DNA of 64,000 nt from Amycolatopsis sp. cg9 (GTDB lineage: Bacteria > Actinomycetota > Actinomycetes > Mycobacteriales > Pseudonocardiaceae). Every line of letters begins with the position of its first letter. The stretch's first letter is position 1. Made by a program: the position numbers and the translations under genes. Location of the stretch: positions 5,440,501 through 5,504,500 of the forward strand of contig NZ_CP166850.1 of the NCBI RefSeq assembly GCF_041346945.1, written 5' to 3'. Below the pieces are notes generated by a model. That model made no database searches and was not told the DNA's origin. It was given only the letters and a program-made list of their open reading frames with translations. Positions 1-64,000 of the stretch are shown here, in pieces.

Positions 1-404
1 AGGCCGCCGCCCATGACCGCGCCGTTGATGAACCCGAAGGTCGGGATCTCCGTCTCGGTGAGGCGGCGGAACACGTCGTGCCCGGTCTGGGCGATCTCGC
101 GCGCCAGCTTCGGGTCGCTCACGGACTCGACGCCGGAGAGGTCCGCGCCGACGGCGAAGATGAACGGCTTGCCGGTGACGGCGATCGCGGCCGGCTCGGC
201 CTCGAAGGCTTTGTCGATGGCCGCGTTCAGGCTGACCAGACCTTGGGGGCCGAAGGTGTTCGGCCGGGTGTGGTCGTGGCCGTTGTCGAGGGTGATCAGC
301 GCGACGGGCTTCTCGAGCCCGGGCACCTTCACGAGGCGGGTCACGGCGTGCGTGACGACCTCGTCCGGGAAGGCGGCCTTCGCTTCTTCAGCGGTGAAAG
401 TCAT
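1..404 (-). CDS. FadB-like enoyl-CoA hydratase/3-hydroxyacyl-CoA dehydrogenase, N-terminal part (cut by window)
   Basis: The visible 134 residues are the start of the crotonase domain of a multifunctional fatty-acid oxidation protein. The fragment carries a crotonase-like N-terminus (VALITLDNG), the CoA-pocket segment ITVTGK/FIFAVGADLSG and the oxyanion-hole glycines at GAVMGGG, where the window ends. The family hydrates enoyl-CoA and oxidises 3-hydroxyacyl-CoA in cytoplasmic beta-oxidation. The ATG overlaps the TAA of the upstream thiolase by one base (TAATG), so the two are translationally coupled, the usual fadA-fadB arrangement. Only the N-terminus is seen, so the dehydrogenase half is inferred from the thiolase partner. 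Confidence 0.85.
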   Translation of the reverse strand, partial: MTFTAEEAKAAFPDEVVTHAVTRLVKVPGLEKPVALITLDNGHDHTRPNTFGPQGLVSLNAAIDKAFEAEPAAIAVTGKPFIFAVGADLSGVESVSDPKLAREIAQTGHDVFRRLTETEIPTFGFINGAVMGGG

Positions 405-1636
405 TACTTCGCCCCCTCGAAGGCCGGGTTCTCCCAGATCACGGTGCCGCCCATGCCGATGCCGATGCACATCGTGGTGATGCCGTACCGGACGTCCGGC
501 CGCTCGGCGAACTGGCGCGCCAGCTGCGTCATGAGCCGGACGCCGGAGGAAGCCAGCGGGTGACCGCACGCGATCGCGCCGCCCCACTGGTTCACGCGCG
601 GGTCGTCGTCGGCGATGCCGAAGTGGTCGAGGAAGGCCAGCACCTGCACGGCGAAGGCTTCGTTGATCTCGAACAGGCCGATGTCGTCGATGGAAAGACC
701 GGTGCGCTTGAACAGCTTCTCGGTGGCGGGCACCGGGCCGATGCCCATGACCTCGGGCTCGACGCCGGCGAAGGAGTAGCCGACCAGCCGCATCGCGACC
801 GGCAGGCCCAGCTCGCGGGCGGTGTCCTCGTCGGCGAGGATCGAGGCGGTGGCGCCGTCGTTCAGGCCGGCCGCGTTGCCCGCGGTGATCCGGCCGTGCG
901 GGCGGAACGGCGTCTTCAGCCCGGCGAGCGTCTCCAGCGTGGTGCCGGGCCGCGGCGGCTCGTCCTCGGTGGCCAGGCCCCAGCCCAGCTCCTTCGAGCG
1001 GGTGGCGACCGGGACCAGCTCGGGGCCGATCTTGCCGGTCTTGACGGCTTCGGCGTACTTCTCCTGGCTGCGCGCGGCGTAGGTGTCGGTGCGCAGCTTG
1101 GTGATTTCCGGGAAGCGGTCGTGCAGGTTCTCGGCGGTCTGGCCCATGACGAGCGCGGTCGGGTCGACGAGCTTGTCGGCGATGATCCGCGGGTTCGGGT
1201 CGACGCCCTCGCCCATCGGGTGCCGGCCCATGTGCTCGACGCCACCGGCGATGGCGATGTCGTAGGCGCCGAAGCCGATGCCGGACGCGGTGGTGGTGAC
1301 CGCGGTCATCGCGCCGGCGCACATCCGGTCGATGGCGAAGCCGGGTACCGACTTCGGCAGCCCGGCGAGCAGCGCGGCGGTGCGGCCGATGGTCAGGCCC
1401 TGGTCGCCGATCTGGGTGGTGGCGGCGATGGCCACCTCGTCGACGCGCTCGGGCGGCAGTTCGGGGTGCCGCCGCAGCAGCTCGCGGATGGCGTTGACGA
1501 CGAGGTCGTCCGCCCGCGTCCCGGCGTAGATGCCCTTGTCGCCGGCCTTGCCGAAGGGGGTCCGTACCCCCTCGACGAAGGCGACGTTTCGCACGCCCCG
1601 CGCGTTCGGCGCGAGCGGCGTTGCTGGTGCGGCCAC
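404..1636 (-). CDS. fadA: acetyl-CoA C-acyltransferase (thiolase, FadA-like)
   Basis: A 410-residue thiolase that cleaves 3-ketoacyl-CoA with CoA in the last step of beta-oxidation. The acyl-accepting cysteine is Cys106 in DRMCAGAMTA. The later NEAFAVQ segment, the GHPLASSG histidine loop and the C-terminal TMCIGIGMGG motif with the second catalytic cysteine are all present, and the length is normal for the family. It lies first in a two-gene operon with the FadB-like gene and shares one base with it. The N-terminal 14 residues are not part of the fold, so a slightly later start is possible. Confidence 0.93.
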   Translation of the reverse strand: MAAPATPLAPNARGVRNVAFVEGVRTPFGKAGDKGIYAGTRADDLVVNAIRELLRRHPELPPERVDEVAIAATTQIGDQGLTIGRTAALLAGLPKSVPGFAIDRMCAGAMTAVTTTASGIGFGAYDIAIAGGVEHMGRHPMGEGVDPNPRIIADKLVDPTALVMGQTAENLHDRFPEITKLRTDTYAARSQEKYAEAVKTGKIGPELVPVATRSKELGWGLATEDEPPRPGTTLETLAGLKTPFRPHGRITAGNAAGLNDGATASILADEDTARELGLPVAMRLVGYSFAGVEPEVMGIGPVPATEKLFKRTGLSIDDIGLFEINEAFAVQVLAFLDHFGIADDDPRVNQWGGAIACGHPLASSGVRLMTQLARQFAERPDVRYGITTMCIGIGMGGTVIWENPAFEGAK

Positions 1637-1670
1637 GGGTGCTCCATGAAGTAGACGTTTCGTTCGGTCC

Positions 1671-1714
1671 GGGGGTCCGGGTGGCGGAGCCCCCGGCCCG
1701 GGGCGAAGCCCCGG
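1671..1714 (-). terminator. GC-rich double-hairpin element, 3' of the DUF998-like gene
   Basis: This is an array of G/C runs that can fold into two adjacent stems. Read on the minus strand it starts CCGGGGCTTCGCCCCGG and continues into a second stem ending in GGACCCCC. It lies just downstream of the minus-strand gene at 1781-2410, so a transcription-terminating role is plausible. The same element, differing at about two positions, lies downstream of the plus-strand gene at 34833-35075, in the same orientation relative to the gene (35093-35135). Confidence 0.5.
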
Positions 1715-1780
1715 TTGTCACAGCCGCACGATAGCCCTTGTTACCCGCCGGTAACCAGGGTTGTGGCCCGGTCGAGTGGG

Positions 1781-2410
1781 CTACGGCACACTCTTGGGCG
1801 TCAACGTCTGTCCCTTCAGCAGCCACGCCACACCGAACGCCCACACCGCGACGCTCTCCAGCCACAGCGCCGGGTGCAGCTCGGGCACCAGCCGGAGCCG
1901 GCTCGTCAGCGCGATCAGCACGAGTGCGGCCAGGATCACCACGCCGCAGACGCGGTAGACGACCCCGAAACCCGGGGGCTGCTCGCCGTCGTGGGGGAAC
2001 AGGCGCAGGCAGAAGTAGGCGAGGGAGAGGAAGAAGACCGCGGCGAACGCCAGGTGCAGCACGCCCGACGTCCGGTCCCAGGCCGTCACGTCGTGGTCCG
2101 GGGTGGCGGGGAACAGCGCGAGCCCGATCGCGCCGAGGCCGGCCACGCTGCTGGCGACGTTGTCGACGAAGTCGTGGCCGTAGTAGGCGAGCAGGAACAC
2201 CCCGGCCGCGCACATCGAGCCGACGAAGACGTCGCGGACGTCGGTGTAGTAGTAGCCGCTGAGGGAGCCGACGAGGCCGCCGCCCTGCACCCACTGCTTG
2301 CCGAGGATCAGGACGAACGGCAGCGCCAGGCCGATGAGGCCGATGGCGCGCCGGAGGAACAGGTAGGAGTGGACGAGGGTGCTCTGCGGGGAACGGGTTG
2401 CCGTGGTCAT
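1781..2410 (-). CDS. DUF998-like integral membrane protein
   Basis: A 209-residue protein with about six hydrophobic membrane segments (roughly residues 22-40, 62-80, 88-104, 118-135, 150-167 and 180-196). The family-like GYYYTDVRDVFVGS segment follows the first membrane span. No catalytic motif is recognisable and the function is unknown. It stands alone between the thiolase and the urea operon, with a hairpin element downstream. Assignment to DUF998 rests on topology and on the GYYYT..R..FVG pattern, so it is tentative. Confidence 0.6.
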   Translation of the reverse strand: MTTATRSPQSTLVHSYLFLRRAIGLIGLALPFVLILGKQWVQGGGLVGSLSGYYYTDVRDVFVGSMCAAGVFLLAYYGHDFVDNVASSVAGLGAIGLALFPATPDHDVTAWDRTSGVLHLAFAAVFFLSLAYFCLRLFPHDGEQPPGFGVVYRVCGVVILAALVLIALTSRLRLVPELHPALWLESVAVWAFGVAWLLKGQTLTPKSVP

Positions 2411-2495
2411 GGCCGCCTCCGGGGGTCGCTACCCGGTACATCGGCAGGCCCGGCGCGGTCGCTGAAGGTTCGTTACCGCGCCGGGCAGCTGATCG

Positions 2496-4123
2496 TTACC
2501 CGCCGAGGTGCGCCAGCCAGCCGCCCTTCGCCGAGATGTCCTCCGCGCCTTCGGTCGCCGCCGGTTCGCACAGGAAGCCGGGCACCCGGGTGCCGTCCGC
2601 CAGCTCGACCTTCCCGATCGCCAGCGGCGCGGGGACCCGCGAGACGAACTCGCCGAAGCCCCGCACCGGCAGCTCCCACACCTCCGCGGCGATCGCGACG
2701 CCGCCGCCGGAGACCCGGACCAGCCCGGGTTTGGGCGGCACGGTGTCCAGGGCGAACAACCGGTACGCCGCGGAAGTCGAAACCGCGGCCACGAACCGGC
2801 CGCCTCGGGACGTCAGCTCGTGGTTCAGCGGCTGCCCGCGCAGGTGCGCGCCGACCACCGCGATCGGCACCCGCTCGCCGCGCAGCCCGGCCAGCGCGGC
2901 CAGCTTCAGGTCGTCGTGCGGGGCGCCGACCAGCATCACGCCGAACGGGCGCCCGGCCACCGTCCCGGCCGGGACGGCCAGCGCGGACAGGCCGAACAGG
3001 TTGGTGGAGTTGGTGAACCGGCCCAGCCGCGCGTTGACCGCGACCGGGTCCGCCGCGACCTCCGCCAGTGTCGGGTGCTCGGTCGTCGTCGGGACCAGCA
3101 GCGCGTCGACGCCGGCCAGCGTCGCCAGTGCTTCGGCCCGCAGGCCGGCCAGCTTCGCCCGGTCCGAGAACAGCCGGTGGGCCGGGATGTCCCTGGCACC
3201 GGTGATGATGCCGTGCACCACCGGGTCGACGGCGTCCGGGTGCGCGTCCAGGAACTCGCCGACCGCGGTGTACCGCTCGGCGACGAACGCGCCGCCGTAC
3301 AGGAGCTGTGCTGCCTCCAGGAACGCGGAGATGTCCACAGTGGTCACTTCGGCACCCGCGGCGGCGTACTCCTCGACGGCGGCCTCGAACGCCGCCGCCC
3401 ACCCCGGCGCCAAAGGACCCAGTTCGGCCGGCACGCCGAGCCGGAACCGTCCCGTGTGGACCTGCGCGGGTTCGGCCAGGCAGGTCAGCGCGAACGAGGC
3501 CTCCTCGACCGTCCGCGCGAACAGCGAGACGCAGTCGATACTCGCGCACGCGGGCACGACGCCGTCGGTCGGCAGCAGGCCCGGGGTCGGCTTGAGCCCG
3601 ACGATCCCGTTGAACGCCGCCGGCACCCGGCCCGAACCCGCGGTGTCGGTGCCCAGCGCCAGATCGGCGATCCCCAGCGCGACCGCCACCGCCGAACCCG
3701 AGCTGGACCCGCCGGAGACGTAAGCCGGGTCGACCGCGTTGCGCACCGCGCCGTACGGGCTGCGCGTCCCGACCAGCCCGGTCGCGAACTGGTCCAGGTT
3801 GGTCGTGCCGAGCACCAGCGCCCCGGCCGCCCGCAACCGCGCGACGACCGGGGCGTCGGCCTCCGGCTTGTACGCGTACGCCGGGCAGCCCGCCGTCGTC
3901 GGCAGGCCCGCGACGTCGATGTTGCCCTTGACCGCGACGAGCTTTCCGGCCAGCGGCAGGCCGCGGTCCGCCGGCGCCGCCGCCTCGGCCAGGACCTCGG
4001 CTTCGGGCCGCAGGTCGATCCAGATCTCCGGCCGGTCCACCTGCTCGATCCGGCGGTACGCCGCCCGGACGCGCTCGACGGCGGTGCCGGATGCCGCCGC
4101 TGCGGGAAAGCGTGCGTCGGCGG

Positions 4124-4127
<4 letters not shown>
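2496..4127 (-). CDS. atzF: allophanate hydrolase
   Basis: A 543-residue amidase-signature hydrolase that splits allophanate into two ammonia and CO2, the second half of the ATP-dependent urea degradation route. The Ser-Ser-Lys catalytic system is visible: Lys67 in VAVKGNID, the Ser-rich GGSSSGSA loop at 139-146 and the nucleophile Ser165 in TDTAGSGR. The C-terminal ~120 residues are the extra domain typical of AtzF (SRGGRFVAAV... VRGFGEFV). The ATG overlaps the TGA of the urea carboxylase gene (ATGA). It is the last gene of a five-gene operon. Confidence 0.95.
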
Positions 4128-7647
<3,520 letters not shown>

Positions 7648-7651
<4 letters not shown>

Positions 7652-8283
7652 TCGTCACCCCCGGCCGAGGTGACGACCATGCGCACCGGCGTCGGGTCGA
7701 ACCCGTTGCAGGGGTTGTTGATCTGCGGGCAGTTCGAGACGAGGACGAGCACGTCGGTCTCCGCGCGCAGCCGGACTTCCAGGCCCGGCGCGGAAATGCC
7801 GTCGACGATGCCGAGCGTGCCGTCTTCTTCGACCGGCACGTTCATGTACCAGTTGACGTTGCTGACCAGGTCGCGCTTGCCCAGCCCCCACTTGGCGCCT
7901 TCGCTGAGGAAGTTCTCGACGCACGCGTGCTGGTACCGGGTGTGCTGGCCGTAGCGGAGGCTGTTGGACTCCTTGCTGCACGCGCCGCCGAGCGTGTCGT
8001 GGCGGCCGCAGGTGTCGGCGACGACGGTCAGCAGCGGGGCGCCTTCCTGGGTGCGTAGCACGCTGCCCGTGGTGAGGAAGATGTTGCCCTGCGCTGCTAT
8101 CGTCGCGGCCGCGCTGTAGCGCTTCGCGGTGTCGTTCGCGTCGTAGCAGAGGAAGTCGACGGCCTGGTTGCCGCCGAGGTCGATGATCGTCAGCTCGCTG
8201 CCGCGCTTGAGCACGGTCGAGAACGGGGCGCGCGCCGGGACGTCGAAGGTCAGCTCCAGCTGCGACTGGTAGGCCGTGCTCAT
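7648..8283 (-). CDS. urea carboxylase-associated DUF1989 protein (UAAP2 type)
   Basis: A 211-residue DUF1989 protein. The start is the ATG at 8283, which overlaps the TGA of the preceding gene (ATGA). A longer open frame exists upstream but reads into that gene. Typical features are GGNQAVDFLCYDAND near residue 40, the cysteine-containing DTCGRHDTLGGACS segment and the NWYMNVPVEEDG motif. DUF1989 proteins come as pairs next to urea carboxylase, and their enzymatic role has been debated (carboxyguanidine deiminase activity is known for related subunits). If that applies, the operon may act on guanidine rather than on urea itself. Confidence 0.88.
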
Positions 8284-9113
8284 GCGATCCCCCGTGCGGT
8301 CAGGTAGTCGGCGGTGTTCTCGAAGGCACGCTGGGCTTCGGGGCTGTGAGTCCACTCCGGACTGTCCGGGGTGGACGGAGTGTCGCGCCAGGCGAGGACT
8401 TCGAGGTTCGTCGCGGTGTAGTCCGGGCGCGGGTCCACCGGGTGCGGCACGTTGGTGACCAGTACGATCGACGGGATCTCGATCCGCAGGTCGACGGACT
8501 TCCCGGCGCCCGCGGAGCCGGTGAACTCCAGCGCGCCGTCCGGCTGGACGCGCACGCCCTGGAAGAACGACAGGCTCGGCGGCAGATCACGCGGTCCCAG
8601 CCCGTGCTTCGCCGCGGCCAGGGTGAACAGCGGCAGCCCGGCGGGGGAGGGGCCCTGCGGGGCACCGTCGCCGTAGCGCTCGGTGTTGCCGTCCACAGTG
8701 GACGTCCCGCACAGGGCGTCGTGGCGCCCGCTGGCGTCCGAGACGATCGTGGCGAGCACGCGGCCCTGGTCGGACAGCAGCGCCACCTTCTCGCCGAGGT
8801 AGGCGTTCCACTGCACCTTCACCGTGTCGGCGACGTTCAGCCGTTCCCACGGCTGGTCGGCGTTGAACAGCAGCACGTGCGCGCAGGCGCCGCCCTCGAC
8901 GTCGGTCAGCCGCAGCCGCGTACCCCGGGCCAGCACCTTGTGCGTGTACCCGCCCCCGGCGACGGTCTCCGCCCAGGTCAGCGCCTCGGGCGCCACCCCG
9001 GGCGGGACGGCCGGCCAGGTGCTCGCCGGGATCGACGGCATCGTTTCGACCACGGTGCCGGCCTGGGCCCGGGCGTGGTCCCGGGCGCCGTAGGTGGTGG
9101 CGGTGGTGCTCAT
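8280..9113 (-). CDS. urea carboxylase-associated DUF1989 protein (UAAP1 type)
   Basis: A 277-residue DUF1989 paralogue of the next gene. It has the same core: LRLTDVEGGACAHVLLFNAD, ASGRHDALCGTSTVDG and LSFFQGVRVQPDG. The N-terminus is longer than in the partner, as usual for the first subunit of the pair. The two subunits probably form a heteromer; in characterised systems such a pair works upstream of a carboxylase on guanidine-derived substrates. It begins 10 bases after the permease gene ends and overlaps the next gene by ATGA. One of the eight perfect GTCCACTGTGGAC motifs lies in this gene, reading STVD. Confidence 0.87.
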   Translation of the reverse strand: MSTTATTYGARDHARAQAGTVVETMPSIPASTWPAVPPGVAPEALTWAETVAGGGYTHKVLARGTRLRLTDVEGGACAHVLLFNADQPWERLNVADTVKVQWNAYLGEKVALLSDQGRVLATIVSDASGRHDALCGTSTVDGNTERYGDGAPQGPSPAGLPLFTLAAAKHGLGPRDLPPSLSFFQGVRVQPDGALEFTGSAGAGKSVDLRIEIPSIVLVTNVPHPVDPRPDYTATNLEVLAWRDTPSTPDSPEWTHSPEAQRAFENTADYLTARGIA

Positions 9114-9123
9114 GGACGTCCTC

Positions 9124-10590
9124 TCAGATCGCGGGTTCGAGGGCGGGAGCGGGGCGCAGCCGCAGCCAGCAGAGCCAGCCGATCACCAGCGCGCCGCCGA
9201 CGAACTCTAGCGGGAACAGCAGCATCCAGGGGGCGCCCGAACCGGCGACGTCGTAGATCTCCGCGCGCGGCCAGGCGATGTTCACGCTCATGGCGATCCC
9301 GTAGAGCACGGCTGCCCCGTTCAGCGGGACACCCCAGCGTCCCAGCGAGAACCGGCCGGGCTCCGCGGGGAACCGCCCCCGCAGCCTGGCGACCAGCAGC
9401 GGCCCGGTGACCAGCAGGTACGCCAGGTAGACGACCACCACCGACGTCCCGGTGATCGTGCTGAAGAGCGTCGGGTTGCCGACGTTGAGCAGCAGCAGGG
9501 CGATGGCCAGCGCCCCGGAGACGAGCGCGGGCGCGACCGGCGTCCCCGTGCGGGGATTCACCGACGAAAGTCGGGTGGCGGCGGGGAGCGCGCCGTCGCG
9601 GGCCATCGCGAAGACCAGCCGGACGGTGCCGGTCTGGATGGTGAGCGTGCAGACCACGACGGCGATGGCGACGTCGGCGAGGAAGACGCGGCCGAGGGTG
9701 TCGCCGAAGACGGCGGTGATCACGTACGGCAGGCCGCGGCCGGCGAGCTGGCCGTCGGTGAGGCTCGGCGCGGCCATCAGCGCGGTGAGCACCACGGCCA
9801 GCCCGCCGATCCCGGACACGAGCACGGCCCGCAGCACCGCGCGCGGCGCCGCCCTTCGCGCGTCCTTCGTCTCCTCCGCGACCGACGCGGCGGTGTCGAA
9901 GCCGTAGAGCACGTACGCGGCCATGAGCGCCGAAGCGAGGACACCGCCGATCCCGGCGCTGGTGCCGGGGGCGTCGTGCGCGACCACCTGCGGGCCGCGG
10001 ACGGCGAACAGGCCCAGCCCGGCGACGAGGACCACGACGCCGAGCAGCTCGGCCGCGACACCGACGTCGTTGATCCGGGCCATCAGCCGGACACCGCCGG
10101 CGTTGACGAGCGTGGTGAAGACGAGCAGGAGCGTGCCGAGGACCACGGCGTTGGCCGCGCCCGACGGCGACGTCACCGAGGGGTCGCCGCCGACGAGCTG
10201 GAAGCCGTCCCACACCGACGGCAGCACCACCTGCAGCGCGATCGCCGCGGCGGCGAGCGCGACGACGCAGCCGAGCAGCATCATCCAGCCGGCGAGCCAC
10301 CCGAGGAATCCCTTCGAGACCTGCTTCGCCCATTGGTACACGGAGCCGGCGAGCGGGAAGCGCGCGGCGAGCTCGGCGAAGGTGAGCGCCACGAGCAGCT
10401 GGCCGCCGAGGACGACCGGCCACGTCCAGAAGAAGAGCGGGCCGCCGAAGGTGTAGCCGAACCCGAAGAGCTGGAAGACCGTCGTGAGGATGGAGACGAA
10501 CGAGAACCCGGCGGCGAAGGCGGAGAACCCGCCCAGCGACCGGCGGAGCTCTTGGCGGTAACCGAAGGTGGCGAGATCGTCGGGCGGCAT
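9124..10590 (-). CDS. APC-family amino acid/amine permease of the urea carboxylase operon
   Basis: A 488-residue transporter with about twelve hydrophobic segments. The N-terminal RRSLGGFSAFAAGFSFVSI and the FPLAGSVYQWAKQ segment are hallmarks of APC amino acid/amine permeases, including those linked to urea or guanidine degradation. It is the first gene of the minus-strand operon, so it probably imports the substrate of the downstream enzymes across the cytoplasmic membrane. AAGGAG lies five bases before the ATG. The substrate is not readable from sequence. Confidence 0.88.
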   Translation of the reverse strand: MPPDDLATFGYRQELRRSLGGFSAFAAGFSFVSILTTVFQLFGFGYTFGGPLFFWTWPVVLGGQLLVALTFAELAARFPLAGSVYQWAKQVSKGFLGWLAGWMMLLGCVVALAAAAIALQVVLPSVWDGFQLVGGDPSVTSPSGAANAVVLGTLLLVFTTLVNAGGVRLMARINDVGVAAELLGVVVLVAGLGLFAVRGPQVVAHDAPGTSAGIGGVLASALMAAYVLYGFDTAASVAEETKDARRAAPRAVLRAVLVSGIGGLAVVLTALMAAPSLTDGQLAGRGLPYVITAVFGDTLGRVFLADVAIAVVVCTLTIQTGTVRLVFAMARDGALPAATRLSSVNPRTGTPVAPALVSGALAIALLLLNVGNPTLFSTITGTSVVVVYLAYLLVTGPLLVARLRGRFPAEPGRFSLGRWGVPLNGAAVLYGIAMSVNIAWPRAEIYDVAGSGAPWMLLFPLEFVGGALVIGWLCWLRLRPAPALEPAI

Positions 10591-10765
10591 GCGGACTCCT
10601 TGTTTCGATCGTTTGACAGAAATTAGGTCCGGGCCGGGTCCTCTTGATCTCTGACGCGTTAGGGGTGCGTTAACGGCCCTCGCTTCCGCGCGTCAACAGC
10701 GACATGCGGGCGTAACCGCACCTCGGTGCGGGTGCCCGGGCGCCGGACCTGGCAAGATCACGCCC
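10591..10765. promoter_or_regulatory. divergent promoter region between the urea operon and the TetR gene
   Basis: These 175 bases separate the permease (leftward) from the TetR regulator (rightward), so both promoters and any operator must lie here. A TTGACA hexamer is at 10613-10618 on the plus strand, but no well-spaced -10 partner is clear. I found no convincing long inverted repeat that would mark the operator. Confidence 0.45.
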
Positions 10766-11431
10766 GTGGTCAAAGGCGCGGGAGTCGGCAGGCCGAGGGC
10801 GAGCGGAGCGGCGGCGAACCGCCCGGACGCGCGCCAGGCGGTGCTCGACGCGGCGGGAGAGCTGTTCACCGGAGCCGGTTACGCGGCGACGACGACCCGC
10901 GCGATCGCGGAGCGCGCGGGCCTGCGCCAGGCGTCGCTCTACTACCACTTCCCGGCGAAGGAAGACATCCTCGCGGCGTTGCTGGCGGAAACGGTCCGGC
11001 CTTCGCTGGATTTGGCTTCCCGTCTGGTCGGTGCCGCGGGCCCGGCGGCGGTGCGGCTGTGGGCGCTGGCGTACGCGGACATCGGCCTGCTCGGCGGGGC
11101 CCGCCACAACTTGGGCGCGTTGTACTTGCTGCCGGAGGTGGGCTCGGCGAACCTGGCCCGCTTCCGCGCGGAGCGAGCGGACCTGAAGGCGGCGTACGGC
11201 CGTCTGGTGGCGGCTTCGGGGGTGGCGCCGGAGTCGGTGGCGATCCGGACGGACCTGGTGTTCGGGCTGGTGGAGAGCATCGCGGTGGTCCGCAGGGACG
11301 ACCCGGACCTCGACGTCGAGGCCCACGTCCGCGAAGGGGCGGACGGGGTGGTGCGGCTGGTCGGGACGGCGGAGCCGTCGGAGGACCTGCGGGCCGAGGC
11401 CCACACCCTGCTGGCCACCCTCGCGAGCTGA
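10766..11431 (+). CDS. TetR-family transcriptional regulator
   Basis: A 221-residue regulator with an N-terminal helix-turn-helix (about residues 25-70). The diagnostic TTTRAIAERAGLRQASLYYHFPAKEDIL pattern spans helices 2-4, here split by motif: TTRAIAERAG, then SLYYHFPAKE. The C-terminal ligand domain is generic. The GTG start is chosen because it gives the usual short basic lead before the HTH. It diverges from the urea carboxylase operon and is its most likely repressor or sensor, by position only. Confidence 0.88.
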   Translation: MVKGAGVGRPRASGAAANRPDARQAVLDAAGELFTGAGYAATTTRAIAERAGLRQASLYYHFPAKEDILAALLAETVRPSLDLASRLVGAAGPAAVRLWALAYADIGLLGGARHNLGALYLLPEVGSANLARFRAERADLKAAYGRLVAASGVAPESVAIRTDLVFGLVESIAVVRRDDPDLDVEAHVREGADGVVRLVGTAEPSEDLRAEAHTLLATLAS

Positions 11432-11477
11432 CCCGGCCCCCGACCGCCCCAATGTGGCGTTGGGTGCATCGAGCGCA

Positions 11478-11524
11478 CCCAATGTGGCGTTCGGTGCGTT
11501 GGACGCACCGAACGCCACATTGGG
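11478..11524. repeat. perfect 22-bp inverted repeat (palindromic intergenic element)
   Basis: Two perfectly complementary 22-base arms (first arm begins CCCAATGTGGCGTTCGG) are separated by the 3-base loop TGG. A degenerate half copy precedes it at about 11449-11477. It lies between the convergent TetR and rnd genes, a natural place for a bidirectional terminator. Confidence 0.8.
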
Positions 11525-11540
11525 GAGCTTGGGGCCGGGG

Positions 11541-12794
11541 TCAGGAAGCCGTTGCCTGCAGGGCCTTGCTCAGCGCCGTCGCCGTCAGGTCGACCTGCCA
11601 CGGCCGGGCGCCGCCCGCGCGCAGGACGTCCGCCACCGAGTCCTCGTCCGTCTCCGCCGGCGGCCGCCAGCACGTGCGGCGCACCAGGTCCGGCAGCAGC
11701 AGGTTCTCCACCGGGAGCCGGCGGTCCTCCGCGATCGCCGTCAGCGCCGCGCGGGCCGCCGACAGCCGGGCCGCCGCGTCCGGGTCCTTGTCGGCCCAGC
11801 GGTTGACCGGGGGCGGGCCGTCCGTCGGCTGCGCGGGCGACGGCAGCTCCGACGCCGGGAGGGCGCGGGCCGCCTGCAGGTGGCGCAGCCAGCTCGCCGT
11901 GTACTTGCGCTGGACCCGGCCGCTGAAGACCGGGAGCGCCTGGAGGTCCTCGACCGTCTTCGGGTCGGCCGTCACCGCGTTGATGATCGCGCTGTCCGGC
12001 AGGATGCGGCTCGGTGCGCGGTCGCGTTTGCGGGCGAGCTCGTCGCGCGCCTGCCACAGCTCGCGGACCGCCGCCAGGCCGCGGGGGTTGCGGATCTTGT
12101 GGACACCGGACGTCCGGCGCCACGGCTCGGCCCGCGGGGGCGGCGGCGGGGCCGTCCGGACGTTTTCGAACTCCTGCCGCGCCCACTCCAGCTTGCCCTG
12201 GGCGCCCAGCTCCGCCTCCAGCTTTTCGCGCAGCTGGATGAGCAGCTCGACGTCGAGGGCCGCGTAGTTGAGCCAGTCGACCGGCAGCGGCCGCTTCGAC
12301 CAGTCCGCCGCGCTGTGCCCCTTTTCGAGGGTGTAGCCGAGCAGCAGCTCGACGAGCGTCCCCAGCGCCACGCGTTCGTAGCCCGCCAGCCGGCCGGCCA
12401 GCTCGGTGTCGAACAGCGCCGCCGGGTGCAGGTCCAGCTCGGCGAGGCAGGGGAGGTCCTGGGAGGCCGCGTGCAGCACCCATTCCAGGTCGTTGAGGAC
12501 GTCGCGCAGCGGCTGGAGGTCGTCGGCCAGCGCGATCGGGTCGATCAGCACCGTGCCGGAACCCTCACGGCGCAGCTGCACGAGGTAGGCCTTGGGCCAG
12601 TACCGGTAGCCGGACGCGCGTTCGGTGTCGACGGCGACCGCGCCGGTGCCCGCGGCGAGTCTCGCGCAGGCCTCGGCCAGCGCGGACGGTTCGGTGATCA
12701 CCGGGGGCGTGCCCTCGGCGGGTTCGCGTAGCAGCACAGGGCCGCCCGTGGACTCGATCTCCATCCCGGTGTCCTCGGCCTCTGCACTTCCCAT
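11541..12794 (-). CDS. rnd: ribonuclease D (DEDDy 3'-5' exonuclease with HRDC domains)
   Basis: A 417-residue exoribonuclease acting in tRNA and stable RNA 3'-end trimming. Exo motif I is VDTERASG (about 55), motif II is the Asp in HAASQDLPCLAEL, and motif III is YAALDVELL with the Tyr/Asp pair of the DEDDy class. HRDC-type helical domains fill the C-terminal half. Gene order rnd - DUF3000 - hem genes resembles the mycobacterial arrangement. The start at 12794 gives an acidic, disordered lead; Met11 is an alternative. Confidence 0.92.
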   Translation of the reverse strand: MGSAEAEDTGMEIESTGGPVLLREPAEGTPPVITEPSALAEACARLAAGTGAVAVDTERASGYRYWPKAYLVQLRREGSGTVLIDPIALADDLQPLRDVLNDLEWVLHAASQDLPCLAELDLHPAALFDTELAGRLAGYERVALGTLVELLLGYTLEKGHSAADWSKRPLPVDWLNYAALDVELLIQLREKLEAELGAQGKLEWARQEFENVRTAPPPPPRAEPWRRTSGVHKIRNPRGLAAVRELWQARDELARKRDRAPSRILPDSAIINAVTADPKTVEDLQALPVFSGRVQRKYTASWLRHLQAARALPASELPSPAQPTDGPPPVNRWADKDPDAAARLSAARAALTAIAEDRRLPVENLLLPDLVRRTCWRPPAETDEDSVADVLRAGGARPWQVDLTATALSKALQATAS

Positions 12795-12862
12795 AACTGA
12801 CGACCCTACGGGACGGGCGTACCGCGCCTGGTGCGCCCGCCCCGCAGGGAGGTTCGTCTGCG

Positions 12863-13579
12863 TCAGCGGATGACGCCGGCCCGCATGGCCAGCGCCACCA
12901 TCTGAGCCCGGTCGCCCGTGCCGAGCTTGCGCCCGATCCGGGACAGGTGGGACTTGACGGTGAGAGCGGAGAGCGAAAGCTCCTCGCCGATCTCCTTGTT
13001 GGACTGCCCGTCGGCGACCAGCTGGAGCACCTCCACCTCACGAGCGGACAGCTCGCGCGGGGTGTTGTCGGTGCCCGCGACGCGGGTCCCGGTGGCCAGC
13101 ACCGGAGCCACGCTCGGGTCGGCGTAGACGCCGCCCTCGAGCACGCGCCGCACGCCATCGGTCACGACGACCGGCGACGCGGACTTCAGCAGGTACGCCT
13201 GGGCCCCGGCCTGGAAGGCCGAGCGGACCGCGTACGGGTCGTCCGAGGATGCGAGTACGACCACGCGCGGCCAGCCGTGGCTACGGAGTTCCGTAACCAG
13301 CTCGATGCCGCTGCCGTCCGGCAGTCCGAGATCGAGGATCGCCAGGTCACAAGGCCCAGTGGCCTGTGCTCGCGCCCTCGCCTCGGCCACCGTGGCGGCT
13401 TCGTGGACGGTCCCCGCACCCATCTGTGCGAGTCTTGCTGCGATTGCCTCCCTCAACAGCGGGTGGTCGTCGACCACCAGTACCGAAAAGAGCTCTTCCC
13501 GCGGGTGCGGAACCATGCTCGCCGGCAACGCGCCGGCTGGCGTGGATCGGACGGCCTGAGAAATGCCGACGGTAGCCAC
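12863..13579 (-). CDS. LuxR/NarL-type response regulator (orphan)
   Basis: A 238-residue two-component response regulator. The receiver domain (about 32-150) has the acidic pair Asp37-Asp38, the phospho-acceptor Asp83 in AILDLGLPDG, and LLKSAS near the conserved lysine. A LuxR HTH ends the protein (LSAREVEVLQLVADG, then SNKEIGEELSLSALTVKSHL). The GTG at 13579 is chosen because a GGGAGG ribosome site lies 7 bases before it; a longer open frame upstream lacks one. No histidine kinase gene is adjacent. It precedes rnd on the same strand, 68 bases apart. Confidence 0.92.
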   Translation of the reverse strand: MATVGISQAVRSTPAGALPASMVPHPREELFSVLVVDDHPLLREAIAARLAQMGAGTVHEAATVAEARARAQATGPCDLAILDLGLPDGSGIELVTELRSHGWPRVVVLASSDDPYAVRSAFQAGAQAYLLKSASPVVVTDGVRRVLEGGVYADPSVAPVLATGTRVAGTDNTPRELSAREVEVLQLVADGQSNKEIGEELSLSALTVKSHLSRIGRKLGTGDRAQMVALAMRAGVIR

Positions 13580-14331
13580 GTCACTACCTCCCTGGAGTCG
13601 GTCGTGCCCCCCGACCGGCACCGGGACCTTCGGCCGTTCAGCCGCGCCAGCTTTAGACCGAAAGTGGTGTCGTCGAAGGCACTGTAGCCGCCCTGAGGCC
13701 GTTGCGGGGGGATCGAATGGGTATCTATCTCAAACGAACAGTCACTCAGTGGGTTCGGAGTAACACGATCGGGCTAGTACACGGCCGGTTGTTAACGGAT
13801 AGCCCAGCGAACACGATGCAAAGAAGTTGCCGACGGCCAAATGGCCGTGCAGATGGGTCGTGCAGCTGCCGGTGCGCCTAGTGACGGGGGTCCGGATGGG
13901 TGCGGGCAGGTCCCGGAATGTGGCCCCGGCCGGGGCATGATCAACTCCGCGGGGCGGGGTCGGCGAGGCTCTCCGACACCGTGGGGAGTGACTGTCCGTG
14001 TCGATCACGGGGTGCCGACCGGCCTGGGATGGCCGAGTTGATCTTGTTGCGGTGCGTGACCGCGCGGAGTCACTAACGAGGAGACGTGAAACGGCCTCAG
14101 GACGGCCGGGCCGGCTCCGGCGTGGCTGCGCTCGTCCAGGGCGGTTCCGGGCGCGCAGGAGTGCGTCAGGGGGCCGGAAAGACGTGAACAGCGTTCAGCG
14201 GACGTGAATTTTGCTCACATCGGTACAGGGGGCGCGTCCCGGGACGGCTCCCGGCGGGACGCCGTTGCCGTTTCGTTGCCCGCGATCGCCCGGATGCCGC
14301 GGCTCGGCAGCGGGAGCCCGGACGCCGCGGG
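13580..14331. other. long intergenic region with no confident gene
   Basis: These 752 bases lie upstream of the response regulator and downstream of the DUF3000 gene. The part around 13700-13830 is distinctly less GC-rich than the surroundings and probably holds the promoter of the response regulator. I saw no tRNA fold or protein family. A 33-codon open frame (14086-14187) with a GAGGAG site is listed separately. Confidence 0.5.
14086..14187 (+). CDS. possible small protein, 33 residues
   Basis: A short frame begins with GTG four bases after GAGGAG and reads VKRPQDGRAG to a TGA. The product is basic and Gly/Ala-rich, with no recognisable domain. It is supported only by the ribosome site; codon composition in this GC range does not discriminate. 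It could equally be chance, or a leader. Confidence 0.2.
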   Translation: MKRPQDGRAGSGVAALVQGGSGRAGVRQGAGKT

Positions 14332-14895
14332 TCAGGAGCTCTGGCGCTGCCCGAAGAGCGTCACGCCCACCGGCGGCAGGCCCACGACGCTCGCCATCAC
14401 CTGGCAGAACGCCTGCCCGTGCGGCAGCAGCCCGGCGTCCGTCGGCGTCCACGACGCCCGCAGCTCCAGATCGTCGGTCCGCGCCGGGCCGGAGATGTCG
14501 CCGAAGCGGGCCGAGGACGTCTCGGTGACCGTGCCGCCCAGCGCCGTCCAGCTCGCGCCGGACACCTCCAGCGCGTCCGTCAGCCACGACCAGCCGACCG
14601 CCGGCAGGAACGGGTCGGTCGCCAGCTCGCGGTCCAGCTCCGCGCGCACGTACATGACGAGCCGGAGCACGCCGTCCCAGCCGTCCTGGCCGTCCGGGTC
14701 GTGCAGCAGGACCAGCCGGCCCGAGGCCAGCACGTCGGCCGGGCCCGCCACTTCGCAGCTGACCGCGTACGACCACGGCGCGAGCCGCTGCGGGGCCCGC
14801 ATCGGCTCCAGCAGCACCTCCCGGCGGGGCCGGACGGACTGCAGCGCCGCGACTGCTTCGCGGAAGAGCTCGGGCACTGGCGTCATCGCGGTCAC
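14332..14895 (-). CDS. DUF3000 family protein
   Basis: A 187-residue protein of the actinobacterial DUF3000 family, function unknown. Recognisable segments are FREAVAALQSVRPRREVLLE at the N-terminus, WSYAVSCEV, and VGWSWLTDAL near the middle. It is divergent from hemE by about 90 bases. The family commonly lies between rnd and hemE in actinobacteria, and that neighbourhood is kept here. The start may be GTG at 14895 or ATG three codons later. Confidence 0.85.
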   Translation of the reverse strand: MTAMTPVPELFREAVAALQSVRPRREVLLEPMRAPQRLAPWSYAVSCEVAGPADVLASGRLVLLHDPDGQDGWDGVLRLVMYVRAELDRELATDPFLPAVGWSWLTDALEVSGASWTALGGTVTETSSARFGDISGPARTDDLELRASWTPTDAGLLPHGQAFCQVMASVVGLPPVGVTLFGQRQSS

Positions 14896-14983
14896 GCTTC
14901 GACTTTAGGGCGGGCACGCCCCGTTGCGGGCGCAGGCGCGCCGATAGAAGCACCTTCCCCGGCTCGTGGCACGATTGACGGCG

Positions 14984-16054
14984 ATGTCTCCGACCACGCC
15001 CCTGCCGCAGCGAGCCGCCCCGTCCGGCCGCCGCGAGCTGCCCGAAGCCCCGTTCCTGGCCGCCGCACGCGGCGAACGCCCGGCCCGCACGCCCGTCTGG
15101 TTCATGCGCCAGGCCGGCCGTTCGCTGCCCGAATACCGCGCGCTGCGCGAGGGCGTGCCGATGCTCGACGCCTGCTTCGACCCCGAAATGCTCGCCGAGA
15201 TCACGCTGCAGCCGGTCCGCCGCCACGGCGTCGACGCGGCGATCCTCTTCAGCGACATCGTGGTGCCGCTGAAGGCCGCGGGCGTCGACATCGACATCGT
15301 GCCCGGCACCGGCCCGGTGGCCGCCGCGCCGGTGCGCGACCTCGCCGCCGTGAAGGCCCTGCCGGAACTCGAGCCCGGCCAGGTCGCCAAGGTCGCCGAC
15401 GGCGTCCGCCTGCTGGTCGAGCGGCTCGGCGGCACCCCGCTGATCGGCTTCGCCGGCGCGCCGTTCACGCTGGCCAGCTACCTCATCGAGGGCGGCCCGA
15501 GCCGCAACCACGAGCACACCAAAGCGCTGATGCACTCCGAGCCGGCGCTGTGGCACGAGCTGGCCGGGCGCCTCGCCGACGTCGCGCTGACGTTCCTGCG
15601 CGCCCAGCTCGACGCGGGCGTCGACGCGGTCCAGCTGTTCGACTCCTGGGCCGGCGCGCTGTCCGAGCGGGACTACCGCGAATTCGTCCTGCCGCACTCG
15701 GCGCGGGTCCTCGCGGGCGTCGCGGAGTACGGCGTGCCGCGCATCCACTTCGGCGTCGGCACCGGCGAGTTGCTCGCGGCGATGCGCGACGCGGGCGCGG
15801 ACGTCGTCGGCGTCGACTGGCGCATCCCGCTCGACGAAGCGGTGCGGCGCCTCGGCGGCAAAGCCGTCGTGCAGGGCAACCTCGACCCGGCGCTGCTGCA
15901 CGCGTCCTGGCCGGTCCTCGAAGCCGAGGTCCGCCGGATCGTCGAGGAGGGCCGCGCGGCCGACGGCCACATCTTCAACCTGGGCCACGGCGTGCTGCCG
16001 GGCGTCGACCCGGACGTGCTGACCCGCGTGGTCGGGCTGGTGCACGAGCTGTGA
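14984..16054 (+). CDS. hemE: uroporphyrinogen decarboxylase
   Basis: A 356-residue enzyme that decarboxylates the four acetate side chains of uroporphyrinogen III to give coproporphyrinogen III. The signature [16 protein letters not shown] at about residue 32 carries the substrate-binding arginine pair. [12 protein letters not shown] and the [17 protein letters not shown] segment are also typical. The ATG at 14984 is preferred to an upstream GTG (14966), because the family starts close to the conserved signature. The gene overlaps hemY by GTGA. Confidence 0.96.
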
Positions 16055-17451
16055 AGCGGGTCGCGGTCGTCGGGGGCGGCGTTTCCGGGCTGACCGCGGC
16101 GTACCGGCTGCGGCGGCTGCTCGGCGCGGACGCCGAGATCGTCGTGTTCGAGAAGACGAAGACGCCGGGCGGGAAGCTGCGCACCGCCGAGCTCGCCGGC
16201 GTCCCCTACGACGTCGGCGCCGAGGCCTTCCTCGTCCGCCGTCCCGAGATGCTCGCGCTCGTCCGCGAGCTGGACCTCGACGTCGTCCACCCGACGAAGG
16301 CCCGCGCGAAGATCCACGCCGGCGGCACTGTCACCGGCATGCCGCCCGGCACGTTGATGGGGGTCCCGGCGTCGGCGGACTCCGTGGCCGGCGTGCTTTC
16401 GGAAACGGGACGACGGGCCGTCGAGGCCGAAGTCTCCCTGCCCGAACTGCGGCTGCCGAGCGGTGACCTGCCGCTGGGGCCGCTGCTGCGCGAACGCTTC
16501 GGCGACGAACTGGTCGACCGGCTGGTCGACCCGCTGCTCGGCGGCGTCTACGCGGGCGGGGCGGACGGCCTCGGCCTGCGCGCGACCATGCCGGGCCTGG
16601 CGTCGGCGCTGGCCGCGGGCGCCGGTTCGCTGACCGCCGCGGCCGCCGCCCAGCTGCCGGCGAACCCGTCCACCGCGCCGGTGTTCGGCACCGTCCCGGG
16701 CGGGCTGGGCACGGTGATCGACCGGCTCACCGAAGCTTCCGGCGCCGAGCTGCGCACCGGGTTGCCGGTCTGCGACATCGAGCGGCACGGCGCGGGCTGG
16801 CGGCTGCGCATCGGCGCCGCGCCGACCGCGCACGCGCCCGCGGACAACACGGTCGAGGCCGACGCGGTGGTCCTCGCGGTCCCCGCGCCCTCGGCCCGGC
16901 GGCTGCTGGCCGACCTGGTGCCCGCGGCTTCGGCGGCGTTCGGCGAGGTCGAGCTGGCGTCGATGGCCGTGGTCGCGCTGGCGCTCCCGCCCGGCACACC
17001 GCTGCCGGACGCGTCCGGGATCCTGATCGGCCACGGCGAGCGCGACGCTTCGGGCAAGCCGTACGCGTCGAAGGCGTTCACGTTCTCTTCGCGGAAGTGG
17101 GGCCACCTCGGCACCGGCCCGGTGCTGGTCCGCGGCTCGGTCGGGCGCTTCGGCGAGCTGGGCGCGCTGCAGGCCGACGACGTCGAGCTGGTCCGCGTGG
17201 TCCGCGACGACCTCGCGCGCCTGACCGGCGTGACGGCCGCGCCGGTCGAGACGCTGGTGACGCGCTGGGGCGGCGGGCTGCCGCAATACGGCACCGGGCA
17301 CCTCGAGCGCGTCGAGCGGATCGAAAAGGCGATCGCGGCGGTCCCGGGGCTGGCGGTCGCCGGGGCGACGCTGCACGGGGTCGGGCTGCCGGCGTGCGTG
17401 GCCACCGCGGAGGCGGCCGCGCAGCGGATCGCGGCCCACCTCGCCGAGTGA
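16051..17451 (+). CDS. hemY: coproporphyrinogen III oxidase, HemY/CgoX type
   Basis: A 466-residue FAD flavoprotein that oxidises the porphyrinogen macrocycle. The N-terminal FAD fold [38 protein letters not shown] and the C-terminal second FAD segment [12 protein letters not shown] are clear. Because hemQ follows directly, the substrate is inferred to be coproporphyrinogen III (coproporphyrin-dependent route) rather than protoporphyrinogen IX. GTG starts within the hemE stop (GTGA), so the two are translationally coupled. Confidence 0.93.
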
Positions 17452-17507
17452 GTGCTCTCACCTGACCCGTGGCGGCGACGGTCCCGGCGCGGTGACAGGA
17501 TGGACGC

Positions 17508-18200
17508 ATGGCGCGGGTCAACTACAACGAGCTCAACGACACCATCCGCTACACCACCTGGTCGGTCTTCCGGATCGAGCCCGGCAGGCTCGGCGAGGAC
17601 CGCGGGACCGCGGGCCGGGAAACGACCGAGTACCTCGACGGTCTCGAGGCCAAGGGCGTCGTCGTCCGGGGTGTCTACGACCTGTCCGCGCTGCGCGCCG
17701 ACGCCGACTACATGATCTGGTGGCACGCCGAGGAGATCGAGCAGGTCCAGGCCGCCTACGCCGGGTTCCGCCGGACGCCGCTCGGGCGCGCGTCGACGCC
17801 GGTCTGGAGCCAGACCGCGCTGCACCGGCCCGCCGAGTTCAACAAGAGCCACATCCCGGCGTTCCTCGCCGGGGAAGAGGCGCGCAAGTACGTCTGCGTG
17901 TACCCGTTCGTCCGCTCCTACGAGTGGTACCTGCTGCCGGACGCCGACCGCCGCAAGATGCTGGCCGACCACGGCAAGGAAGCCCGCGACTACCCGGACG
18001 TGCGCGCCAACACCGTCGCGTCGTTCGCGCTGGGCGACTACGAGTGGATCCTCGCCTTCGAAGCCGACGAGCTGCACCGGATCGTCGACCTGATGCGCCA
18101 CCTGCGCGGCACCGAGGCGCGGCTGCACGTCCGGGAGGAAATCCCGTTCTACACCGGCACGCGCGTGCCGCCCGCCGAGCTCGTCGCGGCCCTCCCGTAG
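17508..18200 (+). CDS. hemQ: coproheme decarboxylase HemQ/ChdC (chlorite-dismutase-like)
   Basis: A 230-residue coproheme decarboxylase that converts Fe-coproporphyrin to heme b with peroxide. The first half starts with [13 protein letters not shown]; the second holds the diagnostic [14 protein letters not shown], containing the candidate radical tyrosine, and [12 protein letters not shown], with a candidate axial histidine. It follows hemY by 56 bases, completing the terminal heme route except for the ferrochelatase, which is not in this window. Confidence 0.94.
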
Positions 18201-19540
18201 TGCGCGAGGCAGTCGAGGGCGTCTGGCGGGCGCTCACCGGTTCGGCGCCCGGCCCCTTCGAGGTGACCGGCACCGAGGACGTGCTGCCCGGCCCGTACCG
18301 GGTGGCGGCCGCGGCGACGGCGTCGATCGCGGCGGCGACCCTGGCGGCCGCCGAACTGCTGAAGCAGCGCGGGATCGAGCCCGGCGTCGTCACCGCGGAC
18401 GCGCGGCACGCGGCGGCGGCGTTCTACAGCGAGCAGCTGCTGCGGGTGGACGGCACGGGCGCGGAGTCGGTCTGGGCACCGCTGTCGGGCAACTACCGCG
18501 CGGCCGACGGCTGGGTGCGCCTGCACTGCAACTACCCGCGCCACGAAGCGGCGGTGTGCTGGGGGCTGGGTGTGCCCGGCACCCGCGGCGCGGTCGCGAA
18601 GGCGGTGGCCGGGCGGCCGGCGCGCGAGATCGAGCACGCGGTGGTGTCCGCCGGGGGAGCGGCCGCCGAGCTGCGTTCGCCGGCGGACTGGGCGGCGCAC
18701 CCGCAGGGTTCGGCGGTGGCTTCGCTGCCGCTGGTTTCGCTGGAGCCGGTGGACGCGGCGCCGAAACGGACGTTGTTCTATTCGGACCGGCCGCTGGGCG
18801 GGGTCCGGGTGCTGGAGCTGACCCACGTACTCGCGGGCCCGGTGGCCGGCCGGGTCCTGGCCGCGCACGGCGCCGACGTCCTGCACGTCGGGGCGGCGCA
18901 CCTGCCGCGCGTCGAGGCCCTGGTGCGCGACACCGGCCAGGGCAAGCGCTCGACGTTCGTGGCCCTGGACACCGAGGGCGGCCGCGCGCGGCTGAAGAAG
19001 CTGATCAGCCGGGCGGACGTACTGGTCCAGTCCTTCCGCCCGGGAGCGCTGGAGCGCATCGGGTTCGGTCCCGAGGAGCTGGCTTCGCTGCGGCCGGGCT
19101 TGGTGGTCGCGGACCTGAGCGCGTACGGCTGGGAAGGCCCGTGGGCCCGCCGGCGCGGCTTCGACAGCCTGGTCCAGATGTCGAACGGGATGGCCTGGGG
19201 TCCGGAGGAGCCCTCGCCGTTGCCGGTCCAGGCACTGGACCACGCGACGGGCTGGCTCGCGGCGGCGGCGGTCATGACGGCGGTGCACCGGCAGCTGACC
19301 GACGGCGGCACGTGGCGGGCGCGGCTTTCGCTGGCGGGTACCGGCCGGTGGCTGGATTCGCTGGGGCGCAAGGATCCTGCGGGCGTCGAGGTCGATTACC
19401 GCGATCTGATGGAGGACGCGGACAGCGGCTACGGGCGGCTTACGCGGGTTCGCATGGCGGGCGGGTTGCCGGGGGCGGAGCCGCACTGGGACTTCGGAAC
19501 GCGGCTGCCGGGAGTCGACAAACCGACCTGGACCCCCTGA
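18200..19540 (+). CDS. class III (CaiB/BaiF) CoA-transferase-like protein
   Basis: A 446-residue family III CoA-transferase. The first ~190 residues are atypical. Typical sequence begins at LGGVRVLELTHVLAGPVAGRVLAAHGAD (split here: VLELTHVLAGP, RVLAAHGADVLHV) and continues with RDTGQGKRSTFVALD and DVLVQSFRPGALERIGF. The likely catalytic aspartate is in QALDHATGW, at the position of the family aspartate. GTG shares one base with the hemQ stop (TAGTG). The substrate is unknown, and the link to heme synthesis may be only operonic. Confidence 0.82.
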   Translation: MREAVEGVWRALTGSAPGPFEVTGTEDVLPGPYRVAAAATASIAAATLAAAELLKQRGIEPGVVTADARHAAAAFYSEQLLRVDGTGAESVWAPLSGNYRAADGWVRLHCNYPRHEAAVCWGLGVPGTRGAVAKAVAGRPAREIEHAVVSAGGAAAELRSPADWAAHPQGSAVASLPLVSLEPVDAAPKRTLFYSDRPLGGVRVLELTHVLAGPVAGRVLAAHGADVLHVGAAHLPRVEALVRDTGQGKRSTFVALDTEGGRARLKKLISRADVLVQSFRPGALERIGFGPEELASLRPGLVVADLSAYGWEGPWARRRGFDSLVQMSNGMAWGPEEPSPLPVQALDHATGWLAAAAVMTAVHRQLTDGGTWRARLSLAGTGRWLDSLGRKDPAGVEVDYRDLMEDADSGYGRLTRVRMAGGLPGAEPHWDFGTRLPGVDKPTWTP

Positions 19541-19693
19541 CTCGGGCCACCCCCTGACCCAGGGCCCCGCCCGTCCCTGGGGGCAGGCCCCGCTGCCAGC
19601 TTACTGGCGGCCCCTGACGAAAAGCCCTGGTCGGGCCGGGTTGTCCACAGCCCGGCCCGGTTGTGGATGGGCGGCGTTGGGGCTGGTTGGGAT

Positions 19694-19746
19694 GTCATGA
19701 ACGACCCTTTCACCGCGCTGGACGAGGTGAAAGGGTCGTTCATGAC
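19694..19746. repeat. perfect 21-bp inverted repeat (palindromic intergenic element)
   Basis: Arms begin GTCATGAACGACCCTTTCACC and pair perfectly (21 bp) around an 11-base loop. The element lies between the convergent CoA-transferase and the DUF692 cassette. A truncated relative (GTCATGAACGGGTCGTTCAC) is present near 26508. Confidence 0.8.
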
Positions 19747-19772
19747 GTTCGGGGGGAGCGGTCGGGCTGGGG

Positions 19773-20000
19773 GTGGGCCGCGCGAGCGGCTGAGCCGGAG
19801 GCGGTCGGCGGTGGGGAGGTGGGCCGCGCGAGCGGCTGAGCCGGAGGTGGTCGGCGGTGGGGAGGTGGGCCGCGCGAGCGGCTGAGCCGCAGGCGGTCGG
19901 CGGTGCGGAGGTGGTCCAGCAAGCGGCTGAGCCGGAGGCGGTCGGCGGTGCGGAGGTGGGCCGCGCGAGCGGCTGAGCCGCAGGCGGTCAGCGGCGCCGG
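19773..20000. repeat. five-copy 46-bp tandem repeat reaching into the 3' end of the next gene
   Basis: Units begin GTGGGCCGCGCGAGCGGCTG at 19773, 19819, 19865, 19911 and 19956. The spacing is 46, 46, 46 and 45 bases, and units differ by a few substitutions. The fourth unit is the most diverged (GTGGTCCAGCAAGCGGCTGAG). The last unit runs into the stop codon and final codons of the minus-strand gene at 19988-20326. This suggests the array grew by duplication of that gene's 3' end. There are no spacers, so it is not a CRISPR array. Confidence 0.85.
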
Positions 20001-20326
20001 AGCCGGTCCCGCAGGCCCCGCCGCGGCTTCGGCAGGTGCCCACCCGCGATCAGCCACGTCACGAACTCGTCCGCGTACGCCCCCGACCGTTCCGCGGCCA
20101 GCTTCGGCCGCTCCCCGTTGAACTCCGCGAACAACGGCCCGTACCGCTCGCCCAGCGCCTCCGCCAGCTCGGGCCGCTGGTAAGCCAGCACCCGCCCGTG
20201 CTTCCGCCGCAGCACCGAAGCCTCCACCCGCAGCCGCGCGGGGTCGAAGCCGGAAGGTGCCGGGCCCGAAGCCAGCAGCGCCTTCAGCAGCTCGGCCTGC
20301 CGCGCCGCCAGCTCCTCCCGGCTCAC
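19988..20326 (-). CDS. small partner protein of the DUF692 cassette
   Basis: A 112-residue soluble, Arg-rich protein of unknown function. The start is a GTG inside the stop of the DUF692 gene (GTGA). A much longer frame upstream is antisense noise. The sequence is helical, with AARQAELLKALLASG at the N-terminus and LAEALGERYGPLFAEFN in the middle. It ends in a very basic tail (LRDRLRRR). Position and size resemble the accessory (HvfC/DUF2063-like or SCO6045-like) proteins that travel with DUF692 enzymes, possibly a substrate-docking subunit. That is inference from context. Confidence 0.7.
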   Translation of the reverse strand: MSREELAARQAELLKALLASGPAPSGFDPARLRVEASVLRRKHGRVLAYQRPELAEALGERYGPLFAEFNGERPKLAAERSGAYADEFVTWLIAGGHLPKPRRGLRDRLRRR

Positions 20327-21123
20327 CCCGTCACCGCCGCCCGCAACGAGGCCAGCTCCGATGCCAGTTCCTCGTCGCTCGGGTAGTCGTCGTCGCGCTC
20401 CAGCAGCACGCCCGGCGGGTCCGTCCGGCGGCGCAGCTCTGTCAACAGCGCGAGCACCTCCGGCAGCACCGGGTGCGCGTGCGTGTCGTGGTAAACGCCG
20501 TCGCGCTCGACGCCGCCCGCCATGTGCACGTACGCCAGCCGCTCCCACGGGATGCCGTCCAGGAACGCCACCGGGTCGGTGCCGATGTTGCGGGCGTTGG
20601 CGTAGAGGTTCGCGACGTCGATGATCAGCCGGCAGCCGGTCCGGTCGGTCAGCTCGGTGAGGAACTGCTCCTCCGTCAGCTCGTTGTCCGGCCAGTCCAG
20701 CACCGCCGCGATGTTCTCCAGTGCGAACGGGACGTCCACGATGGACTGGGCCAGCCGGACGTTCGCCACCAGCACGTCGAGCGCCTCGCGGGTGCGGGGG
20801 AGCGGCATCAGGTGCCCCGAGTCGAGCCCGCCCGCGCGGACGAAGCACACGTGGTCGCTGACCAGCGGCGCGTCCACCGCCCGCGCGATCTCCGCCAGGT
20901 GCTGGACGCGGCCGGTGTCGAGCGGCTCGGCCCCGCCCAGCGAAAGCGAAACCGCGTGCGGCAGCACCGGCAGCCCGCGCCGGCGCAACGCCACGAGCGT
21001 CTCCGGGAGGTGGTCGGCGTGCAGGTTCTCCGCGACCACCTCCACCCAGTCGACGCCCGGGAGCCGCGCGATGGACAGGTCCAGTTCGTGCCGCCAGCCG
21101 ATCCCGATGCCGAGCTCACCCAC
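20323..21123 (-). CDS. DUF692 family multinuclear non-heme iron enzyme (MNIO)
   Basis: A 266-residue TIM-barrel protein of the DUF692/UPF0276 (MbnB/BufB) family; characterised members use an iron cluster and O2 to modify cysteines or other residues of peptides. The metal-binding landmarks are in order: NLHADHLPE, VLPHAVSLSLGG, VSDHVCF, ENIAAVLDWPD, IIDVANLYANARN, YVHMAGG, DTHAHPV and LLERDDDYP. The GTG at 21123 overlaps the stop of the TIGR04222-like gene by eight bases and gives the normal family length. The probable targets are the Cys-rich tails of the two proteins encoded just upstream. Confidence 0.92.
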   Translation of the reverse strand: MGELGIGIGWRHELDLSIARLPGVDWVEVVAENLHADHLPETLVALRRRGLPVLPHAVSLSLGGAEPLDTGRVQHLAEIARAVDAPLVSDHVCFVRAGGLDSGHLMPLPRTREALDVLVANVRLAQSIVDVPFALENIAAVLDWPDNELTEEQFLTELTDRTGCRLIIDVANLYANARNIGTDPVAFLDGIPWERLAYVHMAGGVERDGVYHDTHAHPVLPEVLALLTELRRRTDPPGVLLERDDDYPSDEELASELASLRAAVTG

Positions 21124-22030
21124 CGCAGCCCCCTCCGCCGCACGAAGAACCGCACGAAGACCCGCTGCTGCACGACGAGCTCGAACAGGACGAGCCGCTG
21201 CTGCACGAAGAACCGCCCGACGAGCCACCGCCGCCGAACGACGACACCGGTGGGGTCAGCGCCGCGCTGAGCTCTTCGTCCGGGTACATCGCCCAGCCGC
21301 CCAGCGCGACCGCCGCCGCGGCGCCGCCGAGCAGCGCGCCGCCCGCCAGCATGCCGGCCGGCACCGGCCCGGACGCCGCCGAACGCGCCTGGCCGAGCAC
21401 CCGGTGCCCCGCCGCCGACGGCTGCCGGGCGCCCGTCTTCGACCGGCGGACCGCGGCCACGATCGCCAGCACCGCCGCGAGCAGGACCAGGAACACCAGG
21501 ACCCCGACCGGGCGGCCGAGCGAGATGCCGTTGACCAGCCGCACCACGCCGAGCGCCAGCACGGCGAGCTGCAGGACCAGCCCGAACGTCCGCGCCTGCC
21601 GCTTCGCCGCCGCCGACGCCAGCAGGCCCTGCTGGTCGAGGCCGGTTTCCAGGGCCCGCATGACCGCGGAGCCGCGGACCTGCGACCGGATCATCGACGT
21701 CGTCTTCAGCTGCGCCACGTCGTAGACCGCCCGCTCCAGCGGCTCCGACGGCCGGGCCCCGGCCTGGCTGACCTGCTTGTAGCTGTTGACGCGCAGCTGC
21801 CCGCGGTCCACCAGGGCCGCGATCGCCGCGTCGACGGCCCGGTCGGGGCCGCCGGCGAGGAACGCGAGCTGGTAGACGGTCGGCGGCGGGACGGGCCGTC
21901 CGTCGTCCGCGCGCAGCGCCCGGCTGCTCACGACGCCGGCCACGACGACCCTGATCAGCAGGACCGCGCCGAGCAACGCGATGTAGAGGACCACGAAATC
22001 CGGTCCGGAAATGCCCCACGGGTCGTTCAT
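21116..22030 (-). CDS. TIGR04222-like membrane protein with Gly/Ser/Cys tail (six Cys)
   Basis: A 304-residue protein. The N-terminal signature WGISGPDFVVLYIAL runs into a first membrane helix. A cytoplasmic-looking domain follows, then two or three hydrophobic helices (about 153-200 and 245-262). The last ~42 residues consist almost only of Ser, Gly and Cys, with six cysteines spaced 4-6 residues apart (for example SSCSSGSSCSSSSC). This matches the TIGR04222 'near-uncomplex' family. It overlaps the DUF692 gene, which fits a modifying enzyme made together with its substrate. Function unknown. Confidence 0.82.
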   Translation of the reverse strand: MNDPWGISGPDFVVLYIALLGAVLLIRVVVAGVVSSRALRADDGRPVPPPTVYQLAFLAGGPDRAVDAAIAALVDRGQLRVNSYKQVSQAGARPSEPLERAVYDVAQLKTTSMIRSQVRGSAVMRALETGLDQQGLLASAAAKRQARTFGLVLQLAVLALGVVRLVNGISLGRPVGVLVFLVLLAAVLAIVAAVRRSKTGARQPSAAGHRVLGQARSAASGPVPAGMLAGGALLGGAAAAVALGGWAMYPDEELSAALTPPVSSFGGGGSSGGSSCSSGSSCSSSSCSSGSSCGSSCGGGGCGG

Positions 22031-22096
22031 CGCCCGTCTCCCCTCAGTGAGTCGCGATTACCGTAGCTGTGAGACGCGCGCGCTCGCGTCGGCGTT

Positions 22097-23008
22097 TCAA
22101 CCGCCGCAGCCCCCGCCGCCACCACCACCGCAACCCCCGCCGCCACCGCCGCAGGAGCTGCCACCCCCGCCGCCGCAGGAGCTGCCGCCGTAGTAGCCGA
22201 CGGCGGCGCCGCCCCCGGCGCTTGCCCAGCGGGTGCGCGACCGGCGGTAGGCGCGCGCCGTCGACTGCTGCGTGGCCCGGCTGACCGCCAGCCGGACGTC
22301 CTTGTCGGGGTGCTCGCCGAACCCGCCCGAGGCGACGGCCCCGGCCGGTCCCGCGGTGAGCGTCGCGGTGCGGCGCGCCTCTTCCGCGGCGGCCCGGCCG
22401 GCGGCGGTGGCCTTCACCTCGCGCTTCTTCGCGGCGCGGACCGTGGTGAACACGGCCGCGACGACGTTCGGCGCGAGCAGGCCCAGCAGGAAGCCGACGG
22501 GGTGGCCGGTCGCTGACCCGGCGATCAGCCGGACGACGCCGAAGACGAACAGCGCCCAGTACGCGACGGCGGCGAACACCCAGGTCAGACGCAGTTTCCG
22601 CACGTCGGTGAGCAGGCCGCGGGCGGTCAGCCCGGCCTCCAGCCCGGTCGCCGACGGGTGGGCGCGCACCTCGGCGCGCACCCGGTCGACGGTCGTGCCG
22701 GTCTTGCCGATCCGCGCCAGCGCGGCCCGGCCCAGGTCGTCCGGCGCCGAGCCGCGGACGCGGTGCAGGCGCCCGGTGCCGTCCATCCGGACCGCCTGCC
22801 GTTCCAGCAGCCGCGCGACGACCAGCTCGCCGAGCCGCTCGCGGCCGCCGGTCAGCAACGCGAGTTCTTCGGCCCGCTCCGGCGCCCCGCCGGCGCGCCC
22901 CCGCGCCAGCAATGCCCCGCGCACCCCCGCGGCCAGCGCCGTGAGGAGCAGCAGGGCCAGGTACAGGCCCGCGAACACCGGTCCCGGAATGCCCCAGGTG
23001 TCGGTCAT
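22097..23008 (-). CDS. TIGR04222-like membrane protein with Gly/Cys tail (four Cys)
   Basis: A 303-residue paralogue of the next gene. It starts with the same WGIPGPVFAGLYLAL signature and helix, has a pair of central hydrophobic helices (about 145-190) and ends in a ~30-residue tail of almost pure Gly with four Cys (SSCGGGGGSSC, then two more Cys). The body differs considerably from its neighbour, so the tail and the N-terminal signature are what is conserved. The ATG is well placed, and 66 bases separate it from the next gene. Probably the first gene of the cassette. Confidence 0.82.
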   Translation of the reverse strand: MTDTWGIPGPVFAGLYLALLLLTALAAGVRGALLARGRAGGAPERAEELALLTGGRERLGELVVARLLERQAVRMDGTGRLHRVRGSAPDDLGRAALARIGKTGTTVDRVRAEVRAHPSATGLEAGLTARGLLTDVRKLRLTWVFAAVAYWALFVFGVVRLIAGSATGHPVGFLLGLLAPNVVAAVFTTVRAAKKREVKATAAGRAAAEEARRTATLTAGPAGAVASGGFGEHPDKDVRLAVSRATQQSTARAYRRSRTRWASAGGGAAVGYYGGSSCGGGGGSSCGGGGGGCGGGGGGGCGG

Positions 23009-23097
23009 GAGTCCGCCCTCCCTCGTCCGTGTGCGGAGACTACGTTCGAGGAAGGGCGGCCGGTTGCTCGCTTAAGGAGGATTTAGGCTGGCGGTTT

Positions 23098-23520
23098 TTA
23101 CGACTCGGGGACCAGCTTCAGCGAAATCGAGTTGATGCAGTAGCGCTGGTCGGTCGGGGTCGGGTAGCCCTCGCCCTCGAAGACGTGCCCGAGGTGGCTG
23201 TGGCAGGAGCCGCAGAGCACCTCGATCCGCTTCATGCCCATGGCGCGGTCTTCGCGCAGCAGCACGGCGTCGGAGTCCGCCGGGTCGAAGAAGGACGGCC
23301 AGCCGCAGTGGCTTTCGAACTTCGTGTCGCTGCGGAACAGCTCCGCACCGCACGCGCGGCACTCGTAGACGCCGGTCGTCTTCGTGTCGGTGTACTCACC
23401 GGTGAACGGCCGTTCGGTCCCCGCCTGGCGGAGCACGGCGTACTCGTCGGGGCTGAGCTGCTGCCGCCATTCCTGCTCGGACTTCACGACGCGCGGGGTC
23501 GCGCCGACAACGGGTTTCAT
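23098..23520 (-). CDS. msrB: peptide-methionine (R)-S-oxide reductase
   Basis: A 140-residue repair enzyme reducing R-methionine sulfoxide in proteins. Zinc ligands are CRACG and CGSCHSHLGH. FESHCGWPSF is typical, and the catalytic cysteine is in DQRYCINSISL near the C-terminus. The ATG at 23520 is chosen (MKPVVGATPR). A GTG six codons upstream is an alternative with no clearer ribosome site. It directly follows the DUF692 cassette's promoter side on the same strand, but no functional link is shown. Confidence 0.95.
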   Translation of the reverse strand: MKPVVGATPRVVKSEQEWRQQLSPDEYAVLRQAGTERPFTGEYTDTKTTGVYECRACGAELFRSDTKFESHCGWPSFFDPADSDAVLLREDRAMGMKRIEVLCGSCHSHLGHVFEGEGYPTPTDQRYCINSISLKLVPES

Positions 23521-23539
23521 ACCTTTCACCCGATCCACG

Positions 23540-23845
23540 TTACGCCGCGAGCCACGCGAGGGCGTGCACCACGATGTCCCATGCGGTCACGATCACGCCG
23601 AGCACGATGAGCACCACGATCAGGGCCGACACCCAGTAGCGCAGCCCGCCGAGGCGGTTGCTGGAGTCCGCGAAGTCGGCCACGCCGTCCAGCGCGGCTT
23701 CGATGGTGTAGTTGGGTCCGCAGCGCTCGATCCGGTCGAGGTGCTCGGCGAACGCGCGCGCCTCGGGGTCGTACGGGTCCAGGCCGACCAGGTCCTCGTG
23801 GAAGCGAGGATTCTGGCCCGGCAGCGAAGCTCCGTTCTCGGCCAT
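23540..23845 (-). CDS. small single-pass membrane protein
   Basis: A 101-residue protein of unknown function. The N-terminal ~65 residues are acidic and soluble (NPRFHEDLVGLDPYDPEARAF). One hydrophobic helix follows near the C-terminus (WVSALIVVLIVLGVIVTAW). The ATG at 23845 is preceded by GGGGGT; the longer reading from 23863 lacks support. It lies 53 bases downstream of the Ser/Thr kinase on the same strand and may be co-transcribed with it. Confidence 0.7.
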   Translation of the reverse strand: MAENGASLPGQNPRFHEDLVGLDPYDPEARAFAEHLDRIERCGPNYTIEAALDGVADFADSSNRLGGLRYWVSALIVVLIVLGVIVTAWDIVVHALAWLAA

Positions 23846-23898
23846 ACCCCCACGGTAGGCCATCGGCGCCCGTCAGCCCACCAGCGGCGCGTTAAGTC

Positions 23899-25569
23899 TC
23901 AGTAGCCGGAGCCGGCCGCGTCGTGCTGGCCGAGCCGGGTGTCGGCGTCGATCAGCAGCCGGCCGCCGCTCATGACGATGCGGTAGCCGTTGCGCGTGCC
24001 GTTGACCGTCAGGTTCATCGTGATCGAACCGTCGGAGTTCGAGCCGCCGCTGTCGGCGCGGGCGCTCACGTAGGTGTTGACCTTGTTGTTCGCCCAGTAG
24101 TCGGCGAAGGCCTGCTCGCTGCCGTACACCTGCTGGGCGGCCGGGGTCAGCTTCGCCCAGCCGCCGGCGGGGTTGTCGTAGAACCCGGTGATGGCGAGAC
24201 CGGCGGACTGGAAGTCGGTGATCTTGCCCTCGGGGACGGTCTTGCCGAGCGCCGCCGGGGCGTTCGTCGCGCTGCTCTGCCCGCTCTTCGGGGTCGTCTG
24301 GCCCGCGGTCGGCTGGGTGCCCGGCGACTGGGCGGTCTGGTCGCCGCCGGAGCCGCCGCTGCCGGAGTTCAGCACCAGGAACAGGACCACCGCGACCACG
24401 ACGACCGCGGCGCCCGCCCCGGCGAACAGGGCGTACTTGCGCTTGTTGTCCGGTTTCGCGGGGCTCGACGAGTACTGCGGCGCCCTGGCCGTCGGCGCGG
24501 CCGCGGGCATCGGTCTGGGCGGGGTGTTCGGCGGCGCGGCCGGCGACCGCATCGGCATGAACGCCGCGGTCGGGCGCGGCGGGTTCGACGGCGCCTTGCC
24601 CGCGGGCACCGGCGTGCCGACCGGCGGCGACGACGGCGCGGGCTGGTCGGTCCGCTGCCACGGCGGGCGGTCGCCGGCCTCGGCGGGCGCGGCGGGCTTG
24701 CGGCCCGCGCCACCCGAGAGCAGCGGCGGCGACGCCGACATGCCGCCCGGCTCGGTGCGGGCCAGCGCGGCCAGCCGCTCGCGGGCCTCGGCCATGCTCG
24801 GCCGCTCGCCCGGCTCGCTGCGCAGCAGGCTCATCAGCAGCGCGGTGGCCGCGCCCGCCTGGACCGGCGGGTTGATCTGGCCGTTCGCGGCCGCGTAGAG
24901 CAGCGCGAGCTGGTTGGTGGTGTTGCCGTACGGCGTGGTGCCCTCGATCGCCTGGTAGAGGGTCGCGCCGAGGGCGAAGACGTCGGAGCTGGGCACCGGG
25001 TCGGCGCCGCGCGCCAGCTCGGGCGCCAGGTAGGCGGGCGTGCCGCCGATCAGGCCGGTCGCGGTGAGCGTCATGTCGCCCGCCGCGCGCGAGATGCCGA
25101 AGTCGGTGATCTTCGCGGTGCCGGTCTCGTCGATCAGGATGTTGCCGGGCTTGACGTCGCGGTGGACGATCCCGGCGCGGTGCGCGGCCACCAGCGCGGA
25201 CGCGACCTGCTCGCCGATCCGGGCGATGCGGCCGAGGGGCAGCGTGCCCTCCTCGGACAGGATCGTGGAGAGGCTGGGCCCGTTCAGGTACTCCATCACC
25301 AGGCACGGGTCGCCGTTGTGCTCGGCGATGTCGAACACCACGATCGCGTTCGGGTGCTGGAACCGGGCCGCGTTCTTCGCCTCGCGCATCGCGCGCTGGC
25401 GCATGTTGTCGCGCTCGGTCTCGGAGACGCCCGGCTGGGGCAGGATCTGCTTGATCGCGACGGTGCGCTCGAGGCGCACGTCGGTGGCGCGCCACACGAC
25501 ACCCATGGCACCGCTACCAATGTGCTCGACGAGGCGGTAGTGCCCCGCGATCAGCTGACCGGTGTCGAT
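23899..25569 (-). CDS. membrane Ser/Thr protein kinase (PknB-like), probable non-canonical ATC start
   Basis: About 556 residues. The Hanks-type kinase domain (1-270) shows the Gly loop HIGSGAMGVVW, the VAIKQIL lysine, HRDVKPGNIL and DFGISR. A Pro/Ala-rich juxtamembrane region, one membrane helix (AAVVVVAVVLFLVLN) and a ~150-residue extracellular domain follow. The first ATG (25506) lies inside the glycine loop and would destroy the ATP site. Upstream in frame, back to a stop, there is no ATG, GTG or TTG, but an ATC lies 8 bases after AGGAG, just before DTGQLIAGHYRLVEH. I place the start there; CTG at 25554 is the alternative. Confidence 0.85.
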   Translation of the reverse strand: MDTGQLIAGHYRLVEHIGSGAMGVVWRATDVRLERTVAIKQILPQPGVSETERDNMRQRAMREAKNAARFQHPNAIVVFDIAEHNGDPCLVMEYLNGPSLSTILSEEGTLPLGRIARIGEQVASALVAAHRAGIVHRDVKPGNILIDETGTAKITDFGISRAAGDMTLTATGLIGGTPAYLAPELARGADPVPSSDVFALGATLYQAIEGTTPYGNTTNQLALLYAAANGQINPPVQAGAATALLMSLLRSEPGERPSMAEARERLAALARTEPGGMSASPPLLSGGAGRKPAAPAEAGDRPPWQRTDQPAPSSPPVGTPVPAGKAPSNPPRPTAAFMPMRSPAAPPNTPPRPMPAAAPTARAPQYSSSPAKPDNKRKYALFAGAGAAVVVVAVVLFLVLNSGSGGSGGDQTAQSPGTQPTAGQTTPKSGQSSATNAPAALGKTVPEGKITDFQSAGLAITGFYDNPAGGWAKLTPAAQQVYGSEQAFADYWANNKVNTYVSARADSGGSNSDGSITMNLTVNGTRNGYRIVMSGGRLLIDADTRLGQHDAAGSGY

Positions 25570-25672
25570 GGCGACTGCTCCTGACGAAATTCCCGGTGGT
25601 GGTGATCCTGCTCAGCGCGTTTCCGCTTCGCGCACCCGATCGAGTGTAGCGGTCGGCCCGGTGCTCTTCGCG

Positions 25673-26338
25673 TCAGCCAGCCGGACCGGCGGGCTCCGGT
25701 TCGGGCACCGGGGCCCGTTTCCGGAACACCCGGACCAGGCCGATCGCCCCGGCCAGCGCGAACACGCCGTAACAGACGAGCAGCGCCGGTGGCGTTCCGC
25801 CGGTCAGGGCGTCGCCGAGGACGACCACGGCGACGGTGCCGGGCACGCTTCCCAGCAGCGTACCGGCCAGGTAGGGGACCGGCCGCACGGACGACACGCC
25901 GCAGAGGTAGCTGAACGGCGCGAACGGGACGACCGGGATCAGCCGCAGCGAGGTGATCGCGAGGACACCGCCGTCGGACAGCCGGTCGTTCACGGCCCGG
26001 ACGGCGGATCGGTGCAGGTGGCGGGTGACGAGGTCACGCCCGAGCAGGCGGGCCAGCCCGAAGGACAGCGCCGCCGCGATGGTGGTGGCGACCAGCCCGA
26101 TCGCGATCCCGGCCGCGGTGCCCACGAGCAGCCCGGCGGCGAGGTTGAACACGGTCCGCGGGATCGGCGCCACGGTGAGCAGCGAGTAGGCGACGAGCAG
26201 CACGAGCGGCGTGGCGGCACCGGTGGTGGCCGCCCAGGCCCGCAGCTCGGCCGGACCGGGGATCGGCAGCAGCACCGCGGCCGCCGCGAAGACGGCGAGC
26301 ACGGCGAGCGCGCAGATCAGCTTGGTGCGGCCGGACAC
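25673..26338 (-). CDS. TVP38/TMEM64 (VTT/DedA-like) membrane protein
   Basis: A 221-residue integral membrane protein with about five to six hydrophobic segments. The VTT-domain core is seen in FNLAAGLLVGTAAGIAIG, the arginine-containing ITSLRLIPVVPFAPFSYLCG and GTLLGSVPGTVAVV. Such proteins are thought to scramble or transport phospholipids. The start is the GTG at 26338 (VSGRTKLICAL). The frame continues upstream to 26485, but that stretch translates the palindromic repeat and is not credible coding sequence. Confidence 0.82.
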   Translation of the reverse strand: MSGRTKLICALAVLAVFAAAAVLLPIPGPAELRAWAATTGAATPLVLLVAYSLLTVAPIPRTVFNLAAGLLVGTAAGIAIGLVATTIAAALSFGLARLLGRDLVTRHLHRSAVRAVNDRLSDGGVLAITSLRLIPVVPFAPFSYLCGVSSVRPVPYLAGTLLGSVPGTVAVVVLGDALTGGTPPALLVCYGVFALAGAIGLVRVFRKRAPVPEPEPAGPAG

Positions 26339-26402
26339 CCGTTCGAGCTTACCGGGGCCGGTCCGGCGGCTCCCCGGCCTGGTCGGGCCCGGCTCTGCCG
26401 AG

Positions 26403-26455
26403 GTCGCGAATGACTCATTGGGGACCTCCGAGGTCCCCAATGAGTCATTCGCGAC
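26403..26455. repeat. perfect 25-bp inverted repeat, copy A
   Basis: Two perfectly complementary 25-base arms (starting GTCGCGAATGACTCATTGGG) flank the loop CCG. An identical 53-base element lies at 36859-36911. This copy sits between divergent genes (VTT protein and polymerase), where a terminator for flanking genes is not expected. Confidence 0.85.
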
Positions 26456-26609
26456 GCCACAGCGGCCAGTACCACCCGACCTCATCGGCAGTACTGACCC
26501 GCGAGGGTCATGAACGGGTCGTTCACCGCGCCCGACGTCAGGGTCTCGGCAAAGTTGCGGCAGCTTGCTCCGCAGCGGCTTCGCACGCGATCACCGCTAG
26601 CGTGGCCGC

Positions 26610-27626
26610 ATGCCGAAGCACGGAAACCCGGTCGAGTACGAGGTGGGCGGGCGGACGGTCCGCGTCTCGAGCCCGGACAAGGTGTACTTCCCCCAGCGCG
26701 GCATCACCAAGCGCCAGGTCGTCGAGCACTACATCACCGTGGGCGAGCCGCTGCTGCGCGCGATCGGCGAGCGGCCGACCACGCTGAAGCGCTACGTCGA
26801 CGGCGTCGAAGGCGAGTGGTTCTACGCCAAGCGCGTGCCGAAGGGCGCGCCGCCGTGGGTCGAGACCGCCGAGATCACCTTCCCGTCGGGCCGCACGGCC
26901 GCCGAGGTGTGCCCGACCGAGCCCGCGGTGTTCGCCTGGGCGGCCAACCTGGGGACGTTCGACTTCCACCCGTGGCCGGTCCGCCGCGCCGACGCCGACC
27001 ACCCGGACGAGCTCCGCATCGACGTCGACCCGCCGGACCGGGCCGGCTTCGCGGACGCGGTCGAGGTCGCGCGGGTGGTCCGCGAGGTTCTGGCGGACGC
27101 GGGCCTGACCGGCTACCCGAAGACGTCCGGCGGCCGCGGCGTGCACGTCCTCGTCCGCATCCGCCCGGAGTGGGACTTCATCGAGGTCCGCCACGCGGTG
27201 ATCGCGCTCGGCCGCGAGGTCGCGCGGCGGATCCCGGAGAAGGCGACGATCGCGTGGTGGAAGGAGGAACGCGGCGGCCGCGTCTTCCTCGACTACAACC
27301 AGGCCGCGCGCGACCGCACGGTGGCGTCGGCCTGGTCGGTCCGCGGCACCCCGCGGGCGACGGTCTCGACCCCGCTGACCTGGGACCTGCTGGACGAGGT
27401 CGACGCGGACGACTTCGACGTGCTGACGATCCCGGCGTTCCTGGCTTCGCACGGCGACCTGCACGCGGGCATGGACGCGGAGGCGTTCGGCCTGGAGACG
27501 GCACTGGAGTGGTACGAGCGCGACCTGCGGGACGAGGGGCTGGGGGACATGCCGTACCCGCCGGACTACCCGAAGATGCCGGGGGAGCCGAAGCGGGTGC
27601 AGCCGAGCAAGGCCCGCCCGGACTGA
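26610..27626 (+). CDS. NHEJ-type DNA polymerase/primase domain protein (LigD PolDom-like)
   Basis: A 338-residue stand-alone homologue of the LigD polymerase domain (archaeo-eukaryotic primase fold), which adds nucleotides at DNA breaks and can prime. Landmarks: SSPDKVYFPQRGITKRQVVEHY (in parts, SSPDKVYFP and GITKRQVVEHY), the metal-binding RIDVDPP, GGRGVHVLVRI with the histidine, and FLDYNQAARDRT. No ligase or nuclease domain is fused. A separate ATP-dependent ligase is encoded at 38571, and no Ku gene is in the window. Confidence 0.92.
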   Translation: MPKHGNPVEYEVGGRTVRVSSPDKVYFPQRGITKRQVVEHYITVGEPLLRAIGERPTTLKRYVDGVEGEWFYAKRVPKGAPPWVETAEITFPSGRTAAEVCPTEPAVFAWAANLGTFDFHPWPVRRADADHPDELRIDVDPPDRAGFADAVEVARVVREVLADAGLTGYPKTSGGRGVHVLVRIRPEWDFIEVRHAVIALGREVARRIPEKATIAWWKEERGGRVFLDYNQAARDRTVASAWSVRGTPRATVSTPLTWDLLDEVDADDFDVLTIPAFLASHGDLHAGMDAEAFGLETALEWYERDLRDEGLGDMPYPPDYPKMPGEPKRVQPSKARPD

Positions 27627-27924
27627 GTGAGGCGGCCGCTCCGCTCGTCACCGAGCGGGGCGGAAACACCCCCGTCCGACACCCCCTGTAACGAGCGGCA
27701 CATCCGTGTCGAGCACCACTCCGTCGAAGCTTTAATCGGCCCCCGCGAAATACCCGCCCGAACGCGGAGTGATCACGCGGGCGCCCGCTGTCGCCTTTCG
27801 GGTCACAAATGGTGCACGGCCTTCTTCGAGATCACGATCACCGGCTTCGCTGGCGTAACGTGCGGTCCCGAATCGATGACTCCCCGGGCCGGGCCGGGGA
27901 GCGGGTTCCCGGAAGGAGGCCCTC
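27627..27924. other. intergenic region, nothing recognised
   Basis: These 298 bases between the polymerase and the DUF6221 gene are less uniformly GC-rich than the coding sequence. A GGAAGGAGG ribosome site close to its end serves the next gene. I saw no repeat, hairpin terminator or additional gene. Confidence 0.5.
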
Positions 27925-28317
27925 GTGGACGACCTGATCGCATTCCTCGCCGCGCGCGTGGGCGCACGGCAGGCGTTGATCATGCAGGCCGTCAACAAGG
28001 CGAAGGCCGGCGACGCGATGAACCGCGGGGAGACCAAGGTCGCCGTGGAGCAGAAGATCCGCGGGCTCAGCGATCTCGACCTGGACGCGGTCAACCAGAT
28101 GATCAACGAGATCGAAGCGACCCGGCGGATCCTGCTCGCCCACCGCACCACCGTGTCGGAGAAGGTGCCCGGTTTTCCGCTCTACGGCAGCGAATACTGG
28201 TGTGAGACCTGCCACGTGCCCGCCGACGAGGCCGGCTCCAACTGGTGCCTCACGCTGCGCCTGCTGGCCCTGCCCTACGCCGACCACGCGGACTACAGCG
28301 AGCGCTGGCGGCCCTGA
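27925..28317 (+). CDS. DUF6221-like protein
   Basis: A 130-residue protein, function unknown. The N-terminus VDDLIAFLAARVGARQA fits DUF6221. A middle segment resembles a short helical pairing region (RILLAHRTTV). The C-terminal part has CETCHVP and NWCLTLRLLALPYADH, where two cysteines and a histidine could bind a metal. DUF6221 proteins are common small actinobacterial proteins. The GTG is preceded by a strong GGAAGGAGG site. Confidence 0.75.
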   Translation: MDDLIAFLAARVGARQALIMQAVNKAKAGDAMNRGETKVAVEQKIRGLSDLDLDAVNQMINEIEATRRILLAHRTTVSEKVPGFPLYGSEYWCETCHVPADEAGSNWCLTLRLLALPYADHADYSERWRP

Positions 28318-28353
28318 CGGGAATCCCGCCGCGGGGCGCGCGTTGCACTTCGC

Positions 28354-29337
28354 GTGAGGTTCTCCGTGCTGGATCGCTCGCCCGTGCGGCGCGACGGCGG
28401 GTCCGCGCGGGCGCTGCGGGACACCGTCGCCTTCGCCGCCGACGTCGAACGGCTGGGGTACCACCGGTTCTGGGTGTCCGAGCACCACGGCGTGCCCGGG
28501 GTCGCCGGGTCCGCGCCGACCGTGCTGGCCGCCGCCGTGGCCGGGGCGACCCGGCGGATCCGCGTCGGGACCGGCGGGGTCATGCTGCCGAACCACCGGC
28601 CGCTGGTCGTGGCGGAGCAGTTCGGGGTGCTGGAAGCGCTTCACCCGGGCCGGATCGACATGGGGCTCGGCCGGTCGGTCGGCTTCACCGGCGGGGTGCG
28701 CGCCGCGCTGGGGCAGGGCAAGGAAGCCGCCGACGACTTCGCCGCGCAGGTGCGCGAGCTGCTCGGGTTCTTCACCGGTGAGCACGCCTACCCGGGCGTC
28801 CACGCCTACCCGGCCGAAGGGCTGCGCGTGCCACCGTTCCTGCTGGCCACCGGCTCCGGCGCCGATCTCGCCGCGGAACTCGGGCTGCCGCTGGTGATCG
28901 CGCCGGTCCGCGGGGAACGGGCCATGGCCGAAGCCGTTACGCGCTACCGCGACGGGTTCCGGCCGAGCCCGTGGGCGCTCGAGCCGTACGTCGTGGTGTC
29001 GACGGCGATCGCCGTCGCGGACACGGCGGCGGACGCGCGGCGGCTGCTCGTCTCGGAGGCCTGGGCGACGGTGTATTCGCGCTCCCACGGCGTCTTCCCG
29101 CCGCTGGACCCGCCGGCGGACGTCCTCGCCGCGCCGATGACCGACCGCGAACGCCGCCGCCTCGAAGAGACCCTCGACAGCCAGATCTCCGGCACCCCGG
29201 CCGAAGTCGAGCACCGGCTGGGGACGGTGATCGCGGCCGCGGGCGCCGACGAGGTTTTGGTGACGACGGCCGCGTACGACCAATCCGCGCGACTCGATTC
29301 CCTCGCCCGATTGGCGGAACTGCCCGCGCTCGTGTGA
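28354..29337 (+). CDS. LLM-class flavin-dependent oxidoreductase (MsnO8-like)
   Basis: A 327-residue luciferase-like monooxygenase, probably FMN-dependent. Typical motifs: GYHRFWVSEHHGVPGVAGSAP, RIRVGTGGVMLPNHRPLVVAEQF and HPGRIDMGLGR, which place it in the group of short 'MsnO8' oxidoreductases. The substrate is unknown. GTG start, 36 bases after the DUF6221 gene on the same strand. Confidence 0.9.
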   Translation: MRFSVLDRSPVRRDGGSARALRDTVAFAADVERLGYHRFWVSEHHGVPGVAGSAPTVLAAAVAGATRRIRVGTGGVMLPNHRPLVVAEQFGVLEALHPGRIDMGLGRSVGFTGGVRAALGQGKEAADDFAAQVRELLGFFTGEHAYPGVHAYPAEGLRVPPFLLATGSGADLAAELGLPLVIAPVRGERAMAEAVTRYRDGFRPSPWALEPYVVVSTAIAVADTAADARRLLVSEAWATVYSRSHGVFPPLDPPADVLAAPMTDRERRRLEETLDSQISGTPAEVEHRLGTVIAAAGADEVLVTTAAYDQSARLDSLARLAELPALV

Positions 29338-29398
29338 GCCGATTTCCCGGTGCCCGGATATCGCGTCGAAGAATTACCGCGGGGCAATTTCCGGACGC

Positions 29399-30055
29399 TC
29401 ACCCGAGAACGAACGGCAACCGCCCGGCGAGCTCGCCCAGTGCCGCCGCTTCGGCCGCCGCCGGGGCGCGCCGCCCGGTCGCCACCAGCAGGACGTCGGT
29501 GTCGGAGAACGACGCCGGGAACGCCGTCCCCGCGATCTCCTCCAGCATCGCCCGGGTCCGGGCCGGTCCTTCCGCGGGCGGCGGCGGGGCCGCGGGCAGG
29601 TGGGCCACCAGGTCCAGGTGGTGCAGCGTCCACTCCAGCACGTACGCCGAGAGGTAGTCGCCCGCGGTCAGGACCATCTCCTGCGTCGACACCCGCATCC
29701 CCGGATCGGCCAGGTCCGCCGCGCGGCCGGCCGCCGAACCCACGTCGTCGAGGTGGAACTTGAGCAGCGCGGGGTCCTCGTACGCCGCCGCCAGCCGGAC
29801 GATCAGCGCGTCCAGCGGGTCGTCGCCCGTCGGCGGCTCGGCCGACACCGCCCAGTACGACACCGAGTCGTGCGTGACCGCGGCCGAAGCCGGCGTCACC
29901 AGCGTGATCAGCACGTCCTGCGCGTCGATCACCAGGTGGCACACCAGGTCCCGGACCAGCCAGCCCCGGCAGCCGGACGGCTTCGCGAAGTCTTCGTCGG
30001 GCAGGGCGGCGACCGCGGCGCGCAACGCCGCCCACGTGCGCGAAAAGAGATCCAC
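29399..30055 (-). CDS. maleylpyruvate-isomerase/mycothiol-dependent N-terminal-domain protein
   Basis: A 218-residue DinB-like four-helix protein of the maleylpyruvate isomerase N-terminal (MDMPI) superfamily. GCRGWLVRDLVCHLV is the family hallmark, with the metal-binding histidine, followed by YVLEWTLHHLDLVAHL with a second histidine pair. Members use mycothiol or bind metal; the substrate is not evident. The GTG at 30055 gives the normal N-terminus (VDLFSRTWAALRAAV). The longer frame upstream runs antisense through the pucR-like gene and is rejected. Confidence 0.82.
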   Translation of the reverse strand: MDLFSRTWAALRAAVAALPDEDFAKPSGCRGWLVRDLVCHLVIDAQDVLITLVTPASAAVTHDSVSYWAVSAEPPTGDDPLDALIVRLAAAYEDPALLKFHLDDVGSAAGRAADLADPGMRVSTQEMVLTAGDYLSAYVLEWTLHHLDLVAHLPAAPPPPAEGPARTRAMLEEIAGTAFPASFSDTDVLLVATGRRAPAAAEAAALGELAGRLPFVLG

Positions 30056-30075
30056 GCCGGCGAAGCTAGCAGGGT

Positions 30076-31629
30076 CTACAGCCTCAGCTGCAGCTGAGTG
30101 AGGATGCGCTGCGCGGGGTCGTCGAAGTCCACTCCGGACACCTCGGTCGCGCGGCGGACGCGGTAGCGCACGGTGTTCGGGTGGATGTTCAGCGCCCGCG
30201 CCGCCGCCCGGACGTCGCCGAACGCGTCCAGCCAGGCCAGGACCGCCGGGACGAGGATGCCGCCGTGCTCGGCGTCGTGTCCGGTGAGCGCGGTCAGGCG
30301 CGGGTCGCGGATGCGCGGCTGCCCGCCCAGGTACGCCAGCACCTCCGACAGCAGCACCTCGGCGCGGACGTCGGCCAGCGAGGCGACTTCGGCGGCCCAG
30401 TGCCCGCGCGCCATCGCCGCCAGCACGCGGTCGGCGTCGCCCCGGGACGCGGCCGCGTCGGACAGGCGCGGCACCACACCGCCGAGCGCCACCCGCACCG
30501 GGACGTCCAGGTGCCGCCGGGCGGTGGCGGCGATCTCGCGCGCCAGGGCCAGCACCGCCGCGTCGGAGTGCTCGGGCAGGTCCGGCAGCAGTGCGTAGAC
30601 GCGGCCGCCGATCACGCTCACCAGCGCGCTGCGCCGGTAGGCCGCCGTGTGCACGGCGATCAGGTGGACCAGCTCGGCGCGCCGCAGCTGGCGGTTGTCC
30701 GAGCGCTCCAGCGAAAACGCCAGCACCTGGGCCGGGCGCGACGGGTCGGCGCCGATGTCGTCGGCGACGGACTCCGCGTCGAGCCGCCCTTCCAGCAGGC
30801 TCGCCAGGAGGTCCTCGCGCAGCCGCAGTTCGGGGCTCGGCAGCGTGCGGGCGCGGATGAGCTGCGGGGCGAGGGTCCGGCTCGCGCCGAGCAGGGCCGT
30901 CTCGGCGCGTTCGGTGAGCGGCTGGGCGCCTTCCTGGACCCAGATCGTGCCGAGCGGCTGCTTGCCGGCGTGGATGCCGGCCGCGATCCGCCGCCGGATG
31001 CCCAGCTCGGGGCGCTCGTCGATGCGCACGATCCCCTCGCCGGCGCGCAGCCGCTGGTAGACGCCCCATTCGCGGAGCATCGCGAGGTAGCGTTCCGGGC
31101 CTTCGCGGCCGAGGATCGACAGCCGCCGCAGCTCGTCCACCTCGTCGCCCGCCCGCGAGTAGGCGAGCACGCGGTTCGCGGTGTCCTCGATGCTGACCAG
31201 GCCGCCGGTGAGCGTCGCGATGGTCTGGGCCAGGGCGAACAGGTCGCCGAGCACCTCGCCGCTGGCCGCCTCGCCGCCGGCGCGGGCCGCTTCGACGACT
31301 CCGCGGGCCAGCGACTCGACCTGCTCCCACCGCGCTTCGGTGCCGACGGTGAGCAGCGCGACGCCCGCGTCGGCGGCGACGTCGGCGCCCGTCGCGCCCT
31401 TGACCGCCACCGCGGCCGCGCCGCCGCGCCCGGCCGCGCGGATGGCCGGGGCCGCCGCCCGCCCCCGCGCGCCGATCACCAGCACCAGGTCGCCCGGCGA
31501 GGCTTCCAGGGGGTCCTCGGGGTCGAGGATCACGACGTCGGAGACCGGCACGCCCAGGCCGTGCGGTGCCACGACGACCTCGACGAGGGGCTCGCCGAGG
31601 GTCGCCAGCACGTGCCGCAGGGACGTCAT
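30076..31629 (-). CDS. PucR-family regulator, probable activator of proline catabolism
   Basis: A 517-residue regulator. The N-terminal half is a PucR ligand-type domain, a GGDEF-like middle domain follows, and the C-terminal HTH reads DVRAAARALNIHPNTVRYRV. It diverges from the pruA-putB operon by 124 bases. In actinobacteria PucR-type proteins adjacent to these genes activate them in response to proline, so that role is inferred from context. The product is cytoplasmic. Confidence 0.88.
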   Translation of the reverse strand: MTSLRHVLATLGEPLVEVVVAPHGLGVPVSDVVILDPEDPLEASPGDLVLVIGARGRAAAPAIRAAGRGGAAAVAVKGATGADVAADAGVALLTVGTEARWEQVESLARGVVEAARAGGEAASGEVLGDLFALAQTIATLTGGLVSIEDTANRVLAYSRAGDEVDELRRLSILGREGPERYLAMLREWGVYQRLRAGEGIVRIDERPELGIRRRIAAGIHAGKQPLGTIWVQEGAQPLTERAETALLGASRTLAPQLIRARTLPSPELRLREDLLASLLEGRLDAESVADDIGADPSRPAQVLAFSLERSDNRQLRRAELVHLIAVHTAAYRRSALVSVIGGRVYALLPDLPEHSDAAVLALAREIAATARRHLDVPVRVALGGVVPRLSDAAASRGDADRVLAAMARGHWAAEVASLADVRAEVLLSEVLAYLGGQPRIRDPRLTALTGHDAEHGGILVPAVLAWLDAFGDVRAAARALNIHPNTVRYRVRRATEVSGVDFDDPAQRILTQLQLRL

Positions 31630-31753
31630 CGCCGGGTTATCCGATCGGCCAAGATCATACGAGCGATTTTAGCCGGTTGGACAAGCCGCGCCGACGTGTC
31701 CGGAGTTACCGTTCGGGGCATCCAGACGTAGCAGGAATGGCAGAGGAGCCGCC

Positions 31754-33382
31754 GTGGACGCCGTGACCCAGACCCCCGCCCCGAAGAACGAGCCGGTGCT
31801 GACGTACGCGCCGGGCAGCGCCGAGCGCGCCGAACTCGAGGGTGCGCTCAAGCGGCTGGGCCAGGCGGAGCCGATCGACCTGACGGTCACCGTCGGCGGC
31901 GAGCAGCGTCCCGGCGGCGGCGAGAAGATCGACGTCGTCCAGCCGCACAACCACAAGCACGTGCTGGGCACCATCCACAGCGCCACGGCGCAGGACGCGA
32001 CCGACGCCATCGCCGCGGCCGCGAAGGCCGCGCCGGAGTGGCGCTCGCTGTCCTACGACGACCGCGCCGCGATCCTGCTGCGCGCCGCCGACCTGCTCAC
32101 CGGCAAGTGGCGCGCCACCCTGAACGCCGCCACCATGCTCGGCCAGTCCAAGACCGCGACCCAGGCCGAGATCGACTCCGCCTGCGAGCTCGCCGACTTC
32201 TGGCGCTTCAACGTCGAGTTCGGCCGCCGCGTGCTCACCGAGCAGCCGGTCAGCTCGGCGGGCGTGTGGAACCGGATGGAGCACCGGCCGCTCGAGGGCT
32301 TCGTCTACGCGATCACGCCGTTCAACTTCACCGCGATCGCCGGCAACCTGCCGACCGCGCCCGCGCTGATGGGCAACACGGTCCTGTGGAAGCCGTCGCC
32401 GACGCAGTCGTTCGCCGCGCACCTCACCATGCGGCTGCTCGAAGAGGCGGGCATGCCGCCGGGTGTCATCAACCTGCTGCCGGGTGACGGCAAGGCCGTC
32501 TCCGAGGTCGCCCTGACCCACCGCGACCTGGCCGGCATCCACTTCACCGGCTCGACCGCGACGTTCCAGCACCTGTGGGGCACGGTCGGCGCGAACATCG
32601 CCGGTTACCGCTCGTACCCGCGGCTGGTCGGCGAGACCGGCGGCAAGGACTTCGTGCTCGCGCACCCGTCCGCCGACCTCGACGTGCTGCGCACCGCGCT
32701 CGTCCGCGGCGCCTTCGAGTACCAGGGCCAGAAGTGCTCCGCCGCTTCGCGCGCGTACGTCCCGCGCAGCCTGTGGACGAAGCTGAAGGACGGCCTGGTC
32801 GCCGAGACCGAGGCACTGACCTACGGCGACGTCACCGACCTGTCGCACTTCGGCGGCGCGGTGATCGACGCCCGCGCGTTCGCCAAGCACGCCGCGCTGT
32901 TCGAGCGCGTCGCAGCCGATGACTCGGTGGAGGTGCTGACCGGCGGCACCGCCGACGACAGCGTCGGCTACTTCGTCCAGCCGACGATCCTGGTGTCGGA
33001 CAACCCGAAGCACGAGATCTTCTCGACCGAGTACTTCGGCCCGATCCTGTCGGTGCACGTCTACGAAGACGGCGACTTCGACGCCGTGCTCAAGCTCGTC
33101 GACGAGACCGCCGCCTACGCGCTGACCGGTGCGATCATCGCCAACGACCGCACGGCCGTGGCGAAGGCGTCGGAGGCGCTGCGGTTCGCCGCGGGCAACT
33201 TCTACGTCAACGACAAGCCGACCGGCGCCGTCGTCGGCCAGCAGCCGTTCGGCGGCGCGCGGGCCTCGGGCACCAACGACAAGGCGGGCTCGATCTTCAA
33301 CCTCCAGCGCTGGACCAGCCCGCGCTCGATCAAGGAGACGTTCGTCCCGCCGACCGCCGTCCGCTACCCGCACCAGGGCTGA
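31754..33382 (+). CDS. pruA: L-glutamate gamma-semialdehyde dehydrogenase
   Basis: A 542-residue aldehyde dehydrogenase that oxidises glutamate semialdehyde (from P5C) to glutamate with NAD, the second step of proline degradation. The catalytic cysteine is in EYQGQKCSAASRAYVP and the general-base glutamate in LVGETGGKDFV. FNFTAIAGNLPTAPALMGNTVLWKPS is the cofactor region (seen as FNFTAIAGNLP and VLWKPSPTQS). The GTG at 31754 follows GAGGAG. putB starts 13 bases downstream, so both are one operon. Confidence 0.95.
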   Translation: MDAVTQTPAPKNEPVLTYAPGSAERAELEGALKRLGQAEPIDLTVTVGGEQRPGGGEKIDVVQPHNHKHVLGTIHSATAQDATDAIAAAAKAAPEWRSLSYDDRAAILLRAADLLTGKWRATLNAATMLGQSKTATQAEIDSACELADFWRFNVEFGRRVLTEQPVSSAGVWNRMEHRPLEGFVYAITPFNFTAIAGNLPTAPALMGNTVLWKPSPTQSFAAHLTMRLLEEAGMPPGVINLLPGDGKAVSEVALTHRDLAGIHFTGSTATFQHLWGTVGANIAGYRSYPRLVGETGGKDFVLAHPSADLDVLRTALVRGAFEYQGQKCSAASRAYVPRSLWTKLKDGLVAETEALTYGDVTDLSHFGGAVIDARAFAKHAALFERVAADDSVEVLTGGTADDSVGYFVQPTILVSDNPKHEIFSTEYFGPILSVHVYEDGDFDAVLKLVDETAAYALTGAIIANDRTAVAKASEALRFAAGNFYVNDKPTGAVVGQQPFGGARASGTNDKAGSIFNLQRWTSPRSIKETFVPPTAVRYPHQG

Positions 33383-33395
33383 GGGAGACACCGTC

Positions 33396-34325
<930 letters not shown>

Positions 34326-34326
34326 A

Positions 34327-34366
34327 CACGACGAAGGCCGCCCCGCGGGGCGGCCTTCGTCGTGTG
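34327..34366. terminator. perfect 40-bp palindrome between putB and trxA
   Basis: Twenty bases (starting ACACGACGAAGGCCGCCCCG) are followed at once by their exact reverse complement. The element sits two bases after the putB stop and eight before the end of the convergent thioredoxin gene, so it can act as a bidirectional terminator. Confidence 0.85.
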
Positions 34367-34373
34367 GTGGTGG

Positions 34374-34745
34374 TCAGGCCTGTTCGGCCTCGGCTTCGGC
34401 GGCCTTGCGCTTGACCTCGTCCATGTCGACGTCGCGGGCCTGCTTGATGAGCTCTTCCAGCGCGGGCTCGGGGAGCGCGCCGGGCTGGGCGTAGATCAGC
34501 GTCTTGTCGCGGATGATGGCCAGCGTCGGGATGGAGCGGACGTCGAAGGCGGCGGCGAGCTGCTGCTGCGCTTCGGTGTCGACGCTCGCGAACACGATGT
34601 CGTCGTGCTTCTCGGAGGCCTTTTCGTAGACCGGCGCGAACTGGCGGCACGGCCCGCACCAGCTCGCCCAGAAGTCGATCAGGACGAACTCGTTGTCGTT
34701 TACCGTCTGGTCGAAGTTCTCGGCAGTCAGCTCAACGGTGCTCAT
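34374..34745 (-). CDS. trxA: thioredoxin
   Basis: A 123-residue thiol-disulfide carrier. The active site WASWCGPCRQF has the redox cysteines 30 and 33. The cis-proline lies in VRSIPTLAII. The C-terminus has an extra charged tail (DMDEVKRKAAEAEAEQA) compared with classic 105-residue thioredoxins. It is a monocistronic unit whose 3' end faces putB across a palindromic terminator. Confidence 0.95.
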   Translation of the reverse strand: MSTVELTAENFDQTVNDNEFVLIDFWASWCGPCRQFAPVYEKASEKHDDIVFASVDTEAQQQLAAAFDVRSIPTLAIIRDKTLIYAQPGALPEPALEELIKQARDVDMDEVKRKAAEAEAEQA

Positions 34746-34832
34746 GCCCCGGTCAACGAACCGGGCGCGGCGGGAATTCCCGGGGCCGGGGTAGCGTCTG
34801 CTTCAGCGCAACCCGGAAGAGGAGGACCACAG

Positions 34833-35075
34833 ATGGCCGACGGCGAAATCCTGGGCCGGATCGACGAGCTGATCGCGGAGGAGCACGAGCTCCGGTCGCG
34901 CTCGGTCGGCGTGGGGCTGAGCGGCGGCGACAAGGACCGCCTCACCGCGGTCGAGCAGCAGCTCGACCAGTGCTGGGACCTGCTGCGGCAGCGGCGGGCG
35001 AAGACCGAGTTCCACGAGAACCCGGACGACGCCGCGGCCCGCCCGGTCTCCGAGGTCGAGTCCTACCGCCAGTAA
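34833..35075 (+). CDS. DUF2630 family protein
   Basis: An 80-residue, charged, helical protein of the actinobacterial DUF2630 family. The conserved ILGRIDELIAEEHELRSR heptads are followed by LTAVEQQLDQCWDLLRQRRA, which suggests a small coiled-coil. Function unknown. GAAGAGGAGG lies upstream of the ATG. A GC-rich hairpin element follows its stop. Confidence 0.88.
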   Translation: MADGEILGRIDELIAEEHELRSRSVGVGLSGGDKDRLTAVEQQLDQCWDLLRQRRAKTEFHENPDDAAARPVSEVESYRQ

Positions 35076-35092
35076 ATCTTCTTCGGCGTTGC

Positions 35093-35135
35093 CCGGGGCT
35101 CCGCCCCGAGCCGGGGGCTCCGCCACCCGGACCCC
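35093..35135 (+). terminator. GC-rich double-hairpin element, 3' of DUF2630
   Basis: Second copy of the element at 1671-1714, about 41 of 43 bases identical when compared in gene orientation. It starts CCGGGGCTCCGCCCCGAG and contains GGGGGCTCCGCCACCC. Here it is followed by GAAAAAA, as a weak intrinsic terminator might be. Confidence 0.5.
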
Positions 35136-35236
35136 GAAAAAATTCGGGAGGCGATGTCGAAGACCCGGAGCCGGCTCCGTCCCCGGGGTGAAGGCGGCCG
35201 GGAACGCCGGTCGCCCACCACCGAGGGAGCACCACG

Positions 35237-35644
35237 ATGGCCAAGTACCTGCTGCTCAAGCACTACCGCGGCGCCCCGGAGGCAGTCAACTGCGTGCCGA
35301 TGGACCGCTGGACGCCCGAAGAGATCACCGCGCACATCCGGTACATGAGCGACTTCGCGGCCAAGCTCCGGGAGTCCGGCGAGTTCGTCGGGGAGCAGGG
35401 GCTCGCCCCCGAGGGGACGTTCGTCCGCTTCGACGGCGAAGGGCGCCCGCCGGTCACCGACGGCCCGTTCGCCGAGACGAAGGACCTCATCGCCGGCTGG
35501 ATGATCATCGACGTCGACAGCTACGAGCGCGCGCTCGAGCTGGCCGGCGAGCTGTCCGCGGCGCCGGGCGCGGGCGGGAAGCCGATCCACGAGTGGCTCG
35601 AGCTGCGCCCGTGCCTGACCCCGCTGCCGACCATCACGGAGTGA
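35237..35644 (+). CDS. YciI/DGPF-domain protein paired with an ECF sigma factor
   Basis: A 135-residue YciI-like protein. The DGPFAETKDLIAGWMIIDVDS segment (seen as DGPFAETK and LIAGWMI) is the family core. The gene overlaps the next, a sigma factor, by GTGA. DGPF proteins are the standard partner of ECF42-type sigma factors and probably bind or sense a ligand, but the mechanism is unclear. Confidence 0.88.
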   Translation: MAKYLLLKHYRGAPEAVNCVPMDRWTPEEITAHIRYMSDFAAKLRESGEFVGEQGLAPEGTFVRFDGEGRPPVTDGPFAETKDLIAGWMIIDVDSYERALELAGELSAAPGAGGKPIHEWLELRPCLTPLPTITE

Positions 35645-36801
35645 CCGGCCCGGTGGACGAAGTCCTGCTCCGCGGCCTCACCCCGGCCGTCCTGGCGATC
35701 CTCGTCCGCCGGGGAGCCCCCTTCGCGGCGGCCGAAGACGCCGTCCAGGAAGCGCTGATCGAGGCCGTCGCGGGCTGGGCGGACGGCCCGCCGCGGGACC
35801 CGAAGGGCTGGCTGGTCACGGTCGCCTGGCGCAAGTTCCTCGACGAGACCCGGTCGGACAGCGCCCGCCGCCGGCGGGAGGACGTCGTCGAAGCCGAGGT
35901 GGCGCCCGGGGACGTGCCCGCGGAGGACGACACGCTCCAGCTGTACTTCCTGTGCGCGCACCCGTCGCTGACGCCGTCGTCCGCGGTGGCGCTGACGCTG
36001 CGCGCGGTGGGCGGGCTGACCACGCGCCAGATCGCGCAGGCGTACCTGGTGCCCGAGGCGACGATGGGGCAGCGCATCAGCCGGGCCAAGAAGACGGTCT
36101 CGGGGGTGCGGTTCGACGAGCCCGGCGACGTCGCGACGGTGCTGCGCGTGCTGTACCTGGTGTTCAACGAGGGGTATTCGGGCGACGTCGACCTGGCGGC
36201 GGAGGCGATCCGCCTGACCCGCCGGCTGGCGGCGGCGATCGACCATCCGGAGGTGGCGGGGCTGCTCGCGCTGATGCTGCTGCACCACGCCCGCCGGGCC
36301 GGCCGGACCGGGCCGGACGGGGGCCTGGTCCCGCTGGCTTCGCAGGACCGGTCCTTGTGGGACACGGCGCTGATCGCCGAGGGGGTCGCGATCCTGCAGG
36401 CCGCGCTGGCCCGCGACCGCCTCGGCGAGTTCCAGGCCCAGGCGGCGATCGCGGCGCTGCACGCCGACGCGCCGACCGCGGCGGAGACCGACTGGGTGCA
36501 GATCGTCGAGTGGTACGACGAGCTGGCCCGGCTGACGGACAGCCCGGTCGTCCGGCTCAACCGCGCGGTGGCGGTGGGCGAGGCCGACGGGGCCCGGGCC
36601 GGCCTGGCCGCGCTGGCCGGGCTGGACCCGTCGCTGCCCCGGTACACCGCGGTGGCGGCGTACCTCCACGAGCGCGACGGCGACCCGGCGAAGGCGGCGG
36701 AGTTGTACGTCGAGGCGGCCCGGAAGGCGACGAACGCGGCGGAGATCGAGCACCTGACCCGCGAGGCGGCCCGGCTCCACACCGGCCTCCACGACTCTTG
36801 A
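35641..36801 (+). CDS. ECF42-like RNA polymerase sigma factor with C-terminal extension
   Basis: A 386-residue protein. The sigma-70 region 2 (about 15-80: AEDAVQEALIEAVAGW) and region 4 (about 110-155: TRQIAQAYLVPEATMGQRISRAKK) occupy the N-terminal part. A ~220-residue helical C-terminal domain of TPR-like repeats follows (YSGDVDLAAEAIRLTRRL ... LNRAVAVGEADGARAG). This architecture belongs to ECF42, which works without an anti-sigma factor. The GTG overlaps the YciI stop. Confidence 0.9.
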   Translation: MTGPVDEVLLRGLTPAVLAILVRRGAPFAAAEDAVQEALIEAVAGWADGPPRDPKGWLVTVAWRKFLDETRSDSARRRREDVVEAEVAPGDVPAEDDTLQLYFLCAHPSLTPSSAVALTLRAVGGLTTRQIAQAYLVPEATMGQRISRAKKTVSGVRFDEPGDVATVLRVLYLVFNEGYSGDVDLAAEAIRLTRRLAAAIDHPEVAGLLALMLLHHARRAGRTGPDGGLVPLASQDRSLWDTALIAEGVAILQAALARDRLGEFQAQAAIAALHADAPTAAETDWVQIVEWYDELARLTDSPVVRLNRAVAVGEADGARAGLAALAGLDPSLPRYTAVAAYLHERDGDPAKAAELYVEAARKATNAAEIEHLTREAARLHTGLHDS

Positions 36802-36858
36802 CCGCGAAGGGGCCGCCTCGCCGACCGCGGGCCCCGCGACTCAGCCGCGACCAGTGAG

Positions 36859-36911
36859 GTCGCGAATGACTCATTGGGGACCTCCGAGGTCCCCAATGAG
36901 TCATTCGCGAC
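36859..36911. repeat. perfect 25-bp inverted repeat, copy B
   Basis: Base-for-base identical to the 53-base palindrome at 26403-26455 (arms starting GTCGCGAATGACTCATTGGG, loop CCG). Here it lies between the convergent sigma-factor and hydrolase genes. Confidence 0.85.
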
Positions 36912-36947
36912 GTCCGTCGGGTGGGCGGGCCGGCGCCGCCCGGGCCG

Positions 36948-38525
36948 TCAGGCTGGGCAGAGGGTGCCGTTCGCGGGGATCTTCCCGTCCACCAGGAACG
37001 CCCGCGCCGCGTCGGTCACGCACGGCGAAGCGCCCACCGCTCCGTGGCCCGCGCCCTGCCACGTGATCGTCACCGCCGAGGGCATCTGGTCCGCCGCGCG
37101 CGTGCTGCCCACGCCCGGGGTCGACGGGTCGGCGGCCGTTGCGGCGACCAGGATCGGCGGGGCGCCCGGGGCGCCCGGGGCCGGCAGTGGTTCCGTGCGC
37201 ACCGGCCACGGTCCGCACCAGGCGAGCTGCTGCGCGATCACCGCGCCGAACTGCGGGTACTTCGCCCGCATGCCGGCCACCACCTGGTCGAGCTGGTCCG
37301 CCGACAGCCGGGACTGGCTGTCGTTGCACCGGGTCGCGATCGTCGCGTCGATCCGCGACGGCTGCGCGCGCGAGTCGTGCAGCACCGGTGCCGCGAACGC
37401 CGCCAGCGGGGCGATGTTCCCGCCGCGGGCCGCCACCACCGCGTCCGCCAGTTCCGGCCAGCGCGCGCGCTGCGAAAGTCCCGAGTAGACGGCGAACATC
37501 GCCACCCCCGGGCCGAACGGGACGCCGTCGTCGGTCGCCGGGGTGGTGGCGCGCAGCTGCTCGGTCAACGCCGCCAGGGCCGCCTTCGGGTCGCCCAGCG
37601 CGCAGCCGCGGGACGCGCAGTCCGTGCCGAACGCGTCCAATGTGGACTGCGCGCCGGCCGCGACCGCGTCGAGCACCGCCGCGGTGTCCGCGCCCGGGTC
37701 CGGGACGCCGTCGAGGACCACGCGGCCGACCTGGCCGGGGAAGCGGACCGCGTACTCGGCCAGCACCTTCGAGCCGTCGCCGCGGCCGAGCGCGTTCAGG
37801 CGCTCCATGCCCAGCTGCTTGCGCACCTCGTCGAGGTCGCCCGCCGTGCGCCAGCTGTCCAGCGCCGTCTGGGAGTCGTCCAGCTCGATCGCGCACTGCT
37901 GGCCGGCCTTGCGGGCCGCGTCCAGCACGTCCTGCAGGCCGCCCTGGACCGGGTCGGCGTCGATCAGGTCGTGGCGGATGTCCGGCGGCACGCACTGGGC
38001 CGCGCCGGACATCCCGGTGCCGCGGCGGTCCACGCCCACCAGCGAGAACTTCTCCAGGAACGCCGGCGGCAGCGTCGCGGCCAGCCGCGCCGCGTACACC
38101 GTGCCCGGCTCGCCGTCGACGTCGTTGACGACCACCAGCGGCACCGGCCCGCTGCCCACCTTCAGCGCCAGCAGCCGCACCAGCGACCGGCGGGGCTCGC
38201 CCGGGGCGTCCAGCGGGGCGGTGACGCGCGCGCAGGTGAAGTGCAGGCTGTCCGGGACCGCGGGGGTGCCGATCCGCTGCCGGGTGTCGTCGTCGCAGTC
38301 GGCCCACTTCAGCGACGGCGACTGCGGTTCGGCCAGCGGCGGCAGCGGCACCGACGGCGTCCCGGCCGGCGTGCTGCCGGTGGTCTTCCCGTCGTTCTCG
38401 ACCAGCGCCGGGCGCACCGACGGCCCGGCGGCGCACCCCGCGGCGGCGGCCAGGACGAGCAGCGCGACCAGGACACGGGAACGGCGGCGGCGCACGGGCG
38501 GGATCCTCACGTCGAGCACGATCAA
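36948..38525 (-). CDS. secreted TAP-like alpha/beta-hydrolase, nucleophile serine absent
   Basis: A 525-residue protein with an N-terminal Arg-rich signal and hydrophobic stretch ending LVLAAAAGCAAG, compatible with a lipoprotein. Alpha/beta-hydrolase parts include VGVDRRGTGMSG, the strand before LNALGRGDGSK and the C-terminal His in GAGHGAVG. The family nucleophile motif GxSxG reads G-R-G249-D-G, so a glycine replaces the serine. The acidic residue (TAADPSTP) and histidine remain. It may bind rather than cleave, or use an unusual nucleophile. An alternative start lies about five codons downstream. Confidence 0.75.
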   Translation of the reverse strand: MIVLDVRIPPVRRRRSRVLVALLVLAAAAGCAAGPSVRPALVENDGKTTGSTPAGTPSVPLPPLAEPQSPSLKWADCDDDTRQRIGTPAVPDSLHFTCARVTAPLDAPGEPRRSLVRLLALKVGSGPVPLVVVNDVDGEPGTVYAARLAATLPPAFLEKFSLVGVDRRGTGMSGAAQCVPPDIRHDLIDADPVQGGLQDVLDAARKAGQQCAIELDDSQTALDSWRTAGDLDEVRKQLGMERLNALGRGDGSKVLAEYAVRFPGQVGRVVLDGVPDPGADTAAVLDAVAAGAQSTLDAFGTDCASRGCALGDPKAALAALTEQLRATTPATDDGVPFGPGVAMFAVYSGLSQRARWPELADAVVAARGGNIAPLAAFAAPVLHDSRAQPSRIDATIATRCNDSQSRLSADQLDQVVAGMRAKYPQFGAVIAQQLAWCGPWPVRTEPLPAPGAPGAPPILVAATAADPSTPGVGSTRAADQMPSAVTITWQGAGHGAVGASPCVTDAARAFLVDGKIPANGTLCPA

Positions 38526-38570
38526 GGGCAGGGGCCAGCCGAGCTTCGCACGGCCGGTGTGGGACGAGGG

Positions 38571-39659
38571 TTAGCGGGTCCGCACGACCTGGCCGCGGAA
38601 CACCGCGTCGAGGTCGTAGCGCGCCGGCTCCTCGAGCTGGCTGTAGTCGCACGACGCGGCTTCGCGATCGGGACGCCAGCGCTTGAACCGCGCGTTGTGC
38701 CGGAACCGCGACGGCATGCCGCCTTCGGTGTTCTCGTAGGCGACTTCGACGACGCGCTCGGGCCGCAGCGGCACCCACTCGTGCTCGGTGGCGCGCCACC
38801 GCGTGATGCCGCCCGGGATGCGCTGCCCCGACCCCTGAGCCCGCCCGCCCCACGGGTGGTCTTCGCCGTCGGTGACCAGCGGCGCCAGCTCTTCGGCCAG
38901 TTCGCGGCGGCGGGGCATCGGGAACGACCCGACCGTGCCGACGTGGTGCAGCACGCCCTGTTCGTCGTGCAGGCCGAGCAGGAACGAGCCGACCAGTTCG
39001 CCGGGGCCGCCGTCGACGTGCCAGCGCAGCCCGGCCAGCACGCAGTCGGCGGTGCGCACGTGCTTGTACTTCAGCATCACGCGCTTGCCGGGGGTGTACG
39101 GCTCGTCGAGGGGCTTGCCGATGACGCCGTCGAGACCGGCGCCCTCGAACAGCTCGAACCAGTGCCGCGCGGTGGCCGGGTCGGTGGTGGCCGGGGTGAG
39201 CGGGAACCGGTCGCCGGCCAGCTCCACGAGCCGGTCGCGCCGCACCGACGTCGGTTCGTCGAGCAGCAGGTCGCCGTCGAGGGCGAGGACGTCGAAGGCG
39301 ACGAACTCGGCGGGCTGCTCGGCCGCCAGGAGCGTGATCCGGCTTTCGGCCGGGTGGATCCGCTCGGTGAGGGCGTCGAAGTTCAGCCGCCCGTCCCGCG
39401 CGACGACGAGTTCGCCGTCCAGCACCACCCGCGGCGGCAGGACCTCCAGCAGCCGGGCCACCGCTTCCGGGAAGTACCGGTTGAGCGGCTTTTCCGCGCG
39501 CGACTGCAGGTACAGCTCGTCGCCGTCGCGGAAGACGAGGCAGCGGAAGCCGTCCCACTTGGGCTCGAACAGCAGGCCGCGGGAGTCCGGGATGGCCTTC
39601 GCGGGCTTGGCGAGCATCGGCTTCAGCGGCGGCTGCAGCGGTAGGGGCATGCTGCGCAT
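38571..39659 (-). CDS. ligC: ATP-dependent DNA ligase (LigC-like)
   Basis: A 362-residue ligase that joins nicks and ends with ATP. The adenylated lysine is Lys34 in FEPKWDGFRC. The other nucleotidyltransferase motifs are VVLDGELVV (IIIa), FVAFDVLAL, GVIGKPLDEPYTPGKR (IV) and VMLKYKH (V). An OB-fold domain ends the protein (RPERVVEVAYENTEGG). It resembles mycobacterial LigC. A stand-alone NHEJ polymerase lies 11 kb away, and no Ku is visible. The start could also be Met4. Confidence 0.92.
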   Translation of the reverse strand: MRSMPLPLQPPLKPMLAKPAKAIPDSRGLLFEPKWDGFRCLVFRDGDELYLQSRAEKPLNRYFPEAVARLLEVLPPRVVLDGELVVARDGRLNFDALTERIHPAESRITLLAAEQPAEFVAFDVLALDGDLLLDEPTSVRRDRLVELAGDRFPLTPATTDPATARHWFELFEGAGLDGVIGKPLDEPYTPGKRVMLKYKHVRTADCVLAGLRWHVDGGPGELVGSFLLGLHDEQGVLHHVGTVGSFPMPRRRELAEELAPLVTDGEDHPWGGRAQGSGQRIPGGITRWRATEHEWVPLRPERVVEVAYENTEGGMPSRFRHNARFKRWRPDREAASCDYSQLEEPARYDLDAVFRGQVVRTR

Positions 39660-39677
39660 TCTGCGGAAAACCCCGGC

Positions 39678-40277
39678 TCAGCGCACGCGTTTCGCCGGGG
39701 CCGTGTCGAGTTCCAGGCGGACGGCGGTGGGCAGCGCGTCGAGGCCGAGCGATTCCCGGGCCCTGGCCAGCACCTGTGTGTCCAGCCCGGCCCACACGGC
39801 CTTGAGGTCGGTGCCTTCGTGCAGCCACAGCGTCAGGCGCAGCGCCGGGGCGGTGCGCGAGCCGACGGCGCGGACGCGGGCGCGGCTGACCCCGTCGAGC
39901 CCTTCCGCGTCGGCCCGCACGGCGTCGGCGATCGCCGCCGCGGTGACCACCAGCTCGGCGCCTTCGGTGCGGTCGAGGTCCAGGTCCGGCCGCGGTTCCG
40001 GGCGCAGCGAGCGCAGCGCCCAGCGCAGCCCGAGCACGAACAGCAGCACGCCGAGCACGATCGCGGCGATCCGCGCGGGCGTCGCGTGGCTCCCGAGCCA
40101 GCCGACGGCCAGCGGGTCCAGCAGCGGCCGCCGCCCGCGGTACTCGCCGAGCACGCCGAACCCCACGACGAGCGCGAGCGCCCCGCCGAGCAGGGCGAGC
40201 AGCCCGACGAGGAACGTCAGCACGCGTTCGCCCGCGTAGGAGCGGGAAAGCGCCTTCGCGGCGACTGACCTGGTCAT
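39678..40277 (-). CDS. AmaP-like alkaline shock membrane anchor protein
   Basis: A 199-residue protein with two N-terminal membrane helices (about 20-42 and 70-90) and a cytoplasmic domain related to Asp23/AmaP. Motifs include VVTAAAIADAVRADAEGLDGVSRARVR (ALT/REST pattern). In Gram-positive bacteria AmaP anchors Asp23 to the membrane during envelope stress. ATG overlaps the TGA of the preceding gene (ATGA). Confidence 0.8.
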   Translation of the reverse strand: MTRSVAAKALSRSYAGERVLTFLVGLLALLGGALALVVGFGVLGEYRGRRPLLDPLAVGWLGSHATPARIAAIVLGVLLFVLGLRWALRSLRPEPRPDLDLDRTEGAELVVTAAAIADAVRADAEGLDGVSRARVRAVGSRTAPALRLTLWLHEGTDLKAVWAGLDTQVLARARESLGLDALPTAVRLELDTAPAKRVR

Positions 40278-40810
40278 CGGCGGTCCTTCGGCGAGTCGAC
40301 GACGACGGTGACCTTCGGCCGCCGCGCCAGCGGGACGTCGTCGAGCAGGGCGGACACGGTTTCCAGCAGCCGCGGCCGCAGCTCGCCTTCGGTTTCCAGG
40401 GTGCTCTTCGCCCGGACGCGGATCCGCCGGGCGCTCGCGGTGACCGACGCGCCGGCGACGTTGTCCTGCGCGCGCACGGTCAGCCCGACCAGCCGGGCCA
40501 GCGACCGCGGCGACGTCGAAACGCTCACCGCGTCACCCGGGTCGGTCAGCCGCACCGCGCGGCTGCCGGCGGCCAGCGCGCAGAGGACGAGCACCAGGCC
40601 CGCGGCGGCGAGGACCCCGGCACCGACGCGGACCGCGTAGGCGTCCCAGCCCAGTGCCGAGAGCTGCGCTTGCCAGCGCGGCCACGGCACCACCAGCGGC
40701 GCCGCTCCCGGGCGCCACCAGTGCCAGCCGACCTCGAGGGCGAGCAGCGCCCCGGCGGCCGCGAAGGCCAGGCCGAGCAGCGCGGCCAGGATGCGGACGA
40801 ACGGGCGCAC
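40274..40810 (-). CDS. DUF6286-like membrane protein of the Asp23 operon
   Basis: A 178-residue protein with two membrane helices (about 5-26 and 58-82), separated by a short WHWWRPGAAPL loop, and a C-terminal cytoplasmic domain ending KVTVVVDSPKDRR. Its C-terminal half resembles the AmaP-type domain of the next gene. It lies in the Asp23-like operon; the exact role is unknown. GTG start, two bases after the upstream gene's stop. Confidence 0.75.
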   Translation of the reverse strand: MRPFVRILAALLGLAFAAAGALLALEVGWHWWRPGAAPLVVPWPRWQAQLSALGWDAYAVRVGAGVLAAAGLVLVLCALAAGSRAVRLTDPGDAVSVSTSPRSLARLVGLTVRAQDNVAGASVTASARRIRVRAKSTLETEGELRPRLLETVSALLDDVPLARRPKVTVVVDSPKDRR

Positions 40811-40812
40811 GG

Positions 40813-41163
40813 CTACCGCACCCTCGGCGCGGCGGCGGGCAGCAGTGCGGACACCGTCACGGCGAGCGTCCGCACGTGGTAGCCGGTGATCAGCTCGACC
40901 TCTTCGGTGACCTTCTCGCGCACGTCGCCGACGACCGCCCGGACCGCGCCCGGGTAGCGCAGGGCGAGCTCCAGCGCTAGGTCGACGTCGTTGTCCAGGC
41001 CGCCGACCTTGGCCTTCGCGCCCTTCTTGCCGTCGGGCGCGGTGCCCGGCACCCGGTCGGCGGCGTGCTGCGCGACCTTGCGCACCACCGCGTGGCCGAT
41101 GGTGAGGGTGCCGCGTTCGGCCGGTTCGGCGAGCTCGCGCGGCACGTCCAGGGCGCGGTTCAC
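40813..41163 (-). CDS. Asp23/Gls24 family envelope stress protein (first copy)
   Basis: A 116-residue protein. The Asp23 core is visible: GTLTIGHAVVRKVAQHAADRVPG, then VDLALELALRYPGAVRAVVGDVREKVTEEVELITGY. It is cytoplasmic and expected to be recruited to the membrane by the AmaP-like proteins encoded downstream. It overlaps the small membrane protein gene by GTGA. Confidence 0.85.
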   Translation of the reverse strand: MNRALDVPRELAEPAERGTLTIGHAVVRKVAQHAADRVPGTAPDGKKGAKAKVGGLDNDVDLALELALRYPGAVRAVVGDVREKVTEEVELITGYHVRTLAVTVSALLPAAAPRVR

Positions 41164-41336
41164 TTGTCGCGGCCCTTGCCGAAGAGCTCGCCGAGGTCGA
41201 GTTCGCCGTCGAGGACCCGGCCGGCGACCAGGCCGATGATCCCGACGGCCAGGGTCACCAGGAACGCGGTGAACCCCTGGGTCGCGGCGAGGCCGAGGAC
41301 CAGCCCGGCCAGGAGCCCGGTCTGCGTTGCGTTCAC
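41160..41336 (-). CDS. small membrane protein of the Asp23 operon
   Basis: A 58-residue protein with two hydrophobic segments (LLAGLVLGLAATQGF and FLVTLAVGIIGLVAGRVL) and a charged tail (GELDLGELFGKGRDK). The pattern resembles small DUF2273-type partners in Asp23 operons. GTG at 41336 follows GGAGGA. The longer upstream frame is not credible. Confidence 0.72.
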   Translation of the reverse strand: MNATQTGLLAGLVLGLAATQGFTAFLVTLAVGIIGLVAGRVLDGELDLGELFGKGRDK

Positions 41337-41385
41337 ATGTCCTCCTTGGACGGGCGATGGGGGGAAGCTTGCCCCGGCGGGGCGG

Positions 41386-41625
41386 TCACCGCACGCGGGG
41401 CGGGCGCCCGCGGCGGCGGAAGCGGGACAGCAGTGCCGCGAGACCCCGGCGGCGGCGCACGAAGGAGATCGGGGCGTCGAAGCGGGTGTCCGGTGCGGAT
41501 TCCCGGAAGCGGGCCAGCCCGGCCGCGAACTCGGCCGGGTCACCGCCGACGTCCGGGTGGTGTTCCCGCACGAACGCCCGGAAGGCCGCGCGGCCTTCCG
41601 GGTCGTCGGGTCCGCGCGCGGTCAC
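41386..41625 (-). CDS. small HPD-motif (J-domain-like) basic protein
   Basis: A 79-residue protein. The N-terminal half reads RAAFRAFVREHHPDVGGDPAEFAAGLARFR, which in parts (FVREHHPDVGGDP, EFAAGLARF) looks like J-domain helix II, the HPD loop and the start of helix III. The remainder is a very basic tail (RRRRGLAALLSRF). It lacks the full J-domain helix I/IV lengths. HPD is the motif that stimulates Hsp70, so it may recruit DnaK, which is inference. GTG overlaps the upstream stop. Confidence 0.6.
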   Translation of the reverse strand: MTARGPDDPEGRAAFRAFVREHHPDVGGDPAEFAAGLARFRESAPDTRFDAPISFVRRRRGLAALLSRFRRRGRPPRVR

Positions 41626-42059
41626 TCCACCCGCGTGGACTCGGGCTCTTCGTCGCCCGGCAGGTGGATGTCGTTGACGGCGATGTTCACTTCGATCACC
41701 TCGAGCCCGGTGATCTGCTCGACCGCGGTGATCACGTTGCGCCGCACCGCGCGGGCGACGTCGGTGATCCGGGCGCCGTACTCGACGACGACGTCGAGGT
41801 CGATCGCGGTCTGCTTCTCGCCGACCTCGACCGACACGCCCGTCGTGGTCACCGTGCCGGAGCCGGGGATCCGCTCGCGCAGCGCGCCGATCGCGCGGGA
41901 CACCCCGCCGCCGCCGAGGGCGTGCACTCCGGCGACCTCGCGGGCGGCCAGCCCGGCCACCTTCTGCACGACCAGCGACGAGATCGTGGTGCGGCCGGCG
42001 GCACCCTCCTCGTTGAGCGGCGTCACCGTGCCGGGGCTCTCGATCCGTTCCGGGTGCAT
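41622..42059 (-). CDS. Asp23/Gls24 family envelope stress protein (second copy)
   Basis: A 145-residue Asp23-family protein. Its core TTISSLVVQKVAGLAAREVAGVHALG is followed by TAIDLDVVVEYGARITDVARAVRRNVITAVEQITGLEVIEVNIAVNDI (recognisable as VVEYGARI and EVIEVNIAVNDI). It is the best-conserved Asp23 member here. It follows the Asp23-like gene after 89 bases and overlaps the HPD protein gene. Confidence 0.9.
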   Translation of the reverse strand: MHPERIESPGTVTPLNEEGAAGRTTISSLVVQKVAGLAAREVAGVHALGGGGVSRAIGALRERIPGSGTVTTTGVSVEVGEKQTAIDLDVVVEYGARITDVARAVRRNVITAVEQITGLEVIEVNIAVNDIHLPGDEEPESTRVE

Positions 42060-42148
42060 GCGTGCTGGCTCCTCTCGAGGCGGTCTCTCGCCCTTACGAT
42101 GCCCGGGCGGGCGAATCCCTCACGCAAGGTCCCCCGATCGGGGGAACC

Positions 42149-42562
42149 TCAGCCCGGGTGGACGTCCACGACGTGCACGTTCACCGCGGCCGCGACGCCC
42201 AGCTGCCGGGACAGCTCGGCGGTGATCTCCCGGCGCAGCCCCTCGGCGGCTTCGTCGGCGACGACGCCGAAGCGGACCGACACCAGCACCTGCACGACGT
42301 CGTCCTCGACGGCGACGGCCGCGACGCGCACACCGGCGGGGGCCCGGCCCGCCGCGATGGTCCCGGCCAGGCGGACGACGGTCTGTTCGGTGATCCGCAG
42401 CCCGCCCTCGTCCCCGGGCACTTCGACGGCCGTCCGGGCGCCGCGCGCGACCGCCCGCAGCACGCGTTCGACCAGGCCCGGCGGGGTCGCCACCCGGCGC
42501 CGGGCGGCGGCGCGCACGGCATCCCAGCGCGGGTCGCGCTCGGGGTCGGTCTGTTCGGCCAT
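42149..42562 (-). CDS. Asp23-like protein (third, N-terminal in operon)
   Basis: A 137-residue, divergent Asp23-like protein. The relevant segment is GLRITEQTVVRLAGTIAAG, then VRVAAVAVEDDVVQVLVSVRFGVV and REITAELSRQLGVAAAVNVHVVDVHP. The N-terminal ~50 residues are Arg-rich. ATG shares one base with the sigma-factor stop (TGATG), linking it to the ECF sigma factor. Confidence 0.75.
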   Translation of the reverse strand: MAEQTDPERDPRWDAVRAAARRRVATPPGLVERVLRAVARGARTAVEVPGDEGGLRITEQTVVRLAGTIAAGRAPAGVRVAAVAVEDDVVQVLVSVRFGVVADEAAEGLRREITAELSRQLGVAAAVNVHVVDVHPG

Positions 42563-43110
42563 CACCGCTCCCTCAACTCGGCGAGCAGCGCCACCCTGGC
42601 GCGGTGCAGCCGGGAGCGCAAGGCGCCGACGTTCACGTCGAGCACTTCGGCGACCTCTTCGTAGCTCAGCCCCTCCAGTTCGCGCAGCACGAGCGGCACC
42701 CGCTGGGACACCTCGAGCCGCCCGATCGCCCGGAGCACCGCGTCGACCTCTTCCGCGCGCACGACCCGGCCCTCGGGGCCCGGGACCGCGAGCAGCACCG
42801 TGTCCACAGTGGACTGGCAGGCGGGCTCGTCCAGCGAGATCGTGGGCTTGCGGCGACGCAGCAGCGCGAGCGCGCTGTTGGTGACGACCCGGTAGAGCCA
42901 GGTCGACACCGCGGACTCGTGCCGGAACGTGCCGAGCGCGCGCCACGCGGCGAGCCACGACTCCTGCACGACGTCCTCGGCCTCGGCGGCGCTGCCGGTG
43001 ATCCGCAGCGCGACCCGGTACATCCGGGGCGTGTGCAGCCGGACGAGCGCGCCGAACGCGGCTTCGTCCCCGGCCGCGGCGCGGGTCGCCAGCTCGGTGT
43101 CGCCGCTCAC
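42562..43110 (-). CDS. ECF RNA polymerase sigma factor
   Basis: A 182-residue ECF sigma factor. Region 2 contains LTPRMYRVALRITGSAAEAEDVVQESWLAAWRAL (in parts RITGSAAEAEDVVQESW) and region 4 contains LELEGLSYEEVAEVLDVNVGALRSRLHRAR (seen as LSYEEVAEVLDVN and LRSRLHRAR). It lies at the head of the Asp23-like operon, so it probably drives that operon and may autoregulate. It overlaps the upstream reductase gene by GTGA. No anti-sigma is adjacent; the Asp23-like product that follows is a candidate regulator only by position. Confidence 0.9.
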   Translation of the reverse strand: MSGDTELATRAAAGDEAAFGALVRLHTPRMYRVALRITGSAAEAEDVVQESWLAAWRALGTFRHESAVSTWLYRVVTNSALALLRRRKPTISLDEPACQSTVDTVLLAVPGPEGRVVRAEEVDAVLRAIGRLEVSQRVPLVLRELEGLSYEEVAEVLDVNVGALRSRLHRARVALLAELRER

Positions 43111-43844
43111 CCGGCGGCCCGGCGGTAGCGCAGGAACGTGAAGCCGTCCTCGACCAGGATCGACGCCGGCGCGAGCTGCCGGGGAACGCTGCCGGGACCG
43201 GTGGCGATCCGGTCCGCCGTCCCGGCCACGAGCAGCGGCGCGACCGTCAGGCACAGCTGGTCGATCCGGTCGGCCGCGATGAGCTGCGCGAACAGCCGCG
43301 GCCCGCCTTCGCACGCGATCCGGCGCAGGCCGCGTCCGGCCAGCAGGTCGAGGGCACGGGGCAGGTCGACGTCGGCGGTGCCCGCTCGCAGCACCGATGC
43401 CCCGGCAGCTTCGAGCGCCGCGGTGTCCGCGGTTTCCGTGGTGACCACGATCGGGGGAACGACGGTCTCGGTGAACAGCCGGGAAGCGGGATCGAGGTCC
43501 GCGGTCCGGGTCACCACGGCGATCGGCGGGACCCCGTCGAACCCGAGGCGGCGACGGCGCTCCAGCCGCTTCGGACCCGCGACGACGCCGCGGTAGTCCT
43601 CCGCGCGGGCGGTGCCGGCGCCGACCAGGATCACGTCGGCGAGGTCGCGCCCGAGCAGGAAGACCCGCCGGTCGGCGGCGTGGGACAGCCCGGCCGACGT
43701 CGTGTCGACCTCGACGGCCCCGTCGGCGGACGCGACGAAGTTGACCTGCACCCACGGCCGGTCGAGGTCCGCCGGGTAGGCGTAGATCTCTTCGAGGTCT
43801 TCCCCGGTCAGTTCGCCCGTCGAGAGGGGCCACACGCTCCGCAC
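43107..43844 (-). CDS. RibD C-terminal/dihydrofolate-reductase-fold pyrimidine reductase
   Basis: A 245-residue NADPH-dependent reductase of the RibD C-terminal family. Motifs: WVQVNFVASADGAVEVD, VILVGAGTARAEDYRG, ACEGGPRLFAQLI and the C-terminal FTFLRYRR. The nominal role is reduction of a riboflavin-pathway ribosylamino-pyrimidine, but stand-alone copies often have other substrates. The GTG is 90 bases from the divergent zapE gene. It overlaps the sigma-factor gene. Confidence 0.85.
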   Translation of the reverse strand: MRSVWPLSTGELTGEDLEEIYAYPADLDRPWVQVNFVASADGAVEVDTTSAGLSHAADRRVFLLGRDLADVILVGAGTARAEDYRGVVAGPKRLERRRRLGFDGVPPIAVVTRTADLDPASRLFTETVVPPIVVTTETADTAALEAAGASVLRAGTADVDLPRALDLLAGRGLRRIACEGGPRLFAQLIAADRIDQLCLTVAPLLVAGTADRIATGPGSVPRQLAPASILVEDGFTFLRYRRAAG

Positions 43845-43933
43845 GGGACAATCCCAGCACGGGCGTGAAGCACGTCTCTACCGGGGCAGCTGGGCGCCCG
43901 GACGGGTGAGCGCGGCGGATAGGCTCTGCGACC

Positions 43934-44953
43934 ATGCCCGCGCACCTCACCGGCCGCCGTCCCGAGCTGTCCGCCGACGAGCTGATCGGCGCGCTGGTGC
44001 CGCCGCCGCGCTTCGACGCCGTCCGGTTCGAGACGTACATCCCCGATCCCGACGAGCCGAGCCAGGCCGCCGCGGTCGAGGCGTGCTCGGCGTTCGCCGC
44101 GAAAGTGGGGGCGCGCAAGGAGAAGAAGCGCTTCAAGCTCTTCGGCGGTTCCCCGGAACCGGCCGGGCCGATGGGGCTCTACCTCGACGGCGGCTTCGGC
44201 GTCGGCAAGACCCACCTGCTGGCCTCGGCGTGGCACGCGGCGCCGTCGCCCAAGGCGTACGGCACGTTCGTCGAGCTGACCCACCTGGTCGGCGCGCTGG
44301 GCTTCGCCGAAGCCGTGCGGCGGCTGTCGGAGCACCGGATCCTGGCCATCGACGAGTTCGAGCTCGACGACCCGGGCGACACCACCCTGGTCACCCGGCT
44401 GCTGCAGGAGCTGATGGACGCCGGGGTCTTCGTCGCGGCGACGTCGAACACCCTGCCGGAGAAGCTGGGCGAGGGCCGGTTCGCCGCGGAGGACTTCCTG
44501 CGCGAGATCCAGACGCTGTCGGCCCGGTTCGGCGTGGTGCGCGTCGACGGCCCGGACTACCGCCACCGCGGCCTGCCGGACGCGCCGCCGCCGGTCAGCC
44601 CGGCGGCGCTGGAGGAGTCCGTGGCCGCGCACGAAGGGTCCACTGTGGACGACTTCGACGCGCTGTGCGAGCACCTGGCGTCCCTGCACCCCTCGCGCTA
44701 CGGGCGGCTGCTGGACGGCGTCACCCGCGTGCACCTGCGCGGTGTCCACCCGGCGCCGGACCAGAACGTGGCCCTGCGGCTGGTGGCGTTCGCCGACCGG
44801 CTCTACGACCGCGCGATCCCGGTGGTGGTGTCGGGCGAGCCGCTGCCGTCGCTGTTCACCGAGGAGATGGTGAACGGCGGCTACCGCAAGAAGTACCTGC
44901 GCGCGGTCAGCCGCCTGACGGCACTGGCACGCGACGCGGCACCGGCCAGCTGA
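43934..44953 (+). CDS. zapE: cell division protein ZapE (AFG1-like ATPase)
   Basis: A 339-residue P-loop ATPase of the AFG1/ZapE family. Walker A is GGFGVGKTH (86-94) and Walker B is ILAIDEFEL, followed by the family FVAATSNTLPEKLGEGRF segment. In Proteobacteria ZapE associates with the Z-ring; the actinobacterial role is less clear. The ATG gives the expected N-terminus. Its last 47 bases overlap the convergent PAP2 phosphatase gene. Confidence 0.93.
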   Translation: MPAHLTGRRPELSADELIGALVPPPRFDAVRFETYIPDPDEPSQAAAVEACSAFAAKVGARKEKKRFKLFGGSPEPAGPMGLYLDGGFGVGKTHLLASAWHAAPSPKAYGTFVELTHLVGALGFAEAVRRLSEHRILAIDEFELDDPGDTTLVTRLLQELMDAGVFVAATSNTLPEKLGEGRFAAEDFLREIQTLSARFGVVRVDGPDYRHRGLPDAPPPVSPAALEESVAAHEGSTVDDFDALCEHLASLHPSRYGRLLDGVTRVHLRGVHPAPDQNVALRLVAFADRLYDRAIPVVVSGEPLPSLFTEEMVNGGYRKKYLRAVSRLTALARDAAPAS

Positions 44954-45464
44954 ACAGCACGACGGAGACGGCGAACAGCGTCCCGCCGACGACGTCGGTC
45001 AGGTAGTGGTACCCCATCCCGACCAGCCCGGCGGTGGCGGCGAGGAGCGCGAGCGCGGCCGGCACCACGACGATCGCCTTGCGGGTGACCAGGACGAGCA
45101 CGGTCAGGACGGCGACCAGGCTCACGGTGTGCCCGCTCGGGTAGACGAGGGTGCCGTTCTTCCAGCGGTCGTAGAGGGGTTTCAGCAGCCAGCTCGTCAG
45201 GAGGATGGCCAGCACGGGGACGGCGAGCGCGAGTGCGGCTTCCAGCTTCCGGCCCGCGCGCAGGCACAGGACGACGGCGAGCACGCCCAGCGCGAGGACG
45301 ACGTAGGGCTCGGTCGGGAGCACGAGCGCCCGCACCAGCCCGGGGCTCAGGTGCGCGACGGCCCCGGCGGCGGCGCGGTCGACGGCGCCGGGGGCGGTCC
45401 CGCCGGCGAAGGGCAGGCCGAGCAGCAGCGCGAGCACACCGCAGACGGCGGCCGGCACCCACAT
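44907..45464 (-). CDS. PAP2-family membrane phosphatase
   Basis: A 185-residue integral membrane phosphatase. The catalytic motifs are KPLYDRWKNG (KxxxxxxRP-like) and YPSGHTVSLVAV with the catalytic His, then the C-terminal YHYLTDVVGG (SRxxxxxHxxxD-like). About five hydrophobic helices. The ATG at 45464 is preceded by GGTGAG; a GTG three codons upstream is possible. The upstream frame runs through the tandem repeats and is not coding. It overlaps the zapE 3' end. Confidence 0.85.
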   Translation of the reverse strand: MWVPAAVCGVLALLLGLPFAGGTAPGAVDRAAAGAVAHLSPGLVRALVLPTEPYVVLALGVLAVVLCLRAGRKLEAALALAVPVLAILLTSWLLKPLYDRWKNGTLVYPSGHTVSLVAVLTVLVLVTRKAIVVVPAALALLAATAGLVGMGYHYLTDVVGGTLFAVSVVLFSWPVPRRVPVPSGG

Positions 45465-45477
45465 CGTTCTCACCGGC

Positions 45478-45790
45478 GCGAGGGTAGTCGCGCTCCCGCG
45501 GCCGGTGCCGATCGTCCTCGCCGGCGTGAGGGTGGTCGCGTCCCCGTGGTCGGTGCCGGTCGTTCTCGCCGGCGTGAGGGTGGTCGCGCTCCCGTGGTCG
45601 GTGCCGGTCGTTCTCGCCGGCGTGAGGGTGGTCGCGCTCCCGTGGTCGGTGCCGGTCGTTCTCGCCGGCGTGAGGGTGGTCGCGTCCCCGTGGTCGGTGC
45701 CGGTCGTTCTCGCCGGCGTGAGGGTGGTCGCGCTCCCACGGCCGGGGCCGATCGTCCTCACCCGCGCGAGGGTGGTCGCGCCCCCGTGGG
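45478..45790. repeat. 48-bp tandem repeat array, six full copies and a partial seventh
   Basis: Units begin at 45478, 45526, 45574, 45622, 45670, 45718 and 45766, exactly 48 bases apart. The core is GTGAGGGTGGTCGCG, ending in GTTCTCGCCGGC. Outer units are more diverged than inner ones. Forty-eight is a multiple of three, so all frames stay open. The unit resembles, in reverse, the translation start of the PAP2 gene (CGCCGGTGAGAACGATG). The array fills nearly the whole gap between the divergent PAP2 and oxidase genes. Confidence 0.9.
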
Positions 45791-45824
45791 GCCGGCGGGG
45801 GCGCGGGTGCGTCACGATGCGGGG

Positions 45825-46703
45825 ATGCGGGTGACAGTCGCCGGGGCCGGGATCGTGGGGCTCAGCTGCGCGTACCGGCTGGCCGAAGCCGGGCACGAAA
45901 CCACCGTCGTCGCGGCCGCGCCGCCGGGGGAAACGACCTCCGCCGTCGCCGGTGGGGTGCTCTACCCGCCGGTGCGGCGGCCGGACGAGCGGATCGTGCG
46001 CTGGACCGCCGAGACCCTCGCGGTGCTCCGCGAGCAGCACGCGCCGGGGGTGCGGTTCCGCCGCGGCCGGGTCGTGCTGGCCCCGGGCACCCCGGACCCG
46101 GGGTGGCTCCCGGCCATGGGGGACCCCGTCCGCGACGGCGACCGGCTGGAGTTCACCACGGCGCTGGTCGACACCCCCGGCTACCTGGACTGGCTCCTGG
46201 GCCGCGTGCGCGCGCTGGGCGTGCGCGTCGAGTACCGGGAGCTGACCTCCCTCGCCGGCCTCGGCCCGGTCGTCAACGCGGCGGGGCTCGGCGCGGGCCG
46301 GCTGGCGGGGGACGGCTCGATGGTGCCCGTGGGCGGGCAGGTCGTGCACCTGACCGACCCGGGCCTGCCGGGGTTCGCGGTCGACGAGACCGGCCCCGGC
46401 GTGACCTACGTCATCCCGCACGGCACCCACGTGGTGTGCGGCGGCACGGAGGAACCGGGTCGCGGCGACACCGAGCCGAACCCGGGCGTGACGGCCGACA
46501 TCGTGCGCCGCTGCCGCGCACTGGAACCGCGGCTGGCGGGCGCGGAAGTCCTGCGCTCCCGGGTCGGGCTGCGCCCGTTCCGGCGCGAGGTGCGGCTGGA
46601 GCGGGACGGCGACGTCGTGCACTGCTACGGCCACGGCGGTTCGGGCATCACCCTGGCCTGGGGCTGCGCGGCGGACGTCGCCGGCCTCGTCTCAGCTGCC
46701 TGA
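45825..46703 (+). CDS. D-amino-acid-oxidase-like FAD oxidoreductase
   Basis: A 292-residue FAD enzyme of the DAO family. The FAD fold is VTVAGAGIVGLSCAYRLAEAG, GVLYPPVRRPDERIVRW follows, and the C-terminal GLRPFRREVRLERD ... CYGHGGSGITLAWGCA segment (seen as GLRPFRREVRL and YGHGGSGITLAWG) matches DAO. The substrate (D-amino acid or other amine) is not resolved. The ATG at 45825 is the in-frame start nearest the fold. Its end overlaps the DUF2252 gene by 12 bases. Confidence 0.87.
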   Translation: MRVTVAGAGIVGLSCAYRLAEAGHETTVVAAAPPGETTSAVAGGVLYPPVRRPDERIVRWTAETLAVLREQHAPGVRFRRGRVVLAPGTPDPGWLPAMGDPVRDGDRLEFTTALVDTPGYLDWLLGRVRALGVRVEYRELTSLAGLGPVVNAAGLGAGRLAGDGSMVPVGGQVVHLTDPGLPGFAVDETGPGVTYVIPHGTHVVCGGTEEPGRGDTEPNPGVTADIVRRCRALEPRLAGAEVLRSRVGLRPFRREVRLERDGDVVHCYGHGGSGITLAWGCAADVAGLVSAA

Positions 46704-48050
46704 GAACTCGGCGTGGTCGGCCTCGGTCCGGTCGGCGTAGCGGACGGCGTACGCGCCCATCGCCTCGTCGAGCTCGGAGTCGTCGGCGAAGTACCCCGCC
46801 AGGAGCTTCGGGTGCAGCGACCGCGTGTGCGCGCGGGCCAGCAGCGCCCCGGCCAGGCGGCCGTAGTCGTCGAGGTGGTCCTTCTCGAGCTCCGACGGGT
46901 CGATGTCGCCCTTGAGGTTCCGGAACTGCCGGACGATGAACGGCACGCCGTCGATGGTGGTCCAGCCCAGGAGGATGTCGGTTTCGGCCTGGACGAGCCG
47001 GGCACCGTCGACGATGCGCTGCCCTTCGTGGTCCGCCGCGGGCAGGCCGAGGTAGGGCGCCAGTGCCGGCGGTTGCGCCTGTTTCACCTGCAGCACCAGA
47101 TCTTCCTCGTCGTTGCCGTGCAGCAGGGCGACGTAGCTGCGCAGCCCGACGCTGCCGGTGCCGACCACCCGGAAGGCGACGTCGGCGAGCCGGTAGCGCG
47201 CGATCAGCGTCCGCCGCGACTCGCGCAGGGTGTCCACATAGGACACCAGGCCGGCGGCGACGGCTTCGGCGGTCTTCTCGTCGACGTGCGTCAGCACCGG
47301 CGGGTCTTCGACGAACCGGTGGCGTGCGAGGCCGGTCTCGTGGTCGTCGACGCGTTCGGTCCACTTCGCCACGACCTTGGCGCTGGTGTTTTTGCGGGCC
47401 TTCTCGGCGGCGTCGGCGAAGTCGTCGATGAGCTCGTCCGCGCGGGCCTTCGACAGCACCGAGGAGTCCGGCAGGGCGTTCCACGACCGCAGGAACGGCA
47501 GGTCGGCCAGCGCGCGGATGGTCCGGCGGTAGGACTTCACGGCGTCTTCGGCGGCTTCGCGGCAGCCGGCCTCACCGATGCCGCCCTCGCGGCCGGCGAG
47601 CACCAGGCTGGCGGCGAGCCGCTTGAGGTCCCACTCCCACGGGCCCGGCACGGTCTCGTCGAAGTCGTTGATGTCCATCACGATCTTGCCTTCGGGTGTG
47701 CCGTAGAGCCCGAAGTTCGCCGCGTGCGCGTCCCCGCAGAGCTGCGCGGTGAGCCCGGCCGACGGCGTGCCGGCGAGGTCGGCCCCCATCAGCCCGGCGG
47801 CACCGCGGAAGAACGTGAACGGCGACGCGCGCATGCGTTCCCGCCGGAGCTCGGCCAGCTCGGGCAGCCGCCCGGCGTTGCTCGCCTCGAAGTACTGCGC
47901 CGGCGTCGGCCGGTCCGCCCCCGCGGCTTCGTGGTCGTGCACCGCGGCCGGTGTCTTCTCCCGGAGCCGTTTGCCCTGCTCGTACAGCTCGGCCGGCGTC
48001 CCACCACCGGCGCCGACGAGCGGCCGTTCCACCCATTCCCCTGATCCCAT
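46692..48050 (-). CDS. DUF2252 family protein (kinase-like fold)
   Basis: A 452-residue DUF2252 protein. Segments QLCGDAHAANFG and DINDFDETVPGPWEWDL look like the catalytic and metal loops of aminoglycoside-phosphotransferase-like kinases, so phosphotransfer to a small molecule is possible but unproven. The ATG at 48050 is chosen because an earlier Met lies beyond the hairpins at 48057-48127. It overlaps the convergent oxidase gene. Confidence 0.85.
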   Translation of the reverse strand: MGSGEWVERPLVGAGGGTPAELYEQGKRLREKTPAAVHDHEAAGADRPTPAQYFEASNAGRLPELAELRRERMRASPFTFFRGAAGLMGADLAGTPSAGLTAQLCGDAHAANFGLYGTPEGKIVMDINDFDETVPGPWEWDLKRLAASLVLAGREGGIGEAGCREAAEDAVKSYRRTIRALADLPFLRSWNALPDSSVLSKARADELIDDFADAAEKARKNTSAKVVAKWTERVDDHETGLARHRFVEDPPVLTHVDEKTAEAVAAGLVSYVDTLRESRRTLIARYRLADVAFRVVGTGSVGLRSYVALLHGNDEEDLVLQVKQAQPPALAPYLGLPAADHEGQRIVDGARLVQAETDILLGWTTIDGVPFIVRQFRNLKGDIDPSELEKDHLDDYGRLAGALLARAHTRSLHPKLLAGYFADDSELDEAMGAYAVRYADRTEADHAEFSGS

Positions 48051-48056
48051 ACCCGG

Positions 48057-48081
48057 CACAACGTCCGAAGGGGACGTTGTG
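48057..48081 (-). promoter_or_regulatory. hairpin just upstream of the DUF2252 start
   Basis: A 10-bp perfect stem (CACAACGTCC / GGACGTTGTG) with a 5-base loop ends six bases before the chosen DUF2252 ATG. It would sit at the ribosome-binding region of the mRNA, or serve as an operator palindrome. Confidence 0.45.
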
Positions 48082-48083
48082 CT

Positions 48084-48127
48084 CCCGGATGCCGCCGGGG
48101 CGGGAGGCACAGCCGGCGGCATCCGGG
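48084..48127 (-). terminator. hairpin downstream of rocD
   Basis: A perfect 15-bp stem (CCCGGATGCCGCCGG / CCGGCGGCATCCGGG) with a 14-base loop, four bases past the rocD stop. It is probably an intrinsic terminator-like structure; no T-run follows. Confidence 0.55.
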
Positions 48128-48131
48128 TGGT

Positions 48132-49364
48132 TCAGGGGCGGACGACCCCGGCGATCGCGTCGATGCCGCGGTCCAGCTCTTCGCGGGTGATCACCAGCGG
48201 CGGGGCGACGCGCAGCGTGCGCTCGTGCGTCTCCTTGCACAGCACGCCCCGCGCCGACAGCGCCTGCGAAGCTTCCCGGCCGGACGGGCCGCCGGGGGCG
48301 ATGTCGATGCCCGCCCACAGGCCGCGGCCGCGGACCTCGGCCAGCCCGTGGCCGATCAGCTCGGTCAGCCGCGCGTGCAGGTGGGCGCCCAGCTCGGTGG
48401 AGCGCTGCTGGAACTCGCCGGTCTTCAGCAGGCGGACCACCGCGCGGCCGACCGCGCAGGCCAGCGGGTTGCCGCCGAACGTCGAGCCGTGCTCGCCCGG
48501 CTTCAGCACGCCCAGCACGTCGCGGCGGCCGACCACCGCGGACACCGGCAGGATGCCGCCGCCGAGGGCCTTGCCGAGGGTGTACACGTCGGCGCGGACG
48601 CCCTCGTGGTCCAGCGCCAGCACGGTGCCGGTGCGGGCCAGGCCGGACTGGATCTCGTCGGCGATCAGCAGCACGCCGTGCTCGTCGCACGCGGAGCGGA
48701 CCTCGGCGAAGTAGCCCTCCGGCGGCACGATGACTCCGGCCTCGCCCTGCACCGGCTCCAGGAGCACGGCGGCGGTGCGCGGGGTGATCGCGTCGCGCAG
48801 CGCGGCGGCGTCGCCGTACTTCACCGTGACGAAGCCGGGCGTGAACGGGCCGAAGTCGGCGCGCGCGGTCTCGTCGGTCGAAAATGACACGATCGTGGTG
48901 GTCCGGCCGTGGAAGTTCGAGCCGGCGACGATGATCTCGGCGGTGCCGTCCGGCACGCCCTTGACCTGGTGCGCCCACTTCCGGGCGACCTTCACCGCGG
49001 ACTCGACGGCCTCGGCGCCGGAGTTCATCGGCAGCACCAGCTCGGTGCCGGTCAGCTCGGCCAGCTCCCGGCAGAACAGGCCCAGCTGGTCGTGGTGGAA
49101 CGCGCGCGAGGTCAGCGTGACGCGGCCGAGCTGCTCGACGGCGGCGGCGACCAGGTCCGGGTGGCGGTGGCCGAAGTTCAGGGCCGAGTACCCGGAAAGG
49201 AAGTCGAGGTAGGACTTGCCCTCGACGTCGGTCACCGAGGCACCGGCGGCTTCGGCGATCACGACGGGCAGCGGGTGGTAGTTGTGCGTGCTCCAGCGCT
49301 CGTCGAGCTCGATGAAGCTCGCTGCGGAGGGGGCGGCGGTCTCCCGGCCGGCGAACGTCGTCAT
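48132..49364 (-). CDS. rocD: ornithine aminotransferase
   Basis: A 410-residue class III PLP aminotransferase converting ornithine to glutamate semialdehyde. The PLP lysine is in YTLGKALGGGILP. Other markers are MNSGAEAVESAVKVARKW, LLIADEIQSGLARTG and HGSTFGGNPLACAV. Its product feeds the same pathway as the pruA/putB genes 15 kb away. Divergent from ppk2 by 161 bases. Confidence 0.93.
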   Translation of the reverse strand: MTTFAGRETAAPSAASFIELDERWSTHNYHPLPVVIAEAAGASVTDVEGKSYLDFLSGYSALNFGHRHPDLVAAAVEQLGRVTLTSRAFHHDQLGLFCRELAELTGTELVLPMNSGAEAVESAVKVARKWAHQVKGVPDGTAEIIVAGSNFHGRTTTIVSFSTDETARADFGPFTPGFVTVKYGDAAALRDAITPRTAAVLLEPVQGEAGVIVPPEGYFAEVRSACDEHGVLLIADEIQSGLARTGTVLALDHEGVRADVYTLGKALGGGILPVSAVVGRRDVLGVLKPGEHGSTFGGNPLACAVGRAVVRLLKTGEFQQRSTELGAHLHARLTELIGHGLAEVRGRGLWAGIDIAPGGPSGREASQALSARGVLCKETHERTLRVAPPLVITREELDRGIDAIAGVVRP

Positions 49365-49525
49365 GCGTTCAGGTTAAAGGCAGGACACGCAGAATTCAGC
49401 CGGGAATCGTTGCTTTCACCCGTTGTTCGTTGCGCACTTCCGGGCGTCGACCCCCGAAACGCTGCGGGCGGCAGGCCGGGACTCTTCGCCAGGAAAGCCG
49501 CGGCCTGAGCAGGTAGTTTCGCGGG

Positions 49526-50377
49526 ATGGCGAAGAACGACGCAGGAAGCCGGGTCCGGGACGCGTTGCGCATCGACGGGGAGCTGCCGGACCCGGGCTCG
49601 ACGCCGGTCGGCCCCGGCAAGAAGCCCAAGGCCCTCGCCAAGCTGGACGGTGCGGGCGAGCGGCTGTCCGGGCTGCAGGAGTCGCTCTACGCCGAGGGCG
49701 CCGGCGGCGGCACCCGCAGCGTCCTGCTCGTGCTGCAGGGCATGGACACCTCCGGCAAGGGCGGCACCGTGTCGCACGTGCTCGGCCTGGTCAACCCGAT
49801 GGGCGTCCGCTACGCCGGGTTCAAGGCGCCGACGGCCGCCGAGCGACGGCACCACTACCTCTGGCGGATCCGCAAGCAGCTGCCGTCGGCCGGGCAGATC
49901 GGCGTCTTCGACCGCTCGCACTACGAGGACATCCTGGTCCCGCGCGTGACCGGGCTGCTCACCGCGGCCGAGCGGCGCCGCCGCTACACCGAGATCAACG
50001 CCTTCGAGAAGGAGCTGGCCGACGCGGGCACGACCGTCGTCAAGGTGTTCCTGCACCTCTCGCCGGAAGAGCAGCTCAAGCGGCTGAAGGCCCGGCTGGA
50101 GACCCCCGAGAAGCACTGGAAGTACAACCCCGGCGACCTCGAAGCGCGTTCGCACTGGCCCGCCTACCAGGAGGCCTACGCGGACATCTTCAAGCGCACC
50201 TCGACCGGCGGCGCGCCCTGGTACGCGGTGCCCGCCGACCACAAGTGGTACCGCAACTGGGCGGTCGCCGAGCTGCTCATCGAGACCCTCGCCGAGCTGA
50301 AGCCGCGGTTCCCGGAGCCGGACTACGACGTCGACGCGGAGCTGGCGAAGCTGAAGGGTGTTGGCGTCCCGTCGTGA
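49526..50377 (+). CDS. ppk2: polyphosphate kinase 2 family protein
   Basis: A 283-residue PPK2 enzyme using polyphosphate to phosphorylate nucleotides. Walker A is QGMDTSGKGGT (71-81), Walker B is FDRSHYEDILVPRV, and the lid segment is LKARLETPEKHWKYNPGDLEARSHW (seen as RLETPEKHWKYN). The length is that of the class acting on (d)NMPs or NDPs, but the class is not determined. ATG start. Confidence 0.93.
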   Translation: MAKNDAGSRVRDALRIDGELPDPGSTPVGPGKKPKALAKLDGAGERLSGLQESLYAEGAGGGTRSVLLVLQGMDTSGKGGTVSHVLGLVNPMGVRYAGFKAPTAAERRHHYLWRIRKQLPSAGQIGVFDRSHYEDILVPRVTGLLTAAERRRRYTEINAFEKELADAGTTVVKVFLHLSPEEQLKRLKARLETPEKHWKYNPGDLEARSHWPAYQEAYADIFKRTSTGGAPWYAVPADHKWYRNWAVAELLIETLAELKPRFPEPDYDVDAELAKLKGVGVPS

Positions 50378-50397
50378 TCGTCTGAAAGAGTGCGGGC

Positions 50398-52503
50398 GTG
50401 ACCGATGTCGACGACCTCCCGTTCCTCCGCAAGCAGGCCCGTACCCAGCGCTTCACCCTCGGCGCGCCGAAGGAGTTCCGGGTCGCCCCGGACGGCTCCC
50501 GCGTGCTGTTCCTGCGCGCGGAGTCGGGCACCGACCCCCGGCACAGCCTCTGGGCGGCCGACCTGGCGACCGGCACCGAGACCAAGCTCGTCGACGCCGC
50601 CGAGCTGCTGCCCGGCGAGGAGGAGCTGCCCGCCGAGGAGCGGGCGCGGCGTGAGCGGGCCCGCGAGACCGGCGGCGGTGTCGTGCACTACGGCGTCGAC
50701 GCGGCCTTCACCGTCGCGGTGTTCTCGCTTTCGGGCAAGCTCTACACCCTGGACCTCGCGTCCGGCGAGGTGACGCTGCGCGTCGACGGTTCGGTCATCG
50801 ACCCGCGGCCCAGCCCGGCCGGCACGCACGTCGCCTACGTCCAGGACCGGCGGCTGCACGTGCTGGAGCTGGCCACCGGCGCCGACCGCGTGCTCGTCGA
50901 AGAGGACGGCGAAGACATCGCCTGGGGCCTGGCCGAGTTCATCGCGGCCGAGGAGATGGACCGCACCCGGGGCTACTGGTGGGCCCCGGACGGCCGCAGC
51001 GTCCTGGCCGAGCGCTCGGACCGCGGCCCGGTGCCGCGCTGGACCATCGCCGACCCCGCCAACCCGCAGCACCCGGCGAACGTCGTCGCCTACCCGGCCG
51101 CGGGCACCACGAACGCGCTCGTGTCGCTGGCGGTGCTCGGCCTGGACGGCTCCCGCGTCGACGTCGAGCCGGGGGAGTGGGAGTACCTGGCCTCGGTGCA
51201 CTGGTCGGCGGGCGGCGCGCCGCTGCTCGCCGTCCAGCCGCGCGACCAGAAGCGCATGGACGTCCTCGCGCTCGACGTCGCCGACGGCTCGACGTCGGTC
51301 GTGCACACCGCGGCCGACCAGCACTGGATCGACATCGTCGGCGGGGTCCCGGCGTGGACGCCGGACGGCCGCCTGGTCACCGAAGGCATGGTGGACGGCG
51401 ACCACCGGCTGTTCGTCGGCGGCGAGGCCGTCACCCCGGCCGGGCTGCAGCTGCGCGCGGTGCTCGACGTCGGCGAGGAGATCCTCTTCAGCGCGTCCGA
51501 GGCCGACCCGACGCAGATCCACGTCTTCCGGACCGAGGGCGCTTCGGTGCGGCGCCTGTCCACTGTGGACGGCGTGCACCACGGCTCCGGGTCGGCGTCG
51601 GTCACGGTGCTCTCGTCGTGGAGCCTGGAGCACAGCGGGCCGCGCGTTTCGGTGCTGCGGGACGGCTCGCCGGTGGCGACGATTGCCGTGTCCACTGTGG
51701 ACCCGGACATCGTGCCGAACCTGACCTGGCTGACGCTGGGCGAGCGCGGCCTGCGCGCGGCCCTGCTGCTGCCGCGCGGCTACGAGCCGAGCGAAGGCAA
51801 GCTGCCGGTGCTGCTCGACCCGTACGGCGGGCCGCACGCCCAGCGCGTGCTGCAGAGCCGCAACGCGTTCCTGACCTCGCAGTGGCTGGCCGACCAGGGC
51901 TTCGCGGTGCTCGTCGCGGACGGCCGCGGCACGCCCGGGCGCGGCGCGGTGTGGGAGCGCGAGATCCACGGCCGCCTCGCCGACGTCACGCTGGCCGACC
52001 AGGTGGACGCCGTGCAGGCGGCGGCCGCGCAGTTCCCGGAGCTGGACCTCGAGCGGGTGGCCATCCGCGGCTGGTCCTACGGCGGGTACCTGTCGGCGCT
52101 CGCGGTGCTGCGGCGCCCCGACGTGTTCCACGCGGCGGTCGCGGGCGCGCCGGTCACCGACTGGTCGCTGTACGACACGCACTACACCGAGCGCTACCTC
52201 GGCACGCCGCAGGACGAGCCGGAAAGCTACGCGCACAACTCGCTGATCGAGAGCGCCGCCGAGCTGAGCCGCGCGCTGCTCATCGTGCACGGGCTGGCCG
52301 ACGACAACGTCTTCGTCGCCCACGCCCTGCGGCTGTCGTCGGCGCTGCTGGCGAAGGGGCGCCCGCACGTCTTCCTGCCGCTGGCGGGCGCCACCCACAT
52401 GACGCCGCAGGCCGAAGAGGTCGCGGAGAACCTGATGCGCACGCAGGTGGACTGGCTGCTGCGCGAGCTTTCCGCCGTCGCCGTCGACAAGGAGAACGCA
52501 TGA
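50398..52503 (+). CDS. S9-family serine peptidase (dipeptidyl-peptidase IV-like)
   Basis: A 701-residue peptidase with a beta-propeller N-terminal region (about 1-440) and an alpha/beta-hydrolase C-terminal domain. The catalytic serine is Ser560 in RGWSYGGYLSAL. The acid lies near residue 635 in HGLADDNVF and the histidine is about 667 in GATHMTPQ. DPP-IV-like N-terminal motif ELSDAA is absent, but FIAAEEMDRTRGYWW is typical of the family. Cytoplasmic, no signal. ATGA overlap with the next gene. Confidence 0.93.
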   Translation: MTDVDDLPFLRKQARTQRFTLGAPKEFRVAPDGSRVLFLRAESGTDPRHSLWAADLATGTETKLVDAAELLPGEEELPAEERARRERARETGGGVVHYGVDAAFTVAVFSLSGKLYTLDLASGEVTLRVDGSVIDPRPSPAGTHVAYVQDRRLHVLELATGADRVLVEEDGEDIAWGLAEFIAAEEMDRTRGYWWAPDGRSVLAERSDRGPVPRWTIADPANPQHPANVVAYPAAGTTNALVSLAVLGLDGSRVDVEPGEWEYLASVHWSAGGAPLLAVQPRDQKRMDVLALDVADGSTSVVHTAADQHWIDIVGGVPAWTPDGRLVTEGMVDGDHRLFVGGEAVTPAGLQLRAVLDVGEEILFSASEADPTQIHVFRTEGASVRRLSTVDGVHHGSGSASVTVLSSWSLEHSGPRVSVLRDGSPVATIAVSTVDPDIVPNLTWLTLGERGLRAALLLPRGYEPSEGKLPVLLDPYGGPHAQRVLQSRNAFLTSQWLADQGFAVLVADGRGTPGRGAVWEREIHGRLADVTLADQVDAVQAAAAQFPELDLERVAIRGWSYGGYLSALAVLRRPDVFHAAVAGAPVTDWSLYDTHYTERYLGTPQDEPESYAHNSLIESAAELSRALLIVHGLADDNVFVAHALRLSSALLAKGRPHVFLPLAGATHMTPQAEEVAENLMRTQVDWLLRELSAVAVDKENA

Positions 52504-53450
52504 CTCGCTGGGGCCTCACGATCCCGCTGACCGGGGTGCCGCTGGCCGCGCACCGCGAGCTGGTGGAGCAGCTGCCGGACCTGGGTTACACCGACGCGTG
52601 GACCGCGGAAACGGCGGGCACGGACGCCTTCACACCGCTCGTGCTCGCCTCGCAGTGGGCGCCCCAGCTGCGGCTGGGCACGGCGATCGTGCCGGTGTAC
52701 ACCCGCGGCCCGGGCCTGCTGGCGATGCAGGCGGCGACGGTCGCGGAGCTGGCCCCCGGCCGGTTCGTCCTCGGCATCGGCGCGTCGTCCCCGGTGATCG
52801 TCTCCAACTGGAACGCGGCCGCGTTCGAAGAGCCGTTCGCGCGCTCGCGGGACACGCTGCGCTTCCTGCGTTCGGCGCTGGCGGGGGAGAAGGTCAGCGA
52901 AAAGTACGACACGTTCGCCGTCTCGAAGTTCCGCCTGGAGCGCCCGGCCGACCCGCCGCCGTCGATCATGCTGGCCGCCCTGCGCCCGGGCATGCTGCGC
53001 CTGGCGGCCCGCGAGGCGGACGGCGCGATCACCAACTGGCTGGCGGCTTCGGACGTGCCCAAGGTCCGGTCGGTGCTCGGCCCGGACGCCGAACTGGCGG
53101 CCCGCATCTTCGTCTGCCCGACGGAGGACGCCGACGCGGCGCGCGGCCTGGGCCGGATGCTGATCTCGAGCTACCTGACGGTCCCGGTGTACGCGGCGTT
53201 CCACGACTGGCTCGGCCGCGGTGAGGCGCTGGCCCCGATGCACGAAGCGTGGGCGGCGGGGGACCGGCAGAAGGCGAACCAGGTGATCCCGGATTCGGTG
53301 GTGGACGAGCTGGTGATCCACGGCAGCGTCGAGTCGTGCCGGGAGCAGGTGAAGTCCTATGTGGACAACGGGCTGACGACGCCGATCATCGCGCTGCTGC
53401 CCACGGGCGGGGACCCGTTCGAGCAGGTGCGCGGCCTGGCACCGCGCTGA
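52500..53450 (+). CDS. LLM-class F420-type oxidoreductase
   Basis: A 316-residue luciferase-like oxidoreductase. Motifs: GYTDAWTAETAGTDAFTPLVLASQW (seen as YTDAWTAETAGTDAF), LRLGTAIVPVYTRGPGLLAMQAATVAELAPGRFVLGIGASSP. The pattern resembles F420-dependent LLM enzymes of actinobacteria. ATG starts within the peptidase stop codon (ATGA), so the two are co-translated. The substrate is unknown. Confidence 0.9.
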   Translation: MTRWGLTIPLTGVPLAAHRELVEQLPDLGYTDAWTAETAGTDAFTPLVLASQWAPQLRLGTAIVPVYTRGPGLLAMQAATVAELAPGRFVLGIGASSPVIVSNWNAAAFEEPFARSRDTLRFLRSALAGEKVSEKYDTFAVSKFRLERPADPPPSIMLAALRPGMLRLAAREADGAITNWLAASDVPKVRSVLGPDAELAARIFVCPTEDADAARGLGRMLISSYLTVPVYAAFHDWLGRGEALAPMHEAWAAGDRQKANQVIPDSVVDELVIHGSVESCREQVKSYVDNGLTTPIIALLPTGGDPFEQVRGLAPR

Positions 53451-53505
53451 TATTCCGTTGCCCGTCTCCGGGGCCGGGTGTTTCCTGGCCCCGGAGGAGG
53501 GACGG

Positions 53506-53883
53506 ATGAGACGGAAGGCGCCGCCGGAGAAGAAGCGGCTCAGCTACCGCAAGGACCGGCGCGACGCGTACGGCGAGAACGACAAGTCGTCGCGGAAGAA
53601 CTTGGCGCGCAGCAAGGCGTTCGCGCGCCGGAGCAACCGGGCGCGGGAAAGCCTGGCGTTGCGCGCTGCGACGGGCACCCCGGACGAGGTCCGCGCCGAA
53701 GCGGCCGAGCTGAGGCTGCTGGGGAAACGCCGCCGGGTGAAGCGCAAGGGGCCGGACATCCCGCTCGCCGAGTACGTGGCGCGGAAGGTCGAACGCCGCG
53801 CCGAGCGGGAAGAGGGCCGGGCCGGGCGCCTGGACGCGGCGCTCGCCCGCGTGCAGCGGCGGCTGGGCCGCCCGGACCGCTAG
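53506..53883 (+). CDS. small very basic protein
   Basis: A 125-residue protein rich in Arg, Lys and Ala (RRKAPPEKKRLSYRKDRRDAYGEN at the start, ARKVERRAEREEGRAGRLDAAL later). Helical and strongly positively charged, so nucleic-acid or ribosome binding is plausible, but no family is recognised. The ATG at 53506 follows a GGAGGAGGG site. Its stop overlaps the convergent crcB stop by four bases. Confidence 0.72.
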   Translation: MRRKAPPEKKRLSYRKDRRDAYGENDKSSRKNLARSKAFARRSNRARESLALRAATGTPDEVRAEAAELRLLGKRRRVKRKGPDIPLAEYVARKVERRAEREEGRAGRLDAALARVQRRLGRPDR

Positions 53884-54254
53884 GCGAAGACCGCGGTCGC
53901 GAGGAGCAGGCCGAGAGCGCCCGAGGCGAGGCCCGCGACCACCGTCACCACCACGTTGAGCACCGCGTACAGGCGCGTCTTCTCCAGGAACAGGCGGACC
54001 GTCTCGTAGCCGAACGTCGAGAACGTCGTCAGGCCGCCGCAGAAGCCCACCGCCACCAGCGACCGGACCGACGACGGCTCCGCGCCGTGCAGGAGCCAGC
54101 CGCTCAGGAAGCCCAGGATGAGCGAGCCCGCGATGTTGACCGTCAGCGTGCCGAAGGGGAACGGCGAATCCCGCCACGCCTGGACGCGGCGGTCGGTCAG
54201 GTAGCGCAGGATCGAGCCGGCCGCTCCGCCGAGGGCGACCAGGAGCGGCGTCAC
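53880..54254 (-). CDS. crcB: fluoride ion channel CrcB (copy 1)
   Basis: A 124-residue, four-helix fluoride exporter. Family motifs: [37 protein letters not shown] (seen as [11 protein letters not shown]) and [19 protein letters not shown]. Such channels work as dual-topology dimers. The two copies here (with 54583-54981) may form a heterodimer. GTGA overlap with the DUF190 gene. Confidence 0.95.
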
Positions 54255-54583
54255 TCCGTCCGTCCCACGTGGCGGACCACCTCGACCTGGTCGAGCGTCA
54301 CCAGGCCCTCGCCGATGAGCTCGTCCAGCTGCGGCAGGAACGCGCGGAGCTTCTCCTCGGCGTCGATGATCACGATGACCATCGGCAGGTCCTCCGACAG
54401 CGACAGGATCCGCGTCGTGTGGATCAGCGACGAAGCGCCGTAGCCCTCGACGCCGCGAAGCACCGAAGCGCCCGCGAGGCCGGCGTCGCGGGCCCGGCGG
54501 ACGATCTCGTGGTAGAGCGGCTTGTGGTGCCAGTGGTCGTCCTCGCCGAGGTAGATCGTCAGGCGGGTGGCCGGTCCTTCCAT
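54251..54583 (-). CDS. DUF190 family protein
   Basis: A 110-residue DUF190 protein with a ferredoxin-like or GlnB-like fold. Segments: [43 protein letters not shown] (seen as [19 protein letters not shown] and [11 protein letters not shown]). DUF190 genes are commonly placed with crcB, and a regulatory or ligand-sensing role has been suggested for them. It starts on an ATG that shares one base with the upstream crcB stop. Confidence 0.9.
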
Positions 54584-54981
54584 CAGCGTCCCTTCCGGAT
54601 CGCGCGGGTCGCCGTCAGCCCGGCGGTCACCGCTGCCAGGCACAGCGCCAGCGACGCCGCCACGTACAGCAGCGAACCCAGTATCCGCCCGGTCGTGGCC
54701 GCGTCGAGGGTGTCGGTCACGAACGTGGAGAACGTCGTGAAGCCGCCGAGGACGCCGACGCCGAGGAACGGCCGGAGCAGGTGGTGGGGGCGCGCGGTGG
54801 TGGTCAGGAACGCCATCAGGACGCCGATGAGCAGGCAGCCGAGCGCGTTGGTGAGCAGCGTCGCGACGGCGAACTCGCCGCGCGCGTGCGGGATCGCGAC
54901 GGACAGCCCGTACCGGGACAGGCTGCCCAGCGCGCCGCCCGCGCCGATCGCGAGCAGGACGTCCCACCGGGTCGCGGGCAC
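54583..54981 (-). CDS. crcB: fluoride ion channel CrcB (copy 2)
   Basis: A 132-residue CrcB paralogue. Motifs: [39 protein letters not shown] and [21 protein letters not shown]. The GTG at 54981 is chosen because GGAGGTGATC lies six bases before it; a longer frame begins with atypical residues. It is first in the crcB-DUF190-crcB operon. Confidence 0.92.
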
Positions 54982-55100
54982 GCTGATCACCTCCGAGGCC
55001 GAACCTACTCCCGATGGCCGACGCGTCCCCGCCACCCGGTCGAGCATGCTGGACGGGGCCGCGTGACAGGCAGCCGTCGGTCGCCGTACTGTTGCTCAGC

Positions 55101-55119
55101 GTAGGCAAGGCAACCCTAA
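55101..55119 (+). promoter_or_regulatory. probable IdeR/DmdR iron box
   Basis: The 19-mer GTAGGCAAGGCAACCCTAA matches the actinobacterial iron-regulator consensus TTAGGTTAGGCTAACCTAA at about 14 of 19 positions. It ends 13 bases before the decarboxylase start. Iron-loaded IdeR/DmdR repression of the operon would follow from established knowledge of this motif. Confidence 0.65.
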
Positions 55120-55132
55120 GGAAGGCGGGTAC

Positions 55133-56653
55133 ATGCGAGCAGACGGGCTGGCCGGTGGCCACGACGGCGCGGACCGGCTCGCCGAGCTGATCCCGGCGGC
55201 CCTGCGCGGCATGGCGGCGGGCGTCGCCGAACGCGGCGGCCCGATCCCGGCCGGCGGCCCGGCCGCGGTGGCGGCGGCCCTGATGGCCGAGCACGGCGAG
55301 AACGCGACGGCGGACGTGGGGTTCGACCCGGCGGGTGGCCCGGCAGCGGACGGGGCGGGACGAACCGAGTCGCCCGAGGTCACCGCGAGTGGCGCGCTCC
55401 CTCGCCACGGCGTAGGGGCCGAAGCCGCCCTCGAAGAGCTCAGCCGGCTCCTCGCCGCCGGGTCCGCCGATCCCGCCGACCCCGCCTGTGCCGCCCACCT
55501 CCACTGCCCGCCGCTCGCGGTCTCCGTGGCCGCCGATGTCGTCGCGAGTGCGCTCAACCCCTCCATGGACTCCTGGGACCAGGCGCCGGTCGCCAGTGAA
55601 CTCGAACGCGAATTCACCGCCGGGATCGCCCGGTTGTGCTACCCCGGCGCGCGCGAACCCGACGCCGTCGTGACCACCGGGGGGACCGAATCGAACCTCC
55701 TCGGCCTGCTCCTCGCCCGCGAGCGCGGCACCGTCCAAGCCGTCTGCGGGGCCAACGCCCACCACAGCGTCGCGCGCGCGGCCTGGCTGCTCGGCCTGCC
55801 CGCCCCGATCGTCGTGCCGTGCGCGGGTGATCGCATGCTGCCCGGCGCGCTCGCCGAGGTCGTCTCGCCGCGGACCGTCGTCGTCGCGACCGCCGGCACC
55901 ACGAACACCGGCACCCTCGACCCGCTTCCCGAGATCGCCGAAATCTGCCGTCGTGCGGGGGCCCGGCTGCACGTCGACGCCGCTTACGGGGGCACCGCCC
56001 TGTGCAGCGACGCGCTGAAGGCCAAGCTCGCCGGGCTCGACCTCGCCGATTCCGTGGCGCTCGACCTGCACAAGTTCGGCTGGCAGCCGGTCGCCGCCGG
56101 GCTCTTCGCCGCTCGGGAAGCCGCCGATCTCGCCGCGCTGACCGTGCGGGCCGAGTACCTCAACGCCGACGACGACACCGAAGCCGGGCTGCCGGACCTG
56201 CTCGGCCGGTCGATCCGGACGTCGCGGCGGCCGGACGCCTTCCGGATGGCCGTCACCGTGCGCGCGCTGGGCACCGAAGGGCTCGGCGCGCTCGTCGAAC
56301 GCTGCTGCGCCACCGCGGCCGCAGTCGCGGAGGACGTCGAGCGGCACCCCGGGCTCCGGCTCTGGGGGCCGCCGGAACTGTCCACTGTGGTCCTGCGGCC
56401 GGTCGTCGCCGACGAGGCGGGCGGGGACGAGCTCGTCGCGCGGGTCCGCCGGGCGCTCCTCGAAGCCGGCACCGCCGTGATCGGCCGGGCCGCGCTGCCG
56501 ACCGGGCCCGGCGGCGCGGACCAGCTGTGGCTCAAGCTGACGCTGCTGCACCCGCACGCGACCGCCGACGGCTACCGGCCGCTGCTCGACCGGATCGCCG
56601 CCACCGCGGGTGCCGAACTCGTCGCCGGCCGGGAAAGCCCGGTCGCTTCGTGA
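55133..56653 (+). CDS. PLP-dependent decarboxylase of the siderophore operon (DesA-like)
   Basis: A 506-residue group II decarboxylase like DesA, which makes cadaverine from lysine (or a diamine from a related amino acid) for hydroxamate siderophores. The PLP lysine is Lys314 in [10 protein letters not shown]. Other markers are [30 protein letters not shown] and [12 protein letters not shown]. The N-terminal ~80 residues are poorly conserved and Ala/Gly-rich. The iron box lies just upstream. It overlaps the next gene by GTGA. Confidence 0.85.
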
Positions 56654-57927
56654 GGCGCCACCACCTCGCGGGCGTCGGGATCGGGCCGTTCAACCTCTCG
56701 CTCGCGGCGCTGGCCGACGGCGTCGACGGCCTGGACGCGGTGTTCTTCGACGCCCGCCCGGAGTTCCGCTGGCACCCCGGCCTGCTGGTCGAAGGCGCGA
56801 CGCTGCAGGTGCCGTTCCTGGCCGACCTGGTGACGCTGGTCGACCCGACGAACCCGTTCTCCTTCCTCAACTACCTGCGCGACCGCGGCCGGCTGTTCCC
56901 GTTCTACTTCGCGGAGCGGTTCCACCCGCCGCGCGCCGAGTACGACGACTACGGCCGGTGGGCGGCCGCCCGGCTGCCGTCGTGCCGGTTCGGGCACGAG
57001 GTCACCGGGATCCGCTGGGCCGGGGACGCCTTCGAGCTGACGGTCGCCGGGAGCGCGCCGGTGCTCGCGGACAACGTCGTGCTCGGCGTCGGCTCGGTCC
57101 CTTCGGTGCCGGAGGCGTTGCGCGACCTCGTCGCCGACGACGCCGTCCTCGCCCTGCACTCGGCGGACTACCTGCCCCACCGGGAAAAGCTGCTCGCCGC
57201 CGCGAACGTCACGGTCGTCGGGTCCGGGCAGTCGGGTGCCGAGGTGTTCCTCGACCTCTTGCGCTCACGGTCCACTGTGGACGGCCTGCGCTGGCTCGCG
57301 CGGACCCCGGCGTTCGCGCCGATGGAGTACTCGAAGCTCGGTCTCGAGCAGTTCACCCCGGACTACACCGCGTACTTCCACGGCCTCCCGGAGGCCGTCC
57401 GCGACCGGCTGCTGCCCGCGCAGTGGCAGCTGTACAAGGGGATCGACGCCGAGACGATCGCCGCGATCCACGACGAGCTCTACCACCGCAGCATCACCGG
57501 CCCGCCGGGTGCGGTGCTGACCCCGGGGGTCGAGGTGGTCGAATCGTCCACTGTGGATAGACGGATCGAGCTGCGCGTCGTGCAGGCCCAGCAGGGGCGG
57601 GCCGGCACGCTGCGCACCGACGCCGTCGTCGCGGCCACCGGATACGCGGAGGCCCCGGTCGGGCCGCTGCTGGCCGGGCTCGGCGACGCCGTCCACCGCG
57701 ACGGCCGCGGGCGCCTGGTCGTCGACGCCGGCTACCGCGTCGCCCTCGACGTGCCGGGCGCGCTGTACGTCCAGAACGCGGAACGGCACACCCACGGGCC
57801 CGGCGCCCCCGACCTCGGCCTCGGCGCCTGGCGGGCGGCCGTGATCCTCAACGCCGTGTGCGGCAAGACCGTGCACGAACTGCCCGACCGCACCGCCTTC
57901 ACCACGTTCGGCCTGGAGGACAAGTGA
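56650..57927 (+). CDS. L-lysine/ornithine N-monooxygenase-like enzyme (DesB-like)
   Basis: A 425-residue FAD/NADPH hydroxylase of the IucD/SidA/DesB type. FAD site: [24 protein letters not shown] site: [15 protein letters not shown]; substrate-side [12 protein letters not shown] and the C-terminal [19 protein letters not shown] typical of N-hydroxylases. With the upstream decarboxylase it probably yields N-hydroxy-cadaverine or a similar amine. GTGA overlaps on both sides. Confidence 0.88.
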
Positions 57928-59654
57928 CCCTCGACGAGGCGGCCGCCTGGCGCGCGGCCGGTGCCCTGATCGCGCACAAGATGCTCGGTGAGCTGTCCTA
58001 CGAGCACCTGCTGGAGCCCGTTCGGGACGGCGATTCCTACCGGCTCGAGCTGCCGGGTGCCGAATACACGTTCCGGGCCCGGCGGGGCGCGTTCGACTCC
58101 TGGACGGTCGAACCGGGCAGCGCGCGCCGCTCGGGCGAGCCGGTCACCGACCCGCGCGCCCTCGTCGTCGACGCACGGGAAGTGCTGGGGCTGAGCGGGT
58201 TGCGGCTGGCCGACGTGCTGGCCGAGCTGACCTCGACGGTCGCCAACGAGGCCGCCCGGCTGCGCCGTGCCCCGACCGCGGCCGCACTGTCCACCATGGA
58301 CTACAACGTCGCCGACGGGCACCTCACCGGCCACCCGCGGCTGGTGCTGAACAAGGGCCGCGTCGGGTTCTCCGCGCACGACCGCGCCCGCTACGCGCCG
58401 GAAGCGGGCGCGGACGTCCGGCTGCGCTGGTTCGCCGTCCACCCGGACCACGCCGAGTTCCGCTGCGTCGACGGGCTGAGCCGGGACGCGCTCCTGGCCG
58501 CCGAACTCGGCGAGCAGCGGGCGGAGTTCGCCGCGAAGGCACCGGAAAACTACGTCTGGGTGCCCGTGCACCCGTGGCAGGCCGACGAAATCCTCGGCAC
58601 GCTCTACGCCGCCGAGCTCGCCACCGGTGTCGTGGTCGACCTCGGGGAGAGCGCCGACGCCTACCGCGCGCACCAGACGGTCCGGACCCTGGGCAACGTG
58701 ACCACGCCGGGCCGCCACGACGTCAAGACCGCGGTCTCGGTGCGCAACACGCTCGTCTACCGCGGGCTGAACTCGGCCGCGACGCTCGCCGGGCCGTCGG
58801 TGACGTCGTGGCTGCGCCGGATCAGCGCGGCCGACCCGCTGCTGAGCGAGCGGTACCGGTTCGGGCTGCTCGGCGAAGTCGCGAGCGTGTCGGTCACGCA
58901 CCCGCTGTTCGGGCACCTGGAGGAACTGCCCTACCGGTTCCACGAAACGCTGGGCGCGCTCTGGCGGGAGCCGATCCGGCTCGCGGACGGGGAGCGCGCG
59001 ATTTCGTTCGCCGCGCTGCCCTACCGGGGCCCCGGCGGCGGTTCGGTGCTCGCGCACCTGATCGCGGGCGGCGATCCCGTGGCGTGGCTGACGCGGCTGT
59101 TCGACCTGCTGCTCACGCCGTTGCTGCAGTGGCTGCTGCGCCACGGCGTCGGGTTCTGCCCGCACGGCCAGAACCTGGTCCTCGTCGTCGACGCCGCCGG
59201 GTTCCCCCGCCGTGTGCTGATCAAGGACTTCGCCCAGGGCGTCGACCTGCTCGACGAACAGCTGGAGAGCTACGAGTCGCTCCCGCCGGAGGCGGCCGCG
59301 GACATGCTGCGCTGGCCCGCGCACCTGCTCGCCCAGTCGCTGTTCAGCTCGGTGTTCTCCGGCCAGTTCCGGTTCTGGGCCGAGCTGCTGCTCGACGAGC
59401 TGGGCCTGCCGCGCGCGCGGTTCTGGGCGCCGGTCCGGGAGATCGCCGGGCGCTACCGGGACGAGAACCCGGACGTGGCCGCGCGGTTCGACGCGTGCCG
59501 GCTGTTCGCCCCGGACGTCGAGCGCGTGACGCTCAACCGGGAGCACCTGGCCGGCCAGGGGTTCGACAAGGTGGAGCGCGACGACGAGTTCGACGTCCGG
59601 TGGGGCCGGGTGCCGAACCCGCTGCACGCCCCGGACCCCGGCGGCGCGTGGTGA
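57924..59654 (+). CDS. IucA/IucC-family siderophore synthetase
   Basis: A 576-residue NRPS-independent (NIS) synthetase that forms amide or ester bonds between a carboxylate and an amine or hydroxylamine through an acyl-adenylate. Family markers: STMDYNVADGHLTGHPRLVLNKGRVGFS (seen as GHLTGHPRLVLNKGRVG), VPVHPWQADE, DVKTAVSVRNTLVYRGL and GVGFCPHGQNLVL. It is the central assembly enzyme of the operon. GTG start within the upstream stop (GTGA). Confidence 0.92.
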   Translation: MTLDEAAAWRAAGALIAHKMLGELSYEHLLEPVRDGDSYRLELPGAEYTFRARRGAFDSWTVEPGSARRSGEPVTDPRALVVDAREVLGLSGLRLADVLAELTSTVANEAARLRRAPTAAALSTMDYNVADGHLTGHPRLVLNKGRVGFSAHDRARYAPEAGADVRLRWFAVHPDHAEFRCVDGLSRDALLAAELGEQRAEFAAKAPENYVWVPVHPWQADEILGTLYAAELATGVVVDLGESADAYRAHQTVRTLGNVTTPGRHDVKTAVSVRNTLVYRGLNSAATLAGPSVTSWLRRISAADPLLSERYRFGLLGEVASVSVTHPLFGHLEELPYRFHETLGALWREPIRLADGERAISFAALPYRGPGGGSVLAHLIAGGDPVAWLTRLFDLLLTPLLQWLLRHGVGFCPHGQNLVLVVDAAGFPRRVLIKDFAQGVDLLDEQLESYESLPPEAAADMLRWPAHLLAQSLFSSVFSGQFRFWAELLLDELGLPRARFWAPVREIAGRYRDENPDVAARFDACRLFAPDVERVTLNREHLAGQGFDKVERDDEFDVRWGRVPNPLHAPDPGGAW

Positions 59655-60955
59655 CGCCGTTCGCGCGGCCGGCCGGCCCGCGTTCCCTGGCCGCGCGCCG
59701 GACGGCCGCCGCCGCGGGGACGGCCGTGCTGCGCGGGGTGCTCGCGGAGGACGGCGCGCGGCTGCTCCTGCTGGTGCCCGACCCGCACGCCCGCTTCGCC
59801 GCGGTCGAGCTGGCCGCGCCGTTCGCCGCCTCGGTCCTCGACGACGGCTACGGCGTCTGCAGCTACGTCTTCGCGTGGACACCGGACCGGGAGCCGCTCG
59901 CGGCGTCCGGCGTGCTGGGCGGGTATCTCGAGGGGTTCGGCGACCTGCGGGTGCGCCCGGACGCGGCGACGGCGATCCCGCTGGGCGAGCGGACGTGGGC
60001 GGTGGTGTGCGACGCCGAGTGGCCCTCGGGCCGGATCGCCGAGCTCGCCCCGCGCGAGGTGCTGCGCGGCCAGCTCGCGGCGCTGGAGGGGCTCGGGCTG
60101 GTGCCGTCGGTGGGCATCGAGCACGAGGTGGTGTTCGGCGACGCCGCCGGGCCGCTCACCGCGCACGGCACCGACTACGCGGTCGGCGGCACGGAACGCC
60201 TGGCACCGGTGCTTTCCGACCTCCGGTCCGCGCTGGCCGACGCCGGGCTGGGTGTCGAATCCGCGCGCGCGGAGTGTCACCCGGGGCAGTACGAGGTCGT
60301 GCTGCGCCACCGCGACGCACTGGCCGCGTGCGACGACGTGCTGCTGCAGCAGCTGATCGTGCGCCGGGTCGCGGCGCGCCACGCGGTGTCCGCGTCCTAC
60401 CTGGCCGCACCCGCGCCGGGACAGGGCAATTCGGGCCACGTGCACCTGTCGCTGTCCACTGTGGACGGCTCGCCCCCGGACCTGCTCGGCGGCTTCCTGG
60501 CGGGCGTGCTGCGCGACGCGCGGGCGCTGACGGCGGTGTGGGCCCCGACGTGGAACAGCTACGTGCGGCTGCGGACGGCGCCGTTCTCCCCGCGCGAGAT
60601 CCGCTGGGGCCACGACGACCGGACCGCGGCGGTGCGCGTCGCCGGGCCGCCGTCGGACCCCCGCCTGGAGTTCCGCTTCGCCGGCGCGGACGCGCAGCCG
60701 CACCTGGTGGTCGCGGCGCTGCTCGCCGCCGGGCGGTTCGGGCTGGAGGAGGGCCTGACCCCGCCGGAGCCCGGGGTCGCTTCGGGCTCGCTGGCGGGGT
60801 CGCCGTGGGAGGCGCTGCCGCTGCTGGACCGGGTGGGCGAGCTGCTGGGCGCGGACGTCGCGGCCCAGCTGGCGGCGCTGCTGACCGAGGAGATCGAGTC
60901 CGGTCTGGACTCGGTCACGGACTGGCAGCGCCGCCGCGGTTCCCTCCGTTCCTGA
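59651..60955 (+). CDS. glutamine-synthetase-like amide ligase in the siderophore operon
   Basis: A 434-residue protein of the glutamine synthetase superfamily. Catalytic-domain markers: GIEHEVVFGD, AECHPGQYEVVLRH, GQGNSGHVHLSLST, WNSYVRLRTAPFSPREIRWG and FAGADAQPHLVVAALLAAGRF. The N-terminal part is short and unusual. No DesC-like acyltransferase is visible, so this ligase may supply the missing acylation, for instance by joining a glutamate or dicarboxylate to the hydroxydiamine. That is inference. Co-translated with the synthetase by GTGA. Confidence 0.85.
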   Translation: MTPFARPAGPRSLAARRTAAAAGTAVLRGVLAEDGARLLLLVPDPHARFAAVELAAPFAASVLDDGYGVCSYVFAWTPDREPLAASGVLGGYLEGFGDLRVRPDAATAIPLGERTWAVVCDAEWPSGRIAELAPREVLRGQLAALEGLGLVPSVGIEHEVVFGDAAGPLTAHGTDYAVGGTERLAPVLSDLRSALADAGLGVESARAECHPGQYEVVLRHRDALAACDDVLLQQLIVRRVAARHAVSASYLAAPAPGQGNSGHVHLSLSTVDGSPPDLLGGFLAGVLRDARALTAVWAPTWNSYVRLRTAPFSPREIRWGHDDRTAAVRVAGPPSDPRLEFRFAGADAQPHLVVAALLAAGRFGLEEGLTPPEPGVASGSLAGSPWEALPLLDRVGELLGADVAAQLAALLTEEIESGLDSVTDWQRRRGSLRS

Positions 60956-60961
60956 ACGGCG

Positions 60962-62350
60962 TCACGCCGGGCGGATGTTCTGGTTGACGTGGAACGCGTT
61001 GTCCGGGTCGTAGCGCCGCTTCACCGCGGCCAGGCGGTCGTAGTTCCCCCGGTACGACGCCCGCACCCGGTCCTGGCCCTCCTCCATCATGAAGTTGACG
61101 TACGCCCCGCCCGCCGACGTCGGGTGCAGTTCCTCCCAGTACTCCCGCGTCCACTGGGAAATCTCCGCCGCGCGGTCCGGCGACGGGTCCACCCCGACGA
61201 TCACGCCCGACCACCCGCCGGAGCGGTGCGGGAACGCCGTCGCGTCCGCCGCCACCCGGCTCGCCGCGCCGTCGATCGGGTACAGGTGCATCGACGAGTG
61301 CATCGTCGGCAAGGCCGCGCCGTGCTTGAGGTGGACGTCGATCGCCGCGTCGGAGATCTCGTGGAACACGTCCGCGCGCCAGTACCACTGCAGGCCCGCC
61401 GGGTACAGCGCGTCGAACGCGGCCTGCAGCGCGGTGTAGGGCAGCTCGTGCAGCCCCACCAGCAACGGCGAACCGAACGAGCGGATCGGGGCCAGCACCT
61501 CGTCGGCCTTGTCGTGCGGACCCGTGTAGCACCAGACGATCCCGCACGCCTTGCGGCCCCACAGCTGCTCGGGGAACGGCGGCGCGGGCGGGACGGTCAG
61601 CAGGCCGAACCAGCCGTTGACCTCCTCCGGCAGCGACGGCAGCAGCTCGCGGTACCAGCGCAGCACCTCGGGCGTGTCGGCCAGGTCGTAGAGCACCGGC
61701 CCGCCGAGCACCGAGCCGTGCTCGCCGATGTCGTGGCAGCGGAAGGTGAACGACGTGACGACGCCGAAGTTGCCGCCCCCGCCGCGCAGGGCCCAGAACA
61801 GGTCGGGGTGCGAAGACTCCGAAGCTCGCACGAACGAGCCGTCCGCGAGCACGACGTCCGCGCCGAGCAGGTTGTCGACCGTCAGGCCGAAGCGCCGGGC
61901 CAGGTAGCCGATGCCGCCGCCCAGCGTCAGGCCGGCGACGCCGGTGGACCCGACGATGCCCGACGGCGTCGCCATGCCGAAGGCGACCGTCGCGTGGTCG
62001 ACGTCGCCCCAGGTGCAGCCCGCGTCGGCGCGCACGGTGTGGTTGACCGGGTCGACCGTGGTGCTGCGCAGCCCGGACAGGTCGACGACCAGCGCGCCGT
62101 CGGCGACGCCGAGGCCGCCCGCGTTGTGGCCGCCGCCGCGCACGGCGAGGTCGAGGCCCTGCTCGCGGCCGTAGCGGACGCAGGCGATGACGTCGGCGGC
62201 GTCGCGGCAGTAGGCGATCGCCGCCGGCCGCTTGTCGATCATGGCGTTGTAGACGGCGCGGGCTTCGTCGTAGCCCGGGTCCGCCGGCGTGACGAGGTCG
62301 CCGCGCAGGGTGGTGGCCAGTGCTTCGTGCGGCAACGCGGTGGTGGTCAT
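60962..62350 (-). CDS. FAD-linked BBE-type oxidase
   Basis: A 462-residue flavin oxidase of the berberine-bridge-enzyme type. FAD site: VRGGGHNAGGLGV with the covalent-binding histidine, then STGVAGLTLGGGIGYLARRFGLTVDNL (seen as TGVAGLTLGGGIG). The second cysteinyl link typical of bicovalent members is not seen. The BBE tail RYDPDNAFHVNQNIRP ends the protein. It is convergent with the GS-like gene, only six bases apart. The substrate is unknown. Confidence 0.9.
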   Translation of the reverse strand: MTTTALPHEALATTLRGDLVTPADPGYDEARAVYNAMIDKRPAAIAYCRDAADVIACVRYGREQGLDLAVRGGGHNAGGLGVADGALVVDLSGLRSTTVDPVNHTVRADAGCTWGDVDHATVAFGMATPSGIVGSTGVAGLTLGGGIGYLARRFGLTVDNLLGADVVLADGSFVRASESSHPDLFWALRGGGGNFGVVTSFTFRCHDIGEHGSVLGGPVLYDLADTPEVLRWYRELLPSLPEEVNGWFGLLTVPPAPPFPEQLWGRKACGIVWCYTGPHDKADEVLAPIRSFGSPLLVGLHELPYTALQAAFDALYPAGLQWYWRADVFHEISDAAIDVHLKHGAALPTMHSSMHLYPIDGAASRVAADATAFPHRSGGWSGVIVGVDPSPDRAAEISQWTREYWEELHPTSAGGAYVNFMMEEGQDRVRASYRGNYDRLAAVKRRYDPDNAFHVNQNIRPA

Positions 62351-62420
62351 GGTGCCCCTCTCGGATTTCCCGGTTCGAGGCGAACGTAGGCACGCGGCGT
62401 TCGCGAAGCGTTCGGTCCGT

Positions 62421-64000
62421 TCAGGGCCGGCCGGACGCGGCCCGAACGCCCAGGTCCGCCTCGCAGCGCCGCAGCAGGGCCACGCTGCCCTGGCCGCGGG
62501 CCAGCTCCGCGGCGGCCCGCAGACGGGGGCCGGGATCGGCGTCGTGCGCGGCCCGCAGCCGCAGCACCTCCGGCAGCCACCAGCGGTCGTCGCGGGCCTC
62601 CCCGGCGGCGAGCGCGGCGTCCAGCGTCGCGCGGGCCGCTTCGGGCCCCGACAGGTCGGCGACCAGCGTCAGCCAGTAGGGCATCCGGGCGAACGCGCCC
62701 TCGGCCTTGAGGTTCGCGACGCCTTCCTGCGCCGCGGCCAGCCCGGCCGCGCCGCCGCGGGACCAGCCGCCCAGCACCAGCGCCCACTCGCGGTAGTAGG
62801 CGAAGCCGTACCGGTCGCACAAGCCGTGCAGCTCGGAGACGGCCGCCCACAGCGCCCGCCGGTCGCGGCGCATCTGGTGGGTGATCCCCGCGTAGGCCAG
62901 CGCGATGGTCAGGCTGTACGGGTGCCCGGCCGCGCGGGCGCGGCCGACGGCTTCGGCACTGCTCGCCACGGCGGCGTCGTCGTGGCCGAGGAGCCAGTGC
63001 GCGTGCGCCGCCCAGGCCGGCCCGTGGATGTCCGGGCGGGTGCCGATCGGCCACGTCGACGCGTCGCGGGTGCGCTCGGCGCCCAGCTCGAAGTGCCGCA
63101 GCCCGTCGGCGGGGCGCCCGAGGCTCACCGACGAGCCCGCGACGATGAAGTGCGCCGAACCGCTCAGCGCGGGGTTCGTCCCGGGGACGACCAGCGTCAG
63201 CGCGCGTTCGGCCGACTCGTGCGCCAGCGCGGTCCGGCCCTGGACGAACCGGGACGACCACAGTTCCAGCAGGGCGGTCAGCGCGGAATCCTCGCTGCCC
63301 AGGGCTTCCGCGAGCTCGAGCGACCGTTCGAGGACCTGCTGCAGCTCGGGGGAGGAGTAGCCCCGGCGGGCGTTGAGCGGCCCGGCGAGCGCTTCGAGGA
63401 CGGCGAGCTCCGCGCGGTCGCGGTTGCCGCTCGGCGGGCGCGCGCGGACGAGCGCCAGCGCTTCCCCGAGCAGCCGGATCGCCTCGGCGTGGGCGAACGT
63501 CCGCGCGGCGACCGCCGCGGCCCGCCGGTAGTGCTCGACGGCGCGGTCCGGCCGGCCGCCGCGGGCGTACTGCTCGGCCAGCTGCGCCGCCACGGCGTCG
63601 GTGTCCTCGGCGTGCAGCAGTTCCAGGCCCTGGGCCAGCCGCCGGTGCAGCAGCCACCGGCGCGGCGGGCTGACCTGCTGGTAGGCCGCCTCGCGCAGCA
63701 GGTCGTGGGTGAAGTCGTAGCCGCCGCCGACCTCGCGCACGATCCGGCGCCGCCACAGCTCGTCGACCGCGTCGACGACGGTGTCGGCGTCGAGGTCGCT
63801 CGCCTCGGTGAGCAGTTCGAGGGTGAAGTCGCGCCCGGCCGCGGCGGCGAGCCCCGCCACTTCGCGGGCCGCCGGACCGGGCTGTTCGAGCCGGGCCCGC
63901 AGGACGCCGCTCAGCCGCCCGGACGGCGGGGACGCGTTGGTGCGCAACGCTTCCACGACGTAGAGCGGGAACCCGCCGGTGGCCGCGTGCAGCAGCGTCC
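62421..64000 (-). CDS. C-terminal part of a large ATPase/TPR regulator (BTAD/LuxR type), cut by window
   Basis: About 526 residues of the C-terminal part, running off the right edge. It begins inside the ATPase-domain end (TGGFPLYVVEALRT...). Then it shows ARLEQPGPAAREVAGLAAAAGRDFTLELLTEASDLDADTVVDAVDELWRRRIVREVGGGYDFTHDLLREAAYQQV (seen as DFTHDLLREAAY), followed by TPR-like repeats. It ends without a C-terminal LuxR HTH, so a DNA-binding domain, if any, lies at the N-terminus outside the window (SARP/BTAD type). Target genes may be the adjacent oxidase. Confidence 0.8.
   Translation of the reverse strand, partial: TLLHAATGGFPLYVVEALRTNASPPSGRLSGVLRARLEQPGPAAREVAGLAAAAGRDFTLELLTEASDLDADTVVDAVDELWRRRIVREVGGGYDFTHDLLREAAYQQVSPPRRWLLHRRLAQGLELLHAEDTDAVAAQLAEQYARGGRPDRAVEHYRRAAAVAARTFAHAEAIRLLGEALALVRARPPSGNRDRAELAVLEALAGPLNARRGYSSPELQQVLERSLELAEALGSEDSALTALLELWSSRFVQGRTALAHESAERALTLVVPGTNPALSGSAHFIVAGSSVSLGRPADGLRHFELGAERTRDASTWPIGTRPDIHGPAWAAHAHWLLGHDDAAVASSAEAVGRARAAGHPYSLTIALAYAGITHQMRRDRRALWAAVSELHGLCDRYGFAYYREWALVLGGWSRGGAAGLAAAQEGVANLKAEGAFARMPYWLTLVADLSGPEAARATLDAALAAGEARDDRWWLPEVLRLRAAHDADPGPRLRAAAELARGQGSVALLRRCEADLGVRAASGRP

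What the first reader, a model, noticed from the sequence alone, without database searches (positions are those of the whole stretch)
19988..23008. DUF692 (MNIO) cassette with two membrane proteins carrying Cys-only tails
A DUF692 enzyme, a small basic partner and two TIGR04222-like membrane proteins are packed together. The enzyme gene overlaps the 3' end of one membrane-protein gene and the small partner overlaps the enzyme gene. The two membrane proteins share the WGIxGP start and the Gly/Ser/Cys tails (six and four Cys) but little else. Characterised DUF692 enzymes (MbnB, BufB, ChrH types) modify cysteines of peptides with iron and O2. The simplest reading is that this enzyme modifies the tail cysteines of membrane-anchored proteins, possibly for metal binding or membrane organisation. 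A membrane-fixed substrate in place of a free peptide would be new for the class as far as I know.
Basis: partly seen in the sequence, partly recalled or inferred. Interest (0 to 1): 0.85.

Follow-up and report, generated by a model that had tools for sequence, protein, structure and literature searches.

The report
Iron enzyme with cysteine-tailed membrane proteins
An Amycolatopsis-like soil bacterium carries a four-gene unit in which an iron-dependent enzyme and its helper most likely change cysteines in the tails of two membrane proteins chemically; the gene association is already published as a hypothesis, and the new points here are how closely cysteine tails follow the enzyme across genomes and which side of the membrane the tails seem to face.

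Summary
The cassette is real: on the minus strand, two TIGR04222 membrane proteins (A 22097-23008, B 21116-22030), a DUF692/MNIO enzyme (20323-21123) and a 112-aa partner (19988-20326); the last three genes overlap by 8 and 4 nt. Antoine et al. 2025 (PMC12452194) already describe such clusters and propose the Cys tails as substrates, so this is a new member of a published, biochemically untested class.

Added here: (1) of 163 sampled genomes with an untruncated TIGR04222 gene, 113 of 117 with a Gly/Ser/Cys tail encode an MNIO, against 20 of 46 without one. (2) In 96 MNIO-adjacent tails no two Cys are closer than three residues (97 +/- 8 expected) and Cys-Gly is favoured, the dyad preferred by a thiooxazole-forming MNIO. 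(3) Hydropathy and charge put 92 of 143 tails, A's kind included, in the cytoplasm, against the published periplasmic prediction; B's weak fourth segment would put its tail outside. (4) One genome with MNIO split over three frames keeps one tail Cys. Against: 20 genomes, 14 of one genus, have MNIO but no strict Cys tail. No chemistry was tested.

The parts
22097..23008 (-). TIGR04222 membrane protein A, 303 aa; three predicted membrane segments (residues 11-29, 144-162, 171-189)
   Evidence: TIGR04222.1 94.8 bits, cut-off 43; hydropathy
22100..22189 (-). Gly/Ser/Cys tail of A, 4 Cys, ends CGG; predicted cytoplasmic
   Evidence: sequence; charge counts of the three-segment class
21116..22030 (-). 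TIGR04222 membrane protein B, 304 aa; segments 12-30, 148-166, 175-193 and a weak fourth, 225-243
   Evidence: TIGR04222.1 155.2 bits; hydropathy
21302..21358 (-). weak fourth membrane segment of B (residues 225-243, Kyte-Doolittle mean 1.77)
21119..21238 (-). Gly/Ser/Cys tail of B, 6 Cys, ends CGG; predicted extracytoplasmic if the fourth segment is real
20323..21123 (-). DUF692/MNIO enzyme, 266 aa, GTG start inside the end of gene B
   Evidence: PF05114 278.8 bits; translation; conserved His/Asp/Glu positions
19988..20326 (-). partner protein, 112 aa, basic C-terminus, DUF2063-related (PME-type 2-like)
   Evidence: partner match in 80 of 80 MNIO loci; 22 of 46 aligned members match PF09836 DUF2063 at E <= 1, best 5.7e-7, the window's own does not
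21116..21123 (-). 8-nt overlap of gene B and enzyme gene
   Evidence: sequence
20323..20326 (-). 4-nt overlap (GTGA) of enzyme and partner genes
   Evidence: sequence

Best explanation
The cassette makes and modifies membrane-anchored cysteine tails. The MNIO, with the small DUF2063-like partner presenting the substrate, oxidises Cys residues in the C-terminal (G/S)-C-G repeats of the TIGR04222 proteins encoded just upstream, most likely to a heterocycle of the 5-thiooxazole type. The enzyme has no obvious export signal and should work in the cytoplasm. A's tail is predicted to stay on the cytoplasmic face, where the enzyme reaches it directly; B's tail, after a weak fourth segment, would be modified before or during translocation and end outside. 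The modified tails would bind a soft metal, copper being the first guess. Shown here: gene set, overlaps, co-occurrence, tail grammar. Inferred: that the tails are substrates, the product, the sides, the metal role.
For: Families and overlaps. Of 80 MNIO loci, 80 have a partner match and 78 a Cys-tailed TIGR04222. Order sample, 219 genomes: TIGR04222 in 95, MNIO in 85, both in 81. Strict Cys tail in 96 of 106 TIGR04222 genes within 6 kb of MNIO, 9 of 27 with MNIO elsewhere in the genome, 2 of 14 with no MNIO; new genomes of a class sample: 31 of 51, 5 of 15, 2 of 17. Genomes: 113 of 117 with a Cys tail have MNIO versus 20 of 46 without (Fisher p 8e-14, not corrected for phylogeny). By genus in the order sample: 22 with MNIO and Cys tail, 1 Cys tail without MNIO, 4 with neither (tallied by hand; p 3e-4). 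Tail grammar in 96 adjacent tails: 0 Cys pairs at distance 1-2 (shuffles 97 +/- 8), commonest spacing 6; Cys followed by Gly 355 of 445 (shuffles 230 +/- 9), never by a charged residue; 73 of 96 end CGG. FonBC, a 5-thiooxazole MNIO, is reported to prefer Cys-Gly and did not process the three tested substrates with a charged residue after Cys (PMC12668002, passage). In G368 the MNIO match lies in three frames and the neighbouring tail has 1 Cys; G309 of the same genus has a one-frame match and 4 Cys.
Against: No biochemistry. 20 of 133 genomes with MNIO and TIGR04222 have no strict Cys tail, 14 of them in genus g5; in genus g5 only 9 of 24 TIGR04222 genomes have a strict Cys tail while 23 of 24 have MNIO, and no other strict Cys-tail ORF was seen in the 7 such loci scanned. 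14 Cys-tail genes lie away from any MNIO, though in MNIO genomes. MNIO also occurs without TIGR04222: 4 of 85 MNIO genomes in the order sample, 15 of 76 in the class sample. The enzyme is below the cut-off of each characterised MNIO equivalog matched. The window's tails lack the Glu/Lys of EGKCG-type substrates. The fourth segment of B is marginal.
Confidence: 0.65

Rival explanations
1. Published variant: the Cys tails are extracytoplasmic, bufferin-like periplasmic metal traps modified before export (Antoine et al. 2025).
For: PMC12452194 infers periplasmic tails from the predicted topology of selected proteins; the passages seen do not name the predictor. B's kind and 43 of 143 strict tails come out as outside by my counts too.
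Against: Mean K+R for 133 three-segment proteins: 0.1 before segment 1, 3.8 in 20 residues after it, 4.1 in 20 before segment 2, 0.5 in loop 2-3, 4.25 after segment 3, i.e. N-terminus out, domain and tail in. 92 of 143 strict tails come out as inside; in the new class-sample genomes 33 in, 3 out, 1 undecided.
Confidence: 0.25
2. The tails are not MNIO substrates: they are plain thiol tails (metal binding, redox or interaction), and the MNIO acts on another part of TIGR04222 or on an unrecognised peptide.
For: 20 genomes have MNIO and TIGR04222 but no strict Cys tail; in four of these read in full (G123, G577, G442, G493) the TIGR04222 protein has two Cys near the first membrane segment instead. 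14 Cys-tail genes are not near an MNIO gene.
Against: Cys tails are nearly confined to MNIO genomes (113 of 117). The spacing avoids CC and CxC, which thiolate metal sites commonly use (recalled), and favours Cys-Gly.
Confidence: 0.2
3. The Cys repeats are drift: slippage of low-complexity GC-rich DNA that hitchhikes with a linked enzyme gene.
For: Short tandem repeats are detected in both tail-coding regions (22100-22152 and 21140-21226).
Against: Shared spacing rules, CGG ends and absence of close Cys pairs over 96 distinct tails; absence of Cys in the MNIO-distant paralogues of family f60.
Confidence: 0.05

Closest known systems
TIGR04222-MNIO-PME-type 2 clusters of Antoine et al. 2025 (PMC12452194; abstract, passages, section 18)
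   Same: Same gene families, mostly Actinomycetota, Cys/Gly/Ser tails; one of their partner models is a 115-aa protein of Saccharothrix sp. NRRL B-16314. The partner in my locus L043 of that strain is 115 aa and 39% identical to the window's; that it is the same protein is inferred.
   Different: They predict periplasmic tails and report that a third of genomes with TIGR04222 lack MNIO. In the passages I saw they do not cross Cys tail with MNIO per genome, nor describe pairs with opposite predicted sides; I did not read the whole paper or its supplements.
Bufferins/captophorins (BufA-BufB-BufC, FonABC)
   Same: MNIO plus DUF2063-type partner acting on Cys; Fon-type substrates favour Cys-Gly. 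The nearest curated MNIO model here is BufB (202.5 bits).
   Different: Their substrates have Sec signal peptides and DUF2282/EGKCG-type motifs, their partner is a full-length DUF2063-RRE protein. Here the substrate would be an integral membrane protein and the partner has 112 aa.
DAG-RiPPs (DybA-DybH) and >30 kDa ChrH-type substrates (PMC12636315; abstract and passages)
   Same: MNIO modifies the C-terminus of a protein-sized or membrane-anchored product.
   Different: CPACGMG motif, lipobox anchoring, ChrH subfamily (window enzyme 46.6 bits, cut-off 600).
DUF2207 membrane proteins (PF20990)
   Same: Distant sequence similarity of the TIGR04222 domain: 17 of 62 aligned members match at E <= 0.01, best 1.8e-7.
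   Different: Window protein B is below the Pfam cut-off (19.2 versus 33 bits) and A has no match.

Membership tests
MNIO (PF05114 MbnB_TglH_ChrH) | family profile over cut-off | tested here: met
   278.8 bits, cut-off 25
MNIO (PF05114 MbnB_TglH_ChrH) | conserved metal-ligand and catalytic-base positions | tested here: met
   In the 272-aa numbering, H62, H97, E142, D175, N178, H206, D219, H221, E248, D250 each occur in at least 137 of the 140-141 aligned ORFs with a residue there; HxxSLSLGG, SDH, DTH and LLERD stretches align with 3bww. Which of these bind metal is recalled; that D250 corresponds to the proposed base FonB-D249 (PMC12668002 section 13) is inferred.
Characterised MNIO equivalogs (BufB, HvfB, ApyH, ChrH, MbnB) | NCBIfam equivalog cut-offs | tested here: not met
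   202.5 of 310, 161.7 of 360, 97.3 of 400, 46.6 of 600, 44.1 of 325 bits
TIGR04222 membrane protein | domain over cut-off | tested here: met
   A 94.8, B 155.2 bits, cut-off 43
PME-type 2 partner | gene follows the MNIO gene and the product lacks a DUF2063 Pfam match | tested here: met
   19988-20326, no Pfam match at E <= 1
PME-type 2 partner | structural kinship to DUF2063/NGO1945 | tested here: inconclusive
Bufferin-type substrate | Sec signal peptide and DUF2282/EGKCG Cys motif | tested here: not met
   A and B start with a hydrophobic segment lacking N-terminal positive charge; no Glu or Lys in the tails; no DUF2282 match. No signal-peptide predictor was run.
Bufferin/captophorin chemistry | Cys-derived thiooxazole binding copper | not testable with these tools
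   needs mass spectrometry, NMR and metal binding

The most novel reading that the evidence does not exclude
TIGR04222 proteins are a membrane-fixed class of MNIO products in which enzymatically made heterocycle tails line the membrane, most of them on the cytoplasmic face where the enzyme works; in Amycolatopsis and relatives paired paralogues place one tail inside and one outside, giving a two-sided metal-handling brush rather than an exported peptide.
Probability: 0.25. Interest if true: 0.75.

Novelty: new member of a known kind. Interest (0 to 1): 0.45.

Why it matters
The MNIO substrates with proven chemistry that I met in the passages seen are peptides or secreted or lipidated proteins. 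An integral membrane protein modified on its tail would widen the class to membrane machinery in many actinobacteria. The co-occurrence, the spacing grammar and the disagreement over which face the tails occupy turn a published guess into precise tests: which cysteines change mass, and on which side they sit.

Tried and rejected
Considered and rejected: (a) The long 301-aa start of the enzyme: its first ~35 residues would be another frame of B's tail region. (b) MsrB, upstream on the same strand, as a functional part: MsrB matches lie in 71 of the 80 loci, but in loci L086-L311 only in 20, all from family f1 genomes; many of those loci have only 1-1.5 kb of flank, so this is weak, and a shared ancestral location is the simpler reading. 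(c) A strict two-way rule that each MNIO-adjacent TIGR04222 gene has a Cys tail: 10 of 106 (order) and 20 of 51 (class) do not. (d) Profile search of the TIGR04222 alignment against the PDB gave only hits near chance (best E 0.025); two MarR-type regulators among them (E 0.03 and 0.3) hint at a winged helix, no more. (e) A first draw across the phylum was too thin to decide: 6 of 158 genomes with TIGR04222 over the cut-off, 9 with MNIO, 5 with both; TIGR04222 without MNIO in the fragmented G013.

Literature: searches (no paper), 46, 61, 74; TIGR04222 occurs in 2 held papers. Seen: PMC12452194 abstract, passages, section 18; PMC12636315 abstract, passages; PMC12668002 abstract, one passage, section 13; PMC5183585 one passage; the others only as listings.

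Limits of the counts: one search kept the best 80 of 498; one search lists 120 of 836 and 120 of 892 homologues; genome searches scored at most 12 (order) or 9 (class) candidates per genome, at E 1e-10 and 1e-12. The 2 window tails were left out of the 96 tails and the 143; genomes whose only hit is truncated (G256, G398) are not in the 163. 'Cys tail' has two definitions: >= 2 Cys in the last 60 residues and a stricter Gly/Ser/Cys rule; with the looser one the order figures are 98 of 106, 9 of 27, 3 of 14, the class figures 32 of 51, 9 of 15, 6 of 17. Several ORF ends in the 'no MNIO' and 'elsewhere' rows are probably frame artefacts. A notebook line says 16 distant Cys-tail genes; the count is 14.
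Full report
WHAT IS THERE. On the minus strand the window holds, in transcription order, TIGR04222 protein A (22097-23008), TIGR04222 protein B (21116-22030), a DUF692/MNIO enzyme (20323-21123) and a 112-aa partner (19988-20326). A and B pass the TIGR04222 cut-off (94.8 and 155.2 bits against 43) yet give no BLASTP alignment with each other. The enzyme's likely GTG start lies inside the last codons of B (8-nt overlap) and the partner's GTG overlaps the enzyme's stop (GTGA, 4 nt), the layout expected of translational coupling. The tails carry 4 and 6 Cys and both end in CGG. The genome has one MNIO match and these two TIGR04222 matches over the cut-off; a third (37 bits, below the cut-off, C1:9140123) has no tail cysteines. 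The nearest loci by enzyme are Amycolatopsis.

PRIOR WORK. Antoine et al. 2025 (PMC12452194; abstract, passages, section 18) report that 40% of >1,000 signal-peptide-less Cys proteins encoded before MNIO genes are TIGR04222 proteins, describe 'PME-type 2' partners, and propose that subsets of TIGR04222 proteins are MNIO substrates with periplasmic Cys-rich tails, noting that a third of TIGR04222 genomes (490 of 1372) lack MNIO. One partner model is a 115-aa protein of Saccharothrix sp. NRRL B-16314; in my locus L043 of that strain the gene after MNIO encodes a 115-aa homologue, 39% identical to the window's partner. The finding is therefore a member of a published class. PMC12636315 (preprint; abstract, passages) reports MNIO action on the C-termini of >30 kDa proteins and on lipid-anchored products, so protein-sized and membrane-bound MNIO products are no longer new either.

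CO-OCCURRENCE. Of the 80 loci kept for the enzyme (best 80 of 498 confirmed), 80 have a partner match and 78 a Cys-tailed TIGR04222 gene; the other two begin at contig ends. An evenly drawn order sample of 219 genomes gave TIGR04222 in 95 and MNIO in 85, both in 81; 4 genomes have MNIO only and 14 TIGR04222 only. With a strict Gly/Ser/Cys rule, 96 of 106 TIGR04222 genes within 6 kb of MNIO have a Cys tail, 9 of 27 in genomes with MNIO elsewhere, 2 of 14 in genomes without MNIO. For new genomes of a class draw of 296 (TIGR04222 in 78, MNIO in 76, both in 61) the figures are 31 of 51, 5 of 15 and 2 of 17. Per genome: 113 Cys tail with MNIO, 4 Cys tail without, 20 MNIO without Cys tail, 26 neither (Fisher p 8e-14, not corrected for shared ancestry). 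None of the four exceptions (G303, G346, G426, G510) has a predicted membrane segment; G426 ends close to a contig end and G510's ORF end is not a convincing tail. Much of the contrast comes from a few lineages (family f61 without MNIO, a second Cys-less TIGR04222 locus in family f60), so the number of independent events is small. A thinner phylum draw (158 genomes) gave 6 with TIGR04222 over the cut-off, 9 with MNIO, 5 with both.

RESULTS AGAINST. 20 of 133 genomes with MNIO and TIGR04222 have no strict Cys tail; 14 of them are of genus g5 (kinship 'same class', family f4; taken to be Streptomyces, not verified), where 9 of 24 TIGR04222 genomes have a strict Cys tail and 23 of 24 an MNIO. Of the other six, G465 has a near-miss tail with Cys and G232 has its MNIO at the start of another contig. 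In the g5 loci examined the MNIO and partner matches fall in one ORF, and the Cys-less TIGR04222 proteins read in full have two Cys near the first membrane segment. No other strict Cys-tail ORF was found in 7 such loci. 14 Cys-tail genes lie away from MNIO and would need modification in trans.

A NATURAL EXPERIMENT. In genome G368 the MNIO match lies in three frames and the adjacent TIGR04222 tail has one Cys; in G309 of the same genus the MNIO match lies in one frame and the tail has four. This is a single case and sequencing error is possible.

TAIL GRAMMAR. In 96 distinct MNIO-adjacent tails of the order sample no two Cys are adjacent or one residue apart (0 observed, 97 +/- 8 in shuffles of the same tails). 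The commonest spacing is 6; Cys is followed by Gly in 355 of 445 cases (230 +/- 9), preceded by Ser in 225 (120 +/- 8), never followed by a charged residue; 73 of 96 tails end CGG. The 5-thiooxazole-forming FonBC is reported to prefer a Cys-Gly dyad and did not process the three tested substrates with a charged residue after Cys (PMC12668002, passage). Isolated Cys-Gly units suit one-by-one modification better than thiolate metal clusters, which commonly use CC or CxC (recalled).

TOPOLOGY. Among 133 three-segment homologues the mean K+R count is 0.1 before segment 1, 3.8 in the 20 residues after it, 4.1 in the 20 before segment 2, 0.5 in the loop between segments 2 and 3, and 4.25 after segment 3: N-terminus out, domain in, tail in. 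In 75 four-segment homologues, B's kind, a weaker fourth segment (median Kyte-Doolittle 1.77) is preceded by 2.45 and followed by 0.28 K+R, which would put the tail out. Of 143 strict tails in the two genome samples, 92 come out as in, 43 out, 4 undecided, 4 without a segment; in the class part 33 in, 3 out, 1 undecided. Of 78 MNIO loci with Cys-tailed TIGR04222, 56 have two or more; 37 of these combine an inside and an outside tail and 19 are all inside; the 22 single ones split 13 in, 9 out.

MECHANISM. Most likely the enzyme, with the DUF2063-related partner (22 of 46 aligned members match DUF2063 at E <= 1, best 5.7e-7, the window's own does not), oxidises tail cysteines in the cytoplasm, giving heterocycles like those of bufferins; A's tail stays at the inner face and B's is moved out. 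Expected catalytic positions are conserved, including the Asp that corresponds, by inference, to FonB-D249. The enzyme passes none of the curated equivalog cut-offs that it matches, so the product is open. Copper handling is an extrapolation from bufferins.

VERDICT. Observation confirmed; interpretation supported in its core but already published as a hypothesis; the co-occurrence per genome, the spacing rules and the sidedness are the additions. Interest 0.45.

Noticed in passing
17508-18200 (+) and 23098-23538 (-): The cassette lies between a chlorite-dismutase/HemQ-type gene (PF06778) and MsrB (PF01641); MsrB matches occur in 71 and HemQ-type matches in 52 of 80 MNIO loci, and HemQ-type matches also in four genus-g5 loci near the cassette, L253, L254, L260, L306, suggesting an old shared location.
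   Followed up: partly
19758-19994: A 46-bp tandem repeat, 5.2 copies, runs up to the 3' end of the partner gene.
   Followed up: no
L219, L220, L221, L224 (MNIO ORFs): In these genus-g5 genomes the enzyme and partner matches fall in one long ORF, suggesting fusion; 15 of 24 g5 genomes with TIGR04222 lack a strict Cys tail.
   Followed up: partly
L170, L174, L176, L181, L182, L184, L195, L200, L216 (order sample); L229, L232, L250, L257, L259 (class sample): Fourteen Cys-tailed TIGR04222 genes away from any MNIO gene, in genomes that have an MNIO elsewhere.
   Followed up: partly
L136, L140, L147, L150, L153, L154, L155, L162, L163, L166, L169: A second, Cys-less TIGR04222 locus away from any MNIO gene, with a shared ending (LLAVDP or LLAIDP), in family f60 genomes.
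   Followed up: no
L135, L142, L059, L069, L075: Extra TIGR04222 paralogues beside MNIO with Trp-rich, Cys-less ends (GGWFxGGWLA-like).
   Followed up: no
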